A stretch of 64,000 bases of DNA from Pedobacter jejuensis (lineage in GTDB: Bacteria; Bacteroidota; Bacteroidia; Sphingobacteriales; Sphingobacteriaceae). This document shows positions 1-64,000 of the stretch, piece after piece; position 1 is the first letter of the stretch, and every line of letters starts with the position of its first letter. The stretch covers positions 62,001 through 126,000 of the forward strand of contig NZ_RBEE01000042.1 of NCBI RefSeq assembly GCF_003725795.1, read 5' to 3'. Made by a program: the position numbers and the translations under genes. The notes beneath the pieces were generated by a model. The model saw only the letters and a program-made list of their open reading frames with translations. It ran no database searches and had not been told where the DNA came from.

Positions 1-1
1 T

Positions 2-274
2 GCTCCAAGGATTCTGCCTGTAAATATTACTGACGGCAAAAACATGGCTGGAGTGTCGAAAATACTATTCAAAATAAGTGATAATCTATCTGGCATCAAA
101 AGCTTTAATGGATTAATTGATGGTGAGTGGACTTTAATGGAATTTGATACCAAAACCGCAACACTTTGGCACAGCTTTGATGAAAAAACTTCAACAGGAA
201 AGCATACTTTAGAACTTGTGGTAATTGATATGAAAGAAAATACGCGTAAATACACTATCAGTTTTTATCGGTAG
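2..274 (+). CDS. C-terminal part of an M23-family-like metallopeptidase (5' end outside window)
   Basis: The reading frame is open from base 2, upstream of the first ATG at 44, so this is the tail of a gene that begins before the window. The visible 90 residues are a beta-rich domain with segments such as KISDNLSGIKSF and KHTLELVVIDMKENT. From memory of Bacteroidota proteins, this looks like the domain that follows the LytM/M23 peptidase domain in periplasmic murein endopeptidases. The catalytic HxH region is not in the window, so the peptidase assignment is by resemblance only. The next gene starts 166 bases downstream and no terminator hairpin is obvious. Confidence 0.55.
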   Translation, partial: APRILPVNITDGKNMAGVSKILFKISDNLSGIKSFNGLIDGEWTLMEFDTKTATLWHSFDEKTSTGKHTLELVVIDMKENTRKYTISFYR

Positions 275-440
275 CATAAACATTTCAGCTTAATGTTTTT
301 GATATACTCAGTGGTAAATCATCACTTCTTAAAAACCTTAAACTGTCATATTTTAACTATTCTTGAACAGAATATCTAATTAATCTGTTTACCTTTCAAA
401 ATCTATCCTATTACTCAATTCAAAAAATATCGTAAATAAT

Positions 441-905
441 ATGGCAGAGTTAAAAGAAGGTGATGTTGCCCCATCAATCACCTCAAAAAATCAAAACGGG
501 GAAACCGTTTCATTATCTGATTATAAAGGAAAAACTATAGTGCTTTATTTTTATCCTAAAGATGATACGCCAGGTTGTACTGCAGAGGCTTGTGATTTCA
601 GAGATAACTATCAAGGCTTGCAAGATAAAGGCATTGTAGTTTTAGGTGTTAGTGTTGATGATGAAAAATCGCATCAAAAGTTTATAACCAAACACAATTT
701 ACCATTCACATTACTAGCAGATACCGACCAGAAAATTGTAAATGATTACGGCGTTTGGGCAGAAAAAAACATGTACGGTAAAAAATATATGGGGACTGTA
801 CGTGCTACATTTATTATAGATGGCGAAGGCAAAATTGCCCACATTATTAAAAAGGTTGATACTAAAAACTCAACTCAGCAAGTACTCGATTTAATCAATA
901 ACTAA
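441..905 (+). CDS. bcp: Thioredoxin-dependent thiol peroxidase (peroxiredoxin, BCP/PrxQ type)
   Basis: Cytoplasmic peroxiredoxin that reduces hydrogen peroxide and organic hydroperoxides with electrons from thioredoxin. The 154-residue length is normal for the BCP/PrxQ group. The motif DDTPGCTAEACDF places the peroxidatic cysteine at C46 and the resolving cysteine at C51, the spacing of atypical 2-Cys BCP enzymes. YFYPKDDTPGCT and the later GVSVDDEKSHQKF are standard thioredoxin-fold signatures. The ATG at 441 gives the usual N-terminus ending in the GDVAP strand. It is followed by transketolase after 56 bases, with a separate -7 box in the gap, so it is probably its own transcript. Confidence 0.95.
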   Translation: MAELKEGDVAPSITSKNQNGETVSLSDYKGKTIVLYFYPKDDTPGCTAEACDFRDNYQGLQDKGIVVLGVSVDDEKSHQKFITKHNLPFTLLADTDQKIVNDYGVWAEKNMYGKKYMGTVRATFIIDGEGKIAHIIKKVDTKNSTQQVLDLINN

Positions 906-928
906 TTATGATATAGCAGCTAAAATAT

Positions 929-936
929 TAACTTTG
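929..936 (+). promoter_or_regulatory. Putative -7 box (TAACTTTG) of the transketolase operon
   Basis: An exact match to the Bacteroidota primary-sigma -7 consensus TAnnTTTG lies 25 bases before the transketolase N-subunit ATG, in the gap after bcp. I see no clear TTTG at -33, so this rests on the -7 match and position only. Confidence 0.4.
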
Positions 937-961
937 CTATACAACAACAACTCTTATTTTA

Positions 962-1807
962 ATGAAACATACAATAAAAGAATTAGAAGATATTGCTTCG
1001 CAGGTAAGACGCGATATCGTAAGAATGGTTCACGGATGCCAATCAGGTCATCCAGGAGGCTCATTAGGCTGTGCAGATTTTTTTACAGCACTATATTTCG
1101 AAGTTCTTAACTACAATAAAGATTTTAATATGGATGGCGTTGGTGAAGATTTGTTCTTCCTGTCTAACGGTCATATTTCTCCGGTTTGGTACAGCACTCT
1201 TGCTCACGCAGGCTTTTTCGATAAAAAGGAATTGGCTACTTTCCGTAAATTAGATTCGAGGTTACAAGGTCACCCGACTACCCACGAAGGTTTACCTGGT
1301 ATTCGTATAGCTTCTGGTTCATTGGGTCAAGGTATGTCTGTAGCTATTGGCGCAGCGCTTACCAAAAGATTAAATGGTGATAAATCATACGTTTTTACTT
1401 TGCACGGCGATGGCGAATTGCAAGAAGGACAAAACTGGGAAGCAGCAATGTTTGCACCTTTTCATGAATTAGATACTTTAATTTGTACCGTAGATTATAA
1501 CGGCCAGCAAATTGATGGTCCGACTAAAAAAGTACTTAATTTAGATAGCTTACAGGCTAAATTTGAAGCTTTTGGATGGCATGTAATTAATACCGATGGT
1601 AATGATATGCAAGCTATTGTTGAAGGTTTACACTATGCGAAAACTTTAACCGGAAAAGGGAAACCGATTTTGAATTTAATGAGTACTCAAATGGGTGCTG
1701 GTGTAGATTATATGATGGGTTCTCATAAATGGCATGGTACCGCTCCTAATGACGAGCAATTGGCCACCGCTTTAGCACAATTACCAGAAACATTAGGGGA
1801 TTACTAA
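962..1807 (+). CDS. Transketolase, N-terminal subunit
   Basis: Thiamine-diphosphate binding half of a split transketolase of the non-oxidative pentose phosphate pathway. The 281-residue length equals the N-terminal third to half of full-length transketolase. Visible motifs are GCQSGHPGGSLGCADFF near the N-terminus, ASGSLGQGMSVAIGAAL, and the ThDP/Mg motif HGDGELQEGQNWEAAM (around residues 147-162). The partner subunit starts 72 bases downstream on the same strand. Splitting transketolase into two genes is common in Bacteroidota, archaea and some Firmicutes. The gap between the two halves is filled by a heptamer repeat array rather than being tightly coupled. Confidence 0.95.
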   Translation: MKHTIKELEDIASQVRRDIVRMVHGCQSGHPGGSLGCADFFTALYFEVLNYNKDFNMDGVGEDLFFLSNGHISPVWYSTLAHAGFFDKKELATFRKLDSRLQGHPTTHEGLPGIRIASGSLGQGMSVAIGAALTKRLNGDKSYVFTLHGDGELQEGQNWEAAMFAPFHELDTLICTVDYNGQQIDGPTKKVLNLDSLQAKFEAFGWHVINTDGNDMQAIVEGLHYAKTLTGKGKPILNLMSTQMGAGVDYMMGSHKWHGTAPNDEQLATALAQLPETLGDY

Positions 1808-1810
1808 ATC

Positions 1811-1874
1811 AGATTGGAGACTTTAAATTGGAGACTAATATCTCATACATAAAATCTCATATCTCATATCTAAA
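1811..1874 (+). repeat. Heptamer array with two arms between the transketolase subunit genes
   Basis: Bases 1811-1838 read as four consecutive 7-mers of form AGAYTNN or close to it, for example AGATTGG and AGACTAA. Bases 1840-1874 read as five consecutive 7-mers of the type ATCTCAT or ATCTAAA. The second arm is loosely the reverse complement of the first (AGA against TCT). The phase is unbroken within each arm. The array occupies nearly the whole gap. Confidence 0.6.
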
Positions 1875-1879
1875 ATACA

Positions 1880-2836
1880 ATGAAAAAATACACATATACA
1901 GAAAAGAAAGATACACGTTCGGGATTTGGTGCTGGTTTACATGAAGCTGGTAAGAAAAACGAAAACGTTGTTGCTTTGTGTGCCGATTTAGTTGGTTCAT
2001 TAAAGATGGATGCTTTTATTAAAGATTTTCCAGAACGATTTACACAGGTTGGTATAGCAGAAGCCAATATGATTGGTATTGCAGCTGGAATGACTATTGG
2101 TGGAAAAATCCCTTTTACAGGAACTTTTGCTAATTTTTCTACTGGTCGTGTTTACGATCAAATTCGCCAATCTGTGGCCTACTCAAACAAAAACGTTAAA
2201 ATTTGTGCATCACATGCTGGCTTAACTTTAGGAGAAGATGGTGCAACGCATCAAATTTTAGAAGATATTGGTTTAATGAAAATGTTGCCTGGTATGGTTG
2301 TTATCAATCCATGTGACTATAATCAAACCAAAGCTGCAACATTAGCCATTGCAGAATACGAAGGTCCGGTTTATTTACGTTTTGGCCGTCCGGTTATTCC
2401 TGTATTTACAGATCCTGATCAAAAATTTGAAATTGGTAAAGCTTGGATGGTTAATGAAGGTACTGACGTAACGATCATCGCAACCGGTCACATGGTTTGG
2501 AAAGCCATTGAAGCTGGTGAAAAATTAGCTGAACTTGGTATTGATGCTGAAATCATTAATATCCATACCATAAAACCTTTGGATGATGAAGCTATTTTAA
2601 AGTCGGTTAAAAAAACAGGTTGTGTAGTTACTTGCGAAGAACACAATAAATTTGGTGGCTTAGGAGAAAGTGTAGCACGCTTATTAACTACAGAATTGCC
2701 AACTCCGCAAGAATTTGTTGCTACCAATGATACATTTGGCGAGAGTGGTACGCCAGATCAATTAATGTCTAAATACGGTTTAGATGCTGTTAATATTGTT
2801 GAAGCAGTTCAAAAAGTTATCGGTAGAAAAAAATAG
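1880..2836 (+). CDS. Transketolase, C-terminal subunit
   Basis: Pyrimidine-binding and C-terminal domains of the split transketolase, 318 residues, acting as a heterodimer with the product of the preceding gene. The segment VGIAEANMIGIAAGMTIGGKIPF carries the conserved glutamate (E in GIAEANM) that activates the ThDP aminopyrimidine ring. FTGTFANFSTGRVYDQIRQS and CASHAGLTLGEDGATHQ are the typical substrate- and cofactor-contact segments. The C-terminal domain contains IATGHMVWKAIEAGEKL and CEEHNKFGGLGESVA. The stop codon lies inside the first arm of a hairpin repeat (2834-2913). Confidence 0.95.
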   Translation: MKKYTYTEKKDTRSGFGAGLHEAGKKNENVVALCADLVGSLKMDAFIKDFPERFTQVGIAEANMIGIAAGMTIGGKIPFTGTFANFSTGRVYDQIRQSVAYSNKNVKICASHAGLTLGEDGATHQILEDIGLMKMLPGMVVINPCDYNQTKAATLAIAEYEGPVYLRFGRPVIPVFTDPDQKFEIGKAWMVNEGTDVTIIATGHMVWKAIEAGEKLAELGIDAEIINIHTIKPLDDEAILKSVKKTGCVVTCEEHNKFGGLGESVARLLTTELPTPQEFVATNDTFGESGTPDQLMSKYGLDAVNIVEAVQKVIGRKK

Positions 2837-2913
2837 ATGTGAGTAATTAGATGTGAGATTTGATAAAATACATTTCTTCAAATCTCACATCTTTATCTCG
2901 TATCTCACATCTA
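2834..2913 (+). repeat. Nested perfect hairpin built from heptamers, overlapping the transketolase stop codon
   Basis: The inner stem pairs 2849-2863 with 2878-2892, 15 perfect base pairs around a 14-nt loop. The outer stem pairs 2834-2843 (TAGATGTGAG) with 2904-2913 (CTCACATCTA), 10 perfect base pairs. The TAG of the first unit is the stop codon of the upstream gene. The right side reads as five phased 7-mers from 2880 (NATCTNN). There is no T-run after it, so it is not a simple intrinsic terminator. Confidence 0.75.
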
Positions 2914-2920
2914 ATATACA

Positions 2921-3481
2921 ATGAAACAAGTCGAAGATTCTGAAATTCTCGCCATGTTTGCTGTTGAGCAAACTCGAAATGAAGCTTTCAACTTGCTCCT
3001 TAAAAAATATCAGCAAAAAATTTATTGGCATATTCGTCGCCTTGTGCTTAACCACGATGATTGCGACGACTTAATTCAGGAAGTTTTTGTTAAGGTTTGG
3101 AAAAATCTCGATAAATTCCGCAGTGATTCTCAGCTCTACACCTGGATTTACCGTATAGCAACTAACGAATCTATTACTTTTTTAAACAAGCAAAAACAGA
3201 GAAACAACACGCCAATGGATGAAGTTTCTGCAGAACTTGCTGAAAATCTTGTTGCTTCATCTTATTTTAACGGAGATAAATTGGAGCTCAAACTTCAAAA
3301 AGCAATCTTGACATTGCCAGAAAAGCAGCGCATTATTTTCAATATGAAATATTTTGATGATATGAAATATGAGGAAATATCTCAAGTTTTGGGTACATCT
3401 GTTGGTGCATTAAAAGCCTCATTTCACATCGCCGCAAAAAAAATTGAAGCTTTTATTACAAATGATGAGATAGACTATTAA
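2921..3481 (+). CDS. RNA polymerase ECF-type sigma factor
   Basis: Sigma-70 family protein of 186 residues with regions 2 and 4 only. Region 2 contains the core-binding and -10 recognition segment with DDLIQEVFVKVWKNL and TWIYRIATNESI. Region 4 contains TLPEKQRIIFNMKYFDDM followed by the helix-turn-helix YEEISQVLGTSVGALKAS. It heads a three-gene cassette with a single-pass membrane protein (16 bases or more downstream) and a small exported helical protein. This order is typical of Bacteroidota envelope-responsive ECF cassettes. The target regulon cannot be read from the sequence. Confidence 0.93.
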   Translation: MKQVEDSEILAMFAVEQTRNEAFNLLLKKYQQKIYWHIRRLVLNHDDCDDLIQEVFVKVWKNLDKFRSDSQLYTWIYRIATNESITFLNKQKQRNNTPMDEVSAELAENLVASSYFNGDKLELKLQKAILTLPEKQRIIFNMKYFDDMKYEEISQVLGTSVGALKASFHIAAKKIEAFITNDEIDY

Positions 3482-3514
3482 ACCTTTTCGCATTAATTGT
3501 ATCATATATCTGTG

Positions 3515-4171
3515 ATGAATGAAAATTTAGAAAATAACGATTGGATGAATGAAGCGCCAACCCTTGCTGCAATGGGAAAACGCAATCCTTTTTCCGTTCC
3601 TGCCGGATATTTCGATAATTGTAAGCAAGATGTATTAAGCGAAGTGTTCTTGAATAGCTTAAAGCAAAATACAAACCAACATGTTTTTGAAGTTCCTCAA
3701 AATTATTTTGAAGAGCTTACAGAAATGATTGAAACCAGAATTGCAATTGAGCAATCGGCTCAGTTAAATAATAGTTTTGCTGTTCCTGAAAATTACTTTG
3801 AAACCTTACAAAGCAGAATTATTAACAAAATTGAAGCTGAACAACCTGTTAAAAAAGAGGCCAAAATTATTCCTTTGTGGAGAAGAGGTTTTGTTAAATA
3901 CGCCAGTGCTGCATGTTTTTTACTCATTTCGTCATTCGGGGTTTATTTTTACCAAAACAATGAAACTGCCGATGTTGTAAGTGTACCACAAATGCAAAGT
4001 GCTGATTTAGCTAATGACCAAGTGCTTTATGATATTGATGAAACTACAATAATCGATCATCTTGAAGCTCAAAATATATCTAATACAAATACAACTTCTG
4101 CTTCAGATACAGAAGTGGAAAACTACATCCTGAATAATTATTCATCGAGTGATTTAGCTCAGGAATTATAA
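3515..4171 (+). CDS. Single-pass membrane protein with FxVPxxYF repeats, probable partner (anti-sigma-like) of the ECF factor
   Basis: The frame is open from a TTG at 3497, but the ATG at 3515 gives the more credible start MNENLENNDWMNEAP and a 218-residue protein. Three spaced copies of a short motif occur in the N-terminal cytoplasmic half: FSVPAGYFDN, FEVPQNYFEEL and FAVPENYFETL. One hydrophobic helix follows (YASAACFLLISSFGVYFY, roughly residues 130-150), then an acidic, probably periplasmic tail. No zinc-binding anti-sigma motif is seen. Position directly behind the sigma gene suggests a regulator that holds it at the membrane. This role is inferred from context. Confidence 0.7.
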   Translation: MNENLENNDWMNEAPTLAAMGKRNPFSVPAGYFDNCKQDVLSEVFLNSLKQNTNQHVFEVPQNYFEELTEMIETRIAIEQSAQLNNSFAVPENYFETLQSRIINKIEAEQPVKKEAKIIPLWRRGFVKYASAACFLLISSFGVYFYQNNETADVVSVPQMQSADLANDQVLYDIDETTIIDHLEAQNISNTNTTSASDTEVENYILNNYSSSDLAQEL

Positions 4172-4183
4172 AATTAATACAAC

Positions 4184-4615
4184 ATGAAGAATTTATTTTT
4201 CGCCGTTTTATTGTTTCTTTTACCAACGATGCTTTGGGCACAACGACCTAAAGGAGAGGAAATTGAATCTCTTAAAATTGCTTTCTTTACTAAAAAATTA
4301 GAATTATCTCCAGATGAAGCGAAGGTTTTCTGGCCTATTTACAACAATATGCAAGAAGAACAAAATGCAATACGTAAAGAACGTTTTCAAAAAATGATCT
4401 CTTTTAGGAAGACAACAGAAATAGATAACCTTTCTGATGCGCAAATTCAAAGTTTAATTACCAGCGAATTTGATTTCAGGCAGCGTGATTTAAATATTGA
4501 AAAGAAATACTACAATAAATTTAAGGCAGTGTTGCCTATAAAAATAATTGGTAAATTTTACCGAGCTCAAGAGGCTTTTAAGCGAGAGCTGCTTAACCGA
4601 TTTAAAGATAGATAG
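4184..4615 (+). CDS. Small exported helical protein of the ECF sigma cassette
   Basis: A signal peptide (MKNLFFAVLLFLLPTMLWAQ) is followed by about 120 mainly helical, charged residues, with SPDEAKVFWPIYNNMQEEQ and a basic C-terminus FKRELLNRFKDR. The layout (exported, helical, rich in E/K/R, LS-P-EA repeats) resembles the periplasmic Spy/CpxP-like stress proteins, but I do not see a clear LTxxQ signature. It starts 12 bases after the membrane protein and ends just before a strong terminator, so it is the third and last gene of the sigma operon. A role in sensing envelope stress is an inference. Confidence 0.65.
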   Translation: MKNLFFAVLLFLLPTMLWAQRPKGEEIESLKIAFFTKKLELSPDEAKVFWPIYNNMQEEQNAIRKERFQKMISFRKTTEIDNLSDAQIQSLITSEFDFRQRDLNIEKKYYNKFKAVLPIKIIGKFYRAQEAFKRELLNRFKDR

Positions 4616-4619
4616 TACA

Positions 4620-4652
4620 AAAAAGTCTTGCAGCTAAAACGCAAGACTTTTT
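4620..4652 (+). terminator. Intrinsic terminator of the ECF sigma operon
   Basis: A 12-bp perfect stem, AAAAAGTCTTGC (4620-4631) pairing with GCAAGACTTTTT (4641-4652), encloses a 9-nt loop and ends in a T-run. It lies 4 bases after the stop codon of the third cassette gene. Confidence 0.9.
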
Positions 4653-4760
4653 CATTTAAAGCAATTATTTTATCGACATGGATACAATTAATATAATGTA
4701 CCTAACAATTAAGTCTCTAAAAAAATAATCTCTCAAAACAGCAATTCAACTTCATTTCCG

Positions 4761-4768
4761 TATTTTTG
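4761..4768 (+). promoter_or_regulatory. Putative -7 box (TATTTTTG) almost touching the aminotransferase start codon
   Basis: An exact TAnnTTTG match ends only 4 bases before the ATG at 4773. If used, transcription would begin at or just next to the start codon and give a leaderless or near-leaderless mRNA. No -33 TTTG is evident. Confidence 0.4.
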
Positions 4769-4772
4769 TTGC

Positions 4773-5963
4773 ATGTTAACACAACGCCAGTTGTTTCTAC
4801 AACACAATGCACAAACTTCCCCAGAACCTTTAATGCTCGAATTTGTAAGGGCAAAAGGTGTTTATATTTACGATTCATCAAATAAAAAACATTTAGATCT
4901 TATTGCAGGTATTGGGGTAAGTAATGTTGGCCATTGCCATCCAGATGTTGTAAAAGCCATACAAGAACAAGCTGAAACGTACATGCATTTAATGGTTTAC
5001 GGCGAATACATACAAACACCTCAGGTAAATTTTGCAAAAGCCTTAGCGGAAATACTGCCCGATAGTCTAGGTTGTACCTACTTTTTAAATTCGGGAACAG
5101 AAGCTGTTGAAGGCGCTATGAAATTGGCCAAGCGTTATACGGGTAGAAAGGGATTTATTGCTTGTAAAAATGCCTATCATGGCAGTACACACGGAGCGGA
5201 AAGTTTGATGGAAAGTGATTTCTATTCCTCAGGTTATGGACCATTTCTTCCTCACGTTCAGTTTATTACACACAATAATGTTGCTGATTTAGATAAGATT
5301 ACATCGGAAATTGCAGCAGTTTTTATCGAACCCATACAAGGTGAAGCGGGCATACGTGTTGCCGATTTATCTTACATGCAAGCATTAAGGGCAAAGTGTA
5401 ATGAAACCGGAACGCTTCTTATTTTTGATGAAATACAATCGGGCTTTGGCCGTAGCGGTAAAATGTTTGCTTTTGAGCACTACAATATTGTTCCTGATGT
5501 TTTATTATTGGCAAAAGGAATTGGCGGTGGAATGCCAATTGGTGCATTTATCAGTTCGCTTGAAATTATGTCTGTGCTTTCGCATTCGCCTATTTTAGGG
5601 CACATGACAACCTTTGGCGGTCACCCAGTTTGCTGTGCTGCGGGTTTAGCTACCCTTAAAATACTTACGGAAAACTCAATTATTGATGAAGTAGAAGAAA
5701 AGGGGCAGCTTTTTAAACAACTTCTAAAACATCCTGCAATTAAAGAAATCCGTGGAAAAGGTTTAATGCTTGCCGTAGAGTTTGAAGATTTCGAAACCAA
5801 TAAAAAAATTATCGATGCCTGTATTTTAGATGGTGTGCTAAGTGATTGGTTTTTACATTGCAGCAATTCTATGCGTATTGCTCCACCGCTAATTATATCT
5901 AAAGCAGAAATTGAAGATGCTTGCCAAATCATCCTTAAAAATATTAACTTAGTTACGGGATAA
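4773..5963 (+). CDS. Class III (acetylornithine/ornithine-type) PLP-dependent aminotransferase
   Basis: Fold-type I aminotransferase of 396 residues. The PLP-lysine is K248 in LLLAKGIGGGMPIGAF. The acidic residue pairing with the pyridine nitrogen lies in LIFDEIQSGFGRSGKMFAFE. The phosphate-binding segment is FLNSGTEAVEGAMKLAKRYTGR. The N-terminus MLTQRQLFLQHNAQTSPEP is typical of a Bacteroidota subfamily annotated only as aspartate aminotransferase family. No arginine, lysine or GABA pathway genes are adjacent, so the amino donor is unknown. It sits alone between a terminator and a two-component system. Confidence 0.85.
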   Translation: MLTQRQLFLQHNAQTSPEPLMLEFVRAKGVYIYDSSNKKHLDLIAGIGVSNVGHCHPDVVKAIQEQAETYMHLMVYGEYIQTPQVNFAKALAEILPDSLGCTYFLNSGTEAVEGAMKLAKRYTGRKGFIACKNAYHGSTHGAESLMESDFYSSGYGPFLPHVQFITHNNVADLDKITSEIAAVFIEPIQGEAGIRVADLSYMQALRAKCNETGTLLIFDEIQSGFGRSGKMFAFEHYNIVPDVLLLAKGIGGGMPIGAFISSLEIMSVLSHSPILGHMTTFGGHPVCCAAGLATLKILTENSIIDEVEEKGQLFKQLLKHPAIKEIRGKGLMLAVEFEDFETNKKIIDACILDGVLSDWFLHCSNSMRIAPPLIISKAEIEDACQIILKNINLVTG

Positions 5964-5996
5964 GAGAACGAAGAATAAAGAGAAACATTGATTCAT

Positions 5997-6020
5997 CTTG
6001 ATACTATAATACTTGATACT
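5997..6020 (+). repeat. Short direct repeat in the gap before the response regulator
   Basis: The 9-mer CTTGATACT occurs at 5997-6005 and again at 6012-6020, a 15-nt spacing, immediately before the ATG at 6024. It may be a decayed member of the short-period arrays seen elsewhere in the window, or a regulator half-site pair. Confidence 0.35.
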
Positions 6021-6023
6021 AAA

Positions 6024-6701
6024 ATGAACGTACTAATTGTTGAAGATGAAAAAAGTCTTGCTTTAGAAATGGACGAATTCCTGAGCAATGAAGGTTTTAT
6101 AATAGAACATGCCTGGAAAAAATCATCGGCTGAAGAAAAAATTTTCGTTAACAATTATGATTTTATATTACTGGACTTAGGCTTGCCGGATGGTGATGGT
6201 TTTGAAGTTTTGAAACAACTCAAAGCCATGAAAGATCGGGATGATGCCGTCATCATTTTAACTGCAAGAAGTGCGGTTGACGACCGCATTAAGGGTTTAG
6301 ATGAAGGCGCAGATGATTACCTTCCAAAGCCGTTTTCTTTGAACGAACTTTTGGCTCGCATGCATGCCATCATCCGCAGGAAACATAAGTTAGAGAAAAA
6401 CGAAGTCAATATTCACGGTTTTCTTTTGAATATTCAAAACAGAACAGTCTCTTTTAATGATGAAAGGTTAAATCTGACTAAAAAAGAATTTGAGATTTTT
6501 AATTATCTGGTATTGAATAAAAATCGGGTTGTATCCAGAATGAGTTTAACTGAACACGTTTGGGGCGATATTTTAGAAGTTAACTCAGATTCTAATTTTG
6601 TTGATGTTCATGTTAAAAACCTCCGAAAAAAATTGGCAGCAGTAAGCCCAACTGATTGGTTTGAAACCGTAAGAAGCATTGGTTATAGAATTAATTGTTA
6701 A
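6024..6701 (+). CDS. OmpR/PhoB-family response regulator
   Basis: The open frame extends back to a TTG at 5988, but the ATG at 6024 yields the canonical receiver start MNVLIVEDEKSLALEM (225 residues). Receiver residues are E7/D8, the phospho-acceptor D51 in FILLDLGLPDGDG, T in IILTARSAVDDR, and K in DDYLPKPFSL. The C-terminal winged helix contains LNLTKKEFEIFNYLVLN and SDSNFVDVHVKNLRKKL. The histidine kinase gene follows 98 bases downstream on the same strand and is the likely partner. Target genes are not apparent. Confidence 0.93.
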   Translation: MNVLIVEDEKSLALEMDEFLSNEGFIIEHAWKKSSAEEKIFVNNYDFILLDLGLPDGDGFEVLKQLKAMKDRDDAVIILTARSAVDDRIKGLDEGADDYLPKPFSLNELLARMHAIIRRKHKLEKNEVNIHGFLLNIQNRTVSFNDERLNLTKKEFEIFNYLVLNKNRVVSRMSLTEHVWGDILEVNSDSNFVDVHVKNLRKKLAAVSPTDWFETVRSIGYRINC

Positions 6702-6748
6702 AAAATTATCCGTTGGAAATTTATTTGCAGGGAAACATCCATCTTATA

Positions 6749-6791
6749 TTCATTGCCAGAACCAATGAACAATTGACCAATGAACTGATAA
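6749..6791 (+). repeat. Short direct and inverted repeats between response regulator and kinase
   Basis: TTCATTG (6749-6755) is inverted as CAATGAA (6763-6769). CCAATGAAC and AACAATTGA each occur twice just before the kinase ATG at 6800. This looks like a degenerate version of the arm-and-word arrays found in other gaps. Confidence 0.35.
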
Positions 6792-6799
6792 ACAATTGA

Positions 6800-8107
6800 A
6801 TGAAATTACAAGTCAAGTTTTCATTATATAATGCCGTGACTAAAATTGCTATCATTTTAGTTTTGGGTGCTATTATATTGTTTTCGCTTGATAAAATAGC
6901 TTATAATCAATTAGATAATCGTTTAATAAAGAAAAAAGGAAAAATCATTAAAAACCTTAATGATGCTGAAATTGACAGCTTACTAAGTAATGAACAAAGC
7001 TTTACAGATTACAATATACTCAAAGAAGAGTTTATTATTTTAACAGATATTCCTGATAATGAAGTAGATTCAACAGCGAAAATCATAACCGAAAAACGTG
7101 AAATTGAAGGAGATGTCGAGTTTTATCGAATTTTAAATTACAAGTTCTTATATCATACAAATTGGTATAAATTAGAATTGGGCGAAAGCATGACGGCTTT
7201 ACAGTCTATAAAAAACTCAATCAGGTTTTATATGCTGGTAGTATTAGTAGGTTCGTTGGTAATTACACTTCTTACCGATTTTGCCTTTACAAACTTTCTA
7301 CTCAAACCCTTTTATTTAATCATTGATAAAAAAATCAATAAAGTTGACGACCCAACTCATTTTAACTATCAAAACATACATACAACAACAGATGATTTTA
7401 AAATTTTAGATAATAGCATTAATTCTTTGATGCGAAAAATCAATAATCTCTTTGCTCTGGAAAAGCAATTTATCGCAAATGTTTCTCATGAGTTGCTTAC
7501 TCCTATTTCAATATTGAGTACACGCCTTGAAAATATGATGAATACGCCAGGTATTCCGGTAGGGCATGAAAACAAAATCTTCGCTTCTTTAAAAACGCTT
7601 AATCGTTTAAAAGTCATTATTAATAGTTTGCTGCTAATTTCAAAAGTTGAGAACAACCAATATTTAAAAACAGAGCAAATAAATATCAAACAGGAACTTG
7701 ATGATATTTATGAAGACCTGGAAGATAGAATTCTAGATAAAAACTTACATTATCAAATCAACTTAAAAAACGATTTTTATTTAACAGGCAATAAAGCACT
7801 CATACACACACTGTTGGTTAACATCTTAAATAATGCTATTAAATACAATTCAGTTGGCGGTACGATAAGTGTTGGTGGTGAAATAAAACATCAGCAATAC
7901 TATCTTACAATAACAGATACGGGAAAGGGAATGAGTAAAGAACTTGTAGAAGAAGCTTTCGATAGATTTAAAAGAGGTAATACCGAAGAAAACGGTTTTG
8001 GATTGGGTTTAGCAATTGTACAAAGCATCGCAAAATTCCATAAAATTGAGATAGAAATACATTCTATTGAGCAGAAAGGAACCAGTGTTACCCTAATATT
8101 TTTATAA
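6800..8107 (+). CDS. Two-component sensor histidine kinase
   Basis: A membrane-bound kinase of 435 residues. A first TM helix lies near residues 12-32, then a periplasmic sensor region of about 110 residues, then a second TM helix near 140-165 (MLVVLVGSLVITLLTDFAF). The HisKA dimerisation helix contains FIANVSHELLTPISIL with phospho-histidine H230. The HATPase domain shows the N-box ILNNAIKYN, G1 DTGKGMSKE and G2 FGLGLAIVQSIAKFHK. The H-box reads HELLTP where HELRTP is usual. It forms a pair with the upstream response regulator. No dedicated sensor domain is recognisable. Confidence 0.9.
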   Translation: MKLQVKFSLYNAVTKIAIILVLGAIILFSLDKIAYNQLDNRLIKKKGKIIKNLNDAEIDSLLSNEQSFTDYNILKEEFIILTDIPDNEVDSTAKIITEKREIEGDVEFYRILNYKFLYHTNWYKLELGESMTALQSIKNSIRFYMLVVLVGSLVITLLTDFAFTNFLLKPFYLIIDKKINKVDDPTHFNYQNIHTTTDDFKILDNSINSLMRKINNLFALEKQFIANVSHELLTPISILSTRLENMMNTPGIPVGHENKIFASLKTLNRLKVIINSLLLISKVENNQYLKTEQINIKQELDDIYEDLEDRILDKNLHYQINLKNDFYLTGNKALIHTLLVNILNNAIKYNSVGGTISVGGEIKHQQYYLTITDTGKGMSKELVEEAFDRFKRGNTEENGFGLGLAIVQSIAKFHKIEIEIHSIEQKGTSVTLIFL

Positions 8108-8222
8108 ATACATTACCTTATTTTTATAATCATAAATAATACTTTAAATTGTTCAAAACAGTTGAAGAATCACTAATTTTATTCCAACTACATTACAATA
8201 ATCAGAATTAATCCCTATTATA

Positions 8223-8696
8223 ATGAATAAATTATTATCAATTTTTGCAATAGTTATCAGTGTTTTAATTGCGTCTTGCCAAAGTGATAGCAAGAAAAAT
8301 ACAACAGTTGATTCCTCTATCATGAGCAATCAGCAAGCACCTTATAAAAGCCCTGATGAATGCTTTATTTATACTAACAACAGAGATACCGCAACACTTT
8401 TGATGTATGGTTCTGCCGACAAAATTTTAGGAGAATTGAGATACAATTTCTATGAAAAAGATAAAAATAGTGGTGTTATTTATGGGTTTTTAAAAGGAGA
8501 TACAATTACTGTTGATTATAAATTTCAATCTGAAGGTGTTTATTCTCACCGTGAAATTGTTTGGGTAAGACAAGGAGATAAGCTTTTGGAAGGTAATGGG
8601 GAAGTTTATCAGGATAACGGAAATGTTAAATTCAAAAACAAAAGAAAATTGACATTTGGAAATGGCGTTGTTTTTACAAAGATAAAATGTAAGTAA
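8223..8696 (+). CDS. Hypothetical lipoprotein
   Basis: A 157-residue protein with a lipoprotein signal peptide; the lipobox is LIASC with the acylated cysteine at about residue 19. The mature part starts with a serine/lysine linker, then a compact beta-rich domain containing DECFIYTNNRDTATLLMY and LRYNFYEKDKNSGVIYG. I do not recognise the family, though small envelope lipoproteins of this size are frequent in Pedobacter. It stands alone, 115 bases after the kinase gene, and no terminator hairpin is visible on either side. Confidence 0.7.
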   Translation: MNKLLSIFAIVISVLIASCQSDSKKNTTVDSSIMSNQQAPYKSPDECFIYTNNRDTATLLMYGSADKILGELRYNFYEKDKNSGVIYGFLKGDTITVDYKFQSEGVYSHREIVWVRQGDKLLEGNGEVYQDNGNVKFKNKRKLTFGNGVVFTKIKCK

Positions 8697-8867
8697 AACA
8701 AGGCTCGATAGGCTTTATGCAACAAAAATTCTTAAAATATAAATGAATTCGGTTCTGAGTTTCTGCGATTCTGTGGCAACAAAACCTCAGTGGAATTATA
8801 ACTTAAGAGTAGCGAAAGAAATATTTGTCACGTCGTAATTCTATTTTAAAATAGGTAGTGGCTCAAT

Positions 8868-9293
8868 TCATTTAATTGCTTCTTGAGCAATATGAGTCCA
8901 TTCTTTGTTCAGCCTGAACACATAATCAGAATATTTTTTGATTTCGTCTGGCTTTAACTTTTCCGACCAAATGGTTGCACCTTTTACCCAGTGCAAATAT
9001 TTTGCGCTTAAAGATTTTAATGCAGCGGTATCCTTAGTTTTTAATACTTCAAGATATTTGTTTTTTAAATCAATGTATTCTGATAAACCTTGATTTACTT
9101 CATCGCTCGAAAAACTTGGCGCATCTGTAAGTGGTATAATTTTGATTATTGGGTTAAGCAATTTGGCAGAAGTATCATTTTCTGAGAATTGTGATTTTGA
9201 AACCTTTGCCTTCGAATTTGTTTCCCTATTGCAATTAAATAATGTTGTAGCACAGAATCCTATCGCAGCAATAGATATCATTATACTTTTCAT
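8868..9293 (-). CDS. Hypothetical exported/lipoprotein, helical
   Basis: A minus-strand gene of 141 residues. The N-terminus MKSIMISIAAIGFCATTLFNC is a signal sequence with a possible but non-ideal lipobox (LFNC). The mature protein is mostly helical and charged, with YIDLKNKYLEVLKTKDTAAL and HWVKGATIWSEKLKPDEIKK. Family not recognised. It lies 147 bases downstream of the RluA gene on the same strand, with a GC hairpin (9407-9429) between them. A 14-bp palindrome CTATTTTAAAATAG (8841-8854) lies just past its stop. Confidence 0.65.
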   Translation of the reverse strand: MKSIMISIAAIGFCATTLFNCNRETNSKAKVSKSQFSENDTSAKLLNPIIKIIPLTDAPSFSSDEVNQGLSEYIDLKNKYLEVLKTKDTAALKSLSAKYLHWVKGATIWSEKLKPDEIKKYSDYVFRLNKEWTHIAQEAIK

Positions 9294-9406
9294 AACACAT
9301 TTGATAAGTTTATAACATATATTTAAAACTGTACCAAAAGAAAAATTAGCGCAAATAGCAATTATTCAGCATAGGAAGGTTATAAATGAGCAAAGATTTT
9401 CCCAAA

Positions 9407-9429
9407 TTGGGGTTATTGTAAATCCCCAA
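9407..9429 (-). terminator. Hairpin downstream of the RluA gene
   Basis: TTGGGG (9407-9412) pairs with CCCCAA (9424-9429) around 11 bases, 12 bases past the minus-strand stop codon. It lacks a long T-run on the minus strand, so termination strength is uncertain. Confidence 0.4.
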
Positions 9430-9440
9430 AAATTAACTTT

Positions 9441-10127
9441 TTATAAGTTTTCAAATCGTTCCCAAAAACCATCTACAGGTAGTTTGGCAAAGATATTTAC
9501 AGGTTCTTTTTTAACTGGATGTAAAAACTGTAATCTTCGGGCGTGCAAGCAAATGCTTCCCTTTCTACTTCCTCTTGGGTAACCGTATTTGTTATCACCT
9601 ACAATCGGGCAGCCCATAGAAGATAATTGCACTCGGATTTGATGCGAACGCCCTGTAAGTGGATTTACTTCTATTAAGTAATATTCGCCAACTTGTGCAA
9701 CTAAACGGTAACTTAACTCTGCCCTTTGACTACCGGCAACTTCTGTTTTATAATAAGTTACAACGTTTTTTTGAGGATTTTTTACCAACCAATGCACCAA
9801 TGTATCGGCTTCTACTGCAGGCCTATTTTTTACAACCGCCCAATATGTTTTCTTAACCTCACGATTTTTAAAAACCGCATTCATGCGTTCTAATGCTTTG
9901 CTGGTTTTAGCGAAAAGTATAACTCCGCTAACTGGTCTATCTAACCGATGCACTACACCCAAAAAAGCACCATTTGGCTTATCATATTTTTTTGCAATAT
10001 ACTTTTTTACCTGTTCATCCAGTGGCTCATCACCAGTTTCATCTACCTGCACAATATCACCTGCCCTTTTGTTTATGGCTATCAGATGGTTATCTTCAAA
10101 TAATATGTCTTTATCAGTAATTGGCAA
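9441..10127 (-). CDS. RluA-family pseudouridine synthase
   Basis: Converts specific uridines to pseudouridine in rRNA or tRNA. The catalytic aspartate is D63 in GVVHRLDRPVSGVILFAK, the family motif HRLDxxTSG with P/V replacing the usual T. The C-terminal NPLTGRSHQIRVQLSSMGCP and GDNKYG are standard RluA-family segments. At 228 residues it is a short form without the N-terminal S4 domain. The exact RNA target cannot be told from sequence. It reads toward panB's array, from which it is separated by a heptamer repeat gap of 188 bases. Confidence 0.9.
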   Translation of the reverse strand: MPITDKDILFEDNHLIAINKRAGDIVQVDETGDEPLDEQVKKYIAKKYDKPNGAFLGVVHRLDRPVSGVILFAKTSKALERMNAVFKNREVKKTYWAVVKNRPAVEADTLVHWLVKNPQKNVVTYYKTEVAGSQRAELSYRLVAQVGEYYLIEVNPLTGRSHQIRVQLSSMGCPIVGDNKYGYPRGSRKGSICLHARRLQFLHPVKKEPVNIFAKLPVDGFWERFENL

Positions 10128-10139
10128 GGGAATTTTGGG

Positions 10140-10305
10140 TTATGGTTTATGAGTTATAAATTACAAGTTGTAGGTTACAGATTACGAGATATCATTATAA
10201 AAGGTTGTTAATAATATACTATATGCAGAAGTTGATATTTAATTTTTATTTGTGATTTCTGGCGCTTTAACTCGTAACTGGCAACCCGAAACCGACAACC
10301 TAATT
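10140..10305 (-). repeat. Heptamer array with two complementary arms between panB and the RluA gene
   Basis: Plus-strand bases 10140-10188 are seven consecutive 7-mers of the form TTRYRRN, such as TTATGAG, TTACAAG and TTACGAG. Bases 10271-10305 are five consecutive 7-mers such as CTCGTAA and CCGACAA. The far arm is the degenerate reverse complement of the near arm; TTACGAG and CTCGTAA are an exact pair. Most differences among the first-arm words are transitions. The loop between the arms is unrelated sequence. Confidence 0.7.
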
Positions 10306-10315
10306 ACTCACAACA

Positions 10316-11131
10316 CTAATACTGTTCCTTATCATTTGGAAAATCATTTGCCTTAACATCCCTGATGTAAGATTGTGCAGCTCCAAGAATTTCGTCGTAC
10401 AAATTAATATATTGACGTAAAAAGCGGGGTTTAAAACCCTTTGTTAAACCAATCATATCGTTAACAACCAAAACCTGCCCATCGCAATCTGGTCCGGCGC
10501 CAATACCAATTGTTGGTATTTGAATACTTTCTGAGACTTCTTTACCCAAAGCAGCAGGTATTTTTTCTAAAACGATTCCAAAGCAACCAGCATTTTGCAA
10601 TGCTAATGCATCAGATTTTAATTTATTTGCTTCTTCTTCTTCTTTTGCACGAACAGTATAAGTACCAAATTTATAAATAGATTGAGGTGTTAAACCTAAA
10701 TGTCCCATCACCGGAATGCCTGCAGTGATAATGCGATGCACTGATTCGATAATTTCCTCTCCACCTTCTAACTTTACGCCATGAGCACCAGATTCTTTCA
10801 TGATTCGAATGGCAGAATTTAGTGCTTCTTTTGAATTTCCCTGATAAGAACCAAACGGTAAATCGACCACTACAAAAGCCCTTTTTACAGCTCTTATTAC
10901 TGATGAGGCATGGTAAATCATTTGATCTAGCGTGATGGGCAAAGTTGTTTCATGTCCCGCCATAACATTCGAAGCAGAATCACCAACCAGTAAAACGTCT
11001 AACCCGGCATCATCCAAAATGGTTGCCATCGAATAATCGTAAGCTGTTAACATAGATATTTTTTCTCCACGCTGCTTCATTTCTTGCAGAATGTGAGTGG
11101 TTATCCGTTTAATTTCTTTGTGTACCGACAT
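10316..11131 (-). CDS. panB: 3-methyl-2-oxobutanoate hydroxymethyltransferase (ketopantoate synthesis)
   Basis: First step of pantothenate and coenzyme A synthesis: transfers a hydroxymethyl group from methylene-tetrahydrofolate to alpha-ketoisovalerate. The 271-residue length is normal. Visible motifs are [20 protein letters not shown] and [19 protein letters not shown] with the Mg-binding aspartates. [24 protein letters not shown] and [17 protein letters not shown] are further family segments. The ATG at 11131 lies 19 bases after an exact -7 box. No other pan gene is adjacent. Confidence 0.95.
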
Positions 11132-11150
11132 GGTTTTGGTTTTGATGCTC

Positions 11151-11158
11151 CAAAAGTA
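11151..11158 (-). promoter_or_regulatory. Putative -7 box (TACTTTTG) of panB
   Basis: Read on the minus strand, TACTTTTG matches TAnnTTTG exactly and lies 19 bases before the panB ATG. Confidence 0.45.
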
Positions 11159-11496
11159 TTGTTTTTTATTTAAAAATTAAGCCGAAAGGATATCGCTCAA
11201 AAATCTAAGAGAAAAGAAAGATTTAAAATTAAGTAAATGATTACGAATTGATTTAAAGTGCAAATTTCAACGCATCATTTTTAATGTATCGTTATAGATA
11301 ATGATCTTAGACATTTAAATTCCTTCAATACCAATTTCAAATTTTTCTTTACATTTCCAATCATAAATCCTATCTTCGTACCCCGAAATGGAAGGGATTT
11401 ATTCATCTTTTTTTGCAGTCAGCAAAAACGGCATTATTGCCGAAAACCATCCATTTTTCAACTCTTTTTTAAATCAAAATCCATATTGTAATTACC
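11159..11496. other. Divergent intergenic region between panB and carA
   Basis: About 340 AT-rich bases without a credible gene. Toward carA, TATCTTCG at roughly 11371-11378 is one mismatch from the -7 consensus and could be its promoter, giving a leader of about 115 bases. I see no recognisable riboswitch or peptide leader in it. Confidence 0.4.
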
Positions 11497-12609
11497 ATGA
11501 CTAACTACACCAAGTTACCTGCGATTTTATTACTGGCCGACGGCACAGTTTTTTACGGTAAAGCTGCCGGAAAAATTGGCACCACAACCGGCGAAATTTG
11601 TTTTAATACGGGGATGACAGGTTACCAGGAAATTTTTACAGACCCAAGTTATTTCGGACAAATAATGGTTACCACCAATTCTCACATCGGTAATTATGGT
11701 ATTAAAAACGACGAAATAGAATCTGATTCGATAAAAATTGCTGGTTTGGTTTGCAAAAACTATAATATTGTTTATAGCCGTAAACAAGCTTCAGAATCTA
11801 TCCAGGATTACTTTCAAAATGATAATCTGGTAGCCATTTCTGATATTGACACACGAGCTTTGGTTCGCCATATCAGAGATAAAGGCGCAATGAATGCTAT
11901 TATTTCATCAGAAATTACCGATTTAGAAGAGTTAAAGCAAAAACTAGCAGAAGTTCCATCAATGGAAGGTTTGGAACTTTCATCTAAAGTTAGTACAACA
12001 GAACCTTATTTTTATGGTAACCCTGATGCTAGTTTGAAAGTTGCTGCACTAGATTTAGGCATCAAGAAAAACATTTTACGCAGTTTCGAAAATCGTGATA
12101 TTTACGTACAAGTTTTCCCGGCAAAAACAAAATTTGCAGAGATGGAAAAATTTAACCCGGATGGTTACTTTATCTCAAACGGTCCTGGCGACCCATCTGT
12201 AATGCCTTATGCGGTTGAAACCATAAAAGAAATTTTAGCTAAAGATAAACCGCTGTTTGGCATTTGTTTAGGTCACCAACTGTTAGCAGAAGCCAATGAT
12301 ATTGGAACCATGAAAATGTTTAACGGTCACCGAGGATTAAACCATCCTGTTAAAAACATCATCAAAAACCATTGTGAAGTTACTTCTCAAAATCACGGTT
12401 TTGGTGTAATTCCTGATGAGGTTAGAAGTTCTGATAAAGTAGAAATCACACATGTAAATTTAAATGATAAATCTATTGAAGGGATTCGTGTAAAAGGCAA
12501 AAAGGCATTTTCGGTACAGTATCACCCAGAATCTTCTCCTGGTCCGCATGATTCTCGTTACTTATTCGATGATTTTGTTGATGTTATGAAAGGCGAATTG
12601 GTTTGGTAG
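11497..12609 (+). CDS. carA: Carbamoyl-phosphate synthase small subunit (glutamine amidotransferase)
   Basis: Hydrolyses glutamine and channels ammonia to CarB for carbamoyl phosphate, used in pyrimidine and arginine synthesis. The protein has 370 residues. The N-terminal domain contains CFNTGMTGYQEIFTDPSY. The class I amidotransferase domain has the nucleophile C257 in LFGICLGHQLLAEA, SNGPGDPSV upstream, and the His/Glu pair in FSVQYHPESSPGPHDS. carB is not next to it: a strong terminator follows after 66 bases and then an ABC transporter, so carA is monocistronic here. Confidence 0.96.
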   Translation: MTNYTKLPAILLLADGTVFYGKAAGKIGTTTGEICFNTGMTGYQEIFTDPSYFGQIMVTTNSHIGNYGIKNDEIESDSIKIAGLVCKNYNIVYSRKQASESIQDYFQNDNLVAISDIDTRALVRHIRDKGAMNAIISSEITDLEELKQKLAEVPSMEGLELSSKVSTTEPYFYGNPDASLKVAALDLGIKKNILRSFENRDIYVQVFPAKTKFAEMEKFNPDGYFISNGPGDPSVMPYAVETIKEILAKDKPLFGICLGHQLLAEANDIGTMKMFNGHRGLNHPVKNIIKNHCEVTSQNHGFGVIPDEVRSSDKVEITHVNLNDKSIEGIRVKGKKAFSVQYHPESSPGPHDSRYLFDDFVDVMKGELVW

Positions 12610-12675
12610 ATTTTTGGCTTACAAGTTTTGAGCTCGGAGATTAAAAATTAAACTTATTCATTACACCAAATAAAA

Positions 12676-12710
12676 TTAAAAATGCGAATCTAAACGATTC
12701 GCATTTTTAA
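12676..12710 (+). terminator. Intrinsic terminator after carA
   Basis: A 15-bp perfect stem, 12676-12690 with 12696-12710, has a 5-nt loop TAAAC and A/T-rich flanks. The GC core is GCGAATC/GATTCGC. Confidence 0.92.
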
Positions 12711-12811
12711 TTATGTAGCATTTCGTAATCTAAAACTTGCTCTTTCTAATTATTTTTCGGTTTTTAAAAAAATTTATATTCATTTCATTTAAAGCTTCTT
12801 ACATTCGTATC

Positions 12812-13576
12812 ATGGAAACAAAAAAAGCCATTATTAGCGTCAAAAATTTGGTAAAAAAGTACGATGATTTTGTAGCAGTACAAGATTTAAGTTTTGATGT
12901 TTATGAAAATGAGATCTTTGGCTTACTTGGCCCAAATGGTGCAGGTAAAACAACAACTTTAGAAATCATTGAAACCCTTAGAGCAAAAACCTCAGGTGAG
13001 ATTATTGTGGATGGTTTTTCGGTTGATAAGCATGCTCATGAAATTAAGCAGATCATCGGTGTTCAGTTGCAAGCAGCCGGCTACTATCCGAATTTAAATC
13101 TAATAGAACTTATTGAACTTTTTGCAGGATTGTATGGCGCTAATATAAAGCCAATGGAAATGCTCGAAAAAGTTAATCTTCAAGATAAAGCTAAGGCGAA
13201 ATACAAAGCACTTTCCGGCGGACAAAAACAACGTTTCTCAATAGCAACAACATTAATTAATCAACCCAAAATTATATTTCTTGATGAACCAACTACCGGT
13301 TTAGACCCACAAGCAAGACGCAATTTATGGGATTTAATTACTGAAATTAGGAGTAATGGTACAACGGTAGTTATTACAACGCATTATATGGATGAAGCTG
13401 AGCAGCTTTGCGATAGAGTTGCTTTTGTAGAACGCGGACAAATTATCGCTTTAGATACTCCTGATAACCTAATAGATAAATTGGTTAGCTCTGGTTTCGA
13501 GCGTAAAAAAGAAGTTAAAAAGGCCAATTTGGAAGATGTTTTTATAAACCTTACAGGCAAAGAGTGGCGAGAGTAG
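12812..13576 (+). CDS. ABC transporter ATP-binding protein (ABC-2/DRA-type exporter)
   Basis: The frame opens at a TTG (12737), but those 25 hydrophobic residues are not part of the family; the ATG at 12812 gives METKKAIISVKNLVKKYDDF and 254 residues. Walker A is GPNGAGKTTTLEII, the signature LSGGQKQRFSIA, Walker B IIFLDEPTTGLDPQ, and the switch histidine lies in VVITTHYMDEAEQL. The matching permease begins 99 bases downstream. A TetR-family gene lies convergent beyond it. This class usually exports lipids, drugs or antibiotics; the substrate here is unknown. Confidence 0.92.
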   Translation: METKKAIISVKNLVKKYDDFVAVQDLSFDVYENEIFGLLGPNGAGKTTTLEIIETLRAKTSGEIIVDGFSVDKHAHEIKQIIGVQLQAAGYYPNLNLIELIELFAGLYGANIKPMEMLEKVNLQDKAKAKYKALSGGQKQRFSIATTLINQPKIIFLDEPTTGLDPQARRNLWDLITEIRSNGTTVVITTHYMDEAEQLCDRVAFVERGQIIALDTPDNLIDKLVSSGFERKKEVKKANLEDVFINLTGKEWRE

Positions 13577-13675
13577 AATCCCTTAATTCTAAGGAGGGAA
13601 TTAAAAATTTAGTAGCAATAACGAGTAGATATTTAAGTTTTAGATAGCCGATAAATTAAACAAGATTCATATAAG

Positions 13676-14830
13676 ATGAACGATAATAATATAAACGCTC
13701 AAGCAGATCGTGAGGAATTAAATAGTGGAATGAAAACAGAAACTACAAACAGAGGTGGAGCTTACAGCAATACAAAGGCAACATTAGCACTTGCCAAAGC
13801 CAGCTTTCGTTCTATCATAAGAAGTCCTTCTGCTGTTGTTTTCACACTAGCATTTCCACTTATATTTATTTTAGTTTTCGGATTTTTAGGTGGCGGTGGC
13901 ACGCACATAGATGTAGGGATCTCACCAGGACCAGACCTCAAAAATCCGGTTGTTGGTATGCTTGAGAAAACCGGGATGATAAGACTGGTTAAAGATAAAT
14001 CGAAAGAGGATTTCGCCAAACTTCTTGAAAAAGGGAATGTAGATGCAATGATCGATGTACACAGAAAAGTTAATTCGGTTGCTTATTCTGTTAACGTGGT
14101 TTACACATCTGCCTCTATGGATAAAGGAAATATCCTAAAATCTGTTTTAAACAATCTTTTTTATGATAAAAATCTGAAACCATCAATTGCTGAAATTAAA
14201 GAAAGTACAGTTCATGGTCGCGAATATAAAACCATAGATTTTATATTACCTGGTCAGTTAGGGTTTTCTCTATTAAGCACAGGTGTGTTTGGAACTGCAT
14301 TTGTGTTTTTAAGTTTACGCCAAACTTTGGTTATAAAACGCTTTTTTGCTACACCGGTAAAACGATCGAGCATTGTAATTGGAGAAGGAATCGCCCGAAT
14401 TGGATTCGCATTAATTGGTGCACTGTTTATTATAGTTTTAGGTAACCTGTTTTTTGGTTTTACGCTAGTTCATGGAGCGATAACAGTCGTCAATATGCTT
14501 GTTTTAGCTACTTTAGGTGTAATCGTATTTATGGGTTTTGGCTTTATTATTTCAGGTATTGCGAAAAACGAAAGTATGGTACCACCAATATCAAATATTG
14601 TAACACTACCTCAGTTTTTGCTATCAGGCACATTTTTTTCGATAGAAGCATTTCCCAAATGGTTGCAACCCATCAGCAGGGCTTTACCCCTAACTTACCT
14701 AAACGATGCAATGCGTAAAGTAGCTTTTGAAGGGGTTGGATTGTGGGATGTAAAATTCCAAATTATGATATTATTTATCTGGGGCATTGGAATTTATGCT
14801 GTTGCAGTAAAGGTGTTTAAATGGGAATAA
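13676..14830 (+). CDS. ABC-2 type transporter permease
   Basis: Membrane component of 384 residues with an unusually long polar N-terminus (about 38 residues before the first segment). The first TM helix is AVVFTLAFPLIFILVFGFLGG, followed by a large extracytoplasmic loop of about 140 residues, then five TM helices in the C-terminal half. IVTLPQFLLSGTFFSIEAFPKWLQPIS is the conserved ABC-2 segment. It pairs with the ATPase 99 bases upstream. The gap contains an imperfect hairpin (AATCCCTT with AAGGAGGGAATT) that may lower or tune permease expression. Substrate unknown. Confidence 0.9.
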   Translation: MNDNNINAQADREELNSGMKTETTNRGGAYSNTKATLALAKASFRSIIRSPSAVVFTLAFPLIFILVFGFLGGGGTHIDVGISPGPDLKNPVVGMLEKTGMIRLVKDKSKEDFAKLLEKGNVDAMIDVHRKVNSVAYSVNVVYTSASMDKGNILKSVLNNLFYDKNLKPSIAEIKESTVHGREYKTIDFILPGQLGFSLLSTGVFGTAFVFLSLRQTLVIKRFFATPVKRSSIVIGEGIARIGFALIGALFIIVLGNLFFGFTLVHGAITVVNMLVLATLGVIVFMGFGFIISGIAKNESMVPPISNIVTLPQFLLSGTFFSIEAFPKWLQPISRALPLTYLNDAMRKVAFEGVGLWDVKFQIMILFIWGIGIYAVAVKVFKWE

Positions 14831-14869
14831 CTTAAAAAAACGATTAAAATAATTGAAGCTAAACTTTTA

Positions 14870-15066
14870 GAACTATAAACTTGAGTTCGATTATTAATGT
14901 TCCTTCGCATTAATAAGTAAGCTGCCTTTTTTTAGTTAACGTCACCCTGAATTCATTTCAGGGTCTTTGTTGCGGGAAAGATGCTGAAATAAATTCAGCA
15001 AGATGTGTACTACTAGCAATAACGTTGATAAACAGCTTATTAAGTTTAAGAAAAAAACTCAGGTTA
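14870..15066. repeat. About 190-bp palindromic element, copy A (MITE/REP-like)
   Basis: The ends are imperfect inverted repeats: AAACTTGAGTTCGATTATTA at the left, and on the right a sequence that reads back as a related GAGTTT...CTTAAACTTAA. Inside are CCCTGAATTCATTTCAGGG (14945-14963) and TGCTGAAATAAATTCAGCA (14982-15000), two separate palindromes. A clearly related copy with the same internal order lies at 21201-21391. No ORF is carried. It fills the gap between convergent genes and touches the tetR stop codon. Confidence 0.75.
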
Positions 15067-15639
15067 TAAGGCAGCCTTTACTAAAAATGGCAATATTTCT
15101 TTCTGAAAACTCACAAAGTTTTTACGAACATCAGAATCGCTTACCGATGTAAATGCGAACGAAAACACGATACTTTTACTCGCCTTCAATAAAAATGCTA
15201 GTCCTTCTCTCCTCGCGGGATTATTTTTAAAATTGTCCAATTGTAAATAGGCAGCTAATAATAAAGCCTCTAACTGATCAGAAAGGTGCTTCAGAAACTC
15301 TTGCGAATTTGCATTTTCCCGCACAAAATCCCAACCAATAAATTCGTTGCAAGCCGTAAAAGAAAGTCGGCTGGTTTTCATAACCAAAGCTTTCAAATGT
15401 TCTTCTTCTGAAGCATAGCTTAATTTATTATGCAATATCTCGTGTAAATTCTGGTCTAGATAATCCATTAAAATACTATCTAAAACCTGTTCTTTACTTT
15501 CGAAGTACTTATAAATTGTAGCTTTTGCGATACGAGCCTTTTTAGCAATTTCGTTTACACTTGTTTTGTGATATCCGTACTTTCTAAAAAGTTCTTTCGC
15601 TGCTTTTTTTACAGTCTCTTTAATTTTTTCGGCTTCCAT
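15064..15639 (-). CDS. TetR/AcrR-family transcriptional regulator
   Basis: A DNA-binding repressor type of 191 residues. The N-terminal helix-turn-helix is ELFRKYGYHKTSVNEIAKK followed by ARIAKATIYKYFESKEQVLD, the classic TetR recognition helix. The remaining two thirds are the helical ligand/dimer domain, with no recognisable ligand type. Its ATG overlaps the TAA of the upstream lipoprotein by one base (TAATG), indicating translational coupling within the pheS operon. The convergent ABC-2 exporter is a possible target, but that is only suggested by proximity. Confidence 0.92.
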   Translation of the reverse strand: MEAEKIKETVKKAAKELFRKYGYHKTSVNEIAKKARIAKATIYKYFESKEQVLDSILMDYLDQNLHEILHNKLSYASEEEHLKALVMKTSRLSFTACNEFIGWDFVRENANSQEFLKHLSDQLEALLLAAYLQLDNFKNNPARREGLAFLLKASKSIVFSFAFTSVSDSDVRKNFVSFQKEILPFLVKAAL

Positions 15640-16046
15640 TAATTAGTTACTTTTATAAGGTTGTTGCCTTGTAAAGAGATGGTGTAACTCTTAAGACTTT
15701 TTTCGGCAGGCGCTTTTTGCGGACTACCATCAAATAGAGAAAATTTAGCACCTGAACAGGGATCAGTTGCCGTAAGTCCGCTATCATCGGGAACAATTTT
15801 GCACAATTTTTCGGGGTTTACCGTACTGCATCTATCAAAAGCTACATATCCACCCAATGGAGTTTTAACAATTATTAAACCAGCAACACCATTGTTAGGC
15901 ACTAAAAGCACATTGTTTACTGCTTTTATGCTGAACTCGGTTACTGTTACGCCATAATTAACTGCCACTTCAGGAATATAGTTTTCTTCCTTTCCGCAAC
16001 CAGAAATTATAACGAATAAAAATAATATGCTAAAAATCCGTTTCAT
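15639..16046 (-). CDS. Rieske-like lipoprotein with altered ligand residues
   Basis: A 135-residue lipoprotein with signal MKRIFSILFLFVIISGCG (lipobox IISGC, Cys at 17). The C-terminal half follows the Rieske fold pattern: GGYVAFDRCSTVNPEKLC at the first loop, then DPCSGAKFSLFDGSPQKAP and LKSYTISL at the second. The usual CxH and CxxH cluster ligands are not intact: no histidine is present at these sites, while several cysteines are. It may be a cluster-free derivative or use cysteines instead. It sits 2 bases after pheS and overlaps tetR by one base. Confidence 0.65.
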   Translation of the reverse strand: MKRIFSILFLFVIISGCGKEENYIPEVAVNYGVTVTEFSIKAVNNVLLVPNNGVAGLIIVKTPLGGYVAFDRCSTVNPEKLCKIVPDDSGLTATDPCSGAKFSLFDGSPQKAPAEKSLKSYTISLQGNNLIKVTN

Positions 16047-16048
16047 TA

Positions 16049-17089
16049 CTATATCAAGGCAGATTTATATTGCTTTAAAAAACGCACATCGTTTTCAGAA
16101 AACAGGCGCAAATCTTTAATTACATATTTTAAGTTTGCAATACGCTCAATACCCATTCCGAAAGCAAAACCACTATATTTTTTCGAGTCTATACCACAAT
16201 TTTCTAGTACGTTTGGATCTACCATTCCACATCCTAAAATTTCTACCCAACCGCTGTATTTACAAAGCTGGCAACCAGCACCGTTACAAATGGTACAAGA
16301 AATATCCATTTCTGCAGATGGCTCAGTAAACGGAAAATAAGAAGGGCGGAAACGAACCTTTGTGCCTTCGCCGTAAAGCTCTTGCACAAAGTAAAACAAG
16401 GTTTGCTTTAAATCTGCAAATGAAACGTTTTCATCTACATATAAGCCTTCTATTTGATGGAAAAAGCAATGTGCTCTTGCCGAAATTGCTTCGTTACGAT
16501 ACACACGACCGGGCATAATGGCTCTGAAAGGCGGTTGACCTTGCTCCATCATGCGCACCTGAACAGATGATGTATGTGTTCGCAAGGCGATGTCTCCCTT
16601 TTCGCCACCCTTTTTTATAAAGAAAGTATCTTGCATATCTCTAGCAGGATGCTCTTCTGGGAAGTTTAAAGCAGAGAAATTATGCCAGTCATCTTCAATT
16701 TCTGGTCCTTCTGCTACGGTAAAACCAAGCTTAGCAAAAATCTCAACAATTTCGCGACGAACCAAAGCCAAAGGGTGACGTGAGCCAATTTCAAAACCTT
16801 CACCCGGCAGAGTTAAATCTTGCTGATTATCAACACTTTCAGATTGATTTGCCTCTGCAGCTTCTTTTAAAGTTTGATATTTTGATTCGGCAAGTTGCTT
16901 AAACTCGTTTAAAACTTTACCCAACGATTTTTTTTCTTCGATTGATACCGACTTAAAATCTTCAAAAATTTCTTTAATTACGCCTTTGCTGCCTAAATAT
17001 TTTATACGAAACTGTTCTAATTCATCTGCTTTTTCAGTTACAAAAGCATTTATTTTTTCAGTGTATTGTGTAATCTTATCTTGTAACAT
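16049..17089 (-). CDS. pheS: Phenylalanyl-tRNA synthetase alpha subunit
   Basis: Catalytic alpha subunit of the (alpha-beta)2 class II synthetase that charges tRNA-Phe, 346 residues. The N-terminal coiled coil (residues 1-90, YLGSKGVIKEIFEDFKSV) precedes the catalytic core. HPLALVRREIVEIFAKLGF and ARDMQDTFF are core segments, motif 2 is RVYRNEAISARAHCFFHQIEG, and motif 3 is GFAFGMGIERIANLKY. FRPSYFPFTEPSAEMDISC is also conserved. The pheT gene is not adjacent. It heads an unusual operon with a lipoprotein and a TetR regulator. Confidence 0.97.
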   Translation of the reverse strand: MLQDKITQYTEKINAFVTEKADELEQFRIKYLGSKGVIKEIFEDFKSVSIEEKKSLGKVLNEFKQLAESKYQTLKEAAEANQSESVDNQQDLTLPGEGFEIGSRHPLALVRREIVEIFAKLGFTVAEGPEIEDDWHNFSALNFPEEHPARDMQDTFFIKKGGEKGDIALRTHTSSVQVRMMEQGQPPFRAIMPGRVYRNEAISARAHCFFHQIEGLYVDENVSFADLKQTLFYFVQELYGEGTKVRFRPSYFPFTEPSAEMDISCTICNGAGCQLCKYSGWVEILGCGMVDPNVLENCGIDSKKYSGFAFGMGIERIANLKYVIKDLRLFSENDVRFLKQYKSALI

Positions 17090-17094
17090 GGCAT

Positions 17095-17102
17095 CAAATA
17101 TA
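17095..17102 (-). promoter_or_regulatory. Putative -7 box (TATATTTG) 5 bases before the pheS ATG
   Basis: An exact TAnnTTTG match on the minus strand ends at 17095, five bases from the start codon at 17089, predicting a leaderless or nearly leaderless message. Confidence 0.45.
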
Positions 17103-17190
17103 CAGCAAATTTTCGTAAAACTTTATAGGGCGTCGGTTCAAAACATCTGTTTACTGTATCGTTACAAAAGAAAATGAACCCAAAACAAAA

Positions 17191-17213
17191 AAAGCTGCAA
17201 TAATTGCAGCTTT
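17191..17213. terminator. Terminator hairpin downstream of kbl
   Basis: AAAGCTGCAA (17191-17200) pairs perfectly with TTGCAGCTTT (17204-17213) around a 3-nt loop, flanked by A-runs and T-runs on both sides. It lies 26 bases past the kbl stop on the minus strand. Confidence 0.85.
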
Positions 17214-17238
17214 AAAAATTTCTTAGCGTTTTTAGGAA

Positions 17239-18426
17239 TTAAATTACGCCCAATTCTTTACCAACTTTAGTAAATGCAGCTATTGCTTTATCTAAATGAT
17301 GTTGCTCATGTGCAGCTGATAATTGTACCCGAATCCGAGCTTTGCCTTGAGGAACAACTGGATAGAAAAAACCAATTACATAAATTCCTTCTTCAAGCAT
17401 TTTGGCAGCAAAAGTTTGTGCAATTTTTGCATCGTAAAGCATAACTGGTACAATAGGATGAAAACCAGGTTTAATATCAAAACCTGCATCAGTCATTTTT
17501 TCGCGGAAATATTTCGTGTTGCTTTCCAATTTATCACGTAATGATGTAGTTTCACTCAACATATCTAAGACCGCAATAGACGCACCAGCAATTGCCGGAG
17601 CAAGAGTATTGGAGAATAAATACGGGCGAGAACGCTGACGTAACATATCAATAATTTCTTTTTTGCCCGATGTAAAACCACCAGATGCTCCACCTAATGC
17701 TTTGCCTAAAGTACCGGTGATGATGTCAACGCGATCCATCACATTAAAATGTTCATGCGTTCCACGACCTGTTTTGCCAATAAAACCAGAACAGTGCGAT
17801 TCATCAATCATAATTAATGCTTCATATTTATCTGCTAAATCAGCAATTTTATCTAAAGGTGCAACCGAACCATCCATAGAAAAAGCACCATCGGTTACAA
17901 TAATTCTATGTCTGCAACCAGCAGCGGCAATTAACTGCTTTTCTAAATCTTCCATGTCAGCATTTTTATAACGAAAACGCTGTGCTTTACATAAACGAAC
18001 ACCATCAATAATTGACGCATGGTTCAATTCATCAGATATTATTGCATCCTCTGCATTAAACAATGGTTCAAAAACACCACCATTTGCATCAAAAGCCGCA
18101 GCATATAAAATCGTATCTTCTGTACCTAAAAACTTAGAAATTTTTGCTTCCAATTCTTTATGAACATCTTGCGTACCACAGATAAAACGAACAGACGACA
18201 TGCCGTATCCATGCTCGTCTATGGCATTTTTTGCAGCCTCAATTACCTTTGGGTGAGATGAAAGACCTAAATAATTATTAGCACAAAAATTAACCACTTC
18301 TGCACCGCCTTTAACTTTTATATCTGCACCTTGTGGGGTAACTATAATACGTTCGCGTTTAAATAATCCTGCTTTTTCGATTTCTTCAAGTTCTTTTTGA
18401 AGAACAGGCTGTAATGTTTTATACAT
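17239..18426 (-). CDS. kbl: Glycine C-acetyltransferase (2-amino-3-ketobutyrate CoA ligase)
   Basis: A PLP enzyme of the alpha-oxoamine synthase family that cleaves 2-amino-3-ketobutyrate with CoA to glycine and acetyl-CoA in threonine breakdown. The 395-residue length equals E. coli Kbl. [32 protein letters not shown] and [20 protein letters not shown] are diagnostic. The PLP lysine lies in [19 protein letters not shown]. The enzyme that makes its substrate is probably the SDR dehydrogenase at 40405-41352, 22 kb away. Other family members (KAS, biotin synthesis) are less likely given the near-identical Kbl motifs. Confidence 0.93.
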
Positions 18427-18452
18427 GGCTTTTTACCTATTGATTGATACTC

Positions 18453-18460
18453 CAAAGTTA
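18453..18460 (-). promoter_or_regulatory. Putative -7 box (TAACTTTG) of kbl
   Basis: An exact TAnnTTTG match on the minus strand, 26 bases before the kbl ATG. Confidence 0.45.
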
Positions 18461-18636
18461 TAAAAAAGCCCGAATTTATAGAATCATTTCAACTCAGATC
18501 TTTAAAACATGTAACTTAAAATTAATATTATTGCAAAAAAAACATCGAATTATTACGGATTAACAAACTTTAACACCTAGCTATATGTATTGTGTAAAAA
18601 CTTATTCGATATTTATAGCTTAACTGATTTATACCT

Positions 18637-21084
18637 ATGACAAAAATCTGCGCACTCCTATTCTTTTGCTGTATTGCAAATGTTGCTTTTTCGCAACAAT
18701 TTTCAGTTTCAGGCACTATAAAAGATACTAGCGGGCAACCTGTTCCTTTTGCATCAGTTTACTTAAAAAATACAACACTTGGTACCTCAGCTAATATTGA
18801 CGGGAAATATGAGATTAAGCTAAATTCTGGTCAGCAGACCTTAAATTTTAGAGCCGTTGGATATAAGCAGCAAGATAATATTGTTAACGTTATAGCGCCA
18901 ATAACACTAAATATTACCTTAACATCAGAAAGCTATACGCTTGATAACGTAACAATTAAGGCTAATGCAGAAGACCCAGCTTATGCAATTATTCGCAAAG
19001 CGATTAAGTTGCGGAAAACCCATTTGGAAGAAGTAAAATCTTTTACGTGTGATGTATATATAAAAGGCGTACAGCGCCTGGTAACTGCACCAAAAAAGTT
19101 TATGGGGCAGGATATTAGAAAAGTGATGGAGCTGGATACCAACAGACAAGGCATTATTTATTTATCCGAATCACAAAGCAAATTTAGCTTCAGAAGACCA
19201 AATGATGTACATGAGGAAATGATATCGTCAAAAGTAGCAGGCCGAAATAATGCGTTTAGTTTTAATAAAGCTTCTGATTTAATCATAAACTTTTACGACA
19301 ACTATTTACTAGAAAATACTTTAAGTGCCCGTGGTTTTATTTCTCCAATTGCAGATAATGCACTATTTTATTATAAGTACAAATATTTAGGAGAAACAAA
19401 AGAAAATGGAGAAACGGTAAATAAAATAGAAGTCATTCCACGTAGACCAAATGACCCTGTTTTTAGAGGGATAATTTATATTTTGGATGACAGCTGGAGA
19501 ATTTACAATACCGATTTATTCCTGACCAAAAGCTCAGGAATAAACTTTATTGACACTTTATCTATAAACCAAGGTTTTACAAAAGTTAAAAACGTTTATA
19601 TGCCTACAAACATCAATTTTCAATTTAATGGAAATGTTTTGGGGTTTAAGTTTGCTGGATACTATGTTGGTGTATATAGTAATTATGATATTTCGCCAAT
19701 CTTTCCGAAAAACTTCTTTAATGGTGAAATTTTAAAAATTACTAAACTGGTTAATAAAAAAGATTCGATTTACTGGAACAACAATCGCCCGATTCCATTA
19801 ACAGCCGATGAAAAAATTAACTACGTAGTTAAAGATAGCATTGCGAAACGAAAGGAATCAAAAACCTACCTCGATTCACTAGAAAAAGAGAATAACAAAT
19901 TCGGAATTGGTAAGCTATTATTAAGGGGATACAGTAAAAACGATAGATATGATAGTGTTTACATTTCATTCGACCCTGTTTTAAGGGCTTTAATGTACAA
20001 CACTGTTGAAGGTTTTGCAATTAAATATGGTGTAACCTATCGTAAAGTATTTGGCGATAGGCGATTTTATAGCATCAGACCAGAATTGAGGTACGGATTT
20101 GCCAATCAAAAATTAACAGGAAGTTTAATGGGAACATATTTTTACGACCCATTAAAAAGAGCAAGCGTTGGTGTATCGTTTGGAAACGGGATTTTCGACT
20201 TGAACAATTTAGCTTCAATGACACTGTTAGGAAACACCATTAACTCATTACTTTACGAGAAAAACTTTATTAAATTTTATGAAAAGAGTTTTGTAAATAT
20301 TAATACAACCAGAGAGTTAGCTACAGGCTTACAGGGTTCGATAAGTGTAGATTATGCAAGAAACCATACATTAACCAATAATTCTAATTTTAAGTTTTTT
20401 GATAATAAGGATAGAGAATTTACCTCAAACAATCCATTTACGCCAACAACTGAGACACCACTTTTCCCAACATATACTTCTGTTAGTGCATCGGCAAGTT
20501 TAACTTACACCATTGGTCAGAAATACATTACACGCCCTGATGGTAAATTTTACACTGAATCTCGTTTTCCAAGAATTACGGTGCTGTATAAAAAAGGCTT
20601 TAATGGGCTTTTAAATAGTGATGTCGACTATGATTTTGTGAAAGCAGAAGTTTATCAGGATAGAATTGGTTTAGGTTTATGGGGCTATACATCATTTTTA
20701 GTTGGTGCAGGAAAGTTCTTAAATAACAGTAAGATTTATTACCCTGAATACAAACATTTTGCCGGTAATATTTCTACCATCTTCCCTCCTAATTTAAGAA
20801 AGTTTCAATACTTAGAATTTTATCAGTTCAGTACCAATCAACAATATTTTGAGGCACATTTAGAGCACAATTTTGCAGGTTTCTTTTTAAACAAAGTTCC
20901 ATTATTAAGAAAAGCAAAACTTGAAGAATTTATTGGAGGAGGCTATTTATCATCACCAGAAAAAAGAAATTATAAAGAGTTTTACTTTGGTTTGCAACGC
21001 TTAGTTTTAAGGGTTAGCTATGGTTTTGCTTATGATGCTGCTAAAAAAATTAACCAAGGATTTAGAATTAGTTACACGTTTTAG
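18637..21084 (+). CDS. DUF5686 family outer-membrane protein with carboxypeptidase-regulatory-like domain
   Basis: An 815-residue exported protein. The signal peptide ends near FSQQ (residue 20). Residues 20-110 form a carboxypeptidase-regulatory-like beta sandwich (VSGTIKDTSGQPVPFASVYL, SANIDGKYEIKL) as found at the start of SusC proteins. The rest is the DUF5686 region, starting with DPAYAIIRKAIKLRKTHLEE, rich in aromatic alternating strands and ending in FRISYTF, consistent with an outer-membrane barrel with a terminal aromatic residue. Function unknown; it lacks a recognisable TonB plug. It ends directly against a hexamer repeat array. Confidence 0.8.
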   Translation: MTKICALLFFCCIANVAFSQQFSVSGTIKDTSGQPVPFASVYLKNTTLGTSANIDGKYEIKLNSGQQTLNFRAVGYKQQDNIVNVIAPITLNITLTSESYTLDNVTIKANAEDPAYAIIRKAIKLRKTHLEEVKSFTCDVYIKGVQRLVTAPKKFMGQDIRKVMELDTNRQGIIYLSESQSKFSFRRPNDVHEEMISSKVAGRNNAFSFNKASDLIINFYDNYLLENTLSARGFISPIADNALFYYKYKYLGETKENGETVNKIEVIPRRPNDPVFRGIIYILDDSWRIYNTDLFLTKSSGINFIDTLSINQGFTKVKNVYMPTNINFQFNGNVLGFKFAGYYVGVYSNYDISPIFPKNFFNGEILKITKLVNKKDSIYWNNNRPIPLTADEKINYVVKDSIAKRKESKTYLDSLEKENNKFGIGKLLLRGYSKNDRYDSVYISFDPVLRALMYNTVEGFAIKYGVTYRKVFGDRRFYSIRPELRYGFANQKLTGSLMGTYFYDPLKRASVGVSFGNGIFDLNNLASMTLLGNTINSLLYEKNFIKFYEKSFVNINTTRELATGLQGSISVDYARNHTLTNNSNFKFFDNKDREFTSNNPFTPTTETPLFPTYTSVSASASLTYTIGQKYITRPDGKFYTESRFPRITVLYKKGFNGLLNSDVDYDFVKAEVYQDRIGLGLWGYTSFLVGAGKFLNNSKIYYPEYKHFAGNISTIFPPNLRKFQYLEFYQFSTNQQYFEAHLEHNFAGFFLNKVPLLRKAKLEEFIGGGYLSSPEKRNYKEFYFGLQRLVLRVSYGFAYDAAKKINQGFRISYTF

Positions 21085-21089
21085 GGAGA

Positions 21090-21522
21090 GGCTGAGATCG
21101 AGATTGAGGTTAAGGTTGAGGTTGAGACCGAGATTGAGGTTGAGGTTGAGACCGAGATTGAGGCTAAGGGTAAGACCGAGATTGAGAGAGATTTTAATTT
21201 ATAAACCTGAATTGAATTATTAATTTTCCTTTACAATAATTAATAAGCTGCTTATTTTTTTTTAGCGTCACCCTGAATTTATTTGAGGGTCTTATTTGCA
21301 GGAAAGATCCTGAAATAAATTCAGCAATACGTGTGTTACAAGCAACTGCGATAACGCAAAATATTAAGTTTAAGAATCGAACTCGGTTTAGAAAGTAAAT
21401 GGGCTAGATTATACTTTTTACCCTAATCAATCTCATCCTTGGCCTCAACTACTCTCAGCCTCAACGTTAACCTTAGCCTCAGCCTTAACCTCAACCTTAA
21501 CCTCGATCTCATTTTCCATCTC
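21090..21522 (+). repeat. Long hexamer-array hairpin flanking a nested 190-bp element
   Basis: The left arm, 21090-21191, is 17 consecutive 6-mers such as GGTTGA and GATTGA. Units 5-16 form three copies of a 24-nt higher-order repeat (21114-21137, 21138-21161, 21162-21185; the first two identical). The right arm, 21457-21522, has 11 consecutive 6-mers such as AACCTT and AGCCTC, the degenerate reverse complement of the left arm, with further imperfect copies back to about 21427. Base changes are mostly transitions. The array starts 6 bases after the DUF5686 stop codon. Confidence 0.85.
21201..21391. repeat. About 190-bp palindromic element, copy B, inside the hexamer hairpin
   Basis: Homologous over its length to 14870-15066: the same order of a left inverted end, GCGTCACCCTGAA, CCCTGAATTTATTTGAGGG (21271-21289), then TCCTGAAATAAATTCAGCA and a right end with ATTAAGTTTAAGAATCGAAC. 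Left and right ends are imperfect inverted repeats. It sits exactly in the loop between the two hexamer arms. Confidence 0.75.
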
Positions 21523-21534
21523 ACATAATTTCCT

Positions 21535-21542
21535 TATCTTTG
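21535..21542 (+). promoter_or_regulatory. Putative -7 box (TATCTTTG) of trhO
   Basis: An exact TAnnTTTG match 40 bases before the trhO ATG, at the edge of the right hexamer arm. The leader also holds an inverted repeat CCGTT-TGC-AACGG. Confidence 0.5.
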
Positions 21543-21582
21543 CCCCGCTTTAAACGCCGTTTGCAACGGTATCAACAGCGTT

Positions 21583-22530
21583 ATGAAAAAATATCAAACC
21601 ATACTTTACTATTGCTATAGTTACATAGCAAATGCGGAACAATTTGCCGCAGACCATTTAAAATTTTGTAAATCTTTGGGTTTAGTCGGGCGGATTATTG
21701 TTGCCGATGAAGGTTTAAACGGAACAGTTTCGGGTACAGCTGAAGCTTGCGAAACGTATATGAAAACCATTCATGCAGATGAAAGATTTGCGAAAACGGA
21801 ATTTAAAATTGATGAGGTTGAAGAACCATCTTTTCTTAAAATGCACTGTCGTTATAAATCAGAAATTGTTCATTCTGGTTTAAGAGATACATCAATCATC
21901 AACCCTAACAAACAAACCGGTAAACATTTAGAGCCTGTCGATTTTATGAAAATGAAAGACGATGATGATGTTATCGTTTTGGATGTACGCTCTAACTACG
22001 AACACAATTTGGGTAAGTTTAAAAATGCGGTTACACTTGATATAGAAAACTTCAGAGATTTCCCAGAACAAATAAATCAACTCGCTAAATACAAAGACAA
22101 GAAAATTTTAACGTATTGTACGGGTGGCATTAAATGCGAAAAAGCATCGGCTTTATTGTTGCACCACGGTTTTAATGATGTTTATCAATTACATGGCGGC
22201 ATTATAAAATATGGTAAGGAAGCTGGTGGGAAGGATTTTGATGGAAAATGTTATGTTTTTGATAACAGAATTGCAGTTGATGTTAATGAGGTAAATCCAA
22301 CAGTAGTATCTGTTTGCTACAATTGCGGAACCACAACGCCAAAAATGATAAATTGTGCCAACCCGGAATGCAATGAACACATAACGCAATGCGATGATTG
22401 TGGCGAGAAACTGCAAGGATGTTGTTCTGTGCAATGCACAACCAACCCAAGAAAACGCCCTTACGATGGAACCGGATATTATGTAAAAGTACCGCAGCCG
22501 GTAAGCAAAAAAACTGAGCTGGCTGAGTAG
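21583..22530 (+). CDS. trhO: tRNA uridine(34) hydroxylase, oxygen-dependent (rhodanese-domain TrhO)
   Basis: TrhO hydroxylates wobble uridine in tRNA to 5-hydroxyuridine using molecular oxygen. The N-terminal domain (residues 1-110) carries GLVGRIIVADEGLNGTVSG. The central rhodanese domain holds C179 and C185 in TYCTGGIKCEKASALLL, the strictly conserved active-site loop of the family. The C-terminal tail has a run of Cys pairs (CYNCG, CANPEC, CDDCG, CCSVQC), probably a zinc-binding module. The 315-residue length fits. No neighbouring tRNA-modification gene is seen. Confidence 0.92.
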   Translation: MKKYQTILYYCYSYIANAEQFAADHLKFCKSLGLVGRIIVADEGLNGTVSGTAEACETYMKTIHADERFAKTEFKIDEVEEPSFLKMHCRYKSEIVHSGLRDTSIINPNKQTGKHLEPVDFMKMKDDDDVIVLDVRSNYEHNLGKFKNAVTLDIENFRDFPEQINQLAKYKDKKILTYCTGGIKCEKASALLLHHGFNDVYQLHGGIIKYGKEAGGKDFDGKCYVFDNRIAVDVNEVNPTVVSVCYNCGTTTPKMINCANPECNEHITQCDDCGEKLQGCCSVQCTTNPRKRPYDGTGYYVKVPQPVSKKTELAE

Positions 22531-22717
22531 AGTAGCTTTTACCATACTTTAAATTTCCACCATAATTTTTTTTAAAACAAAAAAATCGAATTGAATCATA
22601 TTGTTGCTTTTTGTCTGATTTTGCTTGCAGTTTTCTTTGCGTTCATCAAGAAATAAAACAAATAATATCTCCCTTTATTTTTATTACTTTGTAAAATAAA
22701 GGCTTACTGAAATTTAC

Positions 22718-25600
22718 ATGCAATCATCCCTAAACTGCATTTTTCTATTTTTAATTTGCATTTCTTTAAATACACGAGCCGCTGATATTAAAAGTATTGG
22801 TGTTCCGTATATAGAAAATTATTCTAAATCGGTTTATGCATCTGGTAACCAAAATTGGAGCGTTGCCAAAGATAAAAACGGTGTAATGTATTTCGGTAAT
22901 ACCGAAGGCCTACTTACCTTCGATGGGAGATATTGGCAAAAATATAAAATGCCGAACAATCAAATTGTACGCTCTGTAGCCGCCGATGTTAACGGAAAAA
23001 TTTATACAGGTTGTTTCGGCGATTTCGGATACTGGTCGTTTAAAAAAAATAAATTTCAATACACATCTTTAACTCATTTAATTCCAAAGTCTGACCCATT
23101 AAAAGATGAGATTTGGAAAATTCATATCTATGGCAACAAAATAATTTTCCAGTCATTCAGCACCATCTATATTTATGTAAATGGTAAAATTTCCGTACTC
23201 AAAAATGCCACTAATTTCCTTTTCTCATACAAAATTGGCAATCGGTTTATTGTAGAAAATAAGGGGCTTTACGAGCTTAAAGGCAACAATCTGGTTTTTA
23301 TTCCGGGTAGCGATGTGGTGTGTAGAACAGGCGTTTTATCCATACTACCCTTTAAAGGAAATACATTAATTATCGGCACAGGTAAAGATGGCTTATTCTT
23401 ATTCGATGGTAAGGCCTTTACACCTTTTAATACACCCGCCAACTCTTTTCTATCTACGTTTCAATTAAATAACGGCGCCAAAATTTTAGATAAATATTAT
23501 GCTTATGGCACAATCTTAAATGGAATTATTGTTATCGATGAAAATGGAAACATCATTCAGCGTGTTAATAAATCAAGCGGATTACAAAATAATACCGTTC
23601 TAAGCTTATATAGTGATGATGAGCAAAATCTTTGGGCCGGTTTAGATAATGGAATTGATAGAATTGAGTTAAACTCTCCACTGTATTTTTATCTTGATAA
23701 AACCGGCGTTTTTGGCACTGTATATTCAAGCGTTATTTTCAAAGGAAAAATATATCTCGGTACTAATCAGGGCTTATTTTACAGCGAATGGAAAAATAAT
23801 AATCAATTTTCTACTTTAAATTTTAGGCTAATTCCAAATTCGCAAGGTCAGGTTTGGGAATTAAATATTATTGACGACCAACTCCTTTGCGGTCATAATA
23901 ACGGAACCTTTAATGTTATTGGTGATAAAATAGAAAAAATTACAACTTACAGTGGCGGCTGGACGATTAAGAAACTTAATAGCAATCCAAATTTTTTAAT
24001 CCAAGGCACGTACACAGGTTTACTTCTTTTTAATAAAAACGCTCAGGGCAAATGGCAATTTTACAAAAAAATCGCAAATTTTAATGTGCCTGCAAGATAT
24101 GTAGAACAAGATAACAAGGGTGAGATTTGGGTTAGTCATGCTTACAAAGGTTTGTACAAATTAAAATTAAGTAGCGATTATAGCACCGTAATTTCTAACA
24201 AATACTATGACGAAAAAAGCGGTTTGCCTAGCAATTACAACTTAAATCTATTTAACCTTGAAGAAAGAATTGTTTTTGCCAGTAACGCTGGTTTTTTCAC
24301 TTATGATAATCTGAGCGATAGATTCTCAAAATATAATGTACTTAATAACGCCCTAGGATCATTTGCCTCATCAAACAAAATTATTGATGCAGGCGCTAAA
24401 AAGTATTGGTTTATCAATCATGGTAAAACGGCTTTAGCAAACTTTAGCCAGGCTGGTAAAATTTCAATTGATTCTAATCGTTTCAGTATTCTTGATGGCA
24501 AGATGGTTCAGTATTATGAAAACATTAGCCGCATAAGCAATTCCATTTATTTAATTAGCGTAGATGATGGCTTTGTGTTTTACAATGCAGGTCAAAACAT
24601 GACTAGCCAAATAAGCAAAGTTCATCAGAATGTTCTGATTCGCCGTATTGAAGACATTACCGATAAATACTCCATCATTAGTGAAAATGGGGATAGCGGT
24701 ACAGAAATCGATATAAAAAATGATAGAAATAACATTCGAATTTCTTTCTCAATGCCCTATTATCGTGAAGCTAAAATTAAATTTCAATATTACTTAGAAG
24801 GCTATTCTAACGATTGGTCTGATTGGAGTTATGCAACACAAAAAGACTTTACAAACTTAAGCAGCGGCAAATATATATTTAAAGTTAGGGCTAAAATAGA
24901 TGATGCTTCGGTAAGTGAAATCACCACGTTTGAATTTAGAATTCTTCGCCCATGGTATTTAAGCAACTTGGCTATATTATTTTATGCGTTATTGTTTATT
25001 GTTGCGCTAATTGCCGGAAAGAAAATCTATGAAAGAAAGTTAAAACTCGATAGCTTAAAGATTAGCAATCGGTTAAAAGCCGAACAGGATGAAATTCTGA
25101 AACAGGAATCAGAAGCAAATGAGAAACAGATAAATAAATTACAAACCGAAAAACTGCAAGCAGAGCTAGCATCTAAAAACAGAGAACTTGCCAATTCTGC
25201 TATGACACTGGTTTATAAAAATGAACTGCTTCAAAAATTGAGCGAAGAAATCCTGAAGCTTAAAGATGAGAATGGGAAAAAACTTGCCGACGACCAGTTG
25301 CGCAAAATTCAGAAAGTTATTAATGATGGAATGAATGATGAACGAGATTGGCATTTATTTGAAAACAGCTTTAATGAGGCGCATGAAAGTTTCTTCAAAA
25401 AACTTAAAATTGGCCATCCGGATTTGGTTCCAAACGACTTAAAACTTTGTGCATATTTAAGGATGAATATGAGTAGTAAGGAGATGTCATCCTTGCTAAA
25501 TATTACACTAAGAGGGGTTGAAATTAGAAGGTACAGATTGCGTAAAAAGCTTAACGTTCCGCATGATAAAAACCTTACAGAATTCTTGATGGAGCTGTAA
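22718..25600 (+). CDS. SusR-like one-protein sensor-regulator: periplasmic propeller, Y_Y_Y domain, TM, HTH
   Basis: A 960-residue regulator with a signal/anchor at the N-terminus. A periplasmic region of about 700 residues has repeated W-and-aromatic blades (WSVAKDKNGVMYFGNTEGLL, LWAGLDNGIDRIEL), typical of two-component regulator propellers. Next comes a triple-tyrosine domain (QYYLEGYSNDWSDWSYATQ), a TM helix (LAILFYALLFIVALIAG), and a coiled coil. The C-terminal LuxR-like helix-turn-helix contains NDLKLCAYLRMNMSSKEMSSLLN. There is no kinase or receiver domain. It directly precedes susC and probably activates the PUL when bound to an oligosaccharide. Confidence 0.88.
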   Translation: MQSSLNCIFLFLICISLNTRAADIKSIGVPYIENYSKSVYASGNQNWSVAKDKNGVMYFGNTEGLLTFDGRYWQKYKMPNNQIVRSVAADVNGKIYTGCFGDFGYWSFKKNKFQYTSLTHLIPKSDPLKDEIWKIHIYGNKIIFQSFSTIYIYVNGKISVLKNATNFLFSYKIGNRFIVENKGLYELKGNNLVFIPGSDVVCRTGVLSILPFKGNTLIIGTGKDGLFLFDGKAFTPFNTPANSFLSTFQLNNGAKILDKYYAYGTILNGIIVIDENGNIIQRVNKSSGLQNNTVLSLYSDDEQNLWAGLDNGIDRIELNSPLYFYLDKTGVFGTVYSSVIFKGKIYLGTNQGLFYSEWKNNNQFSTLNFRLIPNSQGQVWELNIIDDQLLCGHNNGTFNVIGDKIEKITTYSGGWTIKKLNSNPNFLIQGTYTGLLLFNKNAQGKWQFYKKIANFNVPARYVEQDNKGEIWVSHAYKGLYKLKLSSDYSTVISNKYYDEKSGLPSNYNLNLFNLEERIVFASNAGFFTYDNLSDRFSKYNVLNNALGSFASSNKIIDAGAKKYWFINHGKTALANFSQAGKISIDSNRFSILDGKMVQYYENISRISNSIYLISVDDGFVFYNAGQNMTSQISKVHQNVLIRRIEDITDKYSIISENGDSGTEIDIKNDRNNIRISFSMPYYREAKIKFQYYLEGYSNDWSDWSYATQKDFTNLSSGKYIFKVRAKIDDASVSEITTFEFRILRPWYLSNLAILFYALLFIVALIAGKKIYERKLKLDSLKISNRLKAEQDEILKQESEANEKQINKLQTEKLQAELASKNRELANSAMTLVYKNELLQKLSEEILKLKDENGKKLADDQLRKIQKVINDGMNDERDWHLFENSFNEAHESFFKKLKIGHPDLVPNDLKLCAYLRMNMSSKEMSSLLNITLRGVEIRRYRLRKKLNVPHDKNLTEFLMEL

Positions 25601-25941
25601 AATCACGCTTAATTTAAGGGTAATACAAATTGAGTAGTCTTGCTTAAATTTCTTAAATCATAGGTGACGGGTATATTCAGCAAATAGCCACTACATCATT
25701 ACCTCTCATAGCCTGAATAAAGTACTTTCAAATCACTTGGTGTACTTTTTACACTTGTGTATCCGTAATTAATCAGTTACAATAACTAAAACTGCGTTTT
25801 CAGCCTATTTGGGCATTTGGTATAGCATAGTGAGATAGTACACATTTCCATTTGATGTATTAATGTAGAAGTCGATTTCCTTGCAGAGGCAGAAAAACAA
25901 CCTCACATTTATCCTAACAATTAACTAAATATTTAATAAGC
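25601..25941. promoter_or_regulatory. susC upstream control region
   Basis: A 341-base gap between the regulator and susC with no gene. It contains a small inverted repeat GTGTA-CTTTT-TACAC (25740-25754), followed by TTGTGTA, which could be part of an operator. No exact -7 box was found close to susC; the leader may be long. Nothing else is recognisable. Confidence 0.3.
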
Positions 25942-28900
25942 ATGAAAAGAATTTTTACAAGAATTTCTGTTCTGGTCGGAATTTGTTTACTTACAATTAA
26001 CGTAGCATTTGCACAAAACATTACTGTAAAAGGTAGGGTTATGGATAGCGGAGATAAATCCACCATCCCGAGTGTAAGTGTGTTGGTTAAAGGTACACAA
26101 ATAGGTACACAAACAGATCCTTCAGGAGCGTATAGCATAAGCGCACCAGCAAACGCAACATTAGTTTTCCAGTATTTGGGTTATACTACACAAGAGTTAC
26201 CTGTTAATAACAGAACAACCATCAATGTCGAGCTGGCATCATCTTCTCAGCAACTAGAGCAAGTTGTTGTTGTTGGTTACGGTACACAAAGAAAAATTGA
26301 TGTTACCGGTTCTGTTGCAACGGTAAAAGGCGAAGAAATTTCTAAACAAGCCTCAGTTAACCCGATTAGTGCTTTACAAGGTAAAGTTGCCGGTGTTTCC
26401 ATTACAAATAATGGTGCTCCTGGTTCATCTCCGCAAATTACCATTCGTGGTACTGGTACAATTTATGGTAACACCGGTGTATTATATGTAGTAGATGGTG
26501 TATGGTATGATGAGATTAGTTTCTTAAATCCTTCAGATATCGAAAACATCAGTATATTAAAAGATGCTTCTTCACAATCTATTTACGGTATTCGTGCTGC
26601 AAATGGTGTTGTTTTGGTTACCACCAAAAGAGGTAAAACAGGCGAACCGGTAATTAGTTACAACGGTTCTATCGGTTTCAAAGCGGTAACCAATCAAGTT
26701 GAAATGGCGAATGCAACAGAATACGCAACCATTATTAATGAGTTATCTGCTTCAAACGGTGCCAGTCCATTATTTGCAAATCCTTCATCTTTTGGTGTTG
26801 GTACAAATTGGTATGACCAAGCTTTAAGAAATGCGTTACAAACTAACCATCAATTATCTGTAAATGGTGGTACAGAGAAAACAACTTATAATTTCTCATT
26901 AGGTTATACAAATGAAGATGGTATTGTAAAAACACAAAACTACAAACGTTACACAGCTAAATTATCAAACGATTTCCAAGTATTAAAGCCTTTGAAAATT
27001 GGTTATACTGTTTCAGGTACGTCAATTAATTCAAATGATATCGATGGCGCTATCTTCCGTCAGTTGTATACAGCCGGACCAGTTGTTCCTGTATATTATG
27101 CAGACGGTAGTTATGGTGATGCGAATGATTTCAGTTTAGGTGGAGGAAATAACTTTAACCCTCAAGTTACTTTAGATTTTTACAATCAGCAATCTAAAAA
27201 CTATCGTATAAATGGTAACGTTTATGCAGAATTAACTTTCTTAAAAAACTTTACATTCAGAACAAGTGCAGGTGGAGATTTCGGACAAAATGAAGTTAGA
27301 GGTTATACACCACTTTACGCCGCTACCCAAGGACAAAGAACCACGCAGAGCACTTTAAGAATTAACAGATCAGAAACCAGGAATTGGATTCTTGAAAATA
27401 CGTTAACTTACAAAAATACATTTGGCGACCACAGTATTACTGTTTTAGCAGGTACAACTGCACAAAGAAGAAAATCTTACTTTGTAAACGCTACTGCATT
27501 TGATGTACCAAACACCAGCGATGGCGATTTATACCTTTCATTAGGAACAGCAGCAACTCGTACTGTTGTAGATGGTGGGTCACTATCAACATCTAATTCA
27601 TACTTCGGTCGTGTAAACTACTCATTCAAGGATAAGTATTTGTTAAATGCAACACTTCGTGGTGATGCTGCTTCACAATTCTATGGTGGTGGCGACCTTT
27701 GGGGCTATTTTCCGGCGATTGGTGCAGGTTGGGTAGTTACCAATGAAGATTTTATGAAAGATCAAAAAGTGGTTAATTATTTAAAGCTTAAAGGTTCTTG
27801 GGGTAAAGTAGGTAACGCAGGTGTTCCTGTTAACCCAACTACTTTAACCGTTTCACAAGGCGGAGATTTAGTAGCCTTCTTTAATGGTGTAGGTTATACA
27901 GGTGCAAACATAAACTCTTTAGTTCCTTCATTTTTAAACTGGGAGCGTACTACAGGTACAGATATCGGTATTGAAGCAAGATTTTTAGATAATCGTTTAA
28001 GCATTGAAACTGGTGTTTACAATAAAAAAACAGAACAGGCTATCTTCGAAATTCCGATTTTGAGTTCGATTGGTACTGCTTCAGGCTCACTAATCGGTAA
28101 CCAGGCAGACTTTCAAAACAGAGGGTTTGAGTTCTTAGCAACTTATGCTGATAAATCTAAAAGCGGTTTTAGCTATTCAATTAGTGGTAATATTGGCATA
28201 AATAATAACAAAGTATTATCGGTTGTAACTGGTCAAAACCCAATTTATGCAGGTGGAGCTGGTATTGCAAACGGTGCTTTAGCAACACGTACCATTCAAG
28301 GTGGTGCAATTGGAGAGTTTTTCGGTTATAAAGTAGCAGGAATCTTCCAAACCGCCGCAGAAATTACAGGTTCAGCACAACCTAGTGCTAAACCAGGAGA
28401 TTTTAAATATGTGGATCAAAACGGAGATAAAATTATTGATGGTAAAGACCGTGTGGTTTTAGGTAATCCAAACCCTAAATTTAGCTATGGTTTAAATACA
28501 TCATTTGGCTACAAAAACTTCGATTTATCTGTTGATGTTCAAGGTGTTGCAGGTGTTGATGTTTATAATGCAAACATTGCTTATCGTTTCGGTAACGAAA
28601 ATTTCAGTAAAGATTTTTACGATAACAGATGGACTGGTCCGAATACATCAAACACATATCCATCTGCTGCAGTTGGTTCAACAATCAATGCGGCTCCTAA
28701 CTCTTTTTATGTTGAAGATGGTTCTTACATCCGCGTAAGAAATATCCAGTTAGGTTATGCTCTTCCATCTATGCTTATGAGTAAATGGAAAATGCAAAGA
28801 GTAAGGGTGTTTGTTGATGCCCAAAATGCAATTAACATTTTCGGCTACAAAGGTTTTACACCTGAGATCGGTGGTACACCAACAAATGCAGGTATTGATG

Positions 28901-28956
28901 CCAGCGTTTATCCTTTATCAGCTACTTATAGATTAGGTCTTCAAGTTACTTTCTAA
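25942..28956 (+). CDS. SusC/RagA-family TonB-linked outer-membrane oligosaccharide transporter
   Basis: A TonB-dependent transporter of 1004 residues that imports oligosaccharides across the outer membrane with SusD as lid. The signal peptide ends at NVAFA (residue 24). A carboxypeptidase-regulatory-like domain spans residues 25-105 (NITVKGRVMDSGDKSTIPSV). The SusC signature VVVVGYGTQRKIDVTGSV leads into the plug, with GVLYVVDGVWYDEISFLNP and GIRAANGVVLVTTKRG. The barrel follows and ends in YRLGLQVTF, with a terminal phenylalanine. susD starts 10 bases after its stop codon. Confidence 0.96.
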   Translation: MKRIFTRISVLVGICLLTINVAFAQNITVKGRVMDSGDKSTIPSVSVLVKGTQIGTQTDPSGAYSISAPANATLVFQYLGYTTQELPVNNRTTINVELASSSQQLEQVVVVGYGTQRKIDVTGSVATVKGEEISKQASVNPISALQGKVAGVSITNNGAPGSSPQITIRGTGTIYGNTGVLYVVDGVWYDEISFLNPSDIENISILKDASSQSIYGIRAANGVVLVTTKRGKTGEPVISYNGSIGFKAVTNQVEMANATEYATIINELSASNGASPLFANPSSFGVGTNWYDQALRNALQTNHQLSVNGGTEKTTYNFSLGYTNEDGIVKTQNYKRYTAKLSNDFQVLKPLKIGYTVSGTSINSNDIDGAIFRQLYTAGPVVPVYYADGSYGDANDFSLGGGNNFNPQVTLDFYNQQSKNYRINGNVYAELTFLKNFTFRTSAGGDFGQNEVRGYTPLYAATQGQRTTQSTLRINRSETRNWILENTLTYKNTFGDHSITVLAGTTAQRRKSYFVNATAFDVPNTSDGDLYLSLGTAATRTVVDGGSLSTSNSYFGRVNYSFKDKYLLNATLRGDAASQFYGGGDLWGYFPAIGAGWVVTNEDFMKDQKVVNYLKLKGSWGKVGNAGVPVNPTTLTVSQGGDLVAFFNGVGYTGANINSLVPSFLNWERTTGTDIGIEARFLDNRLSIETGVYNKKTEQAIFEIPILSSIGTASGSLIGNQADFQNRGFEFLATYADKSKSGFSYSISGNIGINNNKVLSVVTGQNPIYAGGAGIANGALATRTIQGGAIGEFFGYKVAGIFQTAAEITGSAQPSAKPGDFKYVDQNGDKIIDGKDRVVLGNPNPKFSYGLNTSFGYKNFDLSVDVQGVAGVDVYNANIAYRFGNENFSKDFYDNRWTGPNTSNTYPSAAVGSTINAAPNSFYVEDGSYIRVRNIQLGYALPSMLMSKWKMQRVRVFVDAQNAINIFGYKGFTPEIGGTPTNAGIDASVYPLSATYRLGLQVTF

Positions 28957-28966
28957 TAATAAAGCA

Positions 28967-30448
28967 ATGAAAACAAATTATAAAAATTATATACAAAAGA
29001 TTGGATTACTTGCTTTATGCTCTGGTCTTTTAGTATTACCTGCATGTAAAAAAAGTTTTTTAGATGTAGATCCTCAAGCGCAGCAACCTGCTATCACTTT
29101 TTGGAAAACACAAGATGATGCTACAAAAGCCGTAAACTCTATCTATGGGATTTTGCGCAGTAATGATAATACCGGATTTTCTGCTATAGCTATTGAAAGT
29201 GTTGGTGGAGATGATGCTGAAAAAGGTAGTGACCCAAATGATGCAAGCTATTACAATAGTTACGATGATTTTTCAGTTTCTTCTACTGAAGGTCAATTAC
29301 AAGGCTTTTGGAATGGTCAATACAAAAACATTAACCTGTGTAACCAGGTTTTAGATAACATTCCTGCAATTAGTATGGATGCAAATTTAAAAGCTCGTTA
29401 TCTTGCTGAAGCTAAATTCGTACGTGCTCTTTCATATTTCAGGCTGGTTAGAGCTTATGGAGATGTGCCATTGCGCTTAACTGTTCCTAAAGATGCTTCC
29501 GAATTTAATATCCCGAGAACACCTAAAGCACAAGTTTATGCTGCTATTGAAAAGGATTTAGATGAGGCTGCAGCAGTTTTACCACAAAGGTACTCAGCAA
29601 TTGATTTAGGTAGAGCTACAAAAGGTGCTGCGCTTGCTTTGCATGCAAAAGTTGCAATGTATCAGCAAAAATGGGCAGATGTGCTAACCTTAACAAATAC
29701 AGTTATGACTATGGGTTACGATCTATTTCCTAATTACGAACAAAGTTTCAGGTTGAATAATGAAAATAATATCGAATCTATTTTTGAAATACAATGTGAA
29801 ATAAACGCAAGCATAGATGGTTCGGCAACTTCGCAATACAGCCAGATTCAAGGCGTTAGAGGAACTGTTGCAGGTTACGGACTTAACGTACCTACAGCTG
29901 CTCTAGCTGCAGCTTATGAAGCAGGAGATACCAGAAGAGATGCAACAATTATTTTTAGAGGTGAAACAACACCTCAGGGTGATGCTATTCCTGTATCGGT
30001 ACCAAATCCAATGTATAGTCAAAAACCTTATGTTCCTTTCAACTTAATCAACACAAGCTTTAACCAAGGCGCTCAACAAAATGTTAGGTTAATCCGATTT
30101 GCCGATGTATTGTTAATGAATGCAGAAGCAGCTAACGAGCAAGGAAACCCAGCGTTAGCACGTACTTCATTAAACCGTGTTCGTGCTCGTGCAAGAGGTG
30201 GTGTAGCTGGTGTTTTACCTGATGTTACCACTTCTGATAAAGATGCACTACGCACTGCAATCCAAAAGGAAAGATTTGTAGAGTTGGCTATGGAGTACGA
30301 TCGTTATTTTGATGTAATACGCCAAGGTCGTGGAACTGCAGTATTTGGTCCTAAGGGATGGAAAGCTGGCAAAAACGAAGTTTGGCCCATACCTTCCAAC
30401 GAAATTGATAAGAGCGCAGGTATATTAACTCAAAATCCAGGTTATTAA
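28967..30448 (+). CDS. SusD/RagB-family surface glycan-binding lipoprotein
   Basis: Partner lid of the SusC channel, 493 residues. The lipobox is VLPAC with the acylated Cys27, followed by KKSFLDVDP, a typical SusD mature start. The tetratricopeptide-like core contains FVRALSYFRLVRAYGDVPL and the C-terminal RFADVLLMNAEAANEQGNPA, LNRVRARARGG and ELAMEYDRYFDVIRQGR, which are characteristic of the family. It is anchored on the outside of the outer membrane. Order and spacing (10 bases after susC, 17 before the LamG gene) indicate one transcript. Confidence 0.96.
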   Translation: MKTNYKNYIQKIGLLALCSGLLVLPACKKSFLDVDPQAQQPAITFWKTQDDATKAVNSIYGILRSNDNTGFSAIAIESVGGDDAEKGSDPNDASYYNSYDDFSVSSTEGQLQGFWNGQYKNINLCNQVLDNIPAISMDANLKARYLAEAKFVRALSYFRLVRAYGDVPLRLTVPKDASEFNIPRTPKAQVYAAIEKDLDEAAAVLPQRYSAIDLGRATKGAALALHAKVAMYQQKWADVLTLTNTVMTMGYDLFPNYEQSFRLNNENNIESIFEIQCEINASIDGSATSQYSQIQGVRGTVAGYGLNVPTAALAAAYEAGDTRRDATIIFRGETTPQGDAIPVSVPNPMYSQKPYVPFNLINTSFNQGAQQNVRLIRFADVLLMNAEAANEQGNPALARTSLNRVRARARGGVAGVLPDVTTSDKDALRTAIQKERFVELAMEYDRYFDVIRQGRGTAVFGPKGWKAGKNEVWPIPSNEIDKSAGILTQNPGY

Positions 30449-30465
30449 TTGATAATTAAACAGAA

Positions 30466-31299
30466 ATGAAAACAAAATATTTTTTATTGATGGCATCTGT
30501 TGTAACCTTGGGGTTATCATCTTGCCAGAAAGAATTTGATCCATCTTCTTATGCTCCAGCATTAAATATTGGTGGATTTACTAACTCGAAGCAAATCGCA
30601 GCTGCAAACTTAGCGGCGTACTGGGCGTTTGACGGTAGTTTAATTGACAGTGTATCAAACGGCGCAGGTGTAAATACAGGTACAACTTTTGCCACTGGTA
30701 TTAAAGGTAAGTCGTTACAAGGTGCAACAGATAGTTACTTTTTAAGTGCGCCTTCTGCCAAGGTTTTAAGTTTAAAAAGTTTCACCATTACAGAGTGGGT
30801 TAATACGCCATCGCCATCAAACGGAATTATTGGTTTATTTAGCCTTTCTAACAAGTCTCAGTTTTGGGGAAATTTAGAAATCTTCGTAGAAAACGGTAGT
30901 ACAAATGATAATGCAACGTTAAAAATTGTATTCATCAATAATGGAACTGGCGATAAAACCTATACAGCAAGTAATGTGGTTAATTTCTTCGGTAAATGGA
31001 ATGCACTTTCTGTTTCGTACGATGAAACCACGTCAACGGTAAAAGTTTATGTAAATGGATCTAGAGTAAGTTCTGGTAAGCTAGATGGTATTACTGGTGG
31101 TTTAAATTTTGTTAATTCTGGAAACCTGGTTTTTGGCACAACGCAATTTATGACTACACCTAGCCAAACAACAAGCCATTCTAAAGAACCTTGGGCTAGC
31201 TATTTAACAGGTCAGTTAGATGAAGTTAAAATTTTTAATAAAGCATTATCTGACGATGAAGTTGGATACTTAGCCAAGTTAGAAGGTAGAGGTAAATAA
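30466..31299 (+). CDS. LamG-domain surface lipoprotein (SusE/F-position glycan-binding protein)
   Basis: A 277-residue lipoprotein with lipobox LGLSSC (Cys20). The mature chain is a LamG/concanavalin-like domain: YWAFDGSLIDSVSNGAGVN, SLKSFTITEWVNTPSPSNG, and LTGQLDEVKIFNKALSDDE, which is the usual last strand. It occupies the place of SusE/SusF in the PUL and is probably a surface glycan-binding protein without enzyme activity. A hairpin (31331-31358) separates it from the glycosidase genes. The specific ligand cannot be predicted. Confidence 0.88.
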   Translation: MKTKYFLLMASVVTLGLSSCQKEFDPSSYAPALNIGGFTNSKQIAAANLAAYWAFDGSLIDSVSNGAGVNTGTTFATGIKGKSLQGATDSYFLSAPSAKVLSLKSFTITEWVNTPSPSNGIIGLFSLSNKSQFWGNLEIFVENGSTNDNATLKIVFINNGTGDKTYTASNVVNFFGKWNALSVSYDETTSTVKVYVNGSRVSSGKLDGITGGLNFVNSGNLVFGTTQFMTTPSQTTSHSKEPWASYLTGQLDEVKIFNKALSDDEVGYLAKLEGRGK

Positions 31300-31330
31300 G
31301 CCTCATAACTTATAAACGGCACAAACAAAT

Positions 31331-31358
31331 AAAGGGTTGCCAATAACGGCAGCCCTTT
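31331..31358 (+). terminator. Hairpin between binding-protein and enzyme genes of the PUL
   Basis: AAAGGGTTGCC (31331-31341) pairs with GGCAGCCCTTT (31348-31358), with one G-T wobble, a 6-nt loop and a following T-run. It sits 13 bases before the first GH144 ATG and could act as an attenuator or full terminator. Confidence 0.75.
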
Positions 31359-31371
31359 TTAATTTCCTAGG

Positions 31372-33045
31372 ATGACAAAAATATTCCCATACTATTTAGT
31401 GCTATTTCTTTTTGTACTATCATGCAAAAAAGGCGATTCACCTGCTCCGGTAGATCCACCGGTTACACCAACACCCACATCATTTTCATTTTCCGATTTA
31501 AAAGTAAACGGAACTTTTACAGGTTTTACCTATTATGGCTTAAATAACATCCCTGTAGTTAAAATCACATTTTCATCTGCCATAAATTTATCTTCCATAA
31601 ATGGAAACATCACCCTAGCCGATGCCGGGGGAACAACAGTAGCATATACTTCAACCTTAGAGAATAACGATAATACGATTGTAATAACGCCTACTGCGAC
31701 ATTGCAATCCATTACAAAATATACATTGACTGCTGGTACGGGTTTGGTTTCTAAAACCGGCACAAAATTACAAAGTGCAGTAACAGTTAACTTAATAACT
31801 GCGGTAGATGATACCGATAAATTCGCCCGCATAAGCGATGATGAACTGTTAACCTTAGTTCAAAAGCAAACATTTAAATATTTTTGGGATTTTGGTCATC
31901 CAACAAGTGGTTTAGCTCGCGAAAGAAATACTTCAGGCAATACCGTAACATCTGGCGGTTCGGGCTTTGGCATAATGGCTTTAGTTACCGGTGTTAGTCG
32001 CAGTTTTATAAGCCGAGCCGATGGTTTAGCAAGAATGCAAAAGATTGTAGCCTTTTTAAAAACAGCAGAGCGTTTTCATGGTGCTTACCCACACTGGTTA
32101 GATGGAAATACTGGTAAAGTGATTCCGTTTAGCACCAAAGATAATGGTGGCGATTTAGTAGAAACATCTTATTTAATGGCTGGTTTAATTACCGCCAGAC
32201 AATATTTTAACGGCGCTGATGCTTCTGAAGCAAACTTAAGGGCTGATATAAACGCAATTTATAATGGCGTAGAATGGAGTTGGTATCGTAAAGATAATAG
32301 CAGTACACTTTACTGGCATTGGAGCCCGAATTACAATTGGGATATGAATTTACCTGTTAAAGGCTGGAACGAATGTTTGGTTACTTATGTTATGGCAGCC
32401 GCCTCCCCTACTTACTCCATACCTAAAACAGTTTACGATTCGGGTTGGGCACAAAACGGAGCAATGAAAAATGGAAATACTTACTATGGTGTTCAACTTC
32501 CATTAGGGCCAGCCAATGGCGGTCCATTATTTTTCTCTCATTACTCATTTATGGGAATTAACCCTAAAGGCTTATCCGATGCCTATGCCAATTATGAAAC
32601 GCAAACTAAAGCCCATACGCTTATAAATTACAATTATTGCAAAGCAAATCCATCGGGCTTTTATGGTTATGGTGAAAACTGTTGGGGTTTAACTGCAAGC
32701 GATATTAAAAATGGATATACTGCAAGCGCTCCGGGTAATGATGTTGGTGTTATTGCGCCGACAGCTGCGTTATCGTCTTTCCCATACACGCCTACAGAAT
32801 CCATGCAGGCTTTAAAATATTTTTACTACAAATTGGGGAACAAAACTTGGGGCGACTACGGTTTTTATGATGCTTTTTCTTTGCAAGATCAGTGGTTTGC
32901 ATCATCAACACTTGCTATAGACCAAGGACCTATAATTGTAATGATAGAAAACTATCGCTCTAACCTAATTTGGAATCTTTTTATGAGTGCGCCTGAAGTT
33001 AAAGCAAGCATGCGAAATTTAGGTTTTAGTAGTCCGAATCTTTAA
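31372..33045 (+). CDS. GH144-type (glucoamylase-like) glycoside hydrolase, surface lipoprotein form
   Basis: A 557-residue lipoprotein (lipobox FVLSC, Cys18, then KKGD). An Ig-like/Big_5 domain covers about residues 38-145, then the (alpha/alpha)6 glycoamylase-like domain (PF10091 type). RFHGAYPHWLDGNTGK precedes DNGGDLVETS with D257, D261 and E264, the spacing of the acidic residues proposed as catalytic in GH144 endo-beta-1,2-glucanases (Chitinophaga pinensis SGL). YWHWSPNYNWDMNLPVKG and NECLVTYVMAAASPTYSIP are also conserved. A lipoprotein anchor suggests action on the cell surface. Activity on beta-1,2-glucan is inferred from the family. Confidence 0.85.
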   Translation: MTKIFPYYLVLFLFVLSCKKGDSPAPVDPPVTPTPTSFSFSDLKVNGTFTGFTYYGLNNIPVVKITFSSAINLSSINGNITLADAGGTTVAYTSTLENNDNTIVITPTATLQSITKYTLTAGTGLVSKTGTKLQSAVTVNLITAVDDTDKFARISDDELLTLVQKQTFKYFWDFGHPTSGLARERNTSGNTVTSGGSGFGIMALVTGVSRSFISRADGLARMQKIVAFLKTAERFHGAYPHWLDGNTGKVIPFSTKDNGGDLVETSYLMAGLITARQYFNGADASEANLRADINAIYNGVEWSWYRKDNSSTLYWHWSPNYNWDMNLPVKGWNECLVTYVMAAASPTYSIPKTVYDSGWAQNGAMKNGNTYYGVQLPLGPANGGPLFFSHYSFMGINPKGLSDAYANYETQTKAHTLINYNYCKANPSGFYGYGENCWGLTASDIKNGYTASAPGNDVGVIAPTAALSSFPYTPTESMQALKYFYYKLGNKTWGDYGFYDAFSLQDQWFASSTLAIDQGPIIVMIENYRSNLIWNLFMSAPEVKASMRNLGFSSPNL

Positions 33046-33059
33046 AATCTACACAATCA

Positions 33060-34427
33060 ATGAAATATACATTCCGAATCCTTCTCGTTATTTTAATCAC
33101 CTCAGGCTTTCAATGCAGCACTGAAGCACAAACATTTGAACAAATTCAATCTGCGCCTGCCATAAAAAAGAATTTATCAGATGATGCATTGCTTGATGTG
33201 GTGCAAAAACAAACTTTCCAATATTTTTGGGATGGTGCCGAACCAAATTCTGGTGCCGGCCGCGAACGCTACCATGCCGATAATATTTATCCAGAAAACG
33301 ACAAAAGTACTGTTGCCACCGGAGCTACGGGCTTTGGATTGATGGCAATATTGAGTGGAATTGACAGAGGTTATGTAACCAAAAAACAAGGTTTGGATCG
33401 TCTGAATAAAATCTTAACTTTCCTTGAAAAAGCAGACCGTTTTCATGGTGCATGGCCACATTGGATACATGGCGAAACCGGTAAAGTTAGGCCTTTTGGC
33501 AAAAAGGATAATGGAGGCGATTTAGTTGAAACTTCCTTCGTTGCGCAAGCGCTAATTTGCATTAAAGAATATTATAAAAACGGAACCGAAGCAGAAAAAT
33601 CATTATCCAATAAAGCCGATGAACTTTTTAAAGGAATTGATTTTAGCTGGTATAGAAATGGTGGCAAAAATGTTCTTTACTGGCATTGGTCGCCAGAGTA
33701 TGCCTGGGAAATGAATTTCCCCGTAAAAGGATATAACGAATGCCTTATTATGTATGTTATGGCAGCATCTTCTCCTACTCATACCATCCCTGCAGAAGTT
33801 TACCATGAAGGTTGGGCTAGAAATGGAGAGATTAAAGCCAATTTTAAAGTTTACGGTCACCCATTTACTTTAGATTATCAAGGGCAGAAAAATAGCGTCG
33901 GACCATTATTTTGGGCACATTATTCCTATCTAGGTTTAAACCCAAAAGGATTGAAAGATAGATATGCTGATTATTGGGAAAATAATAAAAACCACACTTT
34001 AGCCATTCACGATTATTGCGTTGCAAACCCAAAAGACTTCAAAGGTTACGGAACAAATAATTGGGGCTTAACGGCAAGCTATTCGGTAAAAGGTTATGCA
34101 GCACACAATCCACAAGAAGATTTTGGTGTGATTTCTCCAACCGCAGCCATTTCTTCAATTCCTTACACACCAAAAGAATCTATAAAAGTGATCAGGCATT
34201 TATACGAAGATTTGGGCGACAAAGTTTGGGGTAAATATGGTTTTTATGATGCTTTTTCAGAAACTGACAATTGGTACCCTAAAAGATATTTAGGTATAGA
34301 CCAGGGTCCAATGGTTGTAATGATTGAAAATTACAGATCTGGCTTGTTATGGAAATTATTTATGCAGAATCAGGATGTGAAAAACGGTTTAAAAAAATTA
34401 GGTTTTGAAAGCCCTTCAATCAAATAA
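33060..34427 (+). CDS. GH144-type (glucoamylase-like) glycoside hydrolase, second paralog
   Basis: A 455-residue paralog of the preceding enzyme without the Ig-like domain. The signal MKYTFRILLVILITSGFQCSTEAQ has a poor lipobox (FQC) and a plausible signal-peptidase I site after EAQ, suggesting a periplasmic enzyme. The acidic triad is D150, D154 and E157 in DNGGDLVETS. RFHGAWPHWIHGETGK and YWHWSPEYAWEMNFPVKG match the first copy closely. It starts 14 bases after its paralog. Together they would cut beta-1,2-glucan outside and then inside the outer membrane (inference). Confidence 0.85.
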   Translation: MKYTFRILLVILITSGFQCSTEAQTFEQIQSAPAIKKNLSDDALLDVVQKQTFQYFWDGAEPNSGAGRERYHADNIYPENDKSTVATGATGFGLMAILSGIDRGYVTKKQGLDRLNKILTFLEKADRFHGAWPHWIHGETGKVRPFGKKDNGGDLVETSFVAQALICIKEYYKNGTEAEKSLSNKADELFKGIDFSWYRNGGKNVLYWHWSPEYAWEMNFPVKGYNECLIMYVMAASSPTHTIPAEVYHEGWARNGEIKANFKVYGHPFTLDYQGQKNSVGPLFWAHYSYLGLNPKGLKDRYADYWENNKNHTLAIHDYCVANPKDFKGYGTNNWGLTASYSVKGYAAHNPQEDFGVISPTAAISSIPYTPKESIKVIRHLYEDLGDKVWGKYGFYDAFSETDNWYPKRYLGIDQGPMVVMIENYRSGLLWKLFMQNQDVKNGLKKLGFESPSIK

Positions 34428-34458
34428 TTAAATAAGCTTTCAAAAAACAGAAAAAGGC

Positions 34459-36204
34459 ATGAAAAAAACCATACTTACAATTTTCTTGTTCATTTCATTT
34501 CTGGCAGTTTTTGCTCAGAAACAAAAAACTTATTGCAATCCCATCAATATCGATTATGGTTATACTCCTTTCGAATCTTTTACCGAATGGGGGAAACACC
34601 GTGCGACTGCCGACCCTGTAATCGTAAACTACAAAGGTGATTTTTATCTTTTCAGCACCAACCAATGGGGTTACTGGCACAGCCCAGATATGCTAAACTG
34701 GAAATTCGAAGAACGTAAATTTCTTCGCCCGTGGAACAAAACTAAAGATGAACTTTGTGCCCCTGCTGTCGGTATTCTTGGTGACACCATGGTTGTTTTC
34801 GGAAGCACGTACACCAAAAATTTCACTTTATGGATGAGTACAAATCCGAAAGCAAACGAATGGAAGCCTTTAGTTGATTCTTTAGAAATTGGAGGTTGGG
34901 ACCCAGCTTTTTTTACTGATGATGATGGACGATTTTACATGTACAACGGCAGTAGCAACAACTACCCTGTATATGGTGTAGAGTTAGATAGAAAAACTTT
35001 TAAGCCCAAAGGTACCAGAATGCCAATGTATATTTTAGAATCATGGCGTTACGGTTGGCAACGTTTCGGCGAAAATATGGATAACACATTTCTCGATCCT
35101 TTTATTGAAGGCGCCTGGATGACGAAGCATAACGGAAAATATTACTTTCAGTATGGTGCACCAGGAACAGAATTTAGCGGTTATGCCGATGGTGTTGTAG
35201 TAGGTAACAAACCACTTTTTTACGATACTCAATTTACTCCACAATCAGATCCATTAAGCTTTAAAGCTGGAGGATTTTCCAGGGGTGCAGGTCATGGTGC
35301 CACATTTGAAGATAACAGCAAAAACTACTGGCATGTTTCTACAAGTATCATTTGCGTAAAAAATACCTGGGAAAGACGAATAGGAATCTGGCCGACAGGT
35401 TTTGATAAAGACGATGTAATGTGGACAAACACTGCATTTGGCGACTATCCTTTGTATTTACCAGCTGAACGAAAAGAAGGTGGTCCTGCTGGTCCGGGTT
35501 GGATGTTGATTAACTATAAAAAACCGGTCACGGTATCATCCACACTTGGTTCTTTTAACGCAAATAACGCAGTCGATGAAAGTATAAAAACCTATTGGAG
35601 CGCTAAAACTTCTAACGGTAACGAATGGATTCAAACTGATTTGGGAAGCTTGGCTACCGTAAACGCAATCCAAATAAATTATGCCGACCAAGACGCAGAA
35701 TTTTTAGGGAAGCAAACTAATATTTACCATCAGTATAAAATTTTATCCTCAACAGATGGAAAAAAATGGACGACCCTTGTAGATAAGAGCAAAAATAAAA
35801 CTGATGTTCCGCATGATTACATTGAGTTGGAAAAACCTGTAAAAACAAGGTTCATCAAAATGATTAACATCCACATGCCAACAGGCAAGTTTGCCATTAG
35901 CGGTTTACGGGTTTTTGGTAATGGCAACGGAGCAAAACCAGATTCGGTTAAAAATTTAATTGTTTTAAGAACAGAAAAAGATAAACGTAGCGCTTACATT
36001 AAATGGCAGCCGGTTGATAACGCCTTTGCTTATAATTTATACTATGGCACAGCTCCTGATAAACTTTACAATTGCATAATGATTCATGATTTAAACGAAT
36101 ATTGGTTTAAAGCTATGGATTTAAAGAAAACATATTACTTCTCTATTGAAGCCATAAATGAGAATGGTATCTCTAAAAAAACTGCTATTAAAACAGTTGA
36201 ATAA
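34459..36204 (+). CDS. GH43-like five-bladed propeller protein with discoidin (F5/8) and Fn3 domains
   Basis: An exported protein of 581 residues; the signal ends near FAQKQ. Residues 30-340 resemble clan GH-F/J five-bladed propellers: HRATADPVIVNYKGDFYLF holds a candidate general-base aspartate, and GGWDPAFFTDDDGRFYMYNG holds another. A discoidin-like domain follows at about 355-490 (STLGSFNANNAVDESIKTYW), then an Fn3-like end. GH43 members usually act on arabinans or xylans, so its role with GH144 enzymes is unclear and the catalytic set should not be assumed complete. It starts 31 bases after the second GH144 gene. Confidence 0.7.
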   Translation: MKKTILTIFLFISFLAVFAQKQKTYCNPINIDYGYTPFESFTEWGKHRATADPVIVNYKGDFYLFSTNQWGYWHSPDMLNWKFEERKFLRPWNKTKDELCAPAVGILGDTMVVFGSTYTKNFTLWMSTNPKANEWKPLVDSLEIGGWDPAFFTDDDGRFYMYNGSSNNYPVYGVELDRKTFKPKGTRMPMYILESWRYGWQRFGENMDNTFLDPFIEGAWMTKHNGKYYFQYGAPGTEFSGYADGVVVGNKPLFYDTQFTPQSDPLSFKAGGFSRGAGHGATFEDNSKNYWHVSTSIICVKNTWERRIGIWPTGFDKDDVMWTNTAFGDYPLYLPAERKEGGPAGPGWMLINYKKPVTVSSTLGSFNANNAVDESIKTYWSAKTSNGNEWIQTDLGSLATVNAIQINYADQDAEFLGKQTNIYHQYKILSSTDGKKWTTLVDKSKNKTDVPHDYIELEKPVKTRFIKMINIHMPTGKFAISGLRVFGNGNGAKPDSVKNLIVLRTEKDKRSAYIKWQPVDNAFAYNLYYGTAPDKLYNCIMIHDLNEYWFKAMDLKKTYYFSIEAINENGISKKTAIKTVE

Positions 36205-36234
36205 TTATTAAAAGAATAAAACACACAAAATATA

Positions 36235-38532
36235 ATGAGAAAAGCGAACATCCTATTTAGTATCATGCTTGTGCTGGCGATTAATGCTTCGGCGCAAACC
36301 AAGAAGCCAATTTCCGCTGAAGAAGCAAAAATGAATACCTTCATTAACAATCTAATGTCGAAGATGACAGTTGATGAAAAAATTGGTCAGCTGAATTTAC
36401 CTAGCTCGGGCGATATCACAACCGGACAAGCAAACAGCAGCGATATTGGCAAAAAAATAAGAAACGGTGAAGTTGGTGGACTTTTTAATATAAAAGGTGT
36501 AGAAAAAATAGCCGCAGTACAAAAGGTAGCTATTGAAGAAAGTAGAATGAAAATCCCTTTACTTTTTGGAATGGATGTAATTCATGGTTACAATACTGTT
36601 TTTCCTATTCCTTTAGGTATGAGTGCCACATGGGATATGTCTGCAGTAGAAAAATCTGCAAGAATTGCAGCCATTGAAGCAAGCGCAAGCGGCATTAACT
36701 GGACATTTTCTCCTATGGTGGATATCTCTCGCGACCCACGTTGGGGACGTATATCTGAAGGAAACGGTGAAGATGCATTTTTGGGTTCTGCAATTGCAAG
36801 AGCAATGGTAAAAGGCTATCAAGGCGATCTAAAATCAAATAATCAGATTTTAGCTTGTGTAAAACATTACGCTTTATACGGAGCTGCAGAAGGCGGTCGT
36901 GATTATAATACGACAGATATGAGCAAAGTGAGGATGTACAATGAGTACTTACCACCTTACAAAGCAGCTGTTGAAGCTGGTGCAGCAAGTATCATGGCTT
37001 CATTTAATGAAGTTGATGGTGTACCTGCAACCGGAAGCAAATGGCTTATGACAGAGGTTTTGCGTAATCAATGGGGTTTTAAAGGTTTCGTAGTAACAGA
37101 TTATACCGGAATTCCTGAAATGATTGCACACGGAATGGGCGATTTACAAACAGTTTCGGCTTTGGCTTTAAATGCCGGAGTAGATATGGACATGGTTGGC
37201 GAAGGTTTTCTTGGAACATTGAAAAAATCATTAGCTGAGAAAAAAGTTAGCATTGAACAAATTAACAGAGCATGTCGATTAATTCTTCAGGCAAAATACA
37301 AATTAGGATTATTTGAAAACCCGTATAAATTTTGCGATGTAAAAAGAGCAGAAACTGAAGTTTTCACACCTCAAAACCGCCAGGCTTCAAGAGAAATTGC
37401 TGCAGAAAGCTTTGTGTTATTGAAAAATGAGAATAACCTTTTGCCATTAAAAAAATCAGGAACAATTGGCTTAATTGGCCCACTGGTGGATAATACGGCA
37501 AACATGTATGGTACCTGGAGTGTTGCTGCCTTATTTGATAAATCGGTTACCGTATTACAAGGAATGAAAAATGCCTTAGGTGAAAATGCAAAAATATTAA
37601 CTGCCAGAGGTTCAAATTTCTTGGCAGATTCTACTATGGAAAATCGCTACGTTAACATTCACAATAAAACATACATCCGCGATTCGAGATCAGAAGATGA
37701 AATGATTAAAGAAGCAATAAATGTTGCCAAAAAATCGGATGTTGTAGTTGCTGTATTGGGTGAAGGTTCGGAGTTTACAGGCGAAAGCAGTAGCGTTACC
37801 GATATCCAAATGCCTGAAACACAAAAGAAATTGATTAAAGAATTAATGAAAACTGGCAAGCCTGTGGTATTGGTTCTGTTTACCGGTCGCCCTTTAGCCT
37901 TAAATTGGGAAAACGAAAATGTACCGGCAATTTTAAATGTTTGGTTCCCTGGAAGTGAAGCTGGAAATGCCATCGCTGATGTACTTTTTGGAGATGTAAA
38001 TCCTTCAGGAAAGTTGAGTGCAACGTTTCCTCAAAATGTTGGTCAGGTTCCTATTTATTATGCACACAAAAATACTGGTCGCCCTTTAGCAGAAGGTAAA
38101 TGGTTCGAGAAATTTCGTTCCAATTATTTAGATGTAAGCAATGAACCACTTTTTCCTTTCGGTTATGGTTTAAGCTATACAACCTTCGGATATGGAGATA
38201 TCAAGTTGAGCTCAAGTACATTAACAAAAGGCAAAAGTATTACCGCTACAATTGCCGTTACTAACAATGGCAAAGTTGATGGCAAAGAAGTTGTACAACT
38301 TTATATAAGAGATTTGGTTGGAAGCATTACTCGCCCGGTAAAAGAATTAAAAGGTTTTCAAAAGATATATTTTAAAGCTGGAGAAACTAAAAATGTAACT
38401 TTTTCTCTTTCAGAACAAGATTTAAAGTTCTATAATTCAGATTTAAAATTTGTTGCTGAGCCTGGAGATTTTAAAGTATTTATAGGTTCTAATTCGAGGG
38501 ATGTAAAAGAAGCATCATTCTCGTTAAAATAA
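36235..38532 (+). CDS. bglX: GH3 beta-glucosidase (BglX-like), exported
   Basis: A 765-residue GH3 enzyme with a signal peptide ending at NASAQ. The (beta/alpha)8 domain (about 35-370) includes GEGNGEDAFLGSAIARAMVKG and the nucleophile D289 in GFKGFVVTDYTGIPEM. The alpha/beta sandwich (about 390-620) contains VVAVLGEGSEFTGESSSVTD, which should carry the acid/base glutamate. A C-terminal Fn3-like domain has VVQLYIRDLVGSITRPVKEL. It would release glucose from oligosaccharides made by the GH144 enzymes; sophorose-active GH3 enzymes beside GH144 genes are known in Bacteroides. The linkage is inferred. Confidence 0.92.
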   Translation: MRKANILFSIMLVLAINASAQTKKPISAEEAKMNTFINNLMSKMTVDEKIGQLNLPSSGDITTGQANSSDIGKKIRNGEVGGLFNIKGVEKIAAVQKVAIEESRMKIPLLFGMDVIHGYNTVFPIPLGMSATWDMSAVEKSARIAAIEASASGINWTFSPMVDISRDPRWGRISEGNGEDAFLGSAIARAMVKGYQGDLKSNNQILACVKHYALYGAAEGGRDYNTTDMSKVRMYNEYLPPYKAAVEAGAASIMASFNEVDGVPATGSKWLMTEVLRNQWGFKGFVVTDYTGIPEMIAHGMGDLQTVSALALNAGVDMDMVGEGFLGTLKKSLAEKKVSIEQINRACRLILQAKYKLGLFENPYKFCDVKRAETEVFTPQNRQASREIAAESFVLLKNENNLLPLKKSGTIGLIGPLVDNTANMYGTWSVAALFDKSVTVLQGMKNALGENAKILTARGSNFLADSTMENRYVNIHNKTYIRDSRSEDEMIKEAINVAKKSDVVVAVLGEGSEFTGESSSVTDIQMPETQKKLIKELMKTGKPVVLVLFTGRPLALNWENENVPAILNVWFPGSEAGNAIADVLFGDVNPSGKLSATFPQNVGQVPIYYAHKNTGRPLAEGKWFEKFRSNYLDVSNEPLFPFGYGLSYTTFGYGDIKLSSSTLTKGKSITATIAVTNNGKVDGKEVVQLYIRDLVGSITRPVKELKGFQKIYFKAGETKNVTFSLSEQDLKFYNSDLKFVAEPGDFKVFIGSNSRDVKEASFSLK

Positions 38533-38549
38533 AATTATATTGGTTGGTT

Positions 38550-38582
38550 AAACCCCAGTCTATTGCATAATAGCTGGGGTTT
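38550..38582 (+). terminator. Terminator after the GH3 gene
   Basis: AACCCCAG and CTGGGGTT form the outer stem, with CTATT/AATAG continuing it inside after one bulged T, then a T-run. It lies between the GH3 gene and the esterase gene, 18 bases past the stop codon. Confidence 0.88.
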
Positions 38583-38596
38583 TTTAATTTTGTTAA

Positions 38597-39379
38597 ATGA
38601 AGAAAATATTTCTAACCATCTTCTTGATGGCTTTTATACTCTTTTTAAAAGCACAAGATTTTAATCAATACGCTTCTGGAAATTATATTAAAGGCAAAGA
38701 TTCCATCTACTACCGCATACTTTTCCCCGATAATTTCAATCCATCACAAAAATATCCGGTAGTTTTTTTCTTACATGGTAGTGGTGAACGTGGTAGCAAT
38801 AATGAAAGTCAGTTGGTTCATGGAGGCAAATTGTTCTTGAAGGATGACGTGAGAAAGAAGTTTCCGGCGATAATAATTTTTCCACAATGCCCAGCGAACG
38901 ATTATTGGGCAAATGTAAATATTGCTCCAAATGAACAAGGGAAACGAACATTCGCGTTTGTTGAAGGCGGAAAACCGACCAAAGCAATGCATGCTTTAAA
39001 AAACATGGTTAAAGATTTTCTTAAAAAACCTTTCGTGAATAAAGAGCAAGTGTATGTTGGTGGCTTATCCATGGGTGGAATGGGAACTTTTGAATTGCTA
39101 AGAAGGCAAAGAAAAACTTTTGCCGCAGCAATTACCATTTGTGGAGGTGATAACACAAACAACATCGAGAAATATAAAAAAATACCGCTTTGGATTTTTC
39201 ACGGAGGCAAAGATGATGTTGTAGATCCTGCATATTCAATTGCAATATCAGAACGATTAAAAACAGTGGGTGATGAAGTTAAGTTTACGCTTTACCCAAA
39301 TGCAAACCATAACAGTTGGGATAGTGCTTTTGCTGAACCCGATTTATTACCCTGGTTATTCGGGCATAAGAAAAATTAA
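38597..39379 (+). CDS. Exported alpha/beta-hydrolase (esterase / prolyl-oligopeptidase-like)
   Basis: A 260-residue protein with signal MKKIFLTIFLMAFILFLKAQ. The nucleophile elbow GGLSMGGMGTFELL has S158. The oxyanion segment is FFLHGSGERGSNNESQL, the acid D lies in FHGGKDDVVDPAYS, and the histidine in PNANHNSWDSAF. This subfamily occurs in many PULs as a putative carbohydrate esterase, but no substrate is proven from sequence. It begins 15 bases after the terminator hairpin behind the GH3 gene, so expression may depend on read-through. Confidence 0.8.
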   Translation: MKKIFLTIFLMAFILFLKAQDFNQYASGNYIKGKDSIYYRILFPDNFNPSQKYPVVFFLHGSGERGSNNESQLVHGGKLFLKDDVRKKFPAIIIFPQCPANDYWANVNIAPNEQGKRTFAFVEGGKPTKAMHALKNMVKDFLKKPFVNKEQVYVGGLSMGGMGTFELLRRQRKTFAAAITICGGDNTNNIEKYKKIPLWIFHGGKDDVVDPAYSIAISERLKTVGDEVKFTLYPNANHNSWDSAFAEPDLLPWLFGHKKN

Positions 39380-39436
39380 TTTTTTTGATGTTTAATATCA
39401 ACATCTGTAGAATATAATGTGATTATTTTAAACAAA

Positions 39437-39467
39437 AAACCCTGAAAGTTAATGTCTTTCAGGGTTT
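39437..39467. terminator. Bidirectional terminator between the esterase and yebC
   Basis: AAACCCTGAAAG (39437-39448) pairs perfectly with CTTTCAGGGTTT (39456-39467), loop TTAATGT, with A-runs and T-rich flanks. It serves two convergent genes. Confidence 0.88.
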
Positions 39468-39487
39468 CAAAAATCTATAAGATTAGC

Positions 39488-40216
39488 TTATTCTGCCATA
39501 TTGTGGTAAACTGCCTGCACATCATCGTCTTCTTCCAGCTTATCAATTAATTTCAAAACATCTAAAGCCTGTTCTTCGGTAACCTCATGATGTGAAAGCG
39601 CAATACGCTCTAATTTAGAACTCTTTAACTCAATACCTTTTTCCTCTAAAGCTTTCTGTAAAGAACCAAAATTCTCGAAAGCGCCTTGAGCTACAGCAAC
39701 ATCATTGCCTTCTTCATCTGCTTCAACGTACAATTCTTCTAAACCTGCATCGATTAATTCGAACTCCAACTCTTCTAAATCCAAACCTTCTGCAGGTACA
39801 AATCTAAAGATAGATTTACGGTTAAAAATAAAATCTAACGAACCAGTTTTACCTAATGAACCATCTGTTTTGTTAAAATAACTGCGAACATTGGCAACGG
39901 TTCTATTGGTGTTATCGGTAGCAGTTTCTATTAAAACAGCTACGCCATGAGGGGCATAACCCTCGTAAACGATTTCTTCATAATTAGCCATCGATTTATC
40001 AGAAGCACGCTTAATTGCTGCTTCTACCCTATCTTTTGGCATATTAACGGCCTTGGCATTTTGCATTGCAGTTCTCAAACGAGAGTTGGTATCCGGGTTA
40101 GGACCAGATTCCTTTACTGCCATAACAATATCTTTACCAATACGGGTAAACTGTACAGCCATTTTAGACCAACGCTTAAATTTTCTTTCTTTTCTAAATT
40201 CGAATGCTCTTCCCAT
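39488..40216 (-). CDS. yebC: YebC/PmpR-family protein
   Basis: The frame can be extended to a TTG at 40228, but the ATG at 40216 gives MGRAFEFRKERKFKRWSKMA, the usual Bacteroidota N-terminus, and 242 residues. NTAMQNAKAVNMPKDRVE-type sequence (here LRTAMQNAKAVNMPKDRVEA), YEEIVYEGYAPHGVAVLIE and NRTVANVRSYFNKTDGSLGK are family signatures. YebC proteins were annotated as transcription regulators; more recent work links them to ribosome stalling at proline runs. It lies 188 bases downstream of the epimerase-type gene, with a repeat array between. Confidence 0.95.
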   Translation of the reverse strand: MGRAFEFRKERKFKRWSKMAVQFTRIGKDIVMAVKESGPNPDTNSRLRTAMQNAKAVNMPKDRVEAAIKRASDKSMANYEEIVYEGYAPHGVAVLIETATDNTNRTVANVRSYFNKTDGSLGKTGSLDFIFNRKSIFRFVPAEGLDLEELEFELIDAGLEELYVEADEEGNDVAVAQGAFENFGSLQKALEEKGIELKSSKLERIALSHHEVTEEQALDVLKLIDKLEEDDDVQAVYHNMAE

Positions 40217-40413
40217 TTTTAGTATCAAGTAGTTAGCTTCGAGTGTTTAGTATTTAGTCTTAGTATCGTGACTAAACCTATACATACACCTTTCAACCAA
40301 TTTTTTTTATATTTTTAATTTGTTCTTTCAGCTCTAGCCTTTCAGCTTTATTCTTTCAGCTTTAATCTTTATTCTTTTAGCTTTAGTCTTTCAACTTTAC
40401 GCTTTTAGCTCTT
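40217..40413 (-). repeat. Heptamer/14-mer tandem array between yebC and the threonine dehydrogenase gene
   Basis: Plus-strand bases 40323-40413 are 13 consecutive 7-mers of form NNCTYTN, mostly alternating TTCTTTC and AGCTTTA types, so the array reads as six 14-mers plus one 7-nt half unit (40365-40371). The last unit runs into the 3' end of the dehydrogenase gene and covers its stop codon. The other side of the gap has TTAGTAT-type words and a local hairpin TTTAGTC/GACTAAA. Confidence 0.8.
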
Positions 40414-41352
40414 CTTTAAATTAATTAACATATCAGCTGTAAGCTTTGCTAAATCAAATTCTGGATTCCAACCCCAATCCTTATTAGCAAAACCATCATC
40501 AATAGAACGTGGCCAGCTATCAGCAATTTTCTGACGAGGATCATTATCGCTGTAAGATAATTTAAATTCAGGAATATGTTTCTTAATTTCAGCAGCTAAA
40601 ATTTCAGGCGTAAAACTAACGCCACCAAAATTATAGCTACTTCGTACCGAAATTTGATTTGCCGGGGCATCCATTAGCTCAATGGTACCACGAATGGCAT
40701 CATCCATATACATCATTGGCAGTTCAGAACCAGCATTTAAAAAACTTTGGTAACTCCCTTTCTTTAATGCTTCATGAAAAATATGAATTGCATAATCTGT
40801 TGTTCCACCTCCAGGTGCTGCTTTCCAGCTAATTAACCCTGGGTAACGAATGCTTCTAACATCTAAACCATATTTTTGGTGGTAATATTCGCACCAACGT
40901 TCGCCCGCCAATTTACTAATTCCATAAACCGTATTTGGATCCATGGTGCAATATTGAGGTGTGTTATCTTTAGGAGAATTTGGACCAAAAACAGCAATTG
41001 AACTTGGCCAATAAACTTTTGCAGTTTTATATTCAAGCGCTAAATCCAGAACATTGAGCAAACCATTCATATTTAAATCCCAGGCAAGTTTAGGATTTTG
41101 CTCTCCTGTTGCCGATAATAATGCAGCGAGAAGATAAACTTGAGTGGGTTTATACTTCTTAAATATGCCGTTAATCATTTCTTTATCAAGCACATTTACA
41201 AACTCGAACGGAGCAGAATTTTTAATGTCATAATCTGGTCGGCGAATATCGCATGCGACAACATGATCATCACCATATATTTTACGTAATGTGGTAACCA
41301 GTTCTGTACCAATTTGTCCGTTCGAACCTAAAACAACAATATTTTCTTGCAT
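40405..41352 (-). CDS. NAD-dependent epimerase/dehydratase, probable SDR-type L-threonine 3-dehydrogenase
   Basis: An extended SDR of 315 residues. The NAD-binding motif is VLGSNGQIGTELVTTL. The catalytic lysine and tyrosine lie in DPNTVYGISKLAGERWCEYY. The strand VYWPSSIAVFGPNSP matches the UDP-galactose-epimerase-like threonine dehydrogenases known from Flavobacterium and mammals, as does RSIRYPGLISWKAAPGGGTTDYA. It would oxidise threonine to 2-amino-3-ketobutyrate, the substrate of Kbl (17239-18426). A sugar epimerase is the alternative, but the GGGTTDYA segment favours threonine dehydrogenase. Confidence 0.8.
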   Translation of the reverse strand: MQENIVVLGSNGQIGTELVTTLRKIYGDDHVVACDIRRPDYDIKNSAPFEFVNVLDKEMINGIFKKYKPTQVYLLAALLSATGEQNPKLAWDLNMNGLLNVLDLALEYKTAKVYWPSSIAVFGPNSPKDNTPQYCTMDPNTVYGISKLAGERWCEYYHQKYGLDVRSIRYPGLISWKAAPGGGTTDYAIHIFHEALKKGSYQSFLNAGSELPMMYMDDAIRGTIELMDAPANQISVRSSYNFGGVSFTPEILAAEIKKHIPEFKLSYSDNDPRQKIADSWPRSIDDGFANKDWGWNPEFDLAKLTADMLINLKKS

Positions 41353-41828
41353 ATTTATTTAAAAGAATTTGGCAAAGGTAAAAAAATGGCATAAAAGGGC
41401 TGTAAAATATTTAAACTATTGATGATATTAAAATTTTAATCCAAATTTTATAATGTCTCAAATAATTTATTGTTGAAGAAAAACATATAAAAGAAGATAC
41501 AATTATTAACATATTTCATATATTTATTTAATCGAAATGCTTTATTAACAGAGCGAAATTTATTGTTCAATGATTTAAAAAACCAATTATTAATAAATCA
41601 AATAATCATTAATGCTATTGTACTTTTCACACGAAGCATTGGTAATAGCAAAACAGACTTTAAACTACATTTGATGCAGATAACTATAATTATTTAGAAT
41701 AATTCTATTCAGTAACAATCCCATTGCAGGCCATTTATTTAACCAAATTTTAACTGAATTTATCCCATATTTTTTTTAATATTACCAACCAGTATATAAA
41801 ATAACCAATATATAAATACACAACCACG
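41353..41828. other. Divergent intergenic region, 476 bases
   Basis: A very AT-rich region between the threonine dehydrogenase (minus) and the 3-keto-sugar cluster (plus). Apart from the -7 box for the minus-strand gene I see no gene, RNA structure or clear promoter for the plus-strand operon. The long spacing suggests a long leader or regulator sites. Confidence 0.4.
41373..41380 (-). promoter_or_regulatory. Putative -7 box (TACCTTTG) of the threonine dehydrogenase gene
   Basis: An exact TAnnTTTG match on the minus strand, 20 bases before the ATG at 41352. Confidence 0.5.
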
Positions 41829-42416
41829 ATGCACAGAAGAGAAGCACTAAGAAACGTCGCATTCTTGTTGGGAGGAGCCATATCAGCAACTACAATGGGC
41901 GTTTTATTCGAAAGTTTTACGCTCCCCGAAAATGAAAAAAACTTCGTATCATTTTCACTTGAAGATGAAAAGATTTTAGCAGAATTTGCGGACATTATTG
42001 TACCTACAACAAAATCATCAGCTGGTGCCAAAGCAGCAGGCCTAGGTAAATTTATTCCAATGATGATGAAAGACTGTTATCCGGCAACCATGCAAACTTC
42101 TTTTGCTAACGGTTTCAAAGAACTTCAGGCAAAATCAATGGCCGATTTTAAGAAAAACTATTTAGCATTAACAACTGCCGAAAAAACTAAATTAATGGTT
42201 GACTTAAGAGCAATGGCTATTGCTCAAAAAGCAAGTAAATCTGAGGATAACAAGGATTTGGCTTACTTCTTCACCACTGCCAGAGATTTAACTTTATTAG
42301 GCTATTACTCTTCAGAAATTGGCTGCACCAAGGCTCGTGAATACGTGCTTATTCCTGGAAGATACGATGGAAGCGCTCCATTAAAACCAGGTCAAAAATC
42401 TTGGGCAACTGGTTAA
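41829..42416 (+). CDS. Gluconate 2-dehydrogenase subunit 3-like Tat-exported small subunit
   Basis: A 195-residue protein with a Tat-like start MHRREALRNVAFLLGGAISA. The body contains FADIIVPTTKSSAGAKAAGL and FTTARDLTLLGYYSSEIGC, hallmark segments of the gluconate 2-dehydrogenase subunit 3 family (PF13618). Such small subunits escort and accompany GMC flavoprotein dehydrogenases through the Tat pathway, as in LacC of Caulobacter and glucoside 3-dehydrogenases. The GMC gene follows 25 bases downstream. It is the first gene of the long cluster ending at 53206. Confidence 0.9.
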   Translation: MHRREALRNVAFLLGGAISATTMGVLFESFTLPENEKNFVSFSLEDEKILAEFADIIVPTTKSSAGAKAAGLGKFIPMMMKDCYPATMQTSFANGFKELQAKSMADFKKNYLALTTAEKTKLMVDLRAMAIAQKASKSEDNKDLAYFFTTARDLTLLGYYSSEIGCTKAREYVLIPGRYDGSAPLKPGQKSWATG

Positions 42417-42441
42417 TTTCTACTTATAACAACAAAACATC

Positions 42442-44142
42442 ATGAATTTAAATACAAATTTAAAAGCAGAAAATACTTACGATGCTATTGTAATAGGATC
42501 GGGGATTAGTGGCGGCTGGGCTGCAAAAGAGCTTACAGAAAAAGGCTTGAAAGTGTTGATGCTCGAAAGAGGAATGAACATTGAGCACATAACAGGTTAT
42601 GAAACTGCAATGAAAAATCCATGGGATTTTAAGCATGCAGGTAAATTAACCGAAGAGCAAAAACGTACTCACCCAGTTCAAAAAAGAGATTATCCATACA
42701 GCGAAGCAAATGAAAAATGGTGGGTAAACGATTTAGAATGTCCATACACAGAAGATAAACGTTTCGATTGGTATCGTGGCTTTCATGTTGGCGGTAAATC
42801 ATTAATGTGGGGTCGCCAAAGTTATCGTTTAAGCGATCATAACTTTGAAGACAATGCAAAAGACGGTCACGGAAACGATTGGCCTGTACGCTACGCTGAA
42901 CTTTCTCCATGGTATGATTATGCAGAGCGATTTGCCGGAATTAGTGGTTCTAAAGAAAACTGGTCAACCTGCCCTGATGGTGAGTTTTTACCTCCAATGG
43001 ATCTTAACATTGTAGAAAAATCGGTAAAAGCCCGTATTGAGGAGCATTACAAAAGAGAACGTATCATGATGATTGGTCGTGTTGCCAATTTAACTGTACC
43101 TCATAAAGGTCGCGGTAATTGCCAATACCGTAACTTGTGTAGCCGTGGCTGTCCGTTCGGAGCATATTTCAGTACACAATCTTCAACGCTACCTGCTGCA
43201 ATGGCAACGAAGCGATTAACCGTTAGACCATATTCTATCGTAAATCACATTATTTATGATAAAGACACCAAGAAAGCAAAAGGTGTAATGGTAATTGATG
43301 CGGAAACCAACAAAACAATGGAGTTTTATGCAAAAATTGTTTTCGTAAATGGATCAACTTTAGGTTCGACATTTATTTTGTTAAACTCAACTTCCGATGC
43401 ACATCCAAATGGCTTAGGAAATTCTAGCGGACAATTAGGTCATAACCTTATGGATCACCATTTCCGTTGTGGAGCATCAGGTGAGGCAGAAGGTTTTGAT
43501 GATAAATATACTTATGGTCGCCGTGCAAACGGAATTTATGTACCTAGATATCAAAACATTGGTAATGATAAACGTGATTATTTACGTGGCTTCGGTTATC
43601 AAGGTGGTGCAAGTAGAGCAAACTGGCAAGATGATGTGGCAGAATTATCATTTGGTTCTGGCTTAAAAGAAAAAATGACTAAGCCAGGTAAATGGAGCAT
43701 GGGTTTAGGTGGTTTTGGTGAAATGTTGCCATACTATGAAAACAAAGTGTACATCGATAAAACTAAGAAAGATAAATGGGGACAACCTGTTTTGGCTATC
43801 GATTGCGAATACAAGGAAAACGAGAAAAAAATGCGTGTTGATATGATGAATGATGCTGCAGAAATGTTAGAAAAAGCAGGCATGAAAAACATCAGAACTT
43901 ACGATAATGGTTGCTTTCCAGGTATGGCCATTCATGAAATGGGAACTGCAAGAATGGGTAACGACCCAAAAACTTCGGTACTTAATAAATGGAACCAAAT
44001 GCATGAAGTAAGCAATGTATTTGTAACGGATGGTGCATGTATGCCATCAATTGCATGTCAAAATCCATCGTTAACCTTTATGGCTTTAACAGCACGTGCT
44101 GCTGATTATGCAGTAAAAGAATTAAAGAAAAATAACATCTAA
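42442..44142 (+). CDS. GMC-family FAD dehydrogenase, probable glucoside 3-dehydrogenase large subunit
   Basis: A 566-residue flavoprotein. The FAD-binding motif is AIVIGSGISGGWAAKELTEKG. The C-terminal GMC domain contains DGACMPSIACQNPSLTFMAL and the active-site region around FPGMAIHEMGTARMG. A cysteine cluster C227-x5-C233-x3-C237 (CQYRNLCSRGC) resembles the iron-sulfur motif of membrane-linked bacterial FAD dehydrogenase complexes. There is no own export signal, consistent with hitch-hiking export with the Tat small subunit. It would oxidise the C3 hydroxyl of glucosides and pass electrons to cytochrome c (gene at 46523). Confidence 0.88.
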   Translation: MNLNTNLKAENTYDAIVIGSGISGGWAAKELTEKGLKVLMLERGMNIEHITGYETAMKNPWDFKHAGKLTEEQKRTHPVQKRDYPYSEANEKWWVNDLECPYTEDKRFDWYRGFHVGGKSLMWGRQSYRLSDHNFEDNAKDGHGNDWPVRYAELSPWYDYAERFAGISGSKENWSTCPDGEFLPPMDLNIVEKSVKARIEEHYKRERIMMIGRVANLTVPHKGRGNCQYRNLCSRGCPFGAYFSTQSSTLPAAMATKRLTVRPYSIVNHIIYDKDTKKAKGVMVIDAETNKTMEFYAKIVFVNGSTLGSTFILLNSTSDAHPNGLGNSSGQLGHNLMDHHFRCGASGEAEGFDDKYTYGRRANGIYVPRYQNIGNDKRDYLRGFGYQGGASRANWQDDVAELSFGSGLKEKMTKPGKWSMGLGGFGEMLPYYENKVYIDKTKKDKWGQPVLAIDCEYKENEKKMRVDMMNDAAEMLEKAGMKNIRTYDNGCFPGMAIHEMGTARMGNDPKTSVLNKWNQMHEVSNVFVTDGACMPSIACQNPSLTFMALTARAADYAVKELKKNNI

Positions 44143-44148
44143 TAAAAA

Positions 44149-44219
44149 GTTAAATGCGAAAGGTTTAAGGTTTTTGGATAAGTCCATTAACCTTAAGCCT
44201 TTTGTCATTATCTTAACCT
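44149..44219 (+). repeat. Heptamer hairpin array ending at a start codon
   Basis: The left arm is five 7-mers at 44149-44183 (for example GTTTAAG); the right arm is five at 44185-44219 (for example CTTAAGC). Unit-by-unit they are degenerate reverse complements; the best stem pairs 44159-44172 with 44189-44202, 13 of 14 plus one G-T wobble. TTAACCTTA occurs twice, the second copy ending on the A of the next gene's ATG (44213-44221). Confidence 0.7.
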
Positions 44220-44220
44220 T

Positions 44221-45378
44221 ATGCAAAGAAAATTAAGAATGGGCATGATAGGCGGTGGAAAAGACGCCTTTATAGGTGCTGTGCATCGCCTTGCTGCAAA
44301 TATGGATGGTTTAATAGAATTAACCGCCGGTGCGCTAAGTGTAAATCCTGAAGTTGGATACGAATCGGGCAAGATGCTTTTCCTTCCTGATAATAGAATT
44401 TATAAAAACTATGAAGAAATGCTTCACGCAGAAAGTAAACTTCCTGCTGATGAAAAAATAGATTTCGTAACGATTGTTACGCCAAACTTTGCCCACTTTG
44501 CTCCTGCTATGTTAGCGCTTGATTTAGGTTTTAATGTTGTGATAGAAAAACCTATGACATTAACGCTAGAAGAAGCTAAACAACTTGACACGAAGGTTAA
44601 AGAAACTGGATTAACGCTTTGTTTAACGCATACCTATTCTGGTTATCCAATGGTTAAACAAGCTAAACAAATGATTAGCGAAGGTGTATTGGGTGAAGTA
44701 AGAAAAATTATTGTTGAATATCCACAAGGTTGGTTAAGCACCCTATCAGAAAGAGAAGGCAATGCTCAGGCAGCTTGGCGTACTGACCCATCAAAAACCG
44801 GCAAAAGCGGAAGCATGGGTGATATTGGTACACATGCAGCACATTTAGCTGAATACATTTCGGGATTAAAAATTAATAAAATATGTGCTGATTTAAGCAT
44901 TGTTGTTCCTGGTAGAGCAATCGATGATGATGGCAATGTATTATTGAAATTCGATAATGGTTCAAATGGTGTTTTAATTGCATCACAGGTTGCTGCAGGT
45001 GAAGAAAATGCACTTAAAATAAAAATTTACGGTGAAAAAGGCGGTTTAGAATGGCATCAGATGGAGCCAAATACCTTAATTGTAAAATGGTTAAACCAAC
45101 CAGCTCAAATTTATAGAACAGGTAATGGTTATATCGGAAGCTTCGCTAAACACAACACACGTACCCCAGGTGGTCATCCAGAAGGTTATTTAGAAGCATT
45201 TGCAAATATCTACCGCAATTTTGCGTTAACAATTGATGCCAAATTAAATAACCAAAAACCTACCGATGAGATGCTTGATTTTCCAAACACAGAAGATGGT
45301 ATTCGTGGGATGGCATTTATTGAAAATGTGGTTAACTCAAGCAATTCTGACCAAAAATGGTGGGACTATAAAATTTAA
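44221..45378 (+). CDS. Gfo/Idh/MocA-family oxidoreductase, cytoplasmic
   Basis: A 385-residue NAD(P)-dependent oxidoreductase without an export signal. The Rossmann motif is MGMIGGGKDAFIGAVHRLA. The conserved EKP step is NVVIEKPMTLTLEEAKQLD, and the catalytic region is GSMGDIGTHAAHLAEYISG. HTRTPGGHPEGYLEAFANIY is a subfamily segment seen in 3-keto-sugar and inositol clusters. It starts right after a hairpin array and is followed after 3 bases by a TIM-barrel isomerase gene, so the two are translationally close. It probably reduces or oxidises a keto sugar; exact substrate unknown. Confidence 0.9.
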   Translation: MQRKLRMGMIGGGKDAFIGAVHRLAANMDGLIELTAGALSVNPEVGYESGKMLFLPDNRIYKNYEEMLHAESKLPADEKIDFVTIVTPNFAHFAPAMLALDLGFNVVIEKPMTLTLEEAKQLDTKVKETGLTLCLTHTYSGYPMVKQAKQMISEGVLGEVRKIIVEYPQGWLSTLSEREGNAQAAWRTDPSKTGKSGSMGDIGTHAAHLAEYISGLKINKICADLSIVVPGRAIDDDGNVLLKFDNGSNGVLIASQVAAGEENALKIKIYGEKGGLEWHQMEPNTLIVKWLNQPAQIYRTGNGYIGSFAKHNTRTPGGHPEGYLEAFANIYRNFALTIDAKLNNQKPTDEMLDFPNTEDGIRGMAFIENVVNSSNSDQKWWDYKI

Positions 45379-45381
45379 TTT

Positions 45382-46434
45382 ATGACTACAATAAAAGGAC
45401 CTGCTGTATTTTTAGCTCAGTTTATAAGTGATGAGGCACCATTTAACTCCTTAGAAAATATCTGTCAATGGGCTAAAGATTTGGGTTTTAAAGGCATTCA
45501 AATTCCTACTCTCGATTCACGCTTTATAGATTTACAAAAAGCTGCCGAAAGTAAAACCTATGCAGACGAGCTAAAAGGTACTATCGCTTCTTATGGATTA
45601 GAAATTACTGAACTATCTACGCATCTTCAAGGTCAGTTGGTTGCTGTTCATCCGGCTTATAATGAACTTTTTGATGCCTTTGCACCAAAAGAAGTTCATG
45701 GTAATGCAAAAGCCAGACAAGATTGGGCGGTTCAACAAATGAAATATGCTGCAAAAGCATCACAAAACCTTGGTTTAAATGCTCACGCAACCTTTAGTGG
45801 TTCGTTATTATGGCAATATTTCCACCCATGGCCTCAACGCCCTGCTGGTTTAGTAGAAGAAGGTTTCGCCGAATTAGCCAAACGGTGGATGCCAATTTTG
45901 AACGAGTTTGATAATTGTGGCGTTGATGTTTGTTATGAGATACACCCTGGAGAAGACCTTTTTGATGGTGAAACCTACGAAATGTTTTTAGCGGCGGTAA
46001 ATAATCATTCTCGGGCATGCTTATTGTATGATCCATCTCACTTTGTACTTCAACAGTTAGATTATATTCAATACATCGATTTTTATCACGAAAGGATAAA
46101 AGCTTTTCATGTAAAAGATGCAGAATTTAATCCAACAGGTAAGCAAGGCACATTTGGTGGTTATCAAAGTTGGGCAAACCGTGCCGGTAGATACCGTTCT
46201 CCAGGCGATGGTCAGGTTGATTTTAAAACCATCTTTAGTAAACTGGCTCAATACGATTTTAAAGGTTGGGCAGTTATGGAATGGGAATGTTGCATAAAAA
46301 ATCAACAGGATGGAGCGAGAGAAGGTGCTGAATTCATAAAAAACCACATCATTAAAGTAACTGATAAAGCCTTTGATGATTTTGCAGCTTCTGGAAGTGA
46401 TGCTGATTTTAATAAAAAAATATTAGGTTTATAA
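45382..46434 (+). CDS. Sugar phosphate isomerase/epimerase-like TIM-barrel protein, cytoplasmic
   Basis: A 350-residue AP-endonuclease-2/xylose-isomerase-like TIM barrel. Candidate metal ligands occur in VCYEIHPGEDLFDG (Glu/His), LLYDPSHFVLQQLDYIQYI (Asp/His), KAFHVKDAEF (His) and AVMEWECC (Glu). There is no signal peptide, unlike the three similar proteins later in the cluster. It starts 3 bases after the oxidoreductase. This pairing with a Gfo/Idh/MocA protein is common in inositol and 3-keto-sugar pathways. The reaction (isomerisation, epimerisation or lyase) cannot be fixed from sequence. Confidence 0.88.
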   Translation: MTTIKGPAVFLAQFISDEAPFNSLENICQWAKDLGFKGIQIPTLDSRFIDLQKAAESKTYADELKGTIASYGLEITELSTHLQGQLVAVHPAYNELFDAFAPKEVHGNAKARQDWAVQQMKYAAKASQNLGLNAHATFSGSLLWQYFHPWPQRPAGLVEEGFAELAKRWMPILNEFDNCGVDVCYEIHPGEDLFDGETYEMFLAAVNNHSRACLLYDPSHFVLQQLDYIQYIDFYHERIKAFHVKDAEFNPTGKQGTFGGYQSWANRAGRYRSPGDGQVDFKTIFSKLAQYDFKGWAVMEWECCIKNQQDGAREGAEFIKNHIIKVTDKAFDDFAASGSDADFNKKILGL

Positions 46435-46522
46435 ATTAATAAGAACACACACAAATGAAAATCTGCTAAATGAATTTATAAAACGATTTACGCAGGTCAA
46501 AACACAATAAATAAACACACAC

Positions 46523-46909
46523 ATGAAAAAAACATTTTTAATTTTAGGCGCTGTGGTAATATTCATGGCCTCCTTTTCAAAAGCAGATTTAGCAAAAGAA
46601 AAAGCTGTAACTGCTGTTGCTACAAATCACAATAACGCATTTTATCAAGTATCTGCAGGAGAAAAATTAATCAACAAATCTGATTGTTTAGGCTGTCATA
46701 ATAAAACCAATAAAATTATTGGCCCTGCATATATTGAGGTTGCAAAAAAATATCCAAACAACGAAAAAAGCATTAATTATTTAGCAGATAAAATTATTAA
46801 AGGTGGTACAGGTGTATGGGGAACAATGCCTATGACTGCTCATGCTAGCTTGAAAAAAGATGATGCTAAATTAATGGCGAAATACATTTTATCATTGAAG
46901 AAAAAGTAA
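46523..46909 (+). CDS. Exported c-type cytochrome
   Basis: A 128-residue periplasmic protein with signal sequence MKKTFLILGAVVIFMASFSKA. A single haem-binding site CLGCH has C55, C58 and H59; the likely axial methionine lies in WGTMPMTAHASLKKDDAKL. The size and LINKSDCLGCHNKTNKIIGPAY are typical of class I cytochrome c in GMC dehydrogenase clusters. It is the probable electron acceptor of the dehydrogenase at 42442, in the role of LacB in the Caulobacter lactose 3-dehydrogenase system. Confidence 0.92.
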   Translation: MKKTFLILGAVVIFMASFSKADLAKEKAVTAVATNHNNAFYQVSAGEKLINKSDCLGCHNKTNKIIGPAYIEVAKKYPNNEKSINYLADKIIKGGTGVWGTMPMTAHASLKKDDAKLMAKYILSLKKK

Positions 46910-46938
46910 AATCATAACCAGATTAAACCCTATTGATA

Positions 46939-48396
46939 ATGAAAACAGAGCAAGAAAATAAAAACGCGAGTAACCGCCGCGATTTTATTAAAACCAGCGC
47001 CATAGCTGCCGCTGCATTTATGATTGTTCCTCGCCACGTTTTAGGTGGTAAAGGATTTTTAGCACCAAGCGATCGATTGCTTGTTGCAGGTATTGGTGCT
47101 GGTGGTAAAGGACAAAGTGATATCGCGATGTTTGCCAAAAGTGGTAAAGCTGATATCGCATTTCTTTGCGATGTTGATGACCGTAGGGCTGCTGCTAGTG
47201 TAAAGGCATTCCCAAAAGCTAAATACTATAAAGATTGGAGAGAAATGATGGATAAAGAGCATAAAAACTTTGATGCTGTTTCTGTTTCTACTCCAGATCA
47301 TAACCACGCAATTCAGGCTTTAGCAGCAATGCAGCTGGGTAAGCATGTTTACGTTCAAAAACCTTTAACACACGATATTTACGAAGCTCGTATTTTAACT
47401 GCAGCTGCAAAAAAATATAAAGTTGTTACTCAAATGGGTAATCAAGGCGCATCAAATGATGGTCCACGCCAAATGAAAGAATGGTATGAAGCCGGTTTGA
47501 TTGGCGATGTACATACGGTTTACGCATGGACCAATCGCCCGGTTTGGCCACAAGGTATTCCATGGCCAACTACAAAAGCCGAAATACCAAAAGAATTAGA
47601 TTGGAATTTATGGTTGGGTACTGCTCCTGAAAAAGATTTCGTTGATAAATTGGTTCCCTTTAACTGGCGTGGCTGGTGGGATTACGGAACAGGTGCATTA
47701 GGTGATATGGGTTGTCACTTAATTGAGGCTCCTTTTAGTGTTTTAAATTTAAAATATGCTAAAGAGGTTGAAGCAAGCGTCGGTTCAGTTTATGTTGATG
47801 AATTTAAGCGTGGCTACTTCCCAGAAAGTTGCCCTCCTTCTAGTCATGTAACTTTAAAATTCCCTAAAACCGATAAAACTAAAGGTGATGTTACCTTACA
47901 TTGGATGGACGGCGGTATTCAACCTGAACGTCCGGAAGAATTAGAAGCTAACGAAACATTTGGCGATGGTGGTAACGGAACATTATTTGTTGGTACAAAA
48001 GGTAAAATGATGAGCGAAACCTATAGCGCAAATCCGAAACTTTTACCGCTTAGCAAGAATAATGATATTAAAGTTAAACCTAAATATGCTCGTGTTCCGG
48101 ATGGCGCAAACGGTCATTACAAACAATGGGTAGAGGCGTCAATCGCTGGTTATGGTAAGCAAGAAGTTAGTTCTCCTTTTGAAATTGCTGGTCCGCTAAC
48201 AGAAGCTTTATTAATGGCCAATTTAGCAATCAGAAGTTTTGATATTCAAAAAACGGTAAATGGTAAAGTAACTTATCCAGGAAGATACACTAAAATGCTT
48301 TGGGATAATGACAATATGAAAGTTACCAATTTTGATGAGGCAAACCAGTTTGTAAAACGCGAATATCGCAAAGGCTGGAATAATTTAACTTTATAA
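46939..48396 (+). CDS. Gfo/Idh/MocA-family oxidoreductase with Tat signal
   Basis: The frame opens at a TTG (46933); the ATG at 46939 gives MKTEQENKNASNRRDFIKTS and 485 residues. NRRDFIKTSAIAAAAFMIVP is a clear Tat signal. The Rossmann motif is LLVAGIGAGGKGQSDIAMFA, then SVSTPDHNHAIQALAAMQLG and HVYVQKPLTHDIYEA. The Gfo/Idh C-terminal barrel has GWWDYGTGALGDMGCHLIEAP. Tat export fits a protein folded with NAD(P) already bound in the cytoplasm. It would work on keto sugars in the periplasm. Confidence 0.9.
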   Translation: MKTEQENKNASNRRDFIKTSAIAAAAFMIVPRHVLGGKGFLAPSDRLLVAGIGAGGKGQSDIAMFAKSGKADIAFLCDVDDRRAAASVKAFPKAKYYKDWREMMDKEHKNFDAVSVSTPDHNHAIQALAAMQLGKHVYVQKPLTHDIYEARILTAAAKKYKVVTQMGNQGASNDGPRQMKEWYEAGLIGDVHTVYAWTNRPVWPQGIPWPTTKAEIPKELDWNLWLGTAPEKDFVDKLVPFNWRGWWDYGTGALGDMGCHLIEAPFSVLNLKYAKEVEASVGSVYVDEFKRGYFPESCPPSSHVTLKFPKTDKTKGDVTLHWMDGGIQPERPEELEANETFGDGGNGTLFVGTKGKMMSETYSANPKLLPLSKNNDIKVKPKYARVPDGANGHYKQWVEASIAGYGKQEVSSPFEIAGPLTEALLMANLAIRSFDIQKTVNGKVTYPGRYTKMLWDNDNMKVTNFDEANQFVKREYRKGWNNLTL

Positions 48397-48404
48397 TTGA
48401 TTAC

Positions 48405-48435
48405 AAACCTCACTGTTTAAAAGCATGTGAGGTTT
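48405..48435 (+). terminator. Hairpin inside the 3-keto-sugar cluster, before the DUF1080 gene
   Basis: AAACCTCAC (48405-48413) pairs with GTGAGGTTT (48427-48435) around 13 bases. It begins 9 bases after one stop codon and ends 12 before the next ATG; an A-run, not a T-run, follows, so it may be an mRNA-processing or attenuation structure. Confidence 0.5.
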
Positions 48436-48447
48436 AATATAAAAAAA

Positions 48448-49128
48448 ATGAAAAAAATTTTTCTTTCAGGTTGTATTTTATTGGCTGTAACTCAAGCATC
48501 AAATGCTCAAAAAGGTTTTAAACCATTATTTGATGGAAAAACAACTACCGGATGGCATACTTACAATAAAAGTGCGGTTGGTAGTGCTTGGCAAGTTCAG
48601 AATGGTACATTACACCTAGATTTAGCAACTAAAGGTACAGACGGCGGTGGTGATTTAGTTACCAACAAAGAATATGGCGATTTCCATTTAAAATATGATT
48701 GGAAAGTTGCACCAAAAGCAAACAGCGGATTGATTTTCTACATCAATGAAGATCCAAAATTTAGCGCTACGTATTCTACTGGTTTAGAAATGCAGGTTTT
48801 AGATAATGATGGTCATCCAGATGGAAAAATTACGAAACACCGTGCAGGCGATTTATACGATTTAGTTAAAAGTTCATCAGAACCTGTTAAACCAGTTGGT
48901 GAGTGGAATTCAGCAGAAATTATTAGCAAAAGCGGAAAACTTACTTTAATTCTTAACGGAGTTACTGTTGTTAAAACAACGCTTTGGGATGATAATTGGA
49001 AAAAACTAGTTGCAGGAAGTAAATTTGCTACCTGGAAAGACTGGGGAACTTTTAAAACCGGTAAAATAGCATTACAAGACCATGGCGACGAAGTATGGTA
49101 CAAAAATATTATGATAAAAGAATTGTAG
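48448..49128 (+). CDS. DUF1080 / 3-keto-disaccharide hydrolase
   Basis: The ATG at 48448 (MKKIFLSGCILLAVTQASNA) is preferred to the GTG at 48427; it gives an ordinary signal peptide and 226 residues. The domain is the concanavalin-like DUF1080 fold: GFKPLFDGKTTTGWHTYNK at the start, GGDLVTNKEYGDFHLKYDW, NSGLIFYINEDPKFSATYST and EMQVLDNDGHPDGK. The family (PF06439) is now described as 3-keto-disaccharide hydrolases, cleaving glycosidic bonds after C3 oxidation. That matches the GMC dehydrogenase in the same cluster. Confidence 0.92.
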   Translation: MKKIFLSGCILLAVTQASNAQKGFKPLFDGKTTTGWHTYNKSAVGSAWQVQNGTLHLDLATKGTDGGGDLVTNKEYGDFHLKYDWKVAPKANSGLIFYINEDPKFSATYSTGLEMQVLDNDGHPDGKITKHRAGDLYDLVKSSSEPVKPVGEWNSAEIISKSGKLTLILNGVTVVKTTLWDDNWKKLVAGSKFATWKDWGTFKTGKIALQDHGDEVWYKNIMIKEL

Positions 49129-49299
49129 AAGGACAAGGTTGAGATTAAGGCTGAGGTTAAGACCAAGCAAAAAAAATATATCGGAAGCTAGATTAAGATT
49201 TATAACTAAAAAAGATATCTATTTACTATAGCCAACCTTAAACTCAATCTGAACCTTAGTCTTAACCTTAACCTCAGTCTCAACCTTAACCCTTAAACC
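49129..49299 (+). repeat. Hexamer array with complementary arms between DUF1080 and the permease gene
   Basis: Seven phased 6-mers start on the base after the stop codon (49129-49170), for example AAGGTT and GAGGTT. Eleven phased 6-mers lie at 49234-49299, for example AACCTT and AGTCTC, the degenerate reverse complement. The vocabulary is shared with the array at 21090-21522. The loop (49171-49233) is AT-rich and unrelated. Confidence 0.85.
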
Positions 49300-49313
49300 A
49301 AATATAAACACAA

Positions 49314-50549
49314 ATGAATAGCACTACTCGCTTTAAACTCTCTACCATGATGTTCCTGGAATTTTTTATCTGGGGTGCGTGGTTTGTAACTTTAGGAACT
49401 TTCCTTGGTAACAACTTAAAAGCTTCAGGTTCTGAAACTGGAGCCGTATTTTCAACTCAATCATGGGGAGCTATAATTGCACCATTTATTGTAGGTTTAA
49501 TTGCTGATAGATATTTTAACGCTGAACGAATATTGGGTGTTTTACATATTGTCGGTGCTGTTTTGATGTATCAAATGTACACTGCCGCTGATGTTAGTGT
49601 TTTCTATCCATATGTATTAGGTTACATGATTTTATTCATGCCAACACTCGCTTTGGTTAACTCAGTTTCTTTTAATCAAATGAAAGACCCTGAAAAAGAA
49701 TTTGCTAATATTCGTGTATTCGGAACCATCGGTTGGATTATTGCAGGTTTGCTTATTAGTTTTGTATTTCATTGGGATTCGCCTGAAGGTATTCAATCCG
49801 GACTATTAAAGAATACGTTTTTGATGGCAGGAATCGCATCATTAATTCTAGGATTATTTAGTTTTACTTTACCAGCCACGCCTCCAAAAGTTGCTGAAGG
49901 AAGTATTAAGGTTAGAGACATTTTAGGTCTAGATGCTTTAAAATTACTTAAAGATAAAAACTTTGCAATATTCTTTATTTCCTCTATTCTGATTTGTATT
50001 CCATTGGCATTTTATTATCAAAACGCGGGATTATTTCTTGCTGATATTAAAGTGTCTAACCCGACCGGCAAAATGGCCATTGGTCAAGTTTCTGAGGCAT
50101 TATTTTTACTTGCCATTCCAGTATTCTTTTCTAAATATGGTTTTAAGAAAACGATTTTGGTAGGTATGCTAGCATGGGCAATTCGATATGTCCTTTTTGC
50201 ATATGGTAATGCAGATAACCTAAGTTTCATGCTTATTATAGGCATTGCATTACATGGTGTATGCTACGATTTCTTCTTTGTTTCTGGTCAAATTTACACA
50301 AATTCTAAAGCTGGTGAAAAGGTAAAAAGTGCAGCTCAAGGAATTATAACTTTAGCAACTTATGGTGTAGGTATGCTTATCGGGTTTATTGTAGCGGGTT
50401 ACATAACGGATATGTACAAATCTGGCGATGTTACCGATTGGAAAATGGTTTGGATTATCCCGGCAGGAATTGCAGCAGTAGTATTTTTACTTTTTGCCGT
50501 TTTATTTAATGATAAAACAAAAGCTGAAATCGAAGTTAAAGCAATATAA
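49314..50549 (+). CDS. MFS transporter, nucleoside:H+ symporter (NupG/XapB)-like
   Basis: An inner-membrane permease of 411 residues with about 12 TM helices. LSTMMFLEFFIWGAWFVTLG at the N-terminus and FIVGLIADRYFNAERILGVL between helices 2 and 3 mark the NupG-like nucleoside permease family. MKDPEKEFANIRVFGTIGWI is another conserved loop. In Bacteroidota this family is often placed in sugar-acid and keto-sugar clusters, so it may import the sugars produced by the neighbouring enzymes rather than nucleosides. It is preceded by a hexamer hairpin and followed after 3 bases by the next enzyme. Confidence 0.88.
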   Translation: MNSTTRFKLSTMMFLEFFIWGAWFVTLGTFLGNNLKASGSETGAVFSTQSWGAIIAPFIVGLIADRYFNAERILGVLHIVGAVLMYQMYTAADVSVFYPYVLGYMILFMPTLALVNSVSFNQMKDPEKEFANIRVFGTIGWIIAGLLISFVFHWDSPEGIQSGLLKNTFLMAGIASLILGLFSFTLPATPPKVAEGSIKVRDILGLDALKLLKDKNFAIFFISSILICIPLAFYYQNAGLFLADIKVSNPTGKMAIGQVSEALFLLAIPVFFSKYGFKKTILVGMLAWAIRYVLFAYGNADNLSFMLIIGIALHGVCYDFFFVSGQIYTNSKAGEKVKSAAQGIITLATYGVGMLIGFIVAGYITDMYKSGDVTDWKMVWIIPAGIAAVVFLLFAVLFNDKTKAEIEVKAI

Positions 50550-50552
50550 AAC

Positions 50553-51446
50553 ATGAAATCTAACTTAAACAGAAGAAACGCTCTGAAAAATATTATTGCC
50601 GGTACAGCTGCAATAGGTGTTTCTTCAGGATTTTCAGCGCTTGCAATGAACAAAACAGATTTACAAGAACAGCCTTGGAAGCTCAAAGGAAACATAAATC
50701 ATTCTGTTTGCAGATGGTGCTTTAGTACGCTTGATGTAGAAACATTGTGCACTGATGCTAAAAAACTTGGTTTAACAGGTATAGATTTGGTTGGACCAAA
50801 AGATTGGCCAACTTTAAAAAAGCACGGATTAATTTCAAGCATGTGTAATGGTGCCGAAATTAATTTGGTTGATGGTTTTAATGATAAAAAATTTCATGAC
50901 CAATTAATTAAAAACTATACCGAAATGATTCCTTTAGTTGCTGCAGCTGGATATAAAAATCTGATTTGCTTTAGCGGGAACCGCAGAGGTAAAGATGATG
51001 AAACCGGCTGGAACAATTGCGTTGAAGGATTAAAAAAATTAATGCCCCTAGCCGAAAAACATAATGTAACATTGGTTATGGAATTACTAAACAGCAAGGT
51101 AAACCACCAAGATTATCAATGTGATACCACTCCCTGGGGTGTAGAATTGTGCAAAAGGCTAGGTTCTGAAAACTTTAAATTGCTGTATGATATTTACCAT
51201 ATGCAAATTGATGAAGGTAATGTAATCAGCACAATTGAAAGCAGTCATAAATATATTGCTCATTACCACACCGCAGGTGTACCGGGTAGAAATGAAATTG
51301 ATGATACGCAGGAACTTTATTATCCTGCAATTATGAAAGCCATCGTCGAAACAGGCTTTAAAGGTTTCGTAGCTCAAGAATTTATTCCTAAAAATGCAGA
51401 TAAACTGGCTTCGTTAAAAAAAGCCATTTCAATTTGCGATATTTAA
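50553..51446 (+). CDS. Hydroxypyruvate isomerase-like TIM-barrel protein with Tat-like signal
   Basis: A 297-residue sugar phosphate isomerase/epimerase-family protein. The N-terminus MKSNLNRRNALKNIIAGTAA is Tat-like. Metal-site candidates occur in LVMELLNSKVNHQDYQC (Glu, His), LLYDIYHMQIDEGNVI (Asp, His), YIAHYHTAGVPGRNEIDD (His) and GFVAQEFIPK (Glu), the pattern of hydroxypyruvate isomerase/OtnI-type proteins. It begins 3 bases after the permease stop and its 3' end lies 5 bases before the next ATG, so the genes are co-translated. The true substrate is unknown; a keto sugar is suggested by context. Confidence 0.88.
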   Translation: MKSNLNRRNALKNIIAGTAAIGVSSGFSALAMNKTDLQEQPWKLKGNINHSVCRWCFSTLDVETLCTDAKKLGLTGIDLVGPKDWPTLKKHGLISSMCNGAEINLVDGFNDKKFHDQLIKNYTEMIPLVAAAGYKNLICFSGNRRGKDDETGWNNCVEGLKKLMPLAEKHNVTLVMELLNSKVNHQDYQCDTTPWGVELCKRLGSENFKLLYDIYHMQIDEGNVISTIESSHKYIAHYHTAGVPGRNEIDDTQELYYPAIMKAIVETGFKGFVAQEFIPKNADKLASLKKAISICDI

Positions 51447-51451
51447 TAATT

Positions 51452-52324
51452 ATGGTATCAAGAAGAAATTTTCTAAAAACAAGTGGCATGGCAGCAGCTG
51501 CCGTATATCTAATGCCCTCATTTGCTTTCGCCGCAGGCGATAAAGTAGTTGGTTTGCAATTATATTCACTACGTGAAGATTTACCTAAAGACGTTAAAGG
51601 CGTTTTGGAAAAAGTTGCCTTAGCAGGATTTAAAGAGGTAGAAACTTATGGTTTCTCGATTAAAGATCAGTTTTGGGGATTAACGCCGGTAGAATTAAAG
51701 AAGATTTTAGATGCTAACGGATTGAAAGCAGTTAGCGGACATTATGGATTAGGTAGCTATTTAACTGATGATAATACTGACGAATTGAAAGCTGCTATTG
51801 CCGCTGCAAAAGTATTAGGCAGTAACTATGTAACCATTCCATGGTTAATTCCTACTGTAAGAAAAAGTGCTGATGATTACAAAAAACTTGCGTTGAAAAT
51901 AAACAAAGCAGGTCAGATGTGTAAAGATGCAGGCATACGCTTAGCTTACCATAATCACGATTTCGAATTTGAGAAGCAAGGTGACACTACAGGTTATGAA
52001 ATTCTGTTAAAAGGAACTGATAAAAAACTTGTCGATTTTGAATTGGATTTATATTGGGTGGTTCGTTCTGGCAAAGATCCAGTACAATTGTTTAAAGAAA
52101 ATCCAGGTCGCTTTACTATGTGGCATGTAAAAGATATGGATAAAACCAAAAAAGAATGGAACACAGAAGTTGGCCAGGGTTCAATCAACTTCAAATCTAT
52201 TTTTGCAGCTGCCAAACTTTCGGGTATGAAACATTTCTTTGTAGAACATGAAACCAATTACAATCCAAATCCAATTGAATCGGTAAAGAAAAGTTGCACT
52301 TACATCAAAAAAGAATTAATCTAA
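51452..52324 (+). CDS. Tat-exported sugar isomerase/epimerase-like TIM barrel, tandem copy 1
   Basis: The frame opens at a TTG at 51434 inside the previous gene; the ATG at 51452 gives MVSRRNFLKTSGMAAAAVYL, a classic Tat signal, and 290 residues. GLQLYSLREDLPKDVKGVLE and FKEVETYGFS define the subfamily. Metal ligands are likely in AYHNHDFEFEKQG, FELDLYWVVRSGKDP, FTMWHVKDMDK and FFVEHETNYN. It is closely similar to the next gene. In 3-keto-glycoside systems this family supplies lyases that split 3-keto-glucosides; that role is inferred here. Confidence 0.88.
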   Translation: MVSRRNFLKTSGMAAAAVYLMPSFAFAAGDKVVGLQLYSLREDLPKDVKGVLEKVALAGFKEVETYGFSIKDQFWGLTPVELKKILDANGLKAVSGHYGLGSYLTDDNTDELKAAIAAAKVLGSNYVTIPWLIPTVRKSADDYKKLALKINKAGQMCKDAGIRLAYHNHDFEFEKQGDTTGYEILLKGTDKKLVDFELDLYWVVRSGKDPVQLFKENPGRFTMWHVKDMDKTKKEWNTEVGQGSINFKSIFAAAKLSGMKHFFVEHETNYNPNPIESVKKSCTYIKKELI

Positions 52325-52336
52325 TCTACTTAAACC

Positions 52337-53206
52337 ATGACTTCAAGAAGATCTTTTATTAAACAGGCAAGTTTAGCAGCTGGTGCAGCATTATTAATCC
52401 CGTCATTTGCTTTCGATAAAGTAACTAAAAAAGTTGGTTTACAACTTTATACGCTACGAAAGGATTTACCAAGTGATGTGAAAGGAATAATTGCTAAAGT
52501 TGCTGAAGCTGGCTATAAAGAGGTTGAAACTTATGGTTTTACGAATGGAAAATTTTGGGGATTAACGCCCAGGGAATTTAAAACTTTGCTAAAGGATAAT
52601 GGACTAAAAGCACCAAGTGGACATTATTTAATGGATGAATTTAGCAAAACTGGAAACAGTGATAAATTGAAAGCTGATATAGAAGCTGCAGCAGCAATTG
52701 GCGGCAAGTATTTTACCATCGCTGGCGCACACGTAGACATGAGCAAGGGCTTAGATGGTTTCAAAAAAACTGCTGATGATTTTAGTAAAGTTGCAGAAAT
52801 GGCAAAGGCATCAGGATTAAAATTTGCTTACCATAACCATGATTTTGAATTTAAAAAAATCGACGGCACTACTGGTTACGACATTTACTTACAAAGCACA
52901 GATAAAAATCTTGTAAATTTTGAGTTGGATTTATACTGGGTTGTTAGATCTGGAAATGATCCGATTGCATTGTTCAACAAATATCCTGGACGTTTCCCAA
53001 TGTGGCATGTTAAAGATATGGACAAAGCAAAACCAGAATGGAACACCGAAGTTGGTAAAGGTTCAATCGATTTTAAAACCATTTTCGCTCAAGCCAATCT
53101 TTCGGGTATGCAGCACTATTTTGTAGAGCATGAAACCAATTATAACCCAACTCCTATTGAATCTATTAAAACCAGTTGCGATTATATAAAAGCAAATTTG
53201 ATATAG
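52337..53206 (+). CDS. Tat-exported sugar isomerase/epimerase-like TIM barrel, tandem copy 2
   Basis: A 289-residue paralog of the preceding gene, starting 12 bases after it. The Tat signal is MTSRRSFIKQASLAAGAALL. The shared blocks GLQLYTLRKDLPSDVKGIIA, AYHNHDFEFKKIDG, FELDLYWVVRSGNDP and YFVEHETNYNPTPIESIK match copy 1 nearly residue by residue, while the stretch around residues 75-120 differs most. It is the last gene of the cluster and is followed by a strong terminator. The two copies may act on different keto-glycosides. Confidence 0.88.
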   Translation: MTSRRSFIKQASLAAGAALLIPSFAFDKVTKKVGLQLYTLRKDLPSDVKGIIAKVAEAGYKEVETYGFTNGKFWGLTPREFKTLLKDNGLKAPSGHYLMDEFSKTGNSDKLKADIEAAAAIGGKYFTIAGAHVDMSKGLDGFKKTADDFSKVAEMAKASGLKFAYHNHDFEFKKIDGTTGYDIYLQSTDKNLVNFELDLYWVVRSGNDPIALFNKYPGRFPMWHVKDMDKAKPEWNTEVGKGSIDFKTIFAQANLSGMQHYFVEHETNYNPTPIESIKTSCDYIKANLI

Positions 53207-53209
53207 ATT

Positions 53210-53261
53210 AACAGACTTACTAAGTTTTGTTCTTGTTTGGATGAAACTTAGTAAATCTGTT
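53210..53261 (+). terminator. Terminator of the 3-keto-sugar cluster
   Basis: An 18-bp stem (53210-53227 with 53244-53261) with one mismatch, a 16-nt loop and a downstream run of T. It begins 4 bases after the last stop codon. Confidence 0.88.
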
Positions 53262-53331
53262 GTTTTTTTATACTCGGCTTGATAAAATATTGCTCAGTAA
53301 CGCTTATATTTAATTTATTCTGATAAAGATT

Positions 53332-53565
53332 ATGGATATCACATCAAAGTATAAAATTGTAGAAAGTATTATTCAGAGTGATAACGACTTGGTTCTAACA
53401 GAGATTGAATCATTGCTTGGTTTGAATAATCAAGATTTTTGGGTTGATTTACCAGAACAATTAAAGTCGAAAATAAATCAGGCTAAATCTGAAGTTGACT
53501 CTGGTAAAGGAATATCTCACAGTATAGTTATGGAGGAGATAAATAAATTATTTTTAAATAAATAA
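53332..53565 (+). CDS. Antitoxin-like protein of a type II toxin-antitoxin pair
   Basis: A small 77-residue acidic, helical protein; DITSKYKIVESIIQSDNDLV and QLKSKINQAKSEVDSGKG followed by HSIVMEEINKLF resemble Bacteroidota addiction-module antitoxins whose C-terminal segment wraps a RelE-like toxin. No clear DNA-binding fold is visible to me. The toxin gene starts 4 bases after the stop codon, the standard antitoxin-first order. Confidence 0.8.
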   Translation: MDITSKYKIVESIIQSDNDLVLTEIESLLGLNNQDFWVDLPEQLKSKINQAKSEVDSGKGISHSIVMEEINKLFLNK

Positions 53566-53569
53566 ATTT

Positions 53570-53860
53570 ATGTATGCAATTATTTGGTCGCCAATTGCAA
53601 AAACAAGCTATATAGAAATACTTAAATTCCTCGAAGAAAATTGGACCTCTAAAGAGATAGAATATTTTATAAGTCGCACTGAAAGATTAGTAAAATTAAT
53701 TTCCCAAAACCCGAACTTATTCCAATACTCCATAAATTCAGATACTTTCAGATGTCTTGTTGTACCACATGTAAGTCTTTTCTATAGATTAAAAAATGAG
53801 AACATTGAATTGCTAGTATTTTGGGATAACAGAAAAGATCCCAAAAAATTAATAATTTAA
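53570..53860 (+). CDS. RelE/ParE-superfamily toxin
   Basis: A 96-residue protein with the RelE/ParE fold pattern: IIWSPIAKTSYIEILKFLEE at the N-terminus, SRTERLVKLISQNPNLFQYS, then TFRCLVVPHVSLFYRLKNE and ELLVFWDNRKDPKKL. The last part is the usual C-terminal strand with W-x-N-R-x-D-P. It could be a ribosome-dependent mRNase (RelE) or a gyrase poison (ParE); sequence alone does not decide. Its stop codon overlaps the stop codon of the convergent lamin-tail gene by 3 bases. Confidence 0.88.
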   Translation: MYAIIWSPIAKTSYIEILKFLEENWTSKEIEYFISRTERLVKLISQNPNLFQYSINSDTFRCLVVPHVSLFYRLKNENIELLVFWDNRKDPKKLII

Positions 53861-56466
53861 TCTATTTTCGCTGCCAACACACACGTATTTTTAAATCGTT
53901 TGGTGTTTCCATTCAAATCAAATACATCAAAAATGATAACGTAAATGCCTACTGCAGCTTTTTGACCATTATCATTTAAACCATCCCAGCTTAAATTTCC
54001 TTTTGTTCCGATAGTTTGATTTTTCAATAGCTTTCGAACTAATCTTCCTTTATCCGAATAAATATTTACGGTAGCAAAACTAGCATTTTCATTTACCTGA
54101 TAATCTAAATTCAATAAATCTTCAAAGTTATCTCCATCAGGCGAAAAAGTTTTAGATAACAATTTTACGTAAACTTCATCTCCATTTGGTTCTTGAGAGT
54201 TTTTATAGGTTGGCGTGGCAAAGCCGACTGAAGCCGCGGCAGATTTAAAATTACCAACTTCGTTTGCATTTTTTTCAAAAGAAACCCGCTCTAAAGATAC
54301 ACCATCAGGGTTTTGTAGTAAAGCAACATGCATTTTCTCGTTATAATCAAACCTATCTATCTGCAAACTGTTGCTCAGTATTATCACATTACCTTTATCA
54401 TTGTTAAACCCCGGCATGCTACTTAGCTGAATAAAATTATTAGGATTTTCACAAAAATAATTTGCTTTAATACTAGAGGCATCGGTAGTGATAACCCAAT
54501 AAGTTTTTGGAAATATTAACAAGCTTTTAGCTGATAATTTTTTAATACTTGCAACCTTTCCATTTGCATCGAGATTGGCCAATTGTAAATCTTTCAAATC
54601 CAGCACTTGGTCGGTTTTATTATAAATTTCAACAAAATCTACGCTTCCAACTTTTGGATTAAACAGTATTTCAGAAATTAAAATATCGTTTTTCTCTGCT
54701 TTCCTGGCAATAAATAATTTAGCTGTATTCGCGTCAGCACTTATTGAATTACCAGCACAATCCGTTATATTGTTTAAGGTTAAAATATTTTCTATACCTC
54801 TTGCTAACGGACTAGACAACACCATCGTAGCAGTGTTAAAATTTGGAGAATTGACAATTACTGATTTCGGTTGGCCGATACCATTATTGATAGCATAATT
54901 AGTGGTTTGCGCTGCCGATAAACTATCTACTGATTTTGAGAATTCGACAAGGACAGTAACACTATCAATAACATTTGCCGATACAAGCTTAGGAATTTCT
55001 TTGCTCAGTTGGGTATTGTATATTGAATTTTGCTTGCCTGGTGTTCCTCCCGAAACATCAGCAGAAGCAGCCCAATTTTGACTGCCCTTACAAATGCCTT
55101 TCGGGTCAATTAATTCTAAACTATAGCCACCTTTTTTCTTCGCATCATCTCTGTACCAACTATCAGTATATGCAACCTTTTCGATTACTCTACCAGTCTG
55201 ATCATTTAGAGTAATTATATCCTTATCATTATTTAAGCTAGGCCATGGCGAAATTCCGATTACTTTACCAAAAGATTTAAACAAACCCTCATCAGCTTTC
55301 GCAGTTAAAATTATGTACTGGTTCGGCTTAATTGTATCGATAGATAAAGTAGATGTGGAAGTTTGGTCGTTAAATTTCCATCCTTGGGTTAGAATATATT
55401 CATTGGTGTTATTCCAAATCTCCACAAATTCTTTTTGCGGCACGCCAAGGCTTCCCGTAGGATTTGCAAAGATTTCGTTAATTACAACATCACCAAATTT
55501 AGCTGTGTATGGTTTGATAAAATTAAATTTTACATTACTGTTTGCAGCAATAACATTTCCTTTTTTATCCTTTACGTCGTTTATATTTAATGTATATTCT
55601 CCCGAACTAAAATCTTTAGAAAAAGTTAGCCGATACACATTTGGCGAAGTGGTCGCCGCAACATTTTCCGGATGGCCATAACCGTTTGATAAATTGTAAT
55701 TGGTATTTACCAACGCAGAACTTATGTCTAAAGTTTCAGAAAAAGTAATATCCAAGGTTGAAGCATTAATAACTTCGATGTTTTTAATAGTTGGTGGAGC
55801 TATATCTGGTAAAAGGTCATCAATTTTAAAATCATCAAAAATATATCTGTTGTATCTGGAAGCTGTTGCATATTTACAATAAACACCTGTAAATAATGAT
55901 GTTGTAAATGTCTTATCTGTAGCACTTCCTTCAAGAATGAAATTATTACCACCTAAAACATCGGTAAATAAATCCCATTTCCCATTAGCATCTCTCGTTA
56001 CTTTAACCTTTGCAAAAACCAGATTTGCATTTGCTCTTGCCTTTTGTGGTCCGGTAATAATACGAGTTACTGTAGTCCCAGTTTGCTTGTACAAATGAAA
56101 ACCATCTGCTGCTCTAGTTTCGCCAATTTGAATGAAATATCCATTCAAACTCCCTTTTAAATCTTCTTTATCGGCAGTTAAATAAATGCGCACAAAGTTA
56201 GTTGTTGATGGATTGAAATCTAGTTGCACTAAAAATTCCCAGCTAGCGTTTAAGCTTTGTTGGTTTGCCGTGGAAAGCGAAATAACTTGCGATGCGAGCT
56301 GTTGTCCTTTAGATTGTAGCTGCTTCTGAGGATTTACCTGAAAATAATTTACATCGCCTTTCCATGTCGGATTTTGGGAGAAATCACCATCGGTAAATGA
56401 ATCGATAACTTGGGAAAATGCAATTTTAGAAAATAACAATAGGGATATAAGCAGAATTTTCTTCAT
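53857..56466 (-). CDS. Large lamin-tail-domain surface/secreted protein
   Basis: An 869-residue exported protein with signal MKKILLISLLLFSKIAFSQ. A concanavalin-like N-terminal region precedes Ig-like/Big_5 segments (TIKNIEVINASTLDITFSET and a second repeat near residue 490). Two lamin-tail domains are visible: GDVVINEIFANPTGSLGVPQ and NDILISEILFNPKVGSVDF. The C-terminus is FlgD-like/gliding-type: KTFSPDGDNFEDLLNLDYQV and LSWDGLNDNGQKAAVGIYV. Similar proteins are secreted or surface-anchored in Pedobacter. No enzyme motif is seen. Confidence 0.82.
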   Translation of the reverse strand: MKKILLISLLLFSKIAFSQVIDSFTDGDFSQNPTWKGDVNYFQVNPQKQLQSKGQQLASQVISLSTANQQSLNASWEFLVQLDFNPSTTNFVRIYLTADKEDLKGSLNGYFIQIGETRAADGFHLYKQTGTTVTRIITGPQKARANANLVFAKVKVTRDANGKWDLFTDVLGGNNFILEGSATDKTFTTSLFTGVYCKYATASRYNRYIFDDFKIDDLLPDIAPPTIKNIEVINASTLDITFSETLDISSALVNTNYNLSNGYGHPENVAATTSPNVYRLTFSKDFSSGEYTLNINDVKDKKGNVIAANSNVKFNFIKPYTAKFGDVVINEIFANPTGSLGVPQKEFVEIWNNTNEYILTQGWKFNDQTSTSTLSIDTIKPNQYIILTAKADEGLFKSFGKVIGISPWPSLNNDKDIITLNDQTGRVIEKVAYTDSWYRDDAKKKGGYSLELIDPKGICKGSQNWAASADVSGGTPGKQNSIYNTQLSKEIPKLVSANVIDSVTVLVEFSKSVDSLSAAQTTNYAINNGIGQPKSVIVNSPNFNTATMVLSSPLARGIENILTLNNITDCAGNSISADANTAKLFIARKAEKNDILISEILFNPKVGSVDFVEIYNKTDQVLDLKDLQLANLDANGKVASIKKLSAKSLLIFPKTYWVITTDASSIKANYFCENPNNFIQLSSMPGFNNDKGNVIILSNSLQIDRFDYNEKMHVALLQNPDGVSLERVSFEKNANEVGNFKSAAASVGFATPTYKNSQEPNGDEVYVKLLSKTFSPDGDNFEDLLNLDYQVNENASFATVNIYSDKGRLVRKLLKNQTIGTKGNLSWDGLNDNGQKAAVGIYVIIFDVFDLNGNTKRFKNTCVLAAKID

Positions 56467-56515
56467 ATTTGGGCTTATATCAAATGTTTAATAAATATAA
56501 TAATTAAAATTTAAA

Positions 56516-57505
56516 ATGAAAGTAGCAGTAGTTGGAGCAACCGGTTTGGTTGGTACCGTAATGTTAAAAGTATTGGAGGAAAGAAATTTCCCTTTAACAG
56601 AGTTAATTCCTGTAGCATCTGAAAAGAGTGTTGGTAAGGAAATTACTTTTAAGGGTAAGAAGTTCCCAATCGTTAGCATGGATACTGCAATTGGCATGCG
56701 CCCAGATATTGCATTGTTCTCTGCGGGTGGAAATACTTCTTTAGAGCATGCACCTCGTTTTAAAGAGGCTGGAACGACTGTTATTGATAATTCTTCGGCA
56801 TGGAGAATGGACCCAACAGTTAAATTAATTGTTCCTGAAGTGAATGCCCATGAGCTTTCTATCGATAACAAAATAATTGCAAACCCGAACTGTTCTACCA
56901 TACAAATGGTGGTGGTTTTGAAACCTTTGCATGATAAATATAAAATCAAACGTGTAGTGGTTTCCACCTACCAATCGGTAACCGGAACAGGGGTTAAAGC
57001 TGTTGAGCAATTGATGAATGAGCGTAAAGGCATTGATGGTCCGAAAGCTTATCCTTACGAAATTGATTTAAATGTTCTTCCTCACATTGATGTTTTCATG
57101 GAAAATGGATACACCAAAGAAGAGATGAAAATGGTGAAGGAAACAAATAAAATCATGAGCGATGACAGCATTAAAGTTACCGCTACAACTGTTCGTATTC
57201 CGGTAATGGGTGGTCACTCAGAATCGGTAAACATCGAATTTGAAAATGATTTCGATCTGGCTGAGGTTCGTAGTATTTTAGAAGAATCACCTGGTATTAT
57301 CGTTGTTGATGATGTAGCAAATTTAAAATATCCAATGCCGAAAGATGCGCATGAAAAAGATGAAGTTTTTGTTGGTCGCATTCGTAGAGATGAATCGGCA
57401 CCTAAAGCATTAAACCTTTGGATTGTAGCCGATAACTTACGCAAAGGCGCTGCGACAAATGCAGTTCAAATTGCAGAATACCTGATTCAGAAGGAGTTGG
57501 TATAA
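56516..57505 (+). CDS. asd: Aspartate-semialdehyde dehydrogenase
   Basis: Reduces aspartyl phosphate to aspartate semialdehyde for lysine, diaminopimelate, threonine and methionine synthesis. It has 329 residues. The NADP-binding motif is VAVVGATGLVGTVMLKVLEE. The catalytic cysteine is C126 in IIANPNCSTIQMVVVL. The histidine lies in VRIPVMGGHSESVNIEF. SAGGNTSLEHAPRFKEAGT and DNSSAWRMDPTVKLIVPEVN are core family segments. The gene is divergent from the lamin-tail gene (49-base gap) and monocistronic, ending before a terminator. Confidence 0.97.
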   Translation: MKVAVVGATGLVGTVMLKVLEERNFPLTELIPVASEKSVGKEITFKGKKFPIVSMDTAIGMRPDIALFSAGGNTSLEHAPRFKEAGTTVIDNSSAWRMDPTVKLIVPEVNAHELSIDNKIIANPNCSTIQMVVVLKPLHDKYKIKRVVVSTYQSVTGTGVKAVEQLMNERKGIDGPKAYPYEIDLNVLPHIDVFMENGYTKEEMKMVKETNKIMSDDSIKVTATTVRIPVMGGHSESVNIEFENDFDLAEVRSILEESPGIIVVDDVANLKYPMPKDAHEKDEVFVGRIRRDESAPKALNLWIVADNLRKGAATNAVQIAEYLIQKELV

Positions 57506-57580
57506 TTCAAAATAAGTCATACTAGATTTATTTTACCGTCTTAATGTTGGACTTTGAAATAAATTCGAAGTGACGAGAAA
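57506..57580. repeat. Possible fragment related to the 190-bp palindromic elements
   Basis: After asd, ACTTTGAAATAAATTCGAAGT (two halves pairing with one mismatch) followed by GACG resembles the second palindrome of the elements at 14982 and 21310 (TGAAATAAATTCA core). Too short to be sure. Confidence 0.3.
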
Positions 57581-57588
57581 ATTAGTAG

Positions 57589-57615
57589 AAGTGATGTGTT
57601 TGTTACACATCACTT
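57589..57615 (+). terminator. Intrinsic terminator after asd
   Basis: AAGTGATGTGT (57589-57599) pairs perfectly with ACACATCACTT (57605-57615), loop TTGTT, followed by a long T-run. Confidence 0.92.
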
Positions 57616-57640
57616 TTTTTATTTCCTTTAATTTTACCCT

Positions 57641-59047
57641 ATGAAGTTTTTAAAAACCGCTATACTTTTAGTTTTTATATCATTAGCAAGTTTTGCTCAA
57701 AACCGCATCCAAAACCTCGAAAAAGCTTTCAATAACTTACTTGCAGATGAGCAGGCGAAACATGCCATTACATCACTTTGCGTTTTAGATGCCAACACAG
57801 GGAAAACACTTTTTGCTAAAAATGAGCAAATTGGTTTGGCTACAGCATCAACACTGAAAACCATTACTGCAGCCACAGCTTTCAGCCTTTTAGGTAAGGA
57901 TTTTCAGTTTCAAACGACACTTTCTTATTCGGGTAACGTTACGCCAGATGGAACTTTGAAAGGCAACTTAATAATTATTGGTAGCGGCGACCCAACATTA
58001 GGTTCATGGCGTTATCAAAATAAAGAAAATGCAGTTTTAACCCAATGGGTTACCGCAATTAAATCTGTCGGAATTAAAAAAATTGAAGGTGCAATAATTG
58101 GTGACGACCGTATTTTTGGAACTCAAACTGCGCCCGAAGGTTGGGTTTGGCAGGATATTGGAAATTATTATGGCGCCGGAACTTCGGGATTGGCCTGGAG
58201 AGAAAACCAATTCGATATTCATTTACGCCCGGGTTCTAGTACAGCTGATGAAGTTAAAGTTGTAAAAACCGTACCCGAAACGCCATATATTCAAATTCAA
58301 AATGAATTAAAAACTGGCAGTTCTGGTACTGGCGATAGAAGCTATGCTTTCCTACCGCCTTACAGTAATGTTGCCTATTTACGTGGTAGTTGGGGAATGG
58401 GAATCAGTAAGACAGGAATTTCTGTTGCGCTCCCCGACCCTGCTTTTGATTGTGCTTATCGATTGCAAGACACCTTGAAAAGGTTGGGGGTAATCGCAAC
58501 CCAGCAAGCAACTACAACTCGTTTACTCATATCGAATAATCAATCCATTCCTGTAGTTACACAAAAAATAAGCACAATCAGTTCGCCAACATTAAGCGAG
58601 ATTACGTATTGGTTTTTGAAGAAAAGCATTAACCTTTATGGAGAAACGCTGTTAAAAACTATTGCGCTAAAATCAGGAAAGTCAGCTACAACCTCAAACG
58701 GTGCGCAAACCGAGATTAACTTTTGGTCGGAGAAAGGAATTGATAAATCTGCTTTAAATATTATTGATGGCAGCGGACTTTCACCGGGCGATAGAGTTAC
58801 AACTTCTGCCATGGCGAATATCCTTTACCAAGTCCAAAAAGAAAACTGGTTTGCTGATTTTTATAAAGCCTTGCCCGATTACAATGGAATGAAAATCAAA
58901 AGTGGAACTATAAATGATGTATCGGCTTTTGCAGGCTACCACACCGATTCTGCAGGCAATAAATATGTAGTGGTAATAAACATTAATAATTACAGCGGCA
59001 GTGGAATTAACAAGAAATTGTTTCGTGTTTTAGACGAGTTGAAATAA
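57641..59047 (+). CDS. dacB: D-alanyl-D-alanine carboxypeptidase/endopeptidase (PBP4-type, S13)
   Basis: A periplasmic low-molecular-weight penicillin-binding protein of 468 residues that trims and opens peptidoglycan cross-links. The signal ends at ASFAQ. The SxxK motif is S70-T-L-K73 in GLATASTLKTITAATAF. The third motif is KSG in MKIKSGTINDVSAFAGY. The S13 insert domain lies between, with IIGSGDPTLGSWRYQNK and VWQDIGNYYGAGTSGLAWRE, both typical of DacB. It ends 6 bases before the convergent mechanosensitive channel gene. Confidence 0.93.
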   Translation: MKFLKTAILLVFISLASFAQNRIQNLEKAFNNLLADEQAKHAITSLCVLDANTGKTLFAKNEQIGLATASTLKTITAATAFSLLGKDFQFQTTLSYSGNVTPDGTLKGNLIIIGSGDPTLGSWRYQNKENAVLTQWVTAIKSVGIKKIEGAIIGDDRIFGTQTAPEGWVWQDIGNYYGAGTSGLAWRENQFDIHLRPGSSTADEVKVVKTVPETPYIQIQNELKTGSSGTGDRSYAFLPPYSNVAYLRGSWGMGISKTGISVALPDPAFDCAYRLQDTLKRLGVIATQQATTTRLLISNNQSIPVVTQKISTISSPTLSEITYWFLKKSINLYGETLLKTIALKSGKSATTSNGAQTEINFWSEKGIDKSALNIIDGSGLSPGDRVTTSAMANILYQVQKENWFADFYKALPDYNGMKIKSGTINDVSAFAGYHTDSAGNKYVVVININNYSGSGINKKLFRVLDELK

Positions 59048-59053
59048 TATTGC

Positions 59054-61414
59054 TTAACTCATGGGTCTTACCTGAAGCTTAATTCCAGCCTCGGTTAAAA
59101 CCGTTTTAACATCGTTCATGGCCTCTGTACGAACTTCGCCGGCATTTGTTAAATCTGCAACCCATAATAAGGTTCGTATGGTTATTGCATATTCTCCGAA
59201 ATCCTGAAGAATAATTAATGGTTTAGGTATAGGCAGAACATGTTCATTTTTCGCCAGTTTATCTGCAATTAATTTACGGGTACTTTCTATATCCGTTTCA
59301 TAAGGTACACTGATATTAAATTCTACACGTTTGCTTCTATCCTGCATTGTCCAATTGATTAAATGCTGAGAAAGTAAATCTCCATTTGGAACAATAATAT
59401 CTGAGCCTTCTGCACTGTGAATTTTACTTGAACGGACACCAATTTCTTTAACTATACCCGATTTGGTTCCAATTTCGATCTGATCACCAATTTGTATTGG
59501 TCTTTCGAAAGCAATAATAACACCCGAAACTAGGTTATTTACAATGTTTTGTAAACCGAATCCAATACCAACACCTAATGCGCCAAGCATTATCGATAAT
59601 TTATCAATCGGGATACCTGCAGCCGCTACCGCTATAAAAAATCCAATCGTCCAAATGGCCAATCTAATCAGTAACATCATCGAATTTAAACCACTTCTTT
59701 TCCCTCCCGTTACCGCTTTTTCGTGTCCAAAGAAAAAACTAATAAAGCTTGAAATGATAGAGGATAGCCAGATAATGCAAATAAATATTGCAATACTTGC
59801 AAAGGTAAATTTGTAACTTCCTAAGCTTCTGGTTTCATAAAAGAAATTGGAAGTAGCGGTAGTAAGCACATCGTACAAAGTGATATTTCTAACAAACGAC
59901 ACAAAAAATACTAAACAGGCAATTACCCACAAATAACGCTGAAGGCGAAATTGCAATTCCTTATAATTGATAAAATCGGAAAAACGACTGGATTGATAAG
60001 CCTCAGTTTGCAAATAAATGGCCTCCAAAACCATTGTACAGAACACTTTTAGCGTAATACCGAGCATTAAACACTCAACAGCACTAACACCAAATATTTT
60101 AGCAAGTGATAATCTACCGGTAAGATTAAATATAATGGATAATAAAACCTGAATAATGGCAAATACAGCCAGCGCTTTTGTTGCCGGTGATGGATCTAAG
60201 CCGACAAATAATTTGCTTCTATTTTGAATAATTTTAACTCCTAAAACAATCAGCAATATCCCTGCAATAAATAGTCCCCAACGTTCTCCAAATGCAGAAT
60301 CTAATAAAATATCATCCAAAGCATAAAAAACCCATAACACAAGCAATGCAAACCAAATTAATTTCGATTGCTTGGTTAAAAATGGAAATATTAAAAAGCA
60401 CAAAGCACCTAATCGCAAAACTTCGAATGCATGCAATAATGACATGGTGGGATTTGCGAAAAGAAAAGGTACATACGTAAAGAATGCAAAAACTGAGCTC
60501 ACAAGCACACCTCGTTTTAAGAAATTAACTTGTGCCAGAATACTTTCTGCATCATCCATTTTTTTAACCCTCCGCATGTTTGAAATCATCCAGGAAGTAA
60601 GTAAACAAAATATGAGAATGCTTAACACTACAACAGAAATCTTACCACCAAGAAAAATGATGATAATTTTGCCCGAGCGTTCTAATGCTTTTGTAACGGT
60701 TTCGAAAAAAGAAGCTTCGTACTGGCCCGGCTTAGTTTCAAATAACGGTGCCTCTTCTCTCGACCACATCTTTATCTTCTTCGATATCGATAGATAAACC
60801 ATATCAGATGACAGGTTTTTAGTTTGTAAAAGGTTAACCGAAATCCGGCTACTTAACAGGTTAATCTTGATTAGTATCTGTCTTTCGGCCTTATTTAATT
60901 TATTGCCATCATTCAAAATTTCAGATAATTGCGTTTTTAATGTAGAATCAGAAACGTTACACTTCAATTCTGCATCATTCAGCATTTTATTTAAATCAGC
61001 GTTGCTTTTTTTTAATTGAGTAACGTATTCTGTTAAAGTGGCTTTGTTGGCCGATAAATTCTCCTCAACCTCAGCCAATATAATTACGGCGCTGTTAAGA
61101 CTCCGTAAATTCATATTGTTGCCATTTTTTTCAAATCGTAATTTAAATCCTTTAACCTTTTTAATAATATCTGGCAAGGTTTTTTCAATGCGGGAAACAT
61201 CGTAGCTGCGCTGTAAAAGAAATTTATCTCTATCTATTTTAAAATTGTAAGTTTCAATTTTGGTAACCAATAATGGAATTTGAGACTCATCGAGCAATTT
61301 AACTTGCTTATTCGCAATCGTATCTTTCTTTTGCGCAGATACTGGAGCAGAAGCAAAAATTAAGCAAATAAAAAAAGCAAAGGCAATAATTCTAGTGCAA
61401 CCAGATAAGGACAT
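59054..61414 (-). CDS. Large MscS-family mechanosensitive ion channel
   Basis: A 786-residue inner-membrane channel of the extended MscK/YbdG-like type. An N-terminal signal (FICLIFASAPVSAQ) precedes a periplasmic coiled-coil region of about 190 residues. About ten TM helices follow. The MscS pore helix and beta domain are near residues 600-700: GALGVGIGFGLQNIVNNLVS, FERPIQIGDQIEIGTKSGIV and VPNGDLLSQHLINWTMQDRS. It would open on membrane tension to release osmolytes. The 3' end faces dacB with only 6 bases between the genes and no terminator in the gap. Confidence 0.92.
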   Translation of the reverse strand: MSLSGCTRIIAFAFFICLIFASAPVSAQKKDTIANKQVKLLDESQIPLLVTKIETYNFKIDRDKFLLQRSYDVSRIEKTLPDIIKKVKGFKLRFEKNGNNMNLRSLNSAVIILAEVEENLSANKATLTEYVTQLKKSNADLNKMLNDAELKCNVSDSTLKTQLSEILNDGNKLNKAERQILIKINLLSSRISVNLLQTKNLSSDMVYLSISKKIKMWSREEAPLFETKPGQYEASFFETVTKALERSGKIIIIFLGGKISVVVLSILIFCLLTSWMISNMRRVKKMDDAESILAQVNFLKRGVLVSSVFAFFTYVPFLFANPTMSLLHAFEVLRLGALCFLIFPFLTKQSKLIWFALLVLWVFYALDDILLDSAFGERWGLFIAGILLIVLGVKIIQNRSKLFVGLDPSPATKALAVFAIIQVLLSIIFNLTGRLSLAKIFGVSAVECLMLGITLKVFCTMVLEAIYLQTEAYQSSRFSDFINYKELQFRLQRYLWVIACLVFFVSFVRNITLYDVLTTATSNFFYETRSLGSYKFTFASIAIFICIIWLSSIISSFISFFFGHEKAVTGGKRSGLNSMMLLIRLAIWTIGFFIAVAAAGIPIDKLSIMLGALGVGIGFGLQNIVNNLVSGVIIAFERPIQIGDQIEIGTKSGIVKEIGVRSSKIHSAEGSDIIVPNGDLLSQHLINWTMQDRSKRVEFNISVPYETDIESTRKLIADKLAKNEHVLPIPKPLIILQDFGEYAITIRTLLWVADLTNAGEVRTEAMNDVKTVLTEAGIKLQVRPMS

Positions 61415-61536
61415 GTTTATATTTTTCTGTAAATTTAGGATATAGACTGTAATATTGGTGTGAAGTTTGAATAGAATCGCAAAATTAGAACGATAATTTT
61501 AACTTACGTTATAGATTGACTTTAAATGCTTTATAA

Positions 61537-62661
61537 ATGATGTTAAAATTCCTTTATCTTTTTTTATGTATTCCAGGGCTTTTAGCTGCTCAACTTAAAG
61601 TTGATTTAACCGTTCACATTCCAAGTAAAACGGCTGACACTTTATTTATTGCAGGAAATTTTAATGATTGGAATCCAGGAAACAAAGCCTACAGTTTATC
61701 AAAAAAGGATAGTTTAACTTATGCTATCCAATTAAACTTACCTAAAGGAAACTTTGAGTTTAAAATTACGCGTGGTAACTGGGATAAGGCAGAATCTAAA
61801 AATGATGGCAAACCTATTGCAAACCGAACCCTAAATTTGAATGTTGATACCTCAATGAATATCAATGTTGCAAACTGGACGAATAATTTTAAGCCGATAA
61901 AAGAAGTTTACCACTACGGAGCAAATATTCATGTTGTAGATTCTGCGTTTATCATGCCTCAACTAAATAAACAACGACAGATTTCTATCTACCTTCCGAA
62001 AAACTATAAAACTTCCAAAAAGAAATATCCGGTGATTTACATGCATGATGGTCAGAATTTATTTCACTCCAATCCTCCACGAGGAAATGAATGGGCGGTT
62101 GATTCGGTAATGGATAGTTTGATTAAAAATGGTGCTAAGGAAATGATTATTGTGGCTATCGACCATGGTGGAAAAGACCGGCTGAAAGAATATAACCCAT
62201 ATGATAGCGAGTTTGGGAAAGGTGAGGGAATTGCATATGTATCCTTTTTGGTTGAAACATTGAAACCTTTTATAGATTCGAAGTATAGAACATTGAAAGA
62301 TGTGAAAAATACATCCATTGTCGGGAGTTCGATGGGTGGCCTAATTTCAATGTATGCGATAGCTAAATACCCGAAGGTTTTTGGTTCTGCTGGGGTTTTT
62401 AGTCCGGCGTTTTGGGTGGCACCAAAAATTTACGATGATATTGTACTTAGTTTACCAGGCATGACTGATAGCAAAGTGTATTTTGTTGCAGGCGATAAAG
62501 AAAGTACAGAGATGGTTCCTGATATGAAGAAAGCTTATAATATTTTGAATACGAGTGGTAAGAAGAAAAATGTAGTGTTTGTTGAAAAGGAAGATGGGAA
62601 ACATTCGGGATGGTTTTGGCATCGGGAGTTTGTTCCATTTTATAAATTTATAGCTTTATAA
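61537..62661 (+). CDS. Exported esterase with N-terminal CBM20/48-like domain
   Basis: A 374-residue protein; start ATG ATG with a signal ending near LLAAQ. Residues 20-110 form a starch-binding-like sandwich (TLFIAGNFNDWNPGNKAYSL, FEFKITRGNWDKAE). The C-terminal esterase domain (PF00756 type) has QISIYLPKNY, VIYMHDGQNLFHSNP, nucleophile S265 in TSIVGSSMGGLISMYA, and a histidine in EKEDGKHSGWFWHREF. Such proteins act as feruloyl, enterochelin-type or other esterases; substrate unknown. It is followed at once by REP-like hairpins. Confidence 0.85.
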   Translation: MMLKFLYLFLCIPGLLAAQLKVDLTVHIPSKTADTLFIAGNFNDWNPGNKAYSLSKKDSLTYAIQLNLPKGNFEFKITRGNWDKAESKNDGKPIANRTLNLNVDTSMNINVANWTNNFKPIKEVYHYGANIHVVDSAFIMPQLNKQRQISIYLPKNYKTSKKKYPVIYMHDGQNLFHSNPPRGNEWAVDSVMDSLIKNGAKEMIIVAIDHGGKDRLKEYNPYDSEFGKGEGIAYVSFLVETLKPFIDSKYRTLKDVKNTSIVGSSMGGLISMYAIAKYPKVFGSAGVFSPAFWVAPKIYDDIVLSLPGMTDSKVYFVAGDKESTEMVPDMKKAYNILNTSGKKKNVVFVEKEDGKHSGWFWHREFVPFYKFIAL

Positions 62662-62662
62662 T

Positions 62663-62840
62663 CCGTTGACTAAAGTCAACGGCAATGAAAATGCAATCGC
62701 CCAGAAAATTCATTGCCGTCAGTTTCAACTGATGTAAATTGCAATGAAATTGAAATCGCACAGCCAATTCAATTTACTAAGTCAATGACAGACAATGCAA
62801 TCGCCCAGAAAATTCATTGCCGTCAGTTTCAACTGACGGA
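62663..62840. repeat. REP-like cluster: two hairpins and a 43-bp direct repeat
   Basis: CCGTTGAC-TAAA-GTCAACGG (62663-62682) and CCGTCAGTT-TC-AACTGACGG (62820-62839) are perfect hairpins. A 43-bp block is repeated identically at 62690-62732 and 62794-62836, spaced 104 bases. It begins AATGCAATCGCCCAG and ends in the CGTCAGTTTCAACTGA half. The first hairpin begins 2 bases after the esterase stop codon and may also terminate it. Confidence 0.8.
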
Positions 62841-64000
62841 ACCTAAAACATTAGTTTAGGTATTTAGCCCATCGTATCATTTAGACTTTAGTCTTCTTTA
62901 GGCAGTTTTGAATTTTTGCCGAAGGATTATCAAACCCTTGTTACCTAAACCCGATTGAAGTGGAAACCAAAAGCTTTTTCAGCTTTTGTTGTAATGTAAA
63001 GGTACTGTCTTTAAAAGCAAATAAAATTTGATAAAAATTTAGCTTCTGAGAGGCATTAGTTTAAATGCCTTCCATTTGTAATATAGCGCAATAACTTTAC
63101 CTTTACTTCAGTGAAAGCTTCCTTCAGGAATTTTATCATGTGTAGCCTCGGAGTTTTCTGGGGCTATTATTTTTATCTCGTTATCAAACGCTGGATTATA
63201 GGCTTGGTCTTTTCTCCAAAGATAGTATGCCATTACCAATAGTTTTTTCTGTACCGCAACATAGCCCTTCATCTTTTTACCTGTTCTTTGATATACCCTT
63301 TCAAATAGGTTCTTGAATTGTGGCTGGTCATCGCGTACTGCACAGAGTGCGGGCATATGGAGAATTCTCCTTATTCTTGAATTGCCCTTTTTTGATATTT
63401 TTGTTCTTCCCACATGGTTTCGGGATTGATTTTCTACGATGTCGTAACCTGCATAACTCACCAATGAGCCTGCATTCTTAAAAAGCGCAAAGCCATTTGT
63501 TTCTGCTGCAATCACTGCAAATGATAATGTCCCTATCCCCTTTATGGATGTTATGTTCTTGCAATGGTCATTAAGAACCTGGTCTGTGCTGATGAGCTTT
63601 TCAATGGCGGTCTAAATCTCAAGGATCTTTTTTTCTATCAATCTCATAGTTTTGTTTAGTTGCTTAATGATATCCTTGCTTTGGAATTGGCTATGTTTTA
63701 TAGCTTCCAGCTGGTTGTTTAATGCGGTATGGAATTCGCTAAGGCTTTGATGCTGCCGTGTGTAACATCTAAGGTCAGCGAGCTTTTTAGTTGGTGGTAC
63801 CCATAGTTGCAGTTTTTTTTCTGCACCAATCTGTGCAAGTCCACGGGCATCAATCTTATCATTCTTAGACTTGGCGCCATTTGCCTGAAGATATTTTTTC
63901 GCCTTGTTTGGCAGTAGAATGCTTACTGAAACTGCTTGTCCGTCAATGAACCACGCAAGCTGCTCATGGTAAACCCCTGTTGCCTCCATTACACAAAAAA
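62841..64000 (-). mobile_element. IS110-family insertion sequence, partial, boundaries not defined
   Basis: The element contains the interrupted transposase (63108-64000) and its 3' non-coding flank. The flank (62841-63107) has no ORF; it holds ACCCGATTGAAGTGGAAA and a local hairpin AAAAGCT-TTTTC-AGCTTTT near 62970. IS110 elements lack terminal inverted repeats, so the right end cannot be placed by eye. The left part is beyond the window. Confidence 0.6.
63108..64000 (-). pseudogene. IS110-family transposase interrupted by an in-frame amber stop (5' end outside window)
   Basis: Read on the minus strand the frame enters at the window edge (FCVMEATGVYHEQLAWF, the typical IS110 segment of the DEDD/RuvC-like domain) and continues through SKNDKIDARGLAQIGAEKK. 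It meets one TAG at 63612-63614, directly after KKILEI. The same frame continues without a shift: TAIEKLISTDQVLNDH, then SIKGIGTLSFAVIAAETN, GSLVSYAGYDIVENQS and GRTKISKKGNSRIRRI, the Transposase_20 domain. A single base change (for example CAG to TAG) would explain the break, so it is a recent nonsense pseudogene or needs read-through. Confidence 0.88.

Follow-up and report, generated by a model that had tools for sequence, protein, structure and literature searches.

The gap between the DUF5686 gene and trhO in Pedobacter jejuensis (hereafter the trhO gap) contains a hairpin from a fast-changing class of intergenic repeat hairpins that extends across the genus. Its hexamer unit is not unique, but one dialect within this class, and comparison of related sequences indicates that the units at this site were swapped many times. 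We consider it probable that slippage built an STRR-like intergenic hairpin, that inverted copying preserved the complementarity of its arms, and that a MITE was inserted afterwards. Positions given below refer to the window, i.e. the whole stretch of 64,000 nt that was analyzed; the features are listed in Table 1.

Table 1. Features of the trhO gap and related features elsewhere in the window.
Feature	Position	Strand	Basis and remarks
DUF5686 gene (PF18939)	18637..21084	+	ORF list, Pfam; TAG stop (21082-21084) adjoins array
Left arm, 17 phased degenerate hexamers	21085..21186	+	Sequence, TRF, genome pattern search
Three 24-nt higher-order copies	21115-21138, 21139-21162, 21163-21186	+	TRF
185-bp MITE-like element in loop	21204..21388	.	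Genome-wide copies, alignment
Terminal inverted repeats of loop element	21204-21218 and 21375-21388		
Palindromic core of loop element	21273-21324		
Right arm, C-rich, complementary to left arm	21431..21516	+	Stem search, TRF, unit-shuffle test
Remnant of older ATG-dialect 7-mer right arm	21510..21533	+	Overlaps end of paired arm in part
Bacteroidota -7-type promoter box TATCTTTG	21535..21542	+	Gap comparison; assigned by motif only
trhO (UPF0176/rhodanese) gene	21583..22530	+	Pfam
Second window copy of element, without hexamer arms	14876..15066 (about 14870-15066)	.	
Second hexamer hairpin of window	49135..49287 (arms 49135-49167 / 49255-49287)	+	Element-free loop; conserved in P. mendelii

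The hexamer reading of the left arm starts at the base right after the TAG stop codon of the DUF5686 gene. The sequence-only reading had described seventeen phased hexamers, twelve of which formed three copies of a 24-nt unit, and had seen duplication at two scales in this arrangement. All seventeen were present; each of them ends in GAG or AAG, and the G-rich strand is the coding strand. The 24-nt copies (hexamers 6-9, 10-13, and 14-17) were recovered by TRF as a repeat with a period of 24, 3.2 copies, and 88% match. The first two copies are identical and the third has diverged. Hexamers and 24-nt copies together thus support duplication at both scales. The right arm, previously taken to be the reverse complement of the left, is largely but not exactly complementary to it: 76 of 86 stem positions paired in the stem search (approximately 21088-21175 with 21431-21516), with phased hexamers at 21454-21504. 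The stem scored 63.9, compared to 32.7 ± 5.8 after shuffling the order of units, and none of 200 shuffles scored as high; unit order, and not composition alone, is therefore matched between the arms. The predicted RNA fold of the gap has an energy of -170.7 kcal/mol (z = -13.8 versus shuffles). None of the ORFs listed for the gap reached 80 aa, and an RNA-family search returned as its sole match a chance similarity to mir-44 below threshold.

The loop harbors a separate element, as had been noticed from the sequence, although its length is 185 bp instead of 190 bp. The other copy reported for the window was also found and is one of about 60 full or partial places that the element occupies on its own strand in the 4.8-Mb genome; its palindromic core has additional, weaker reverse matches. 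Aligned copies end in AACCTGAGTTCGATT and AATCGAACTCAGGTT; in the consensus, these are perfect terminal inverted repeats of 15 bp. Several copies have AT-rich, TATAA-like flanks on both sides; those of the copy in the trhO gap are imperfect. The element is MITE-like, an ordinary dispersed repeat: it is short (about 185-200 bp), non-coding, bounded by terminal inverted repeats (15 bp in the consensus), and multicopy, with dozens of dispersed copies. Unlike in MITEs, many copies lie in tandem clusters, and the core palindrome also occurs alone elsewhere. At C42:251630-252287 of the source genome (G000) and at similar sites, parts of the element form tandem clusters of several copies, many of them with the flank GAGCGCAGCGGAACAGAGAGATCTTTGACC. 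The core is bounded by ACGTC/GACGT, as in REP and CGTC-tagged palindromes (PMC3733652). REPs, however, are 20-40 bp in length (PMC3733652), whereas the palindrome described here forms the core of a longer element with terminal inverted repeats. Hexamer arms were detected at only 1 of 37 distinct element copies tested, namely the one in the trhO gap, and targeting of repeat hairpins by the MITE was rejected on this count. Other high scorers in the test were clusters of the element itself.

Hexamer arrays occur elsewhere in the 4.8-Mb genome. Three consecutive YYRAGR units gave 130 matches, compared to none for the reversed pattern. The genome has about 20 hexamer loci, most of which are one-armed; clear two-armed hairpins were found at five of them, comprising the trhO gap as well as C9:45286, C12:82599, C42:111139 (window 49139), and C42:203177. 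None of these four other hairpins carries the element. The right arm of the second hairpin in the window is re-ordered in P. mendelii. Matching of unit order between arms was weaker in the other two-armed hairpins (shuffle fractions of 0.005-0.24). Different hexamer loci share a unit grammar, but the unit order common to them did not exceed that of unit-shuffled arrays. Spread of the array by copying between loci was rejected, as the shared stretches were no longer than in unit-shuffled arrays; order shared between arms and not, beyond shuffles, between loci points to local growth rather than transposed copies. At C42:203177-203860 (L106), past a hexamer hairpin and before a further C-rich hexamer array, there is a small ORF whose product, by eye, looks like a four-helix-bundle (S23/IVP-type) protein.

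Arms and element are thus separate things, given about 36 other element copies without such arms and four hexamer hairpins without the element. This agrees with the independence proposed by the sequence-only reading and excludes the inseparable arms-element unit that it had named as its refutation. Insertion of arms and element as one composite mobile element is accordingly highly improbable: both are absent from P. mendelii at the trhO site, which speaks for it, but the separate occurrences contradict it, and so does a remnant of an old 7-mer arm adjoining the hexamer arm (see below). Two orders of events had been envisaged, insertion of the element into a pre-existing loop or growth of the arms around it. 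The former fits better for two reasons. Loops of the four other two-armed hairpins measure 74-149 nt, and the 255-nt loop of the trhO gap is reduced to ~70 nt without the element; furthermore, a hairpin occupies this gap in most relatives, and the element was present there in 0 of about 47 genomes. We infer that the arms came first and the element second; at the trhO site, both the element and hexamer arms are absent from every sister. In other species (loci L227, L122, L131, L132, and L139), hairpin loops in the trhO gap hold unrelated insert-like palindromes, which suggests repeated uptake of inserts. A MITE nested in a hairpin indicates that such loops tolerate insertions.

DUF5686 adjoins trhO in about 47 genomes, and 39 close gaps were used for folding. 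These folded better than shuffles, with a median z of -3.4 and z below -2 in 27 of the 39. In most relatives, the hairpin is built from other degenerate units, mostly 7-mers, including AAGGTNN, ATG(T/G)AAR, AAAGNNN, and AAGTTNN. Hexamer arms are absent from this site in all relatives, even in P. mendelii, the closest relative in the set (82% DNA identity over DUF5686 and trhO), whose 125-bp gap holds an AAGGTAG hairpin. The comparison of sister gaps that had been suggested for ordering the events therefore yielded hairpins without the element, but no hexamer arms without it. With unit types scored by eye from the right arm adjoining the promoter box, the two-gene tree of 38 labelled species requires a minimum of 15 changes, and types differ within well-supported sister pairs. 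In P. chinensis (locus L138), AAGGT-type hairpin units of ~60 bp are tandemly expanded, and the gap has a length of 829 bp.

Traces of such a replacement appear in the P. jejuensis gap itself. The 27 nt upstream of the promoter box have 19-23 positions identical to those of 12 ATG-dialect species and at most 15 identical to those of all others, which suggests that a remnant of an earlier right arm of the ATG type has persisted next to the hexamer arm. The box occurs in most relatives' gaps. In the alignment of ATG-dialect relatives, inspected by eye, the right arm was conserved and no clear compensatory change was seen. Three points go beyond the sequence-only reading: the hexamers represent a single dialect of a class that spans the genus, hexamer arrays mostly have one arm, and the array in the trhO gap overlies an older 7-mer hairpin.

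To describe this class, arrays with periods of 5-10 were surveyed in 444 kb and 400 kb of the source genome and in 217 kb of P. mendelii. Genes were uncurated longest-ORF calls, the arrays counted were those well above dinucleotide shuffles, and genome-wide counts were based on pattern searches and sampled stretches. Of 368 tandem gaps, 34 had arrays, with 0.8 expected, compared to 6 of 183 non-tandem gaps (2/78 convergent and 4/105 divergent); a period of 7 was most common. Their polarity followed a strict rule: all 15 arrays adjacent to a stop codon were G-rich on the coding strand, and all 18 adjacent to a start codon were C-rich. Array-free gaps displayed weak skews only. A TAnnTTTG box was present in 3 of 34 array gaps versus 84 of 326 others (p = 0.03). 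A survey of 400 kb in each of two further species again gave far more arrays than expected, and their polarity, in small numbers, had the same direction; tandem enrichment (14/231 versus 5/127) and depletion of the promoter box were not significant there, and 3 of 51 convergent gaps had arrays. Replication in 44 other Pedobacter loci yielded three arrays, too few for a test, again with polarity in the same direction.

Between orthologous gaps of the source genome and P. mendelii, dialects had switched, whole arrays had been gained or lost, and unit numbers had changed. Of 145 genomes of the genus, 9 carried the hexamer dialect, 63 carried ATG(T/G)AAR, and 87 carried ARGGTNN. A model with one dialect per species was rejected, since a single genome carries many. 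In C23, 3 of 123 tandem gaps held arrays, a much lower share than the 24 of 161 in C42, and the 675-kb C23 contained no four-unit hexamer arrays; there is thus a regional bias within one genome.

By analogy, the hairpin of the trhO gap would work most like the heptameric intergenic repeats of Xanthomonas (GGGAATC) and Nostoc (GGGGA(C/T)T), its nearest published kind (PMC4692102). Those heptamers lie between aligned genes, at most 50 bp from the stop codon on the sense strand or from the start codon on the antisense strand, and they often occur as inverted pairs; pairs able to form stem-loops numbered 70 and 75 in two Xanthomonas (PMC4692102). The Pedobacter arrays likewise consist of short degenerate tandem units, mostly between co-directed genes, and obey the same strand rule (G-rich sense after the stop, antisense before the start); inverted array pairs also occur, at 5 of about 20 hexamer loci. 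They differ in that many unit dialects exist side by side in the genus and that one orthologous site can carry different dialects in sister species. STRRs have 7-nt units, whereas the unit in the trhO gap has 6 nt; most related arrays, both elsewhere in this genome and at this site in relatives, have 7-nt units. The G-quadruplex repeats of Xanthomonas and Nostoc contain runs of at least three G per unit, compared to runs of two in YYRAGR. With a 6-nt unit lacking G-triplets and a quadruplex signature, the hairpin was not classed as a member of the STRR/heptamer group. A literature search, with subscription journals mostly outside its coverage, found no paper on such arrays in Bacteroidota.

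In the history that we favor, the array would have grown by replication slippage directly 3′ of the DUF5686 stop codon, and a 24-nt block would have been duplicated later within it. Inverted copying inside the palindrome, by template switching (quasi-palindrome correction), would have upheld the complementarity of the arms. Since the arms share unit order and separate loci share grammar only, slippage in place and arm-to-arm copying are the likely makers of array and arms. The hexamer hairpin would have taken the place of an earlier 7-mer hairpin, of which a short piece is left, and the 185-bp non-coding element would later have entered the loop by ordinary transposition. Against this history, the target-site duplication of the copy in the trhO gap is imperfect. 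The transcript presumably folds, and the hairpin would then mark the boundary between DUF5686 and trhO, the latter having its own promoter-like box.

The hairpin may have a function at the RNA level, given that relatives' gaps fold well and that polarity follows from whether a stop or a start codon is adjacent. Selection on RNA via a wobble bias was rejected for arrays generally: mismatches in array stems comprised 41 G-U versus 67 A-C, the opposite of the prediction. At the trhO site, the counts were 49 versus 29, from related sequences.

Two roles were considered. As an intrinsic terminator, the hairpin would end the DUF5686 transcript before the trhO promoter, and repeat arms would be a tolerated way of building a stem. 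The stem follows the stop codon, as in Rho-independent terminators, and precedes the conserved promoter-like box in most relatives; in ACCTT-dialect relatives, a T-tract follows it. However, the stem in the trhO gap is followed by CATCTCACATAATTTCC, with no T-tract and no terminator-like site on the + strand, its loop spans 255 nt, and ATG- and AAAG-dialect relatives have no T-tract either. Moreover, arrays were not enriched between convergent genes in either survey, where terminators are most needed. We therefore regard a classical terminator role as unlikely.

Alternatively, the hairpin could be an intercistronic RNA device that folds out the gap and brings the stop codon near the start, thereby coupling or stabilizing translation of the neighboring genes. 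Under this reading, leaders would remain G-poor since translation initiation in Bacteroidota uses A-rich, G-poor leaders. The position of arrays flush with stop or start codons and the rarity of the promoter box in array gaps of the source genome and P. mendelii are consistent with it. For cyanobacterial STRR hairpins, effects on transcript stability, translational coupling, or termination were suggested (PMC2670836). On the other hand, a promoter-like box and a leader of ~40 nt separate the hairpin from the trhO start, array stems lack a G-U bias, and neither tandem enrichment nor promoter depletion was significant in the two further species. On balance, this role is possible but rather doubtful.

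A broader proposal, which we advance as speculation and consider improbable, is that an active process in Pedobacter rewrites gaps with hairpins of a few dialects under a fixed strand rule, convergent with Xanthomonas and Nostoc through a role in polycistronic mRNA. If true, hairpin and position would persist while the intergenic sequence is replaced wholesale. 

One orthologous gap offers a natural record of at least 15 hairpin replacements across 38 species with fixed gene order, and the rule for strands next to stop and start codons agrees with that reported for unrelated phyla. With this record and the cross-phylum rule, it becomes possible to test an old question: are short-repeat arrays between genes debris of slippage, or do they form a structural part of polycistronic mRNA?

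Further 7-mer hairpins or arrays between co-directed genes were noted in the window at 2837-2920, 10128-10315, 40229-40404, and 44143-44220, in different dialects (ATGTGAG, AAGTTNN, CTTTNAG, and AAGGTTT). Finally, pure telomere-like TTTAGGG arrays start 1 nt past a stop codon at C42:49822 of the source genome (~8 copies) and at C8:44229 of P. mendelii (G188; ~9 copies).
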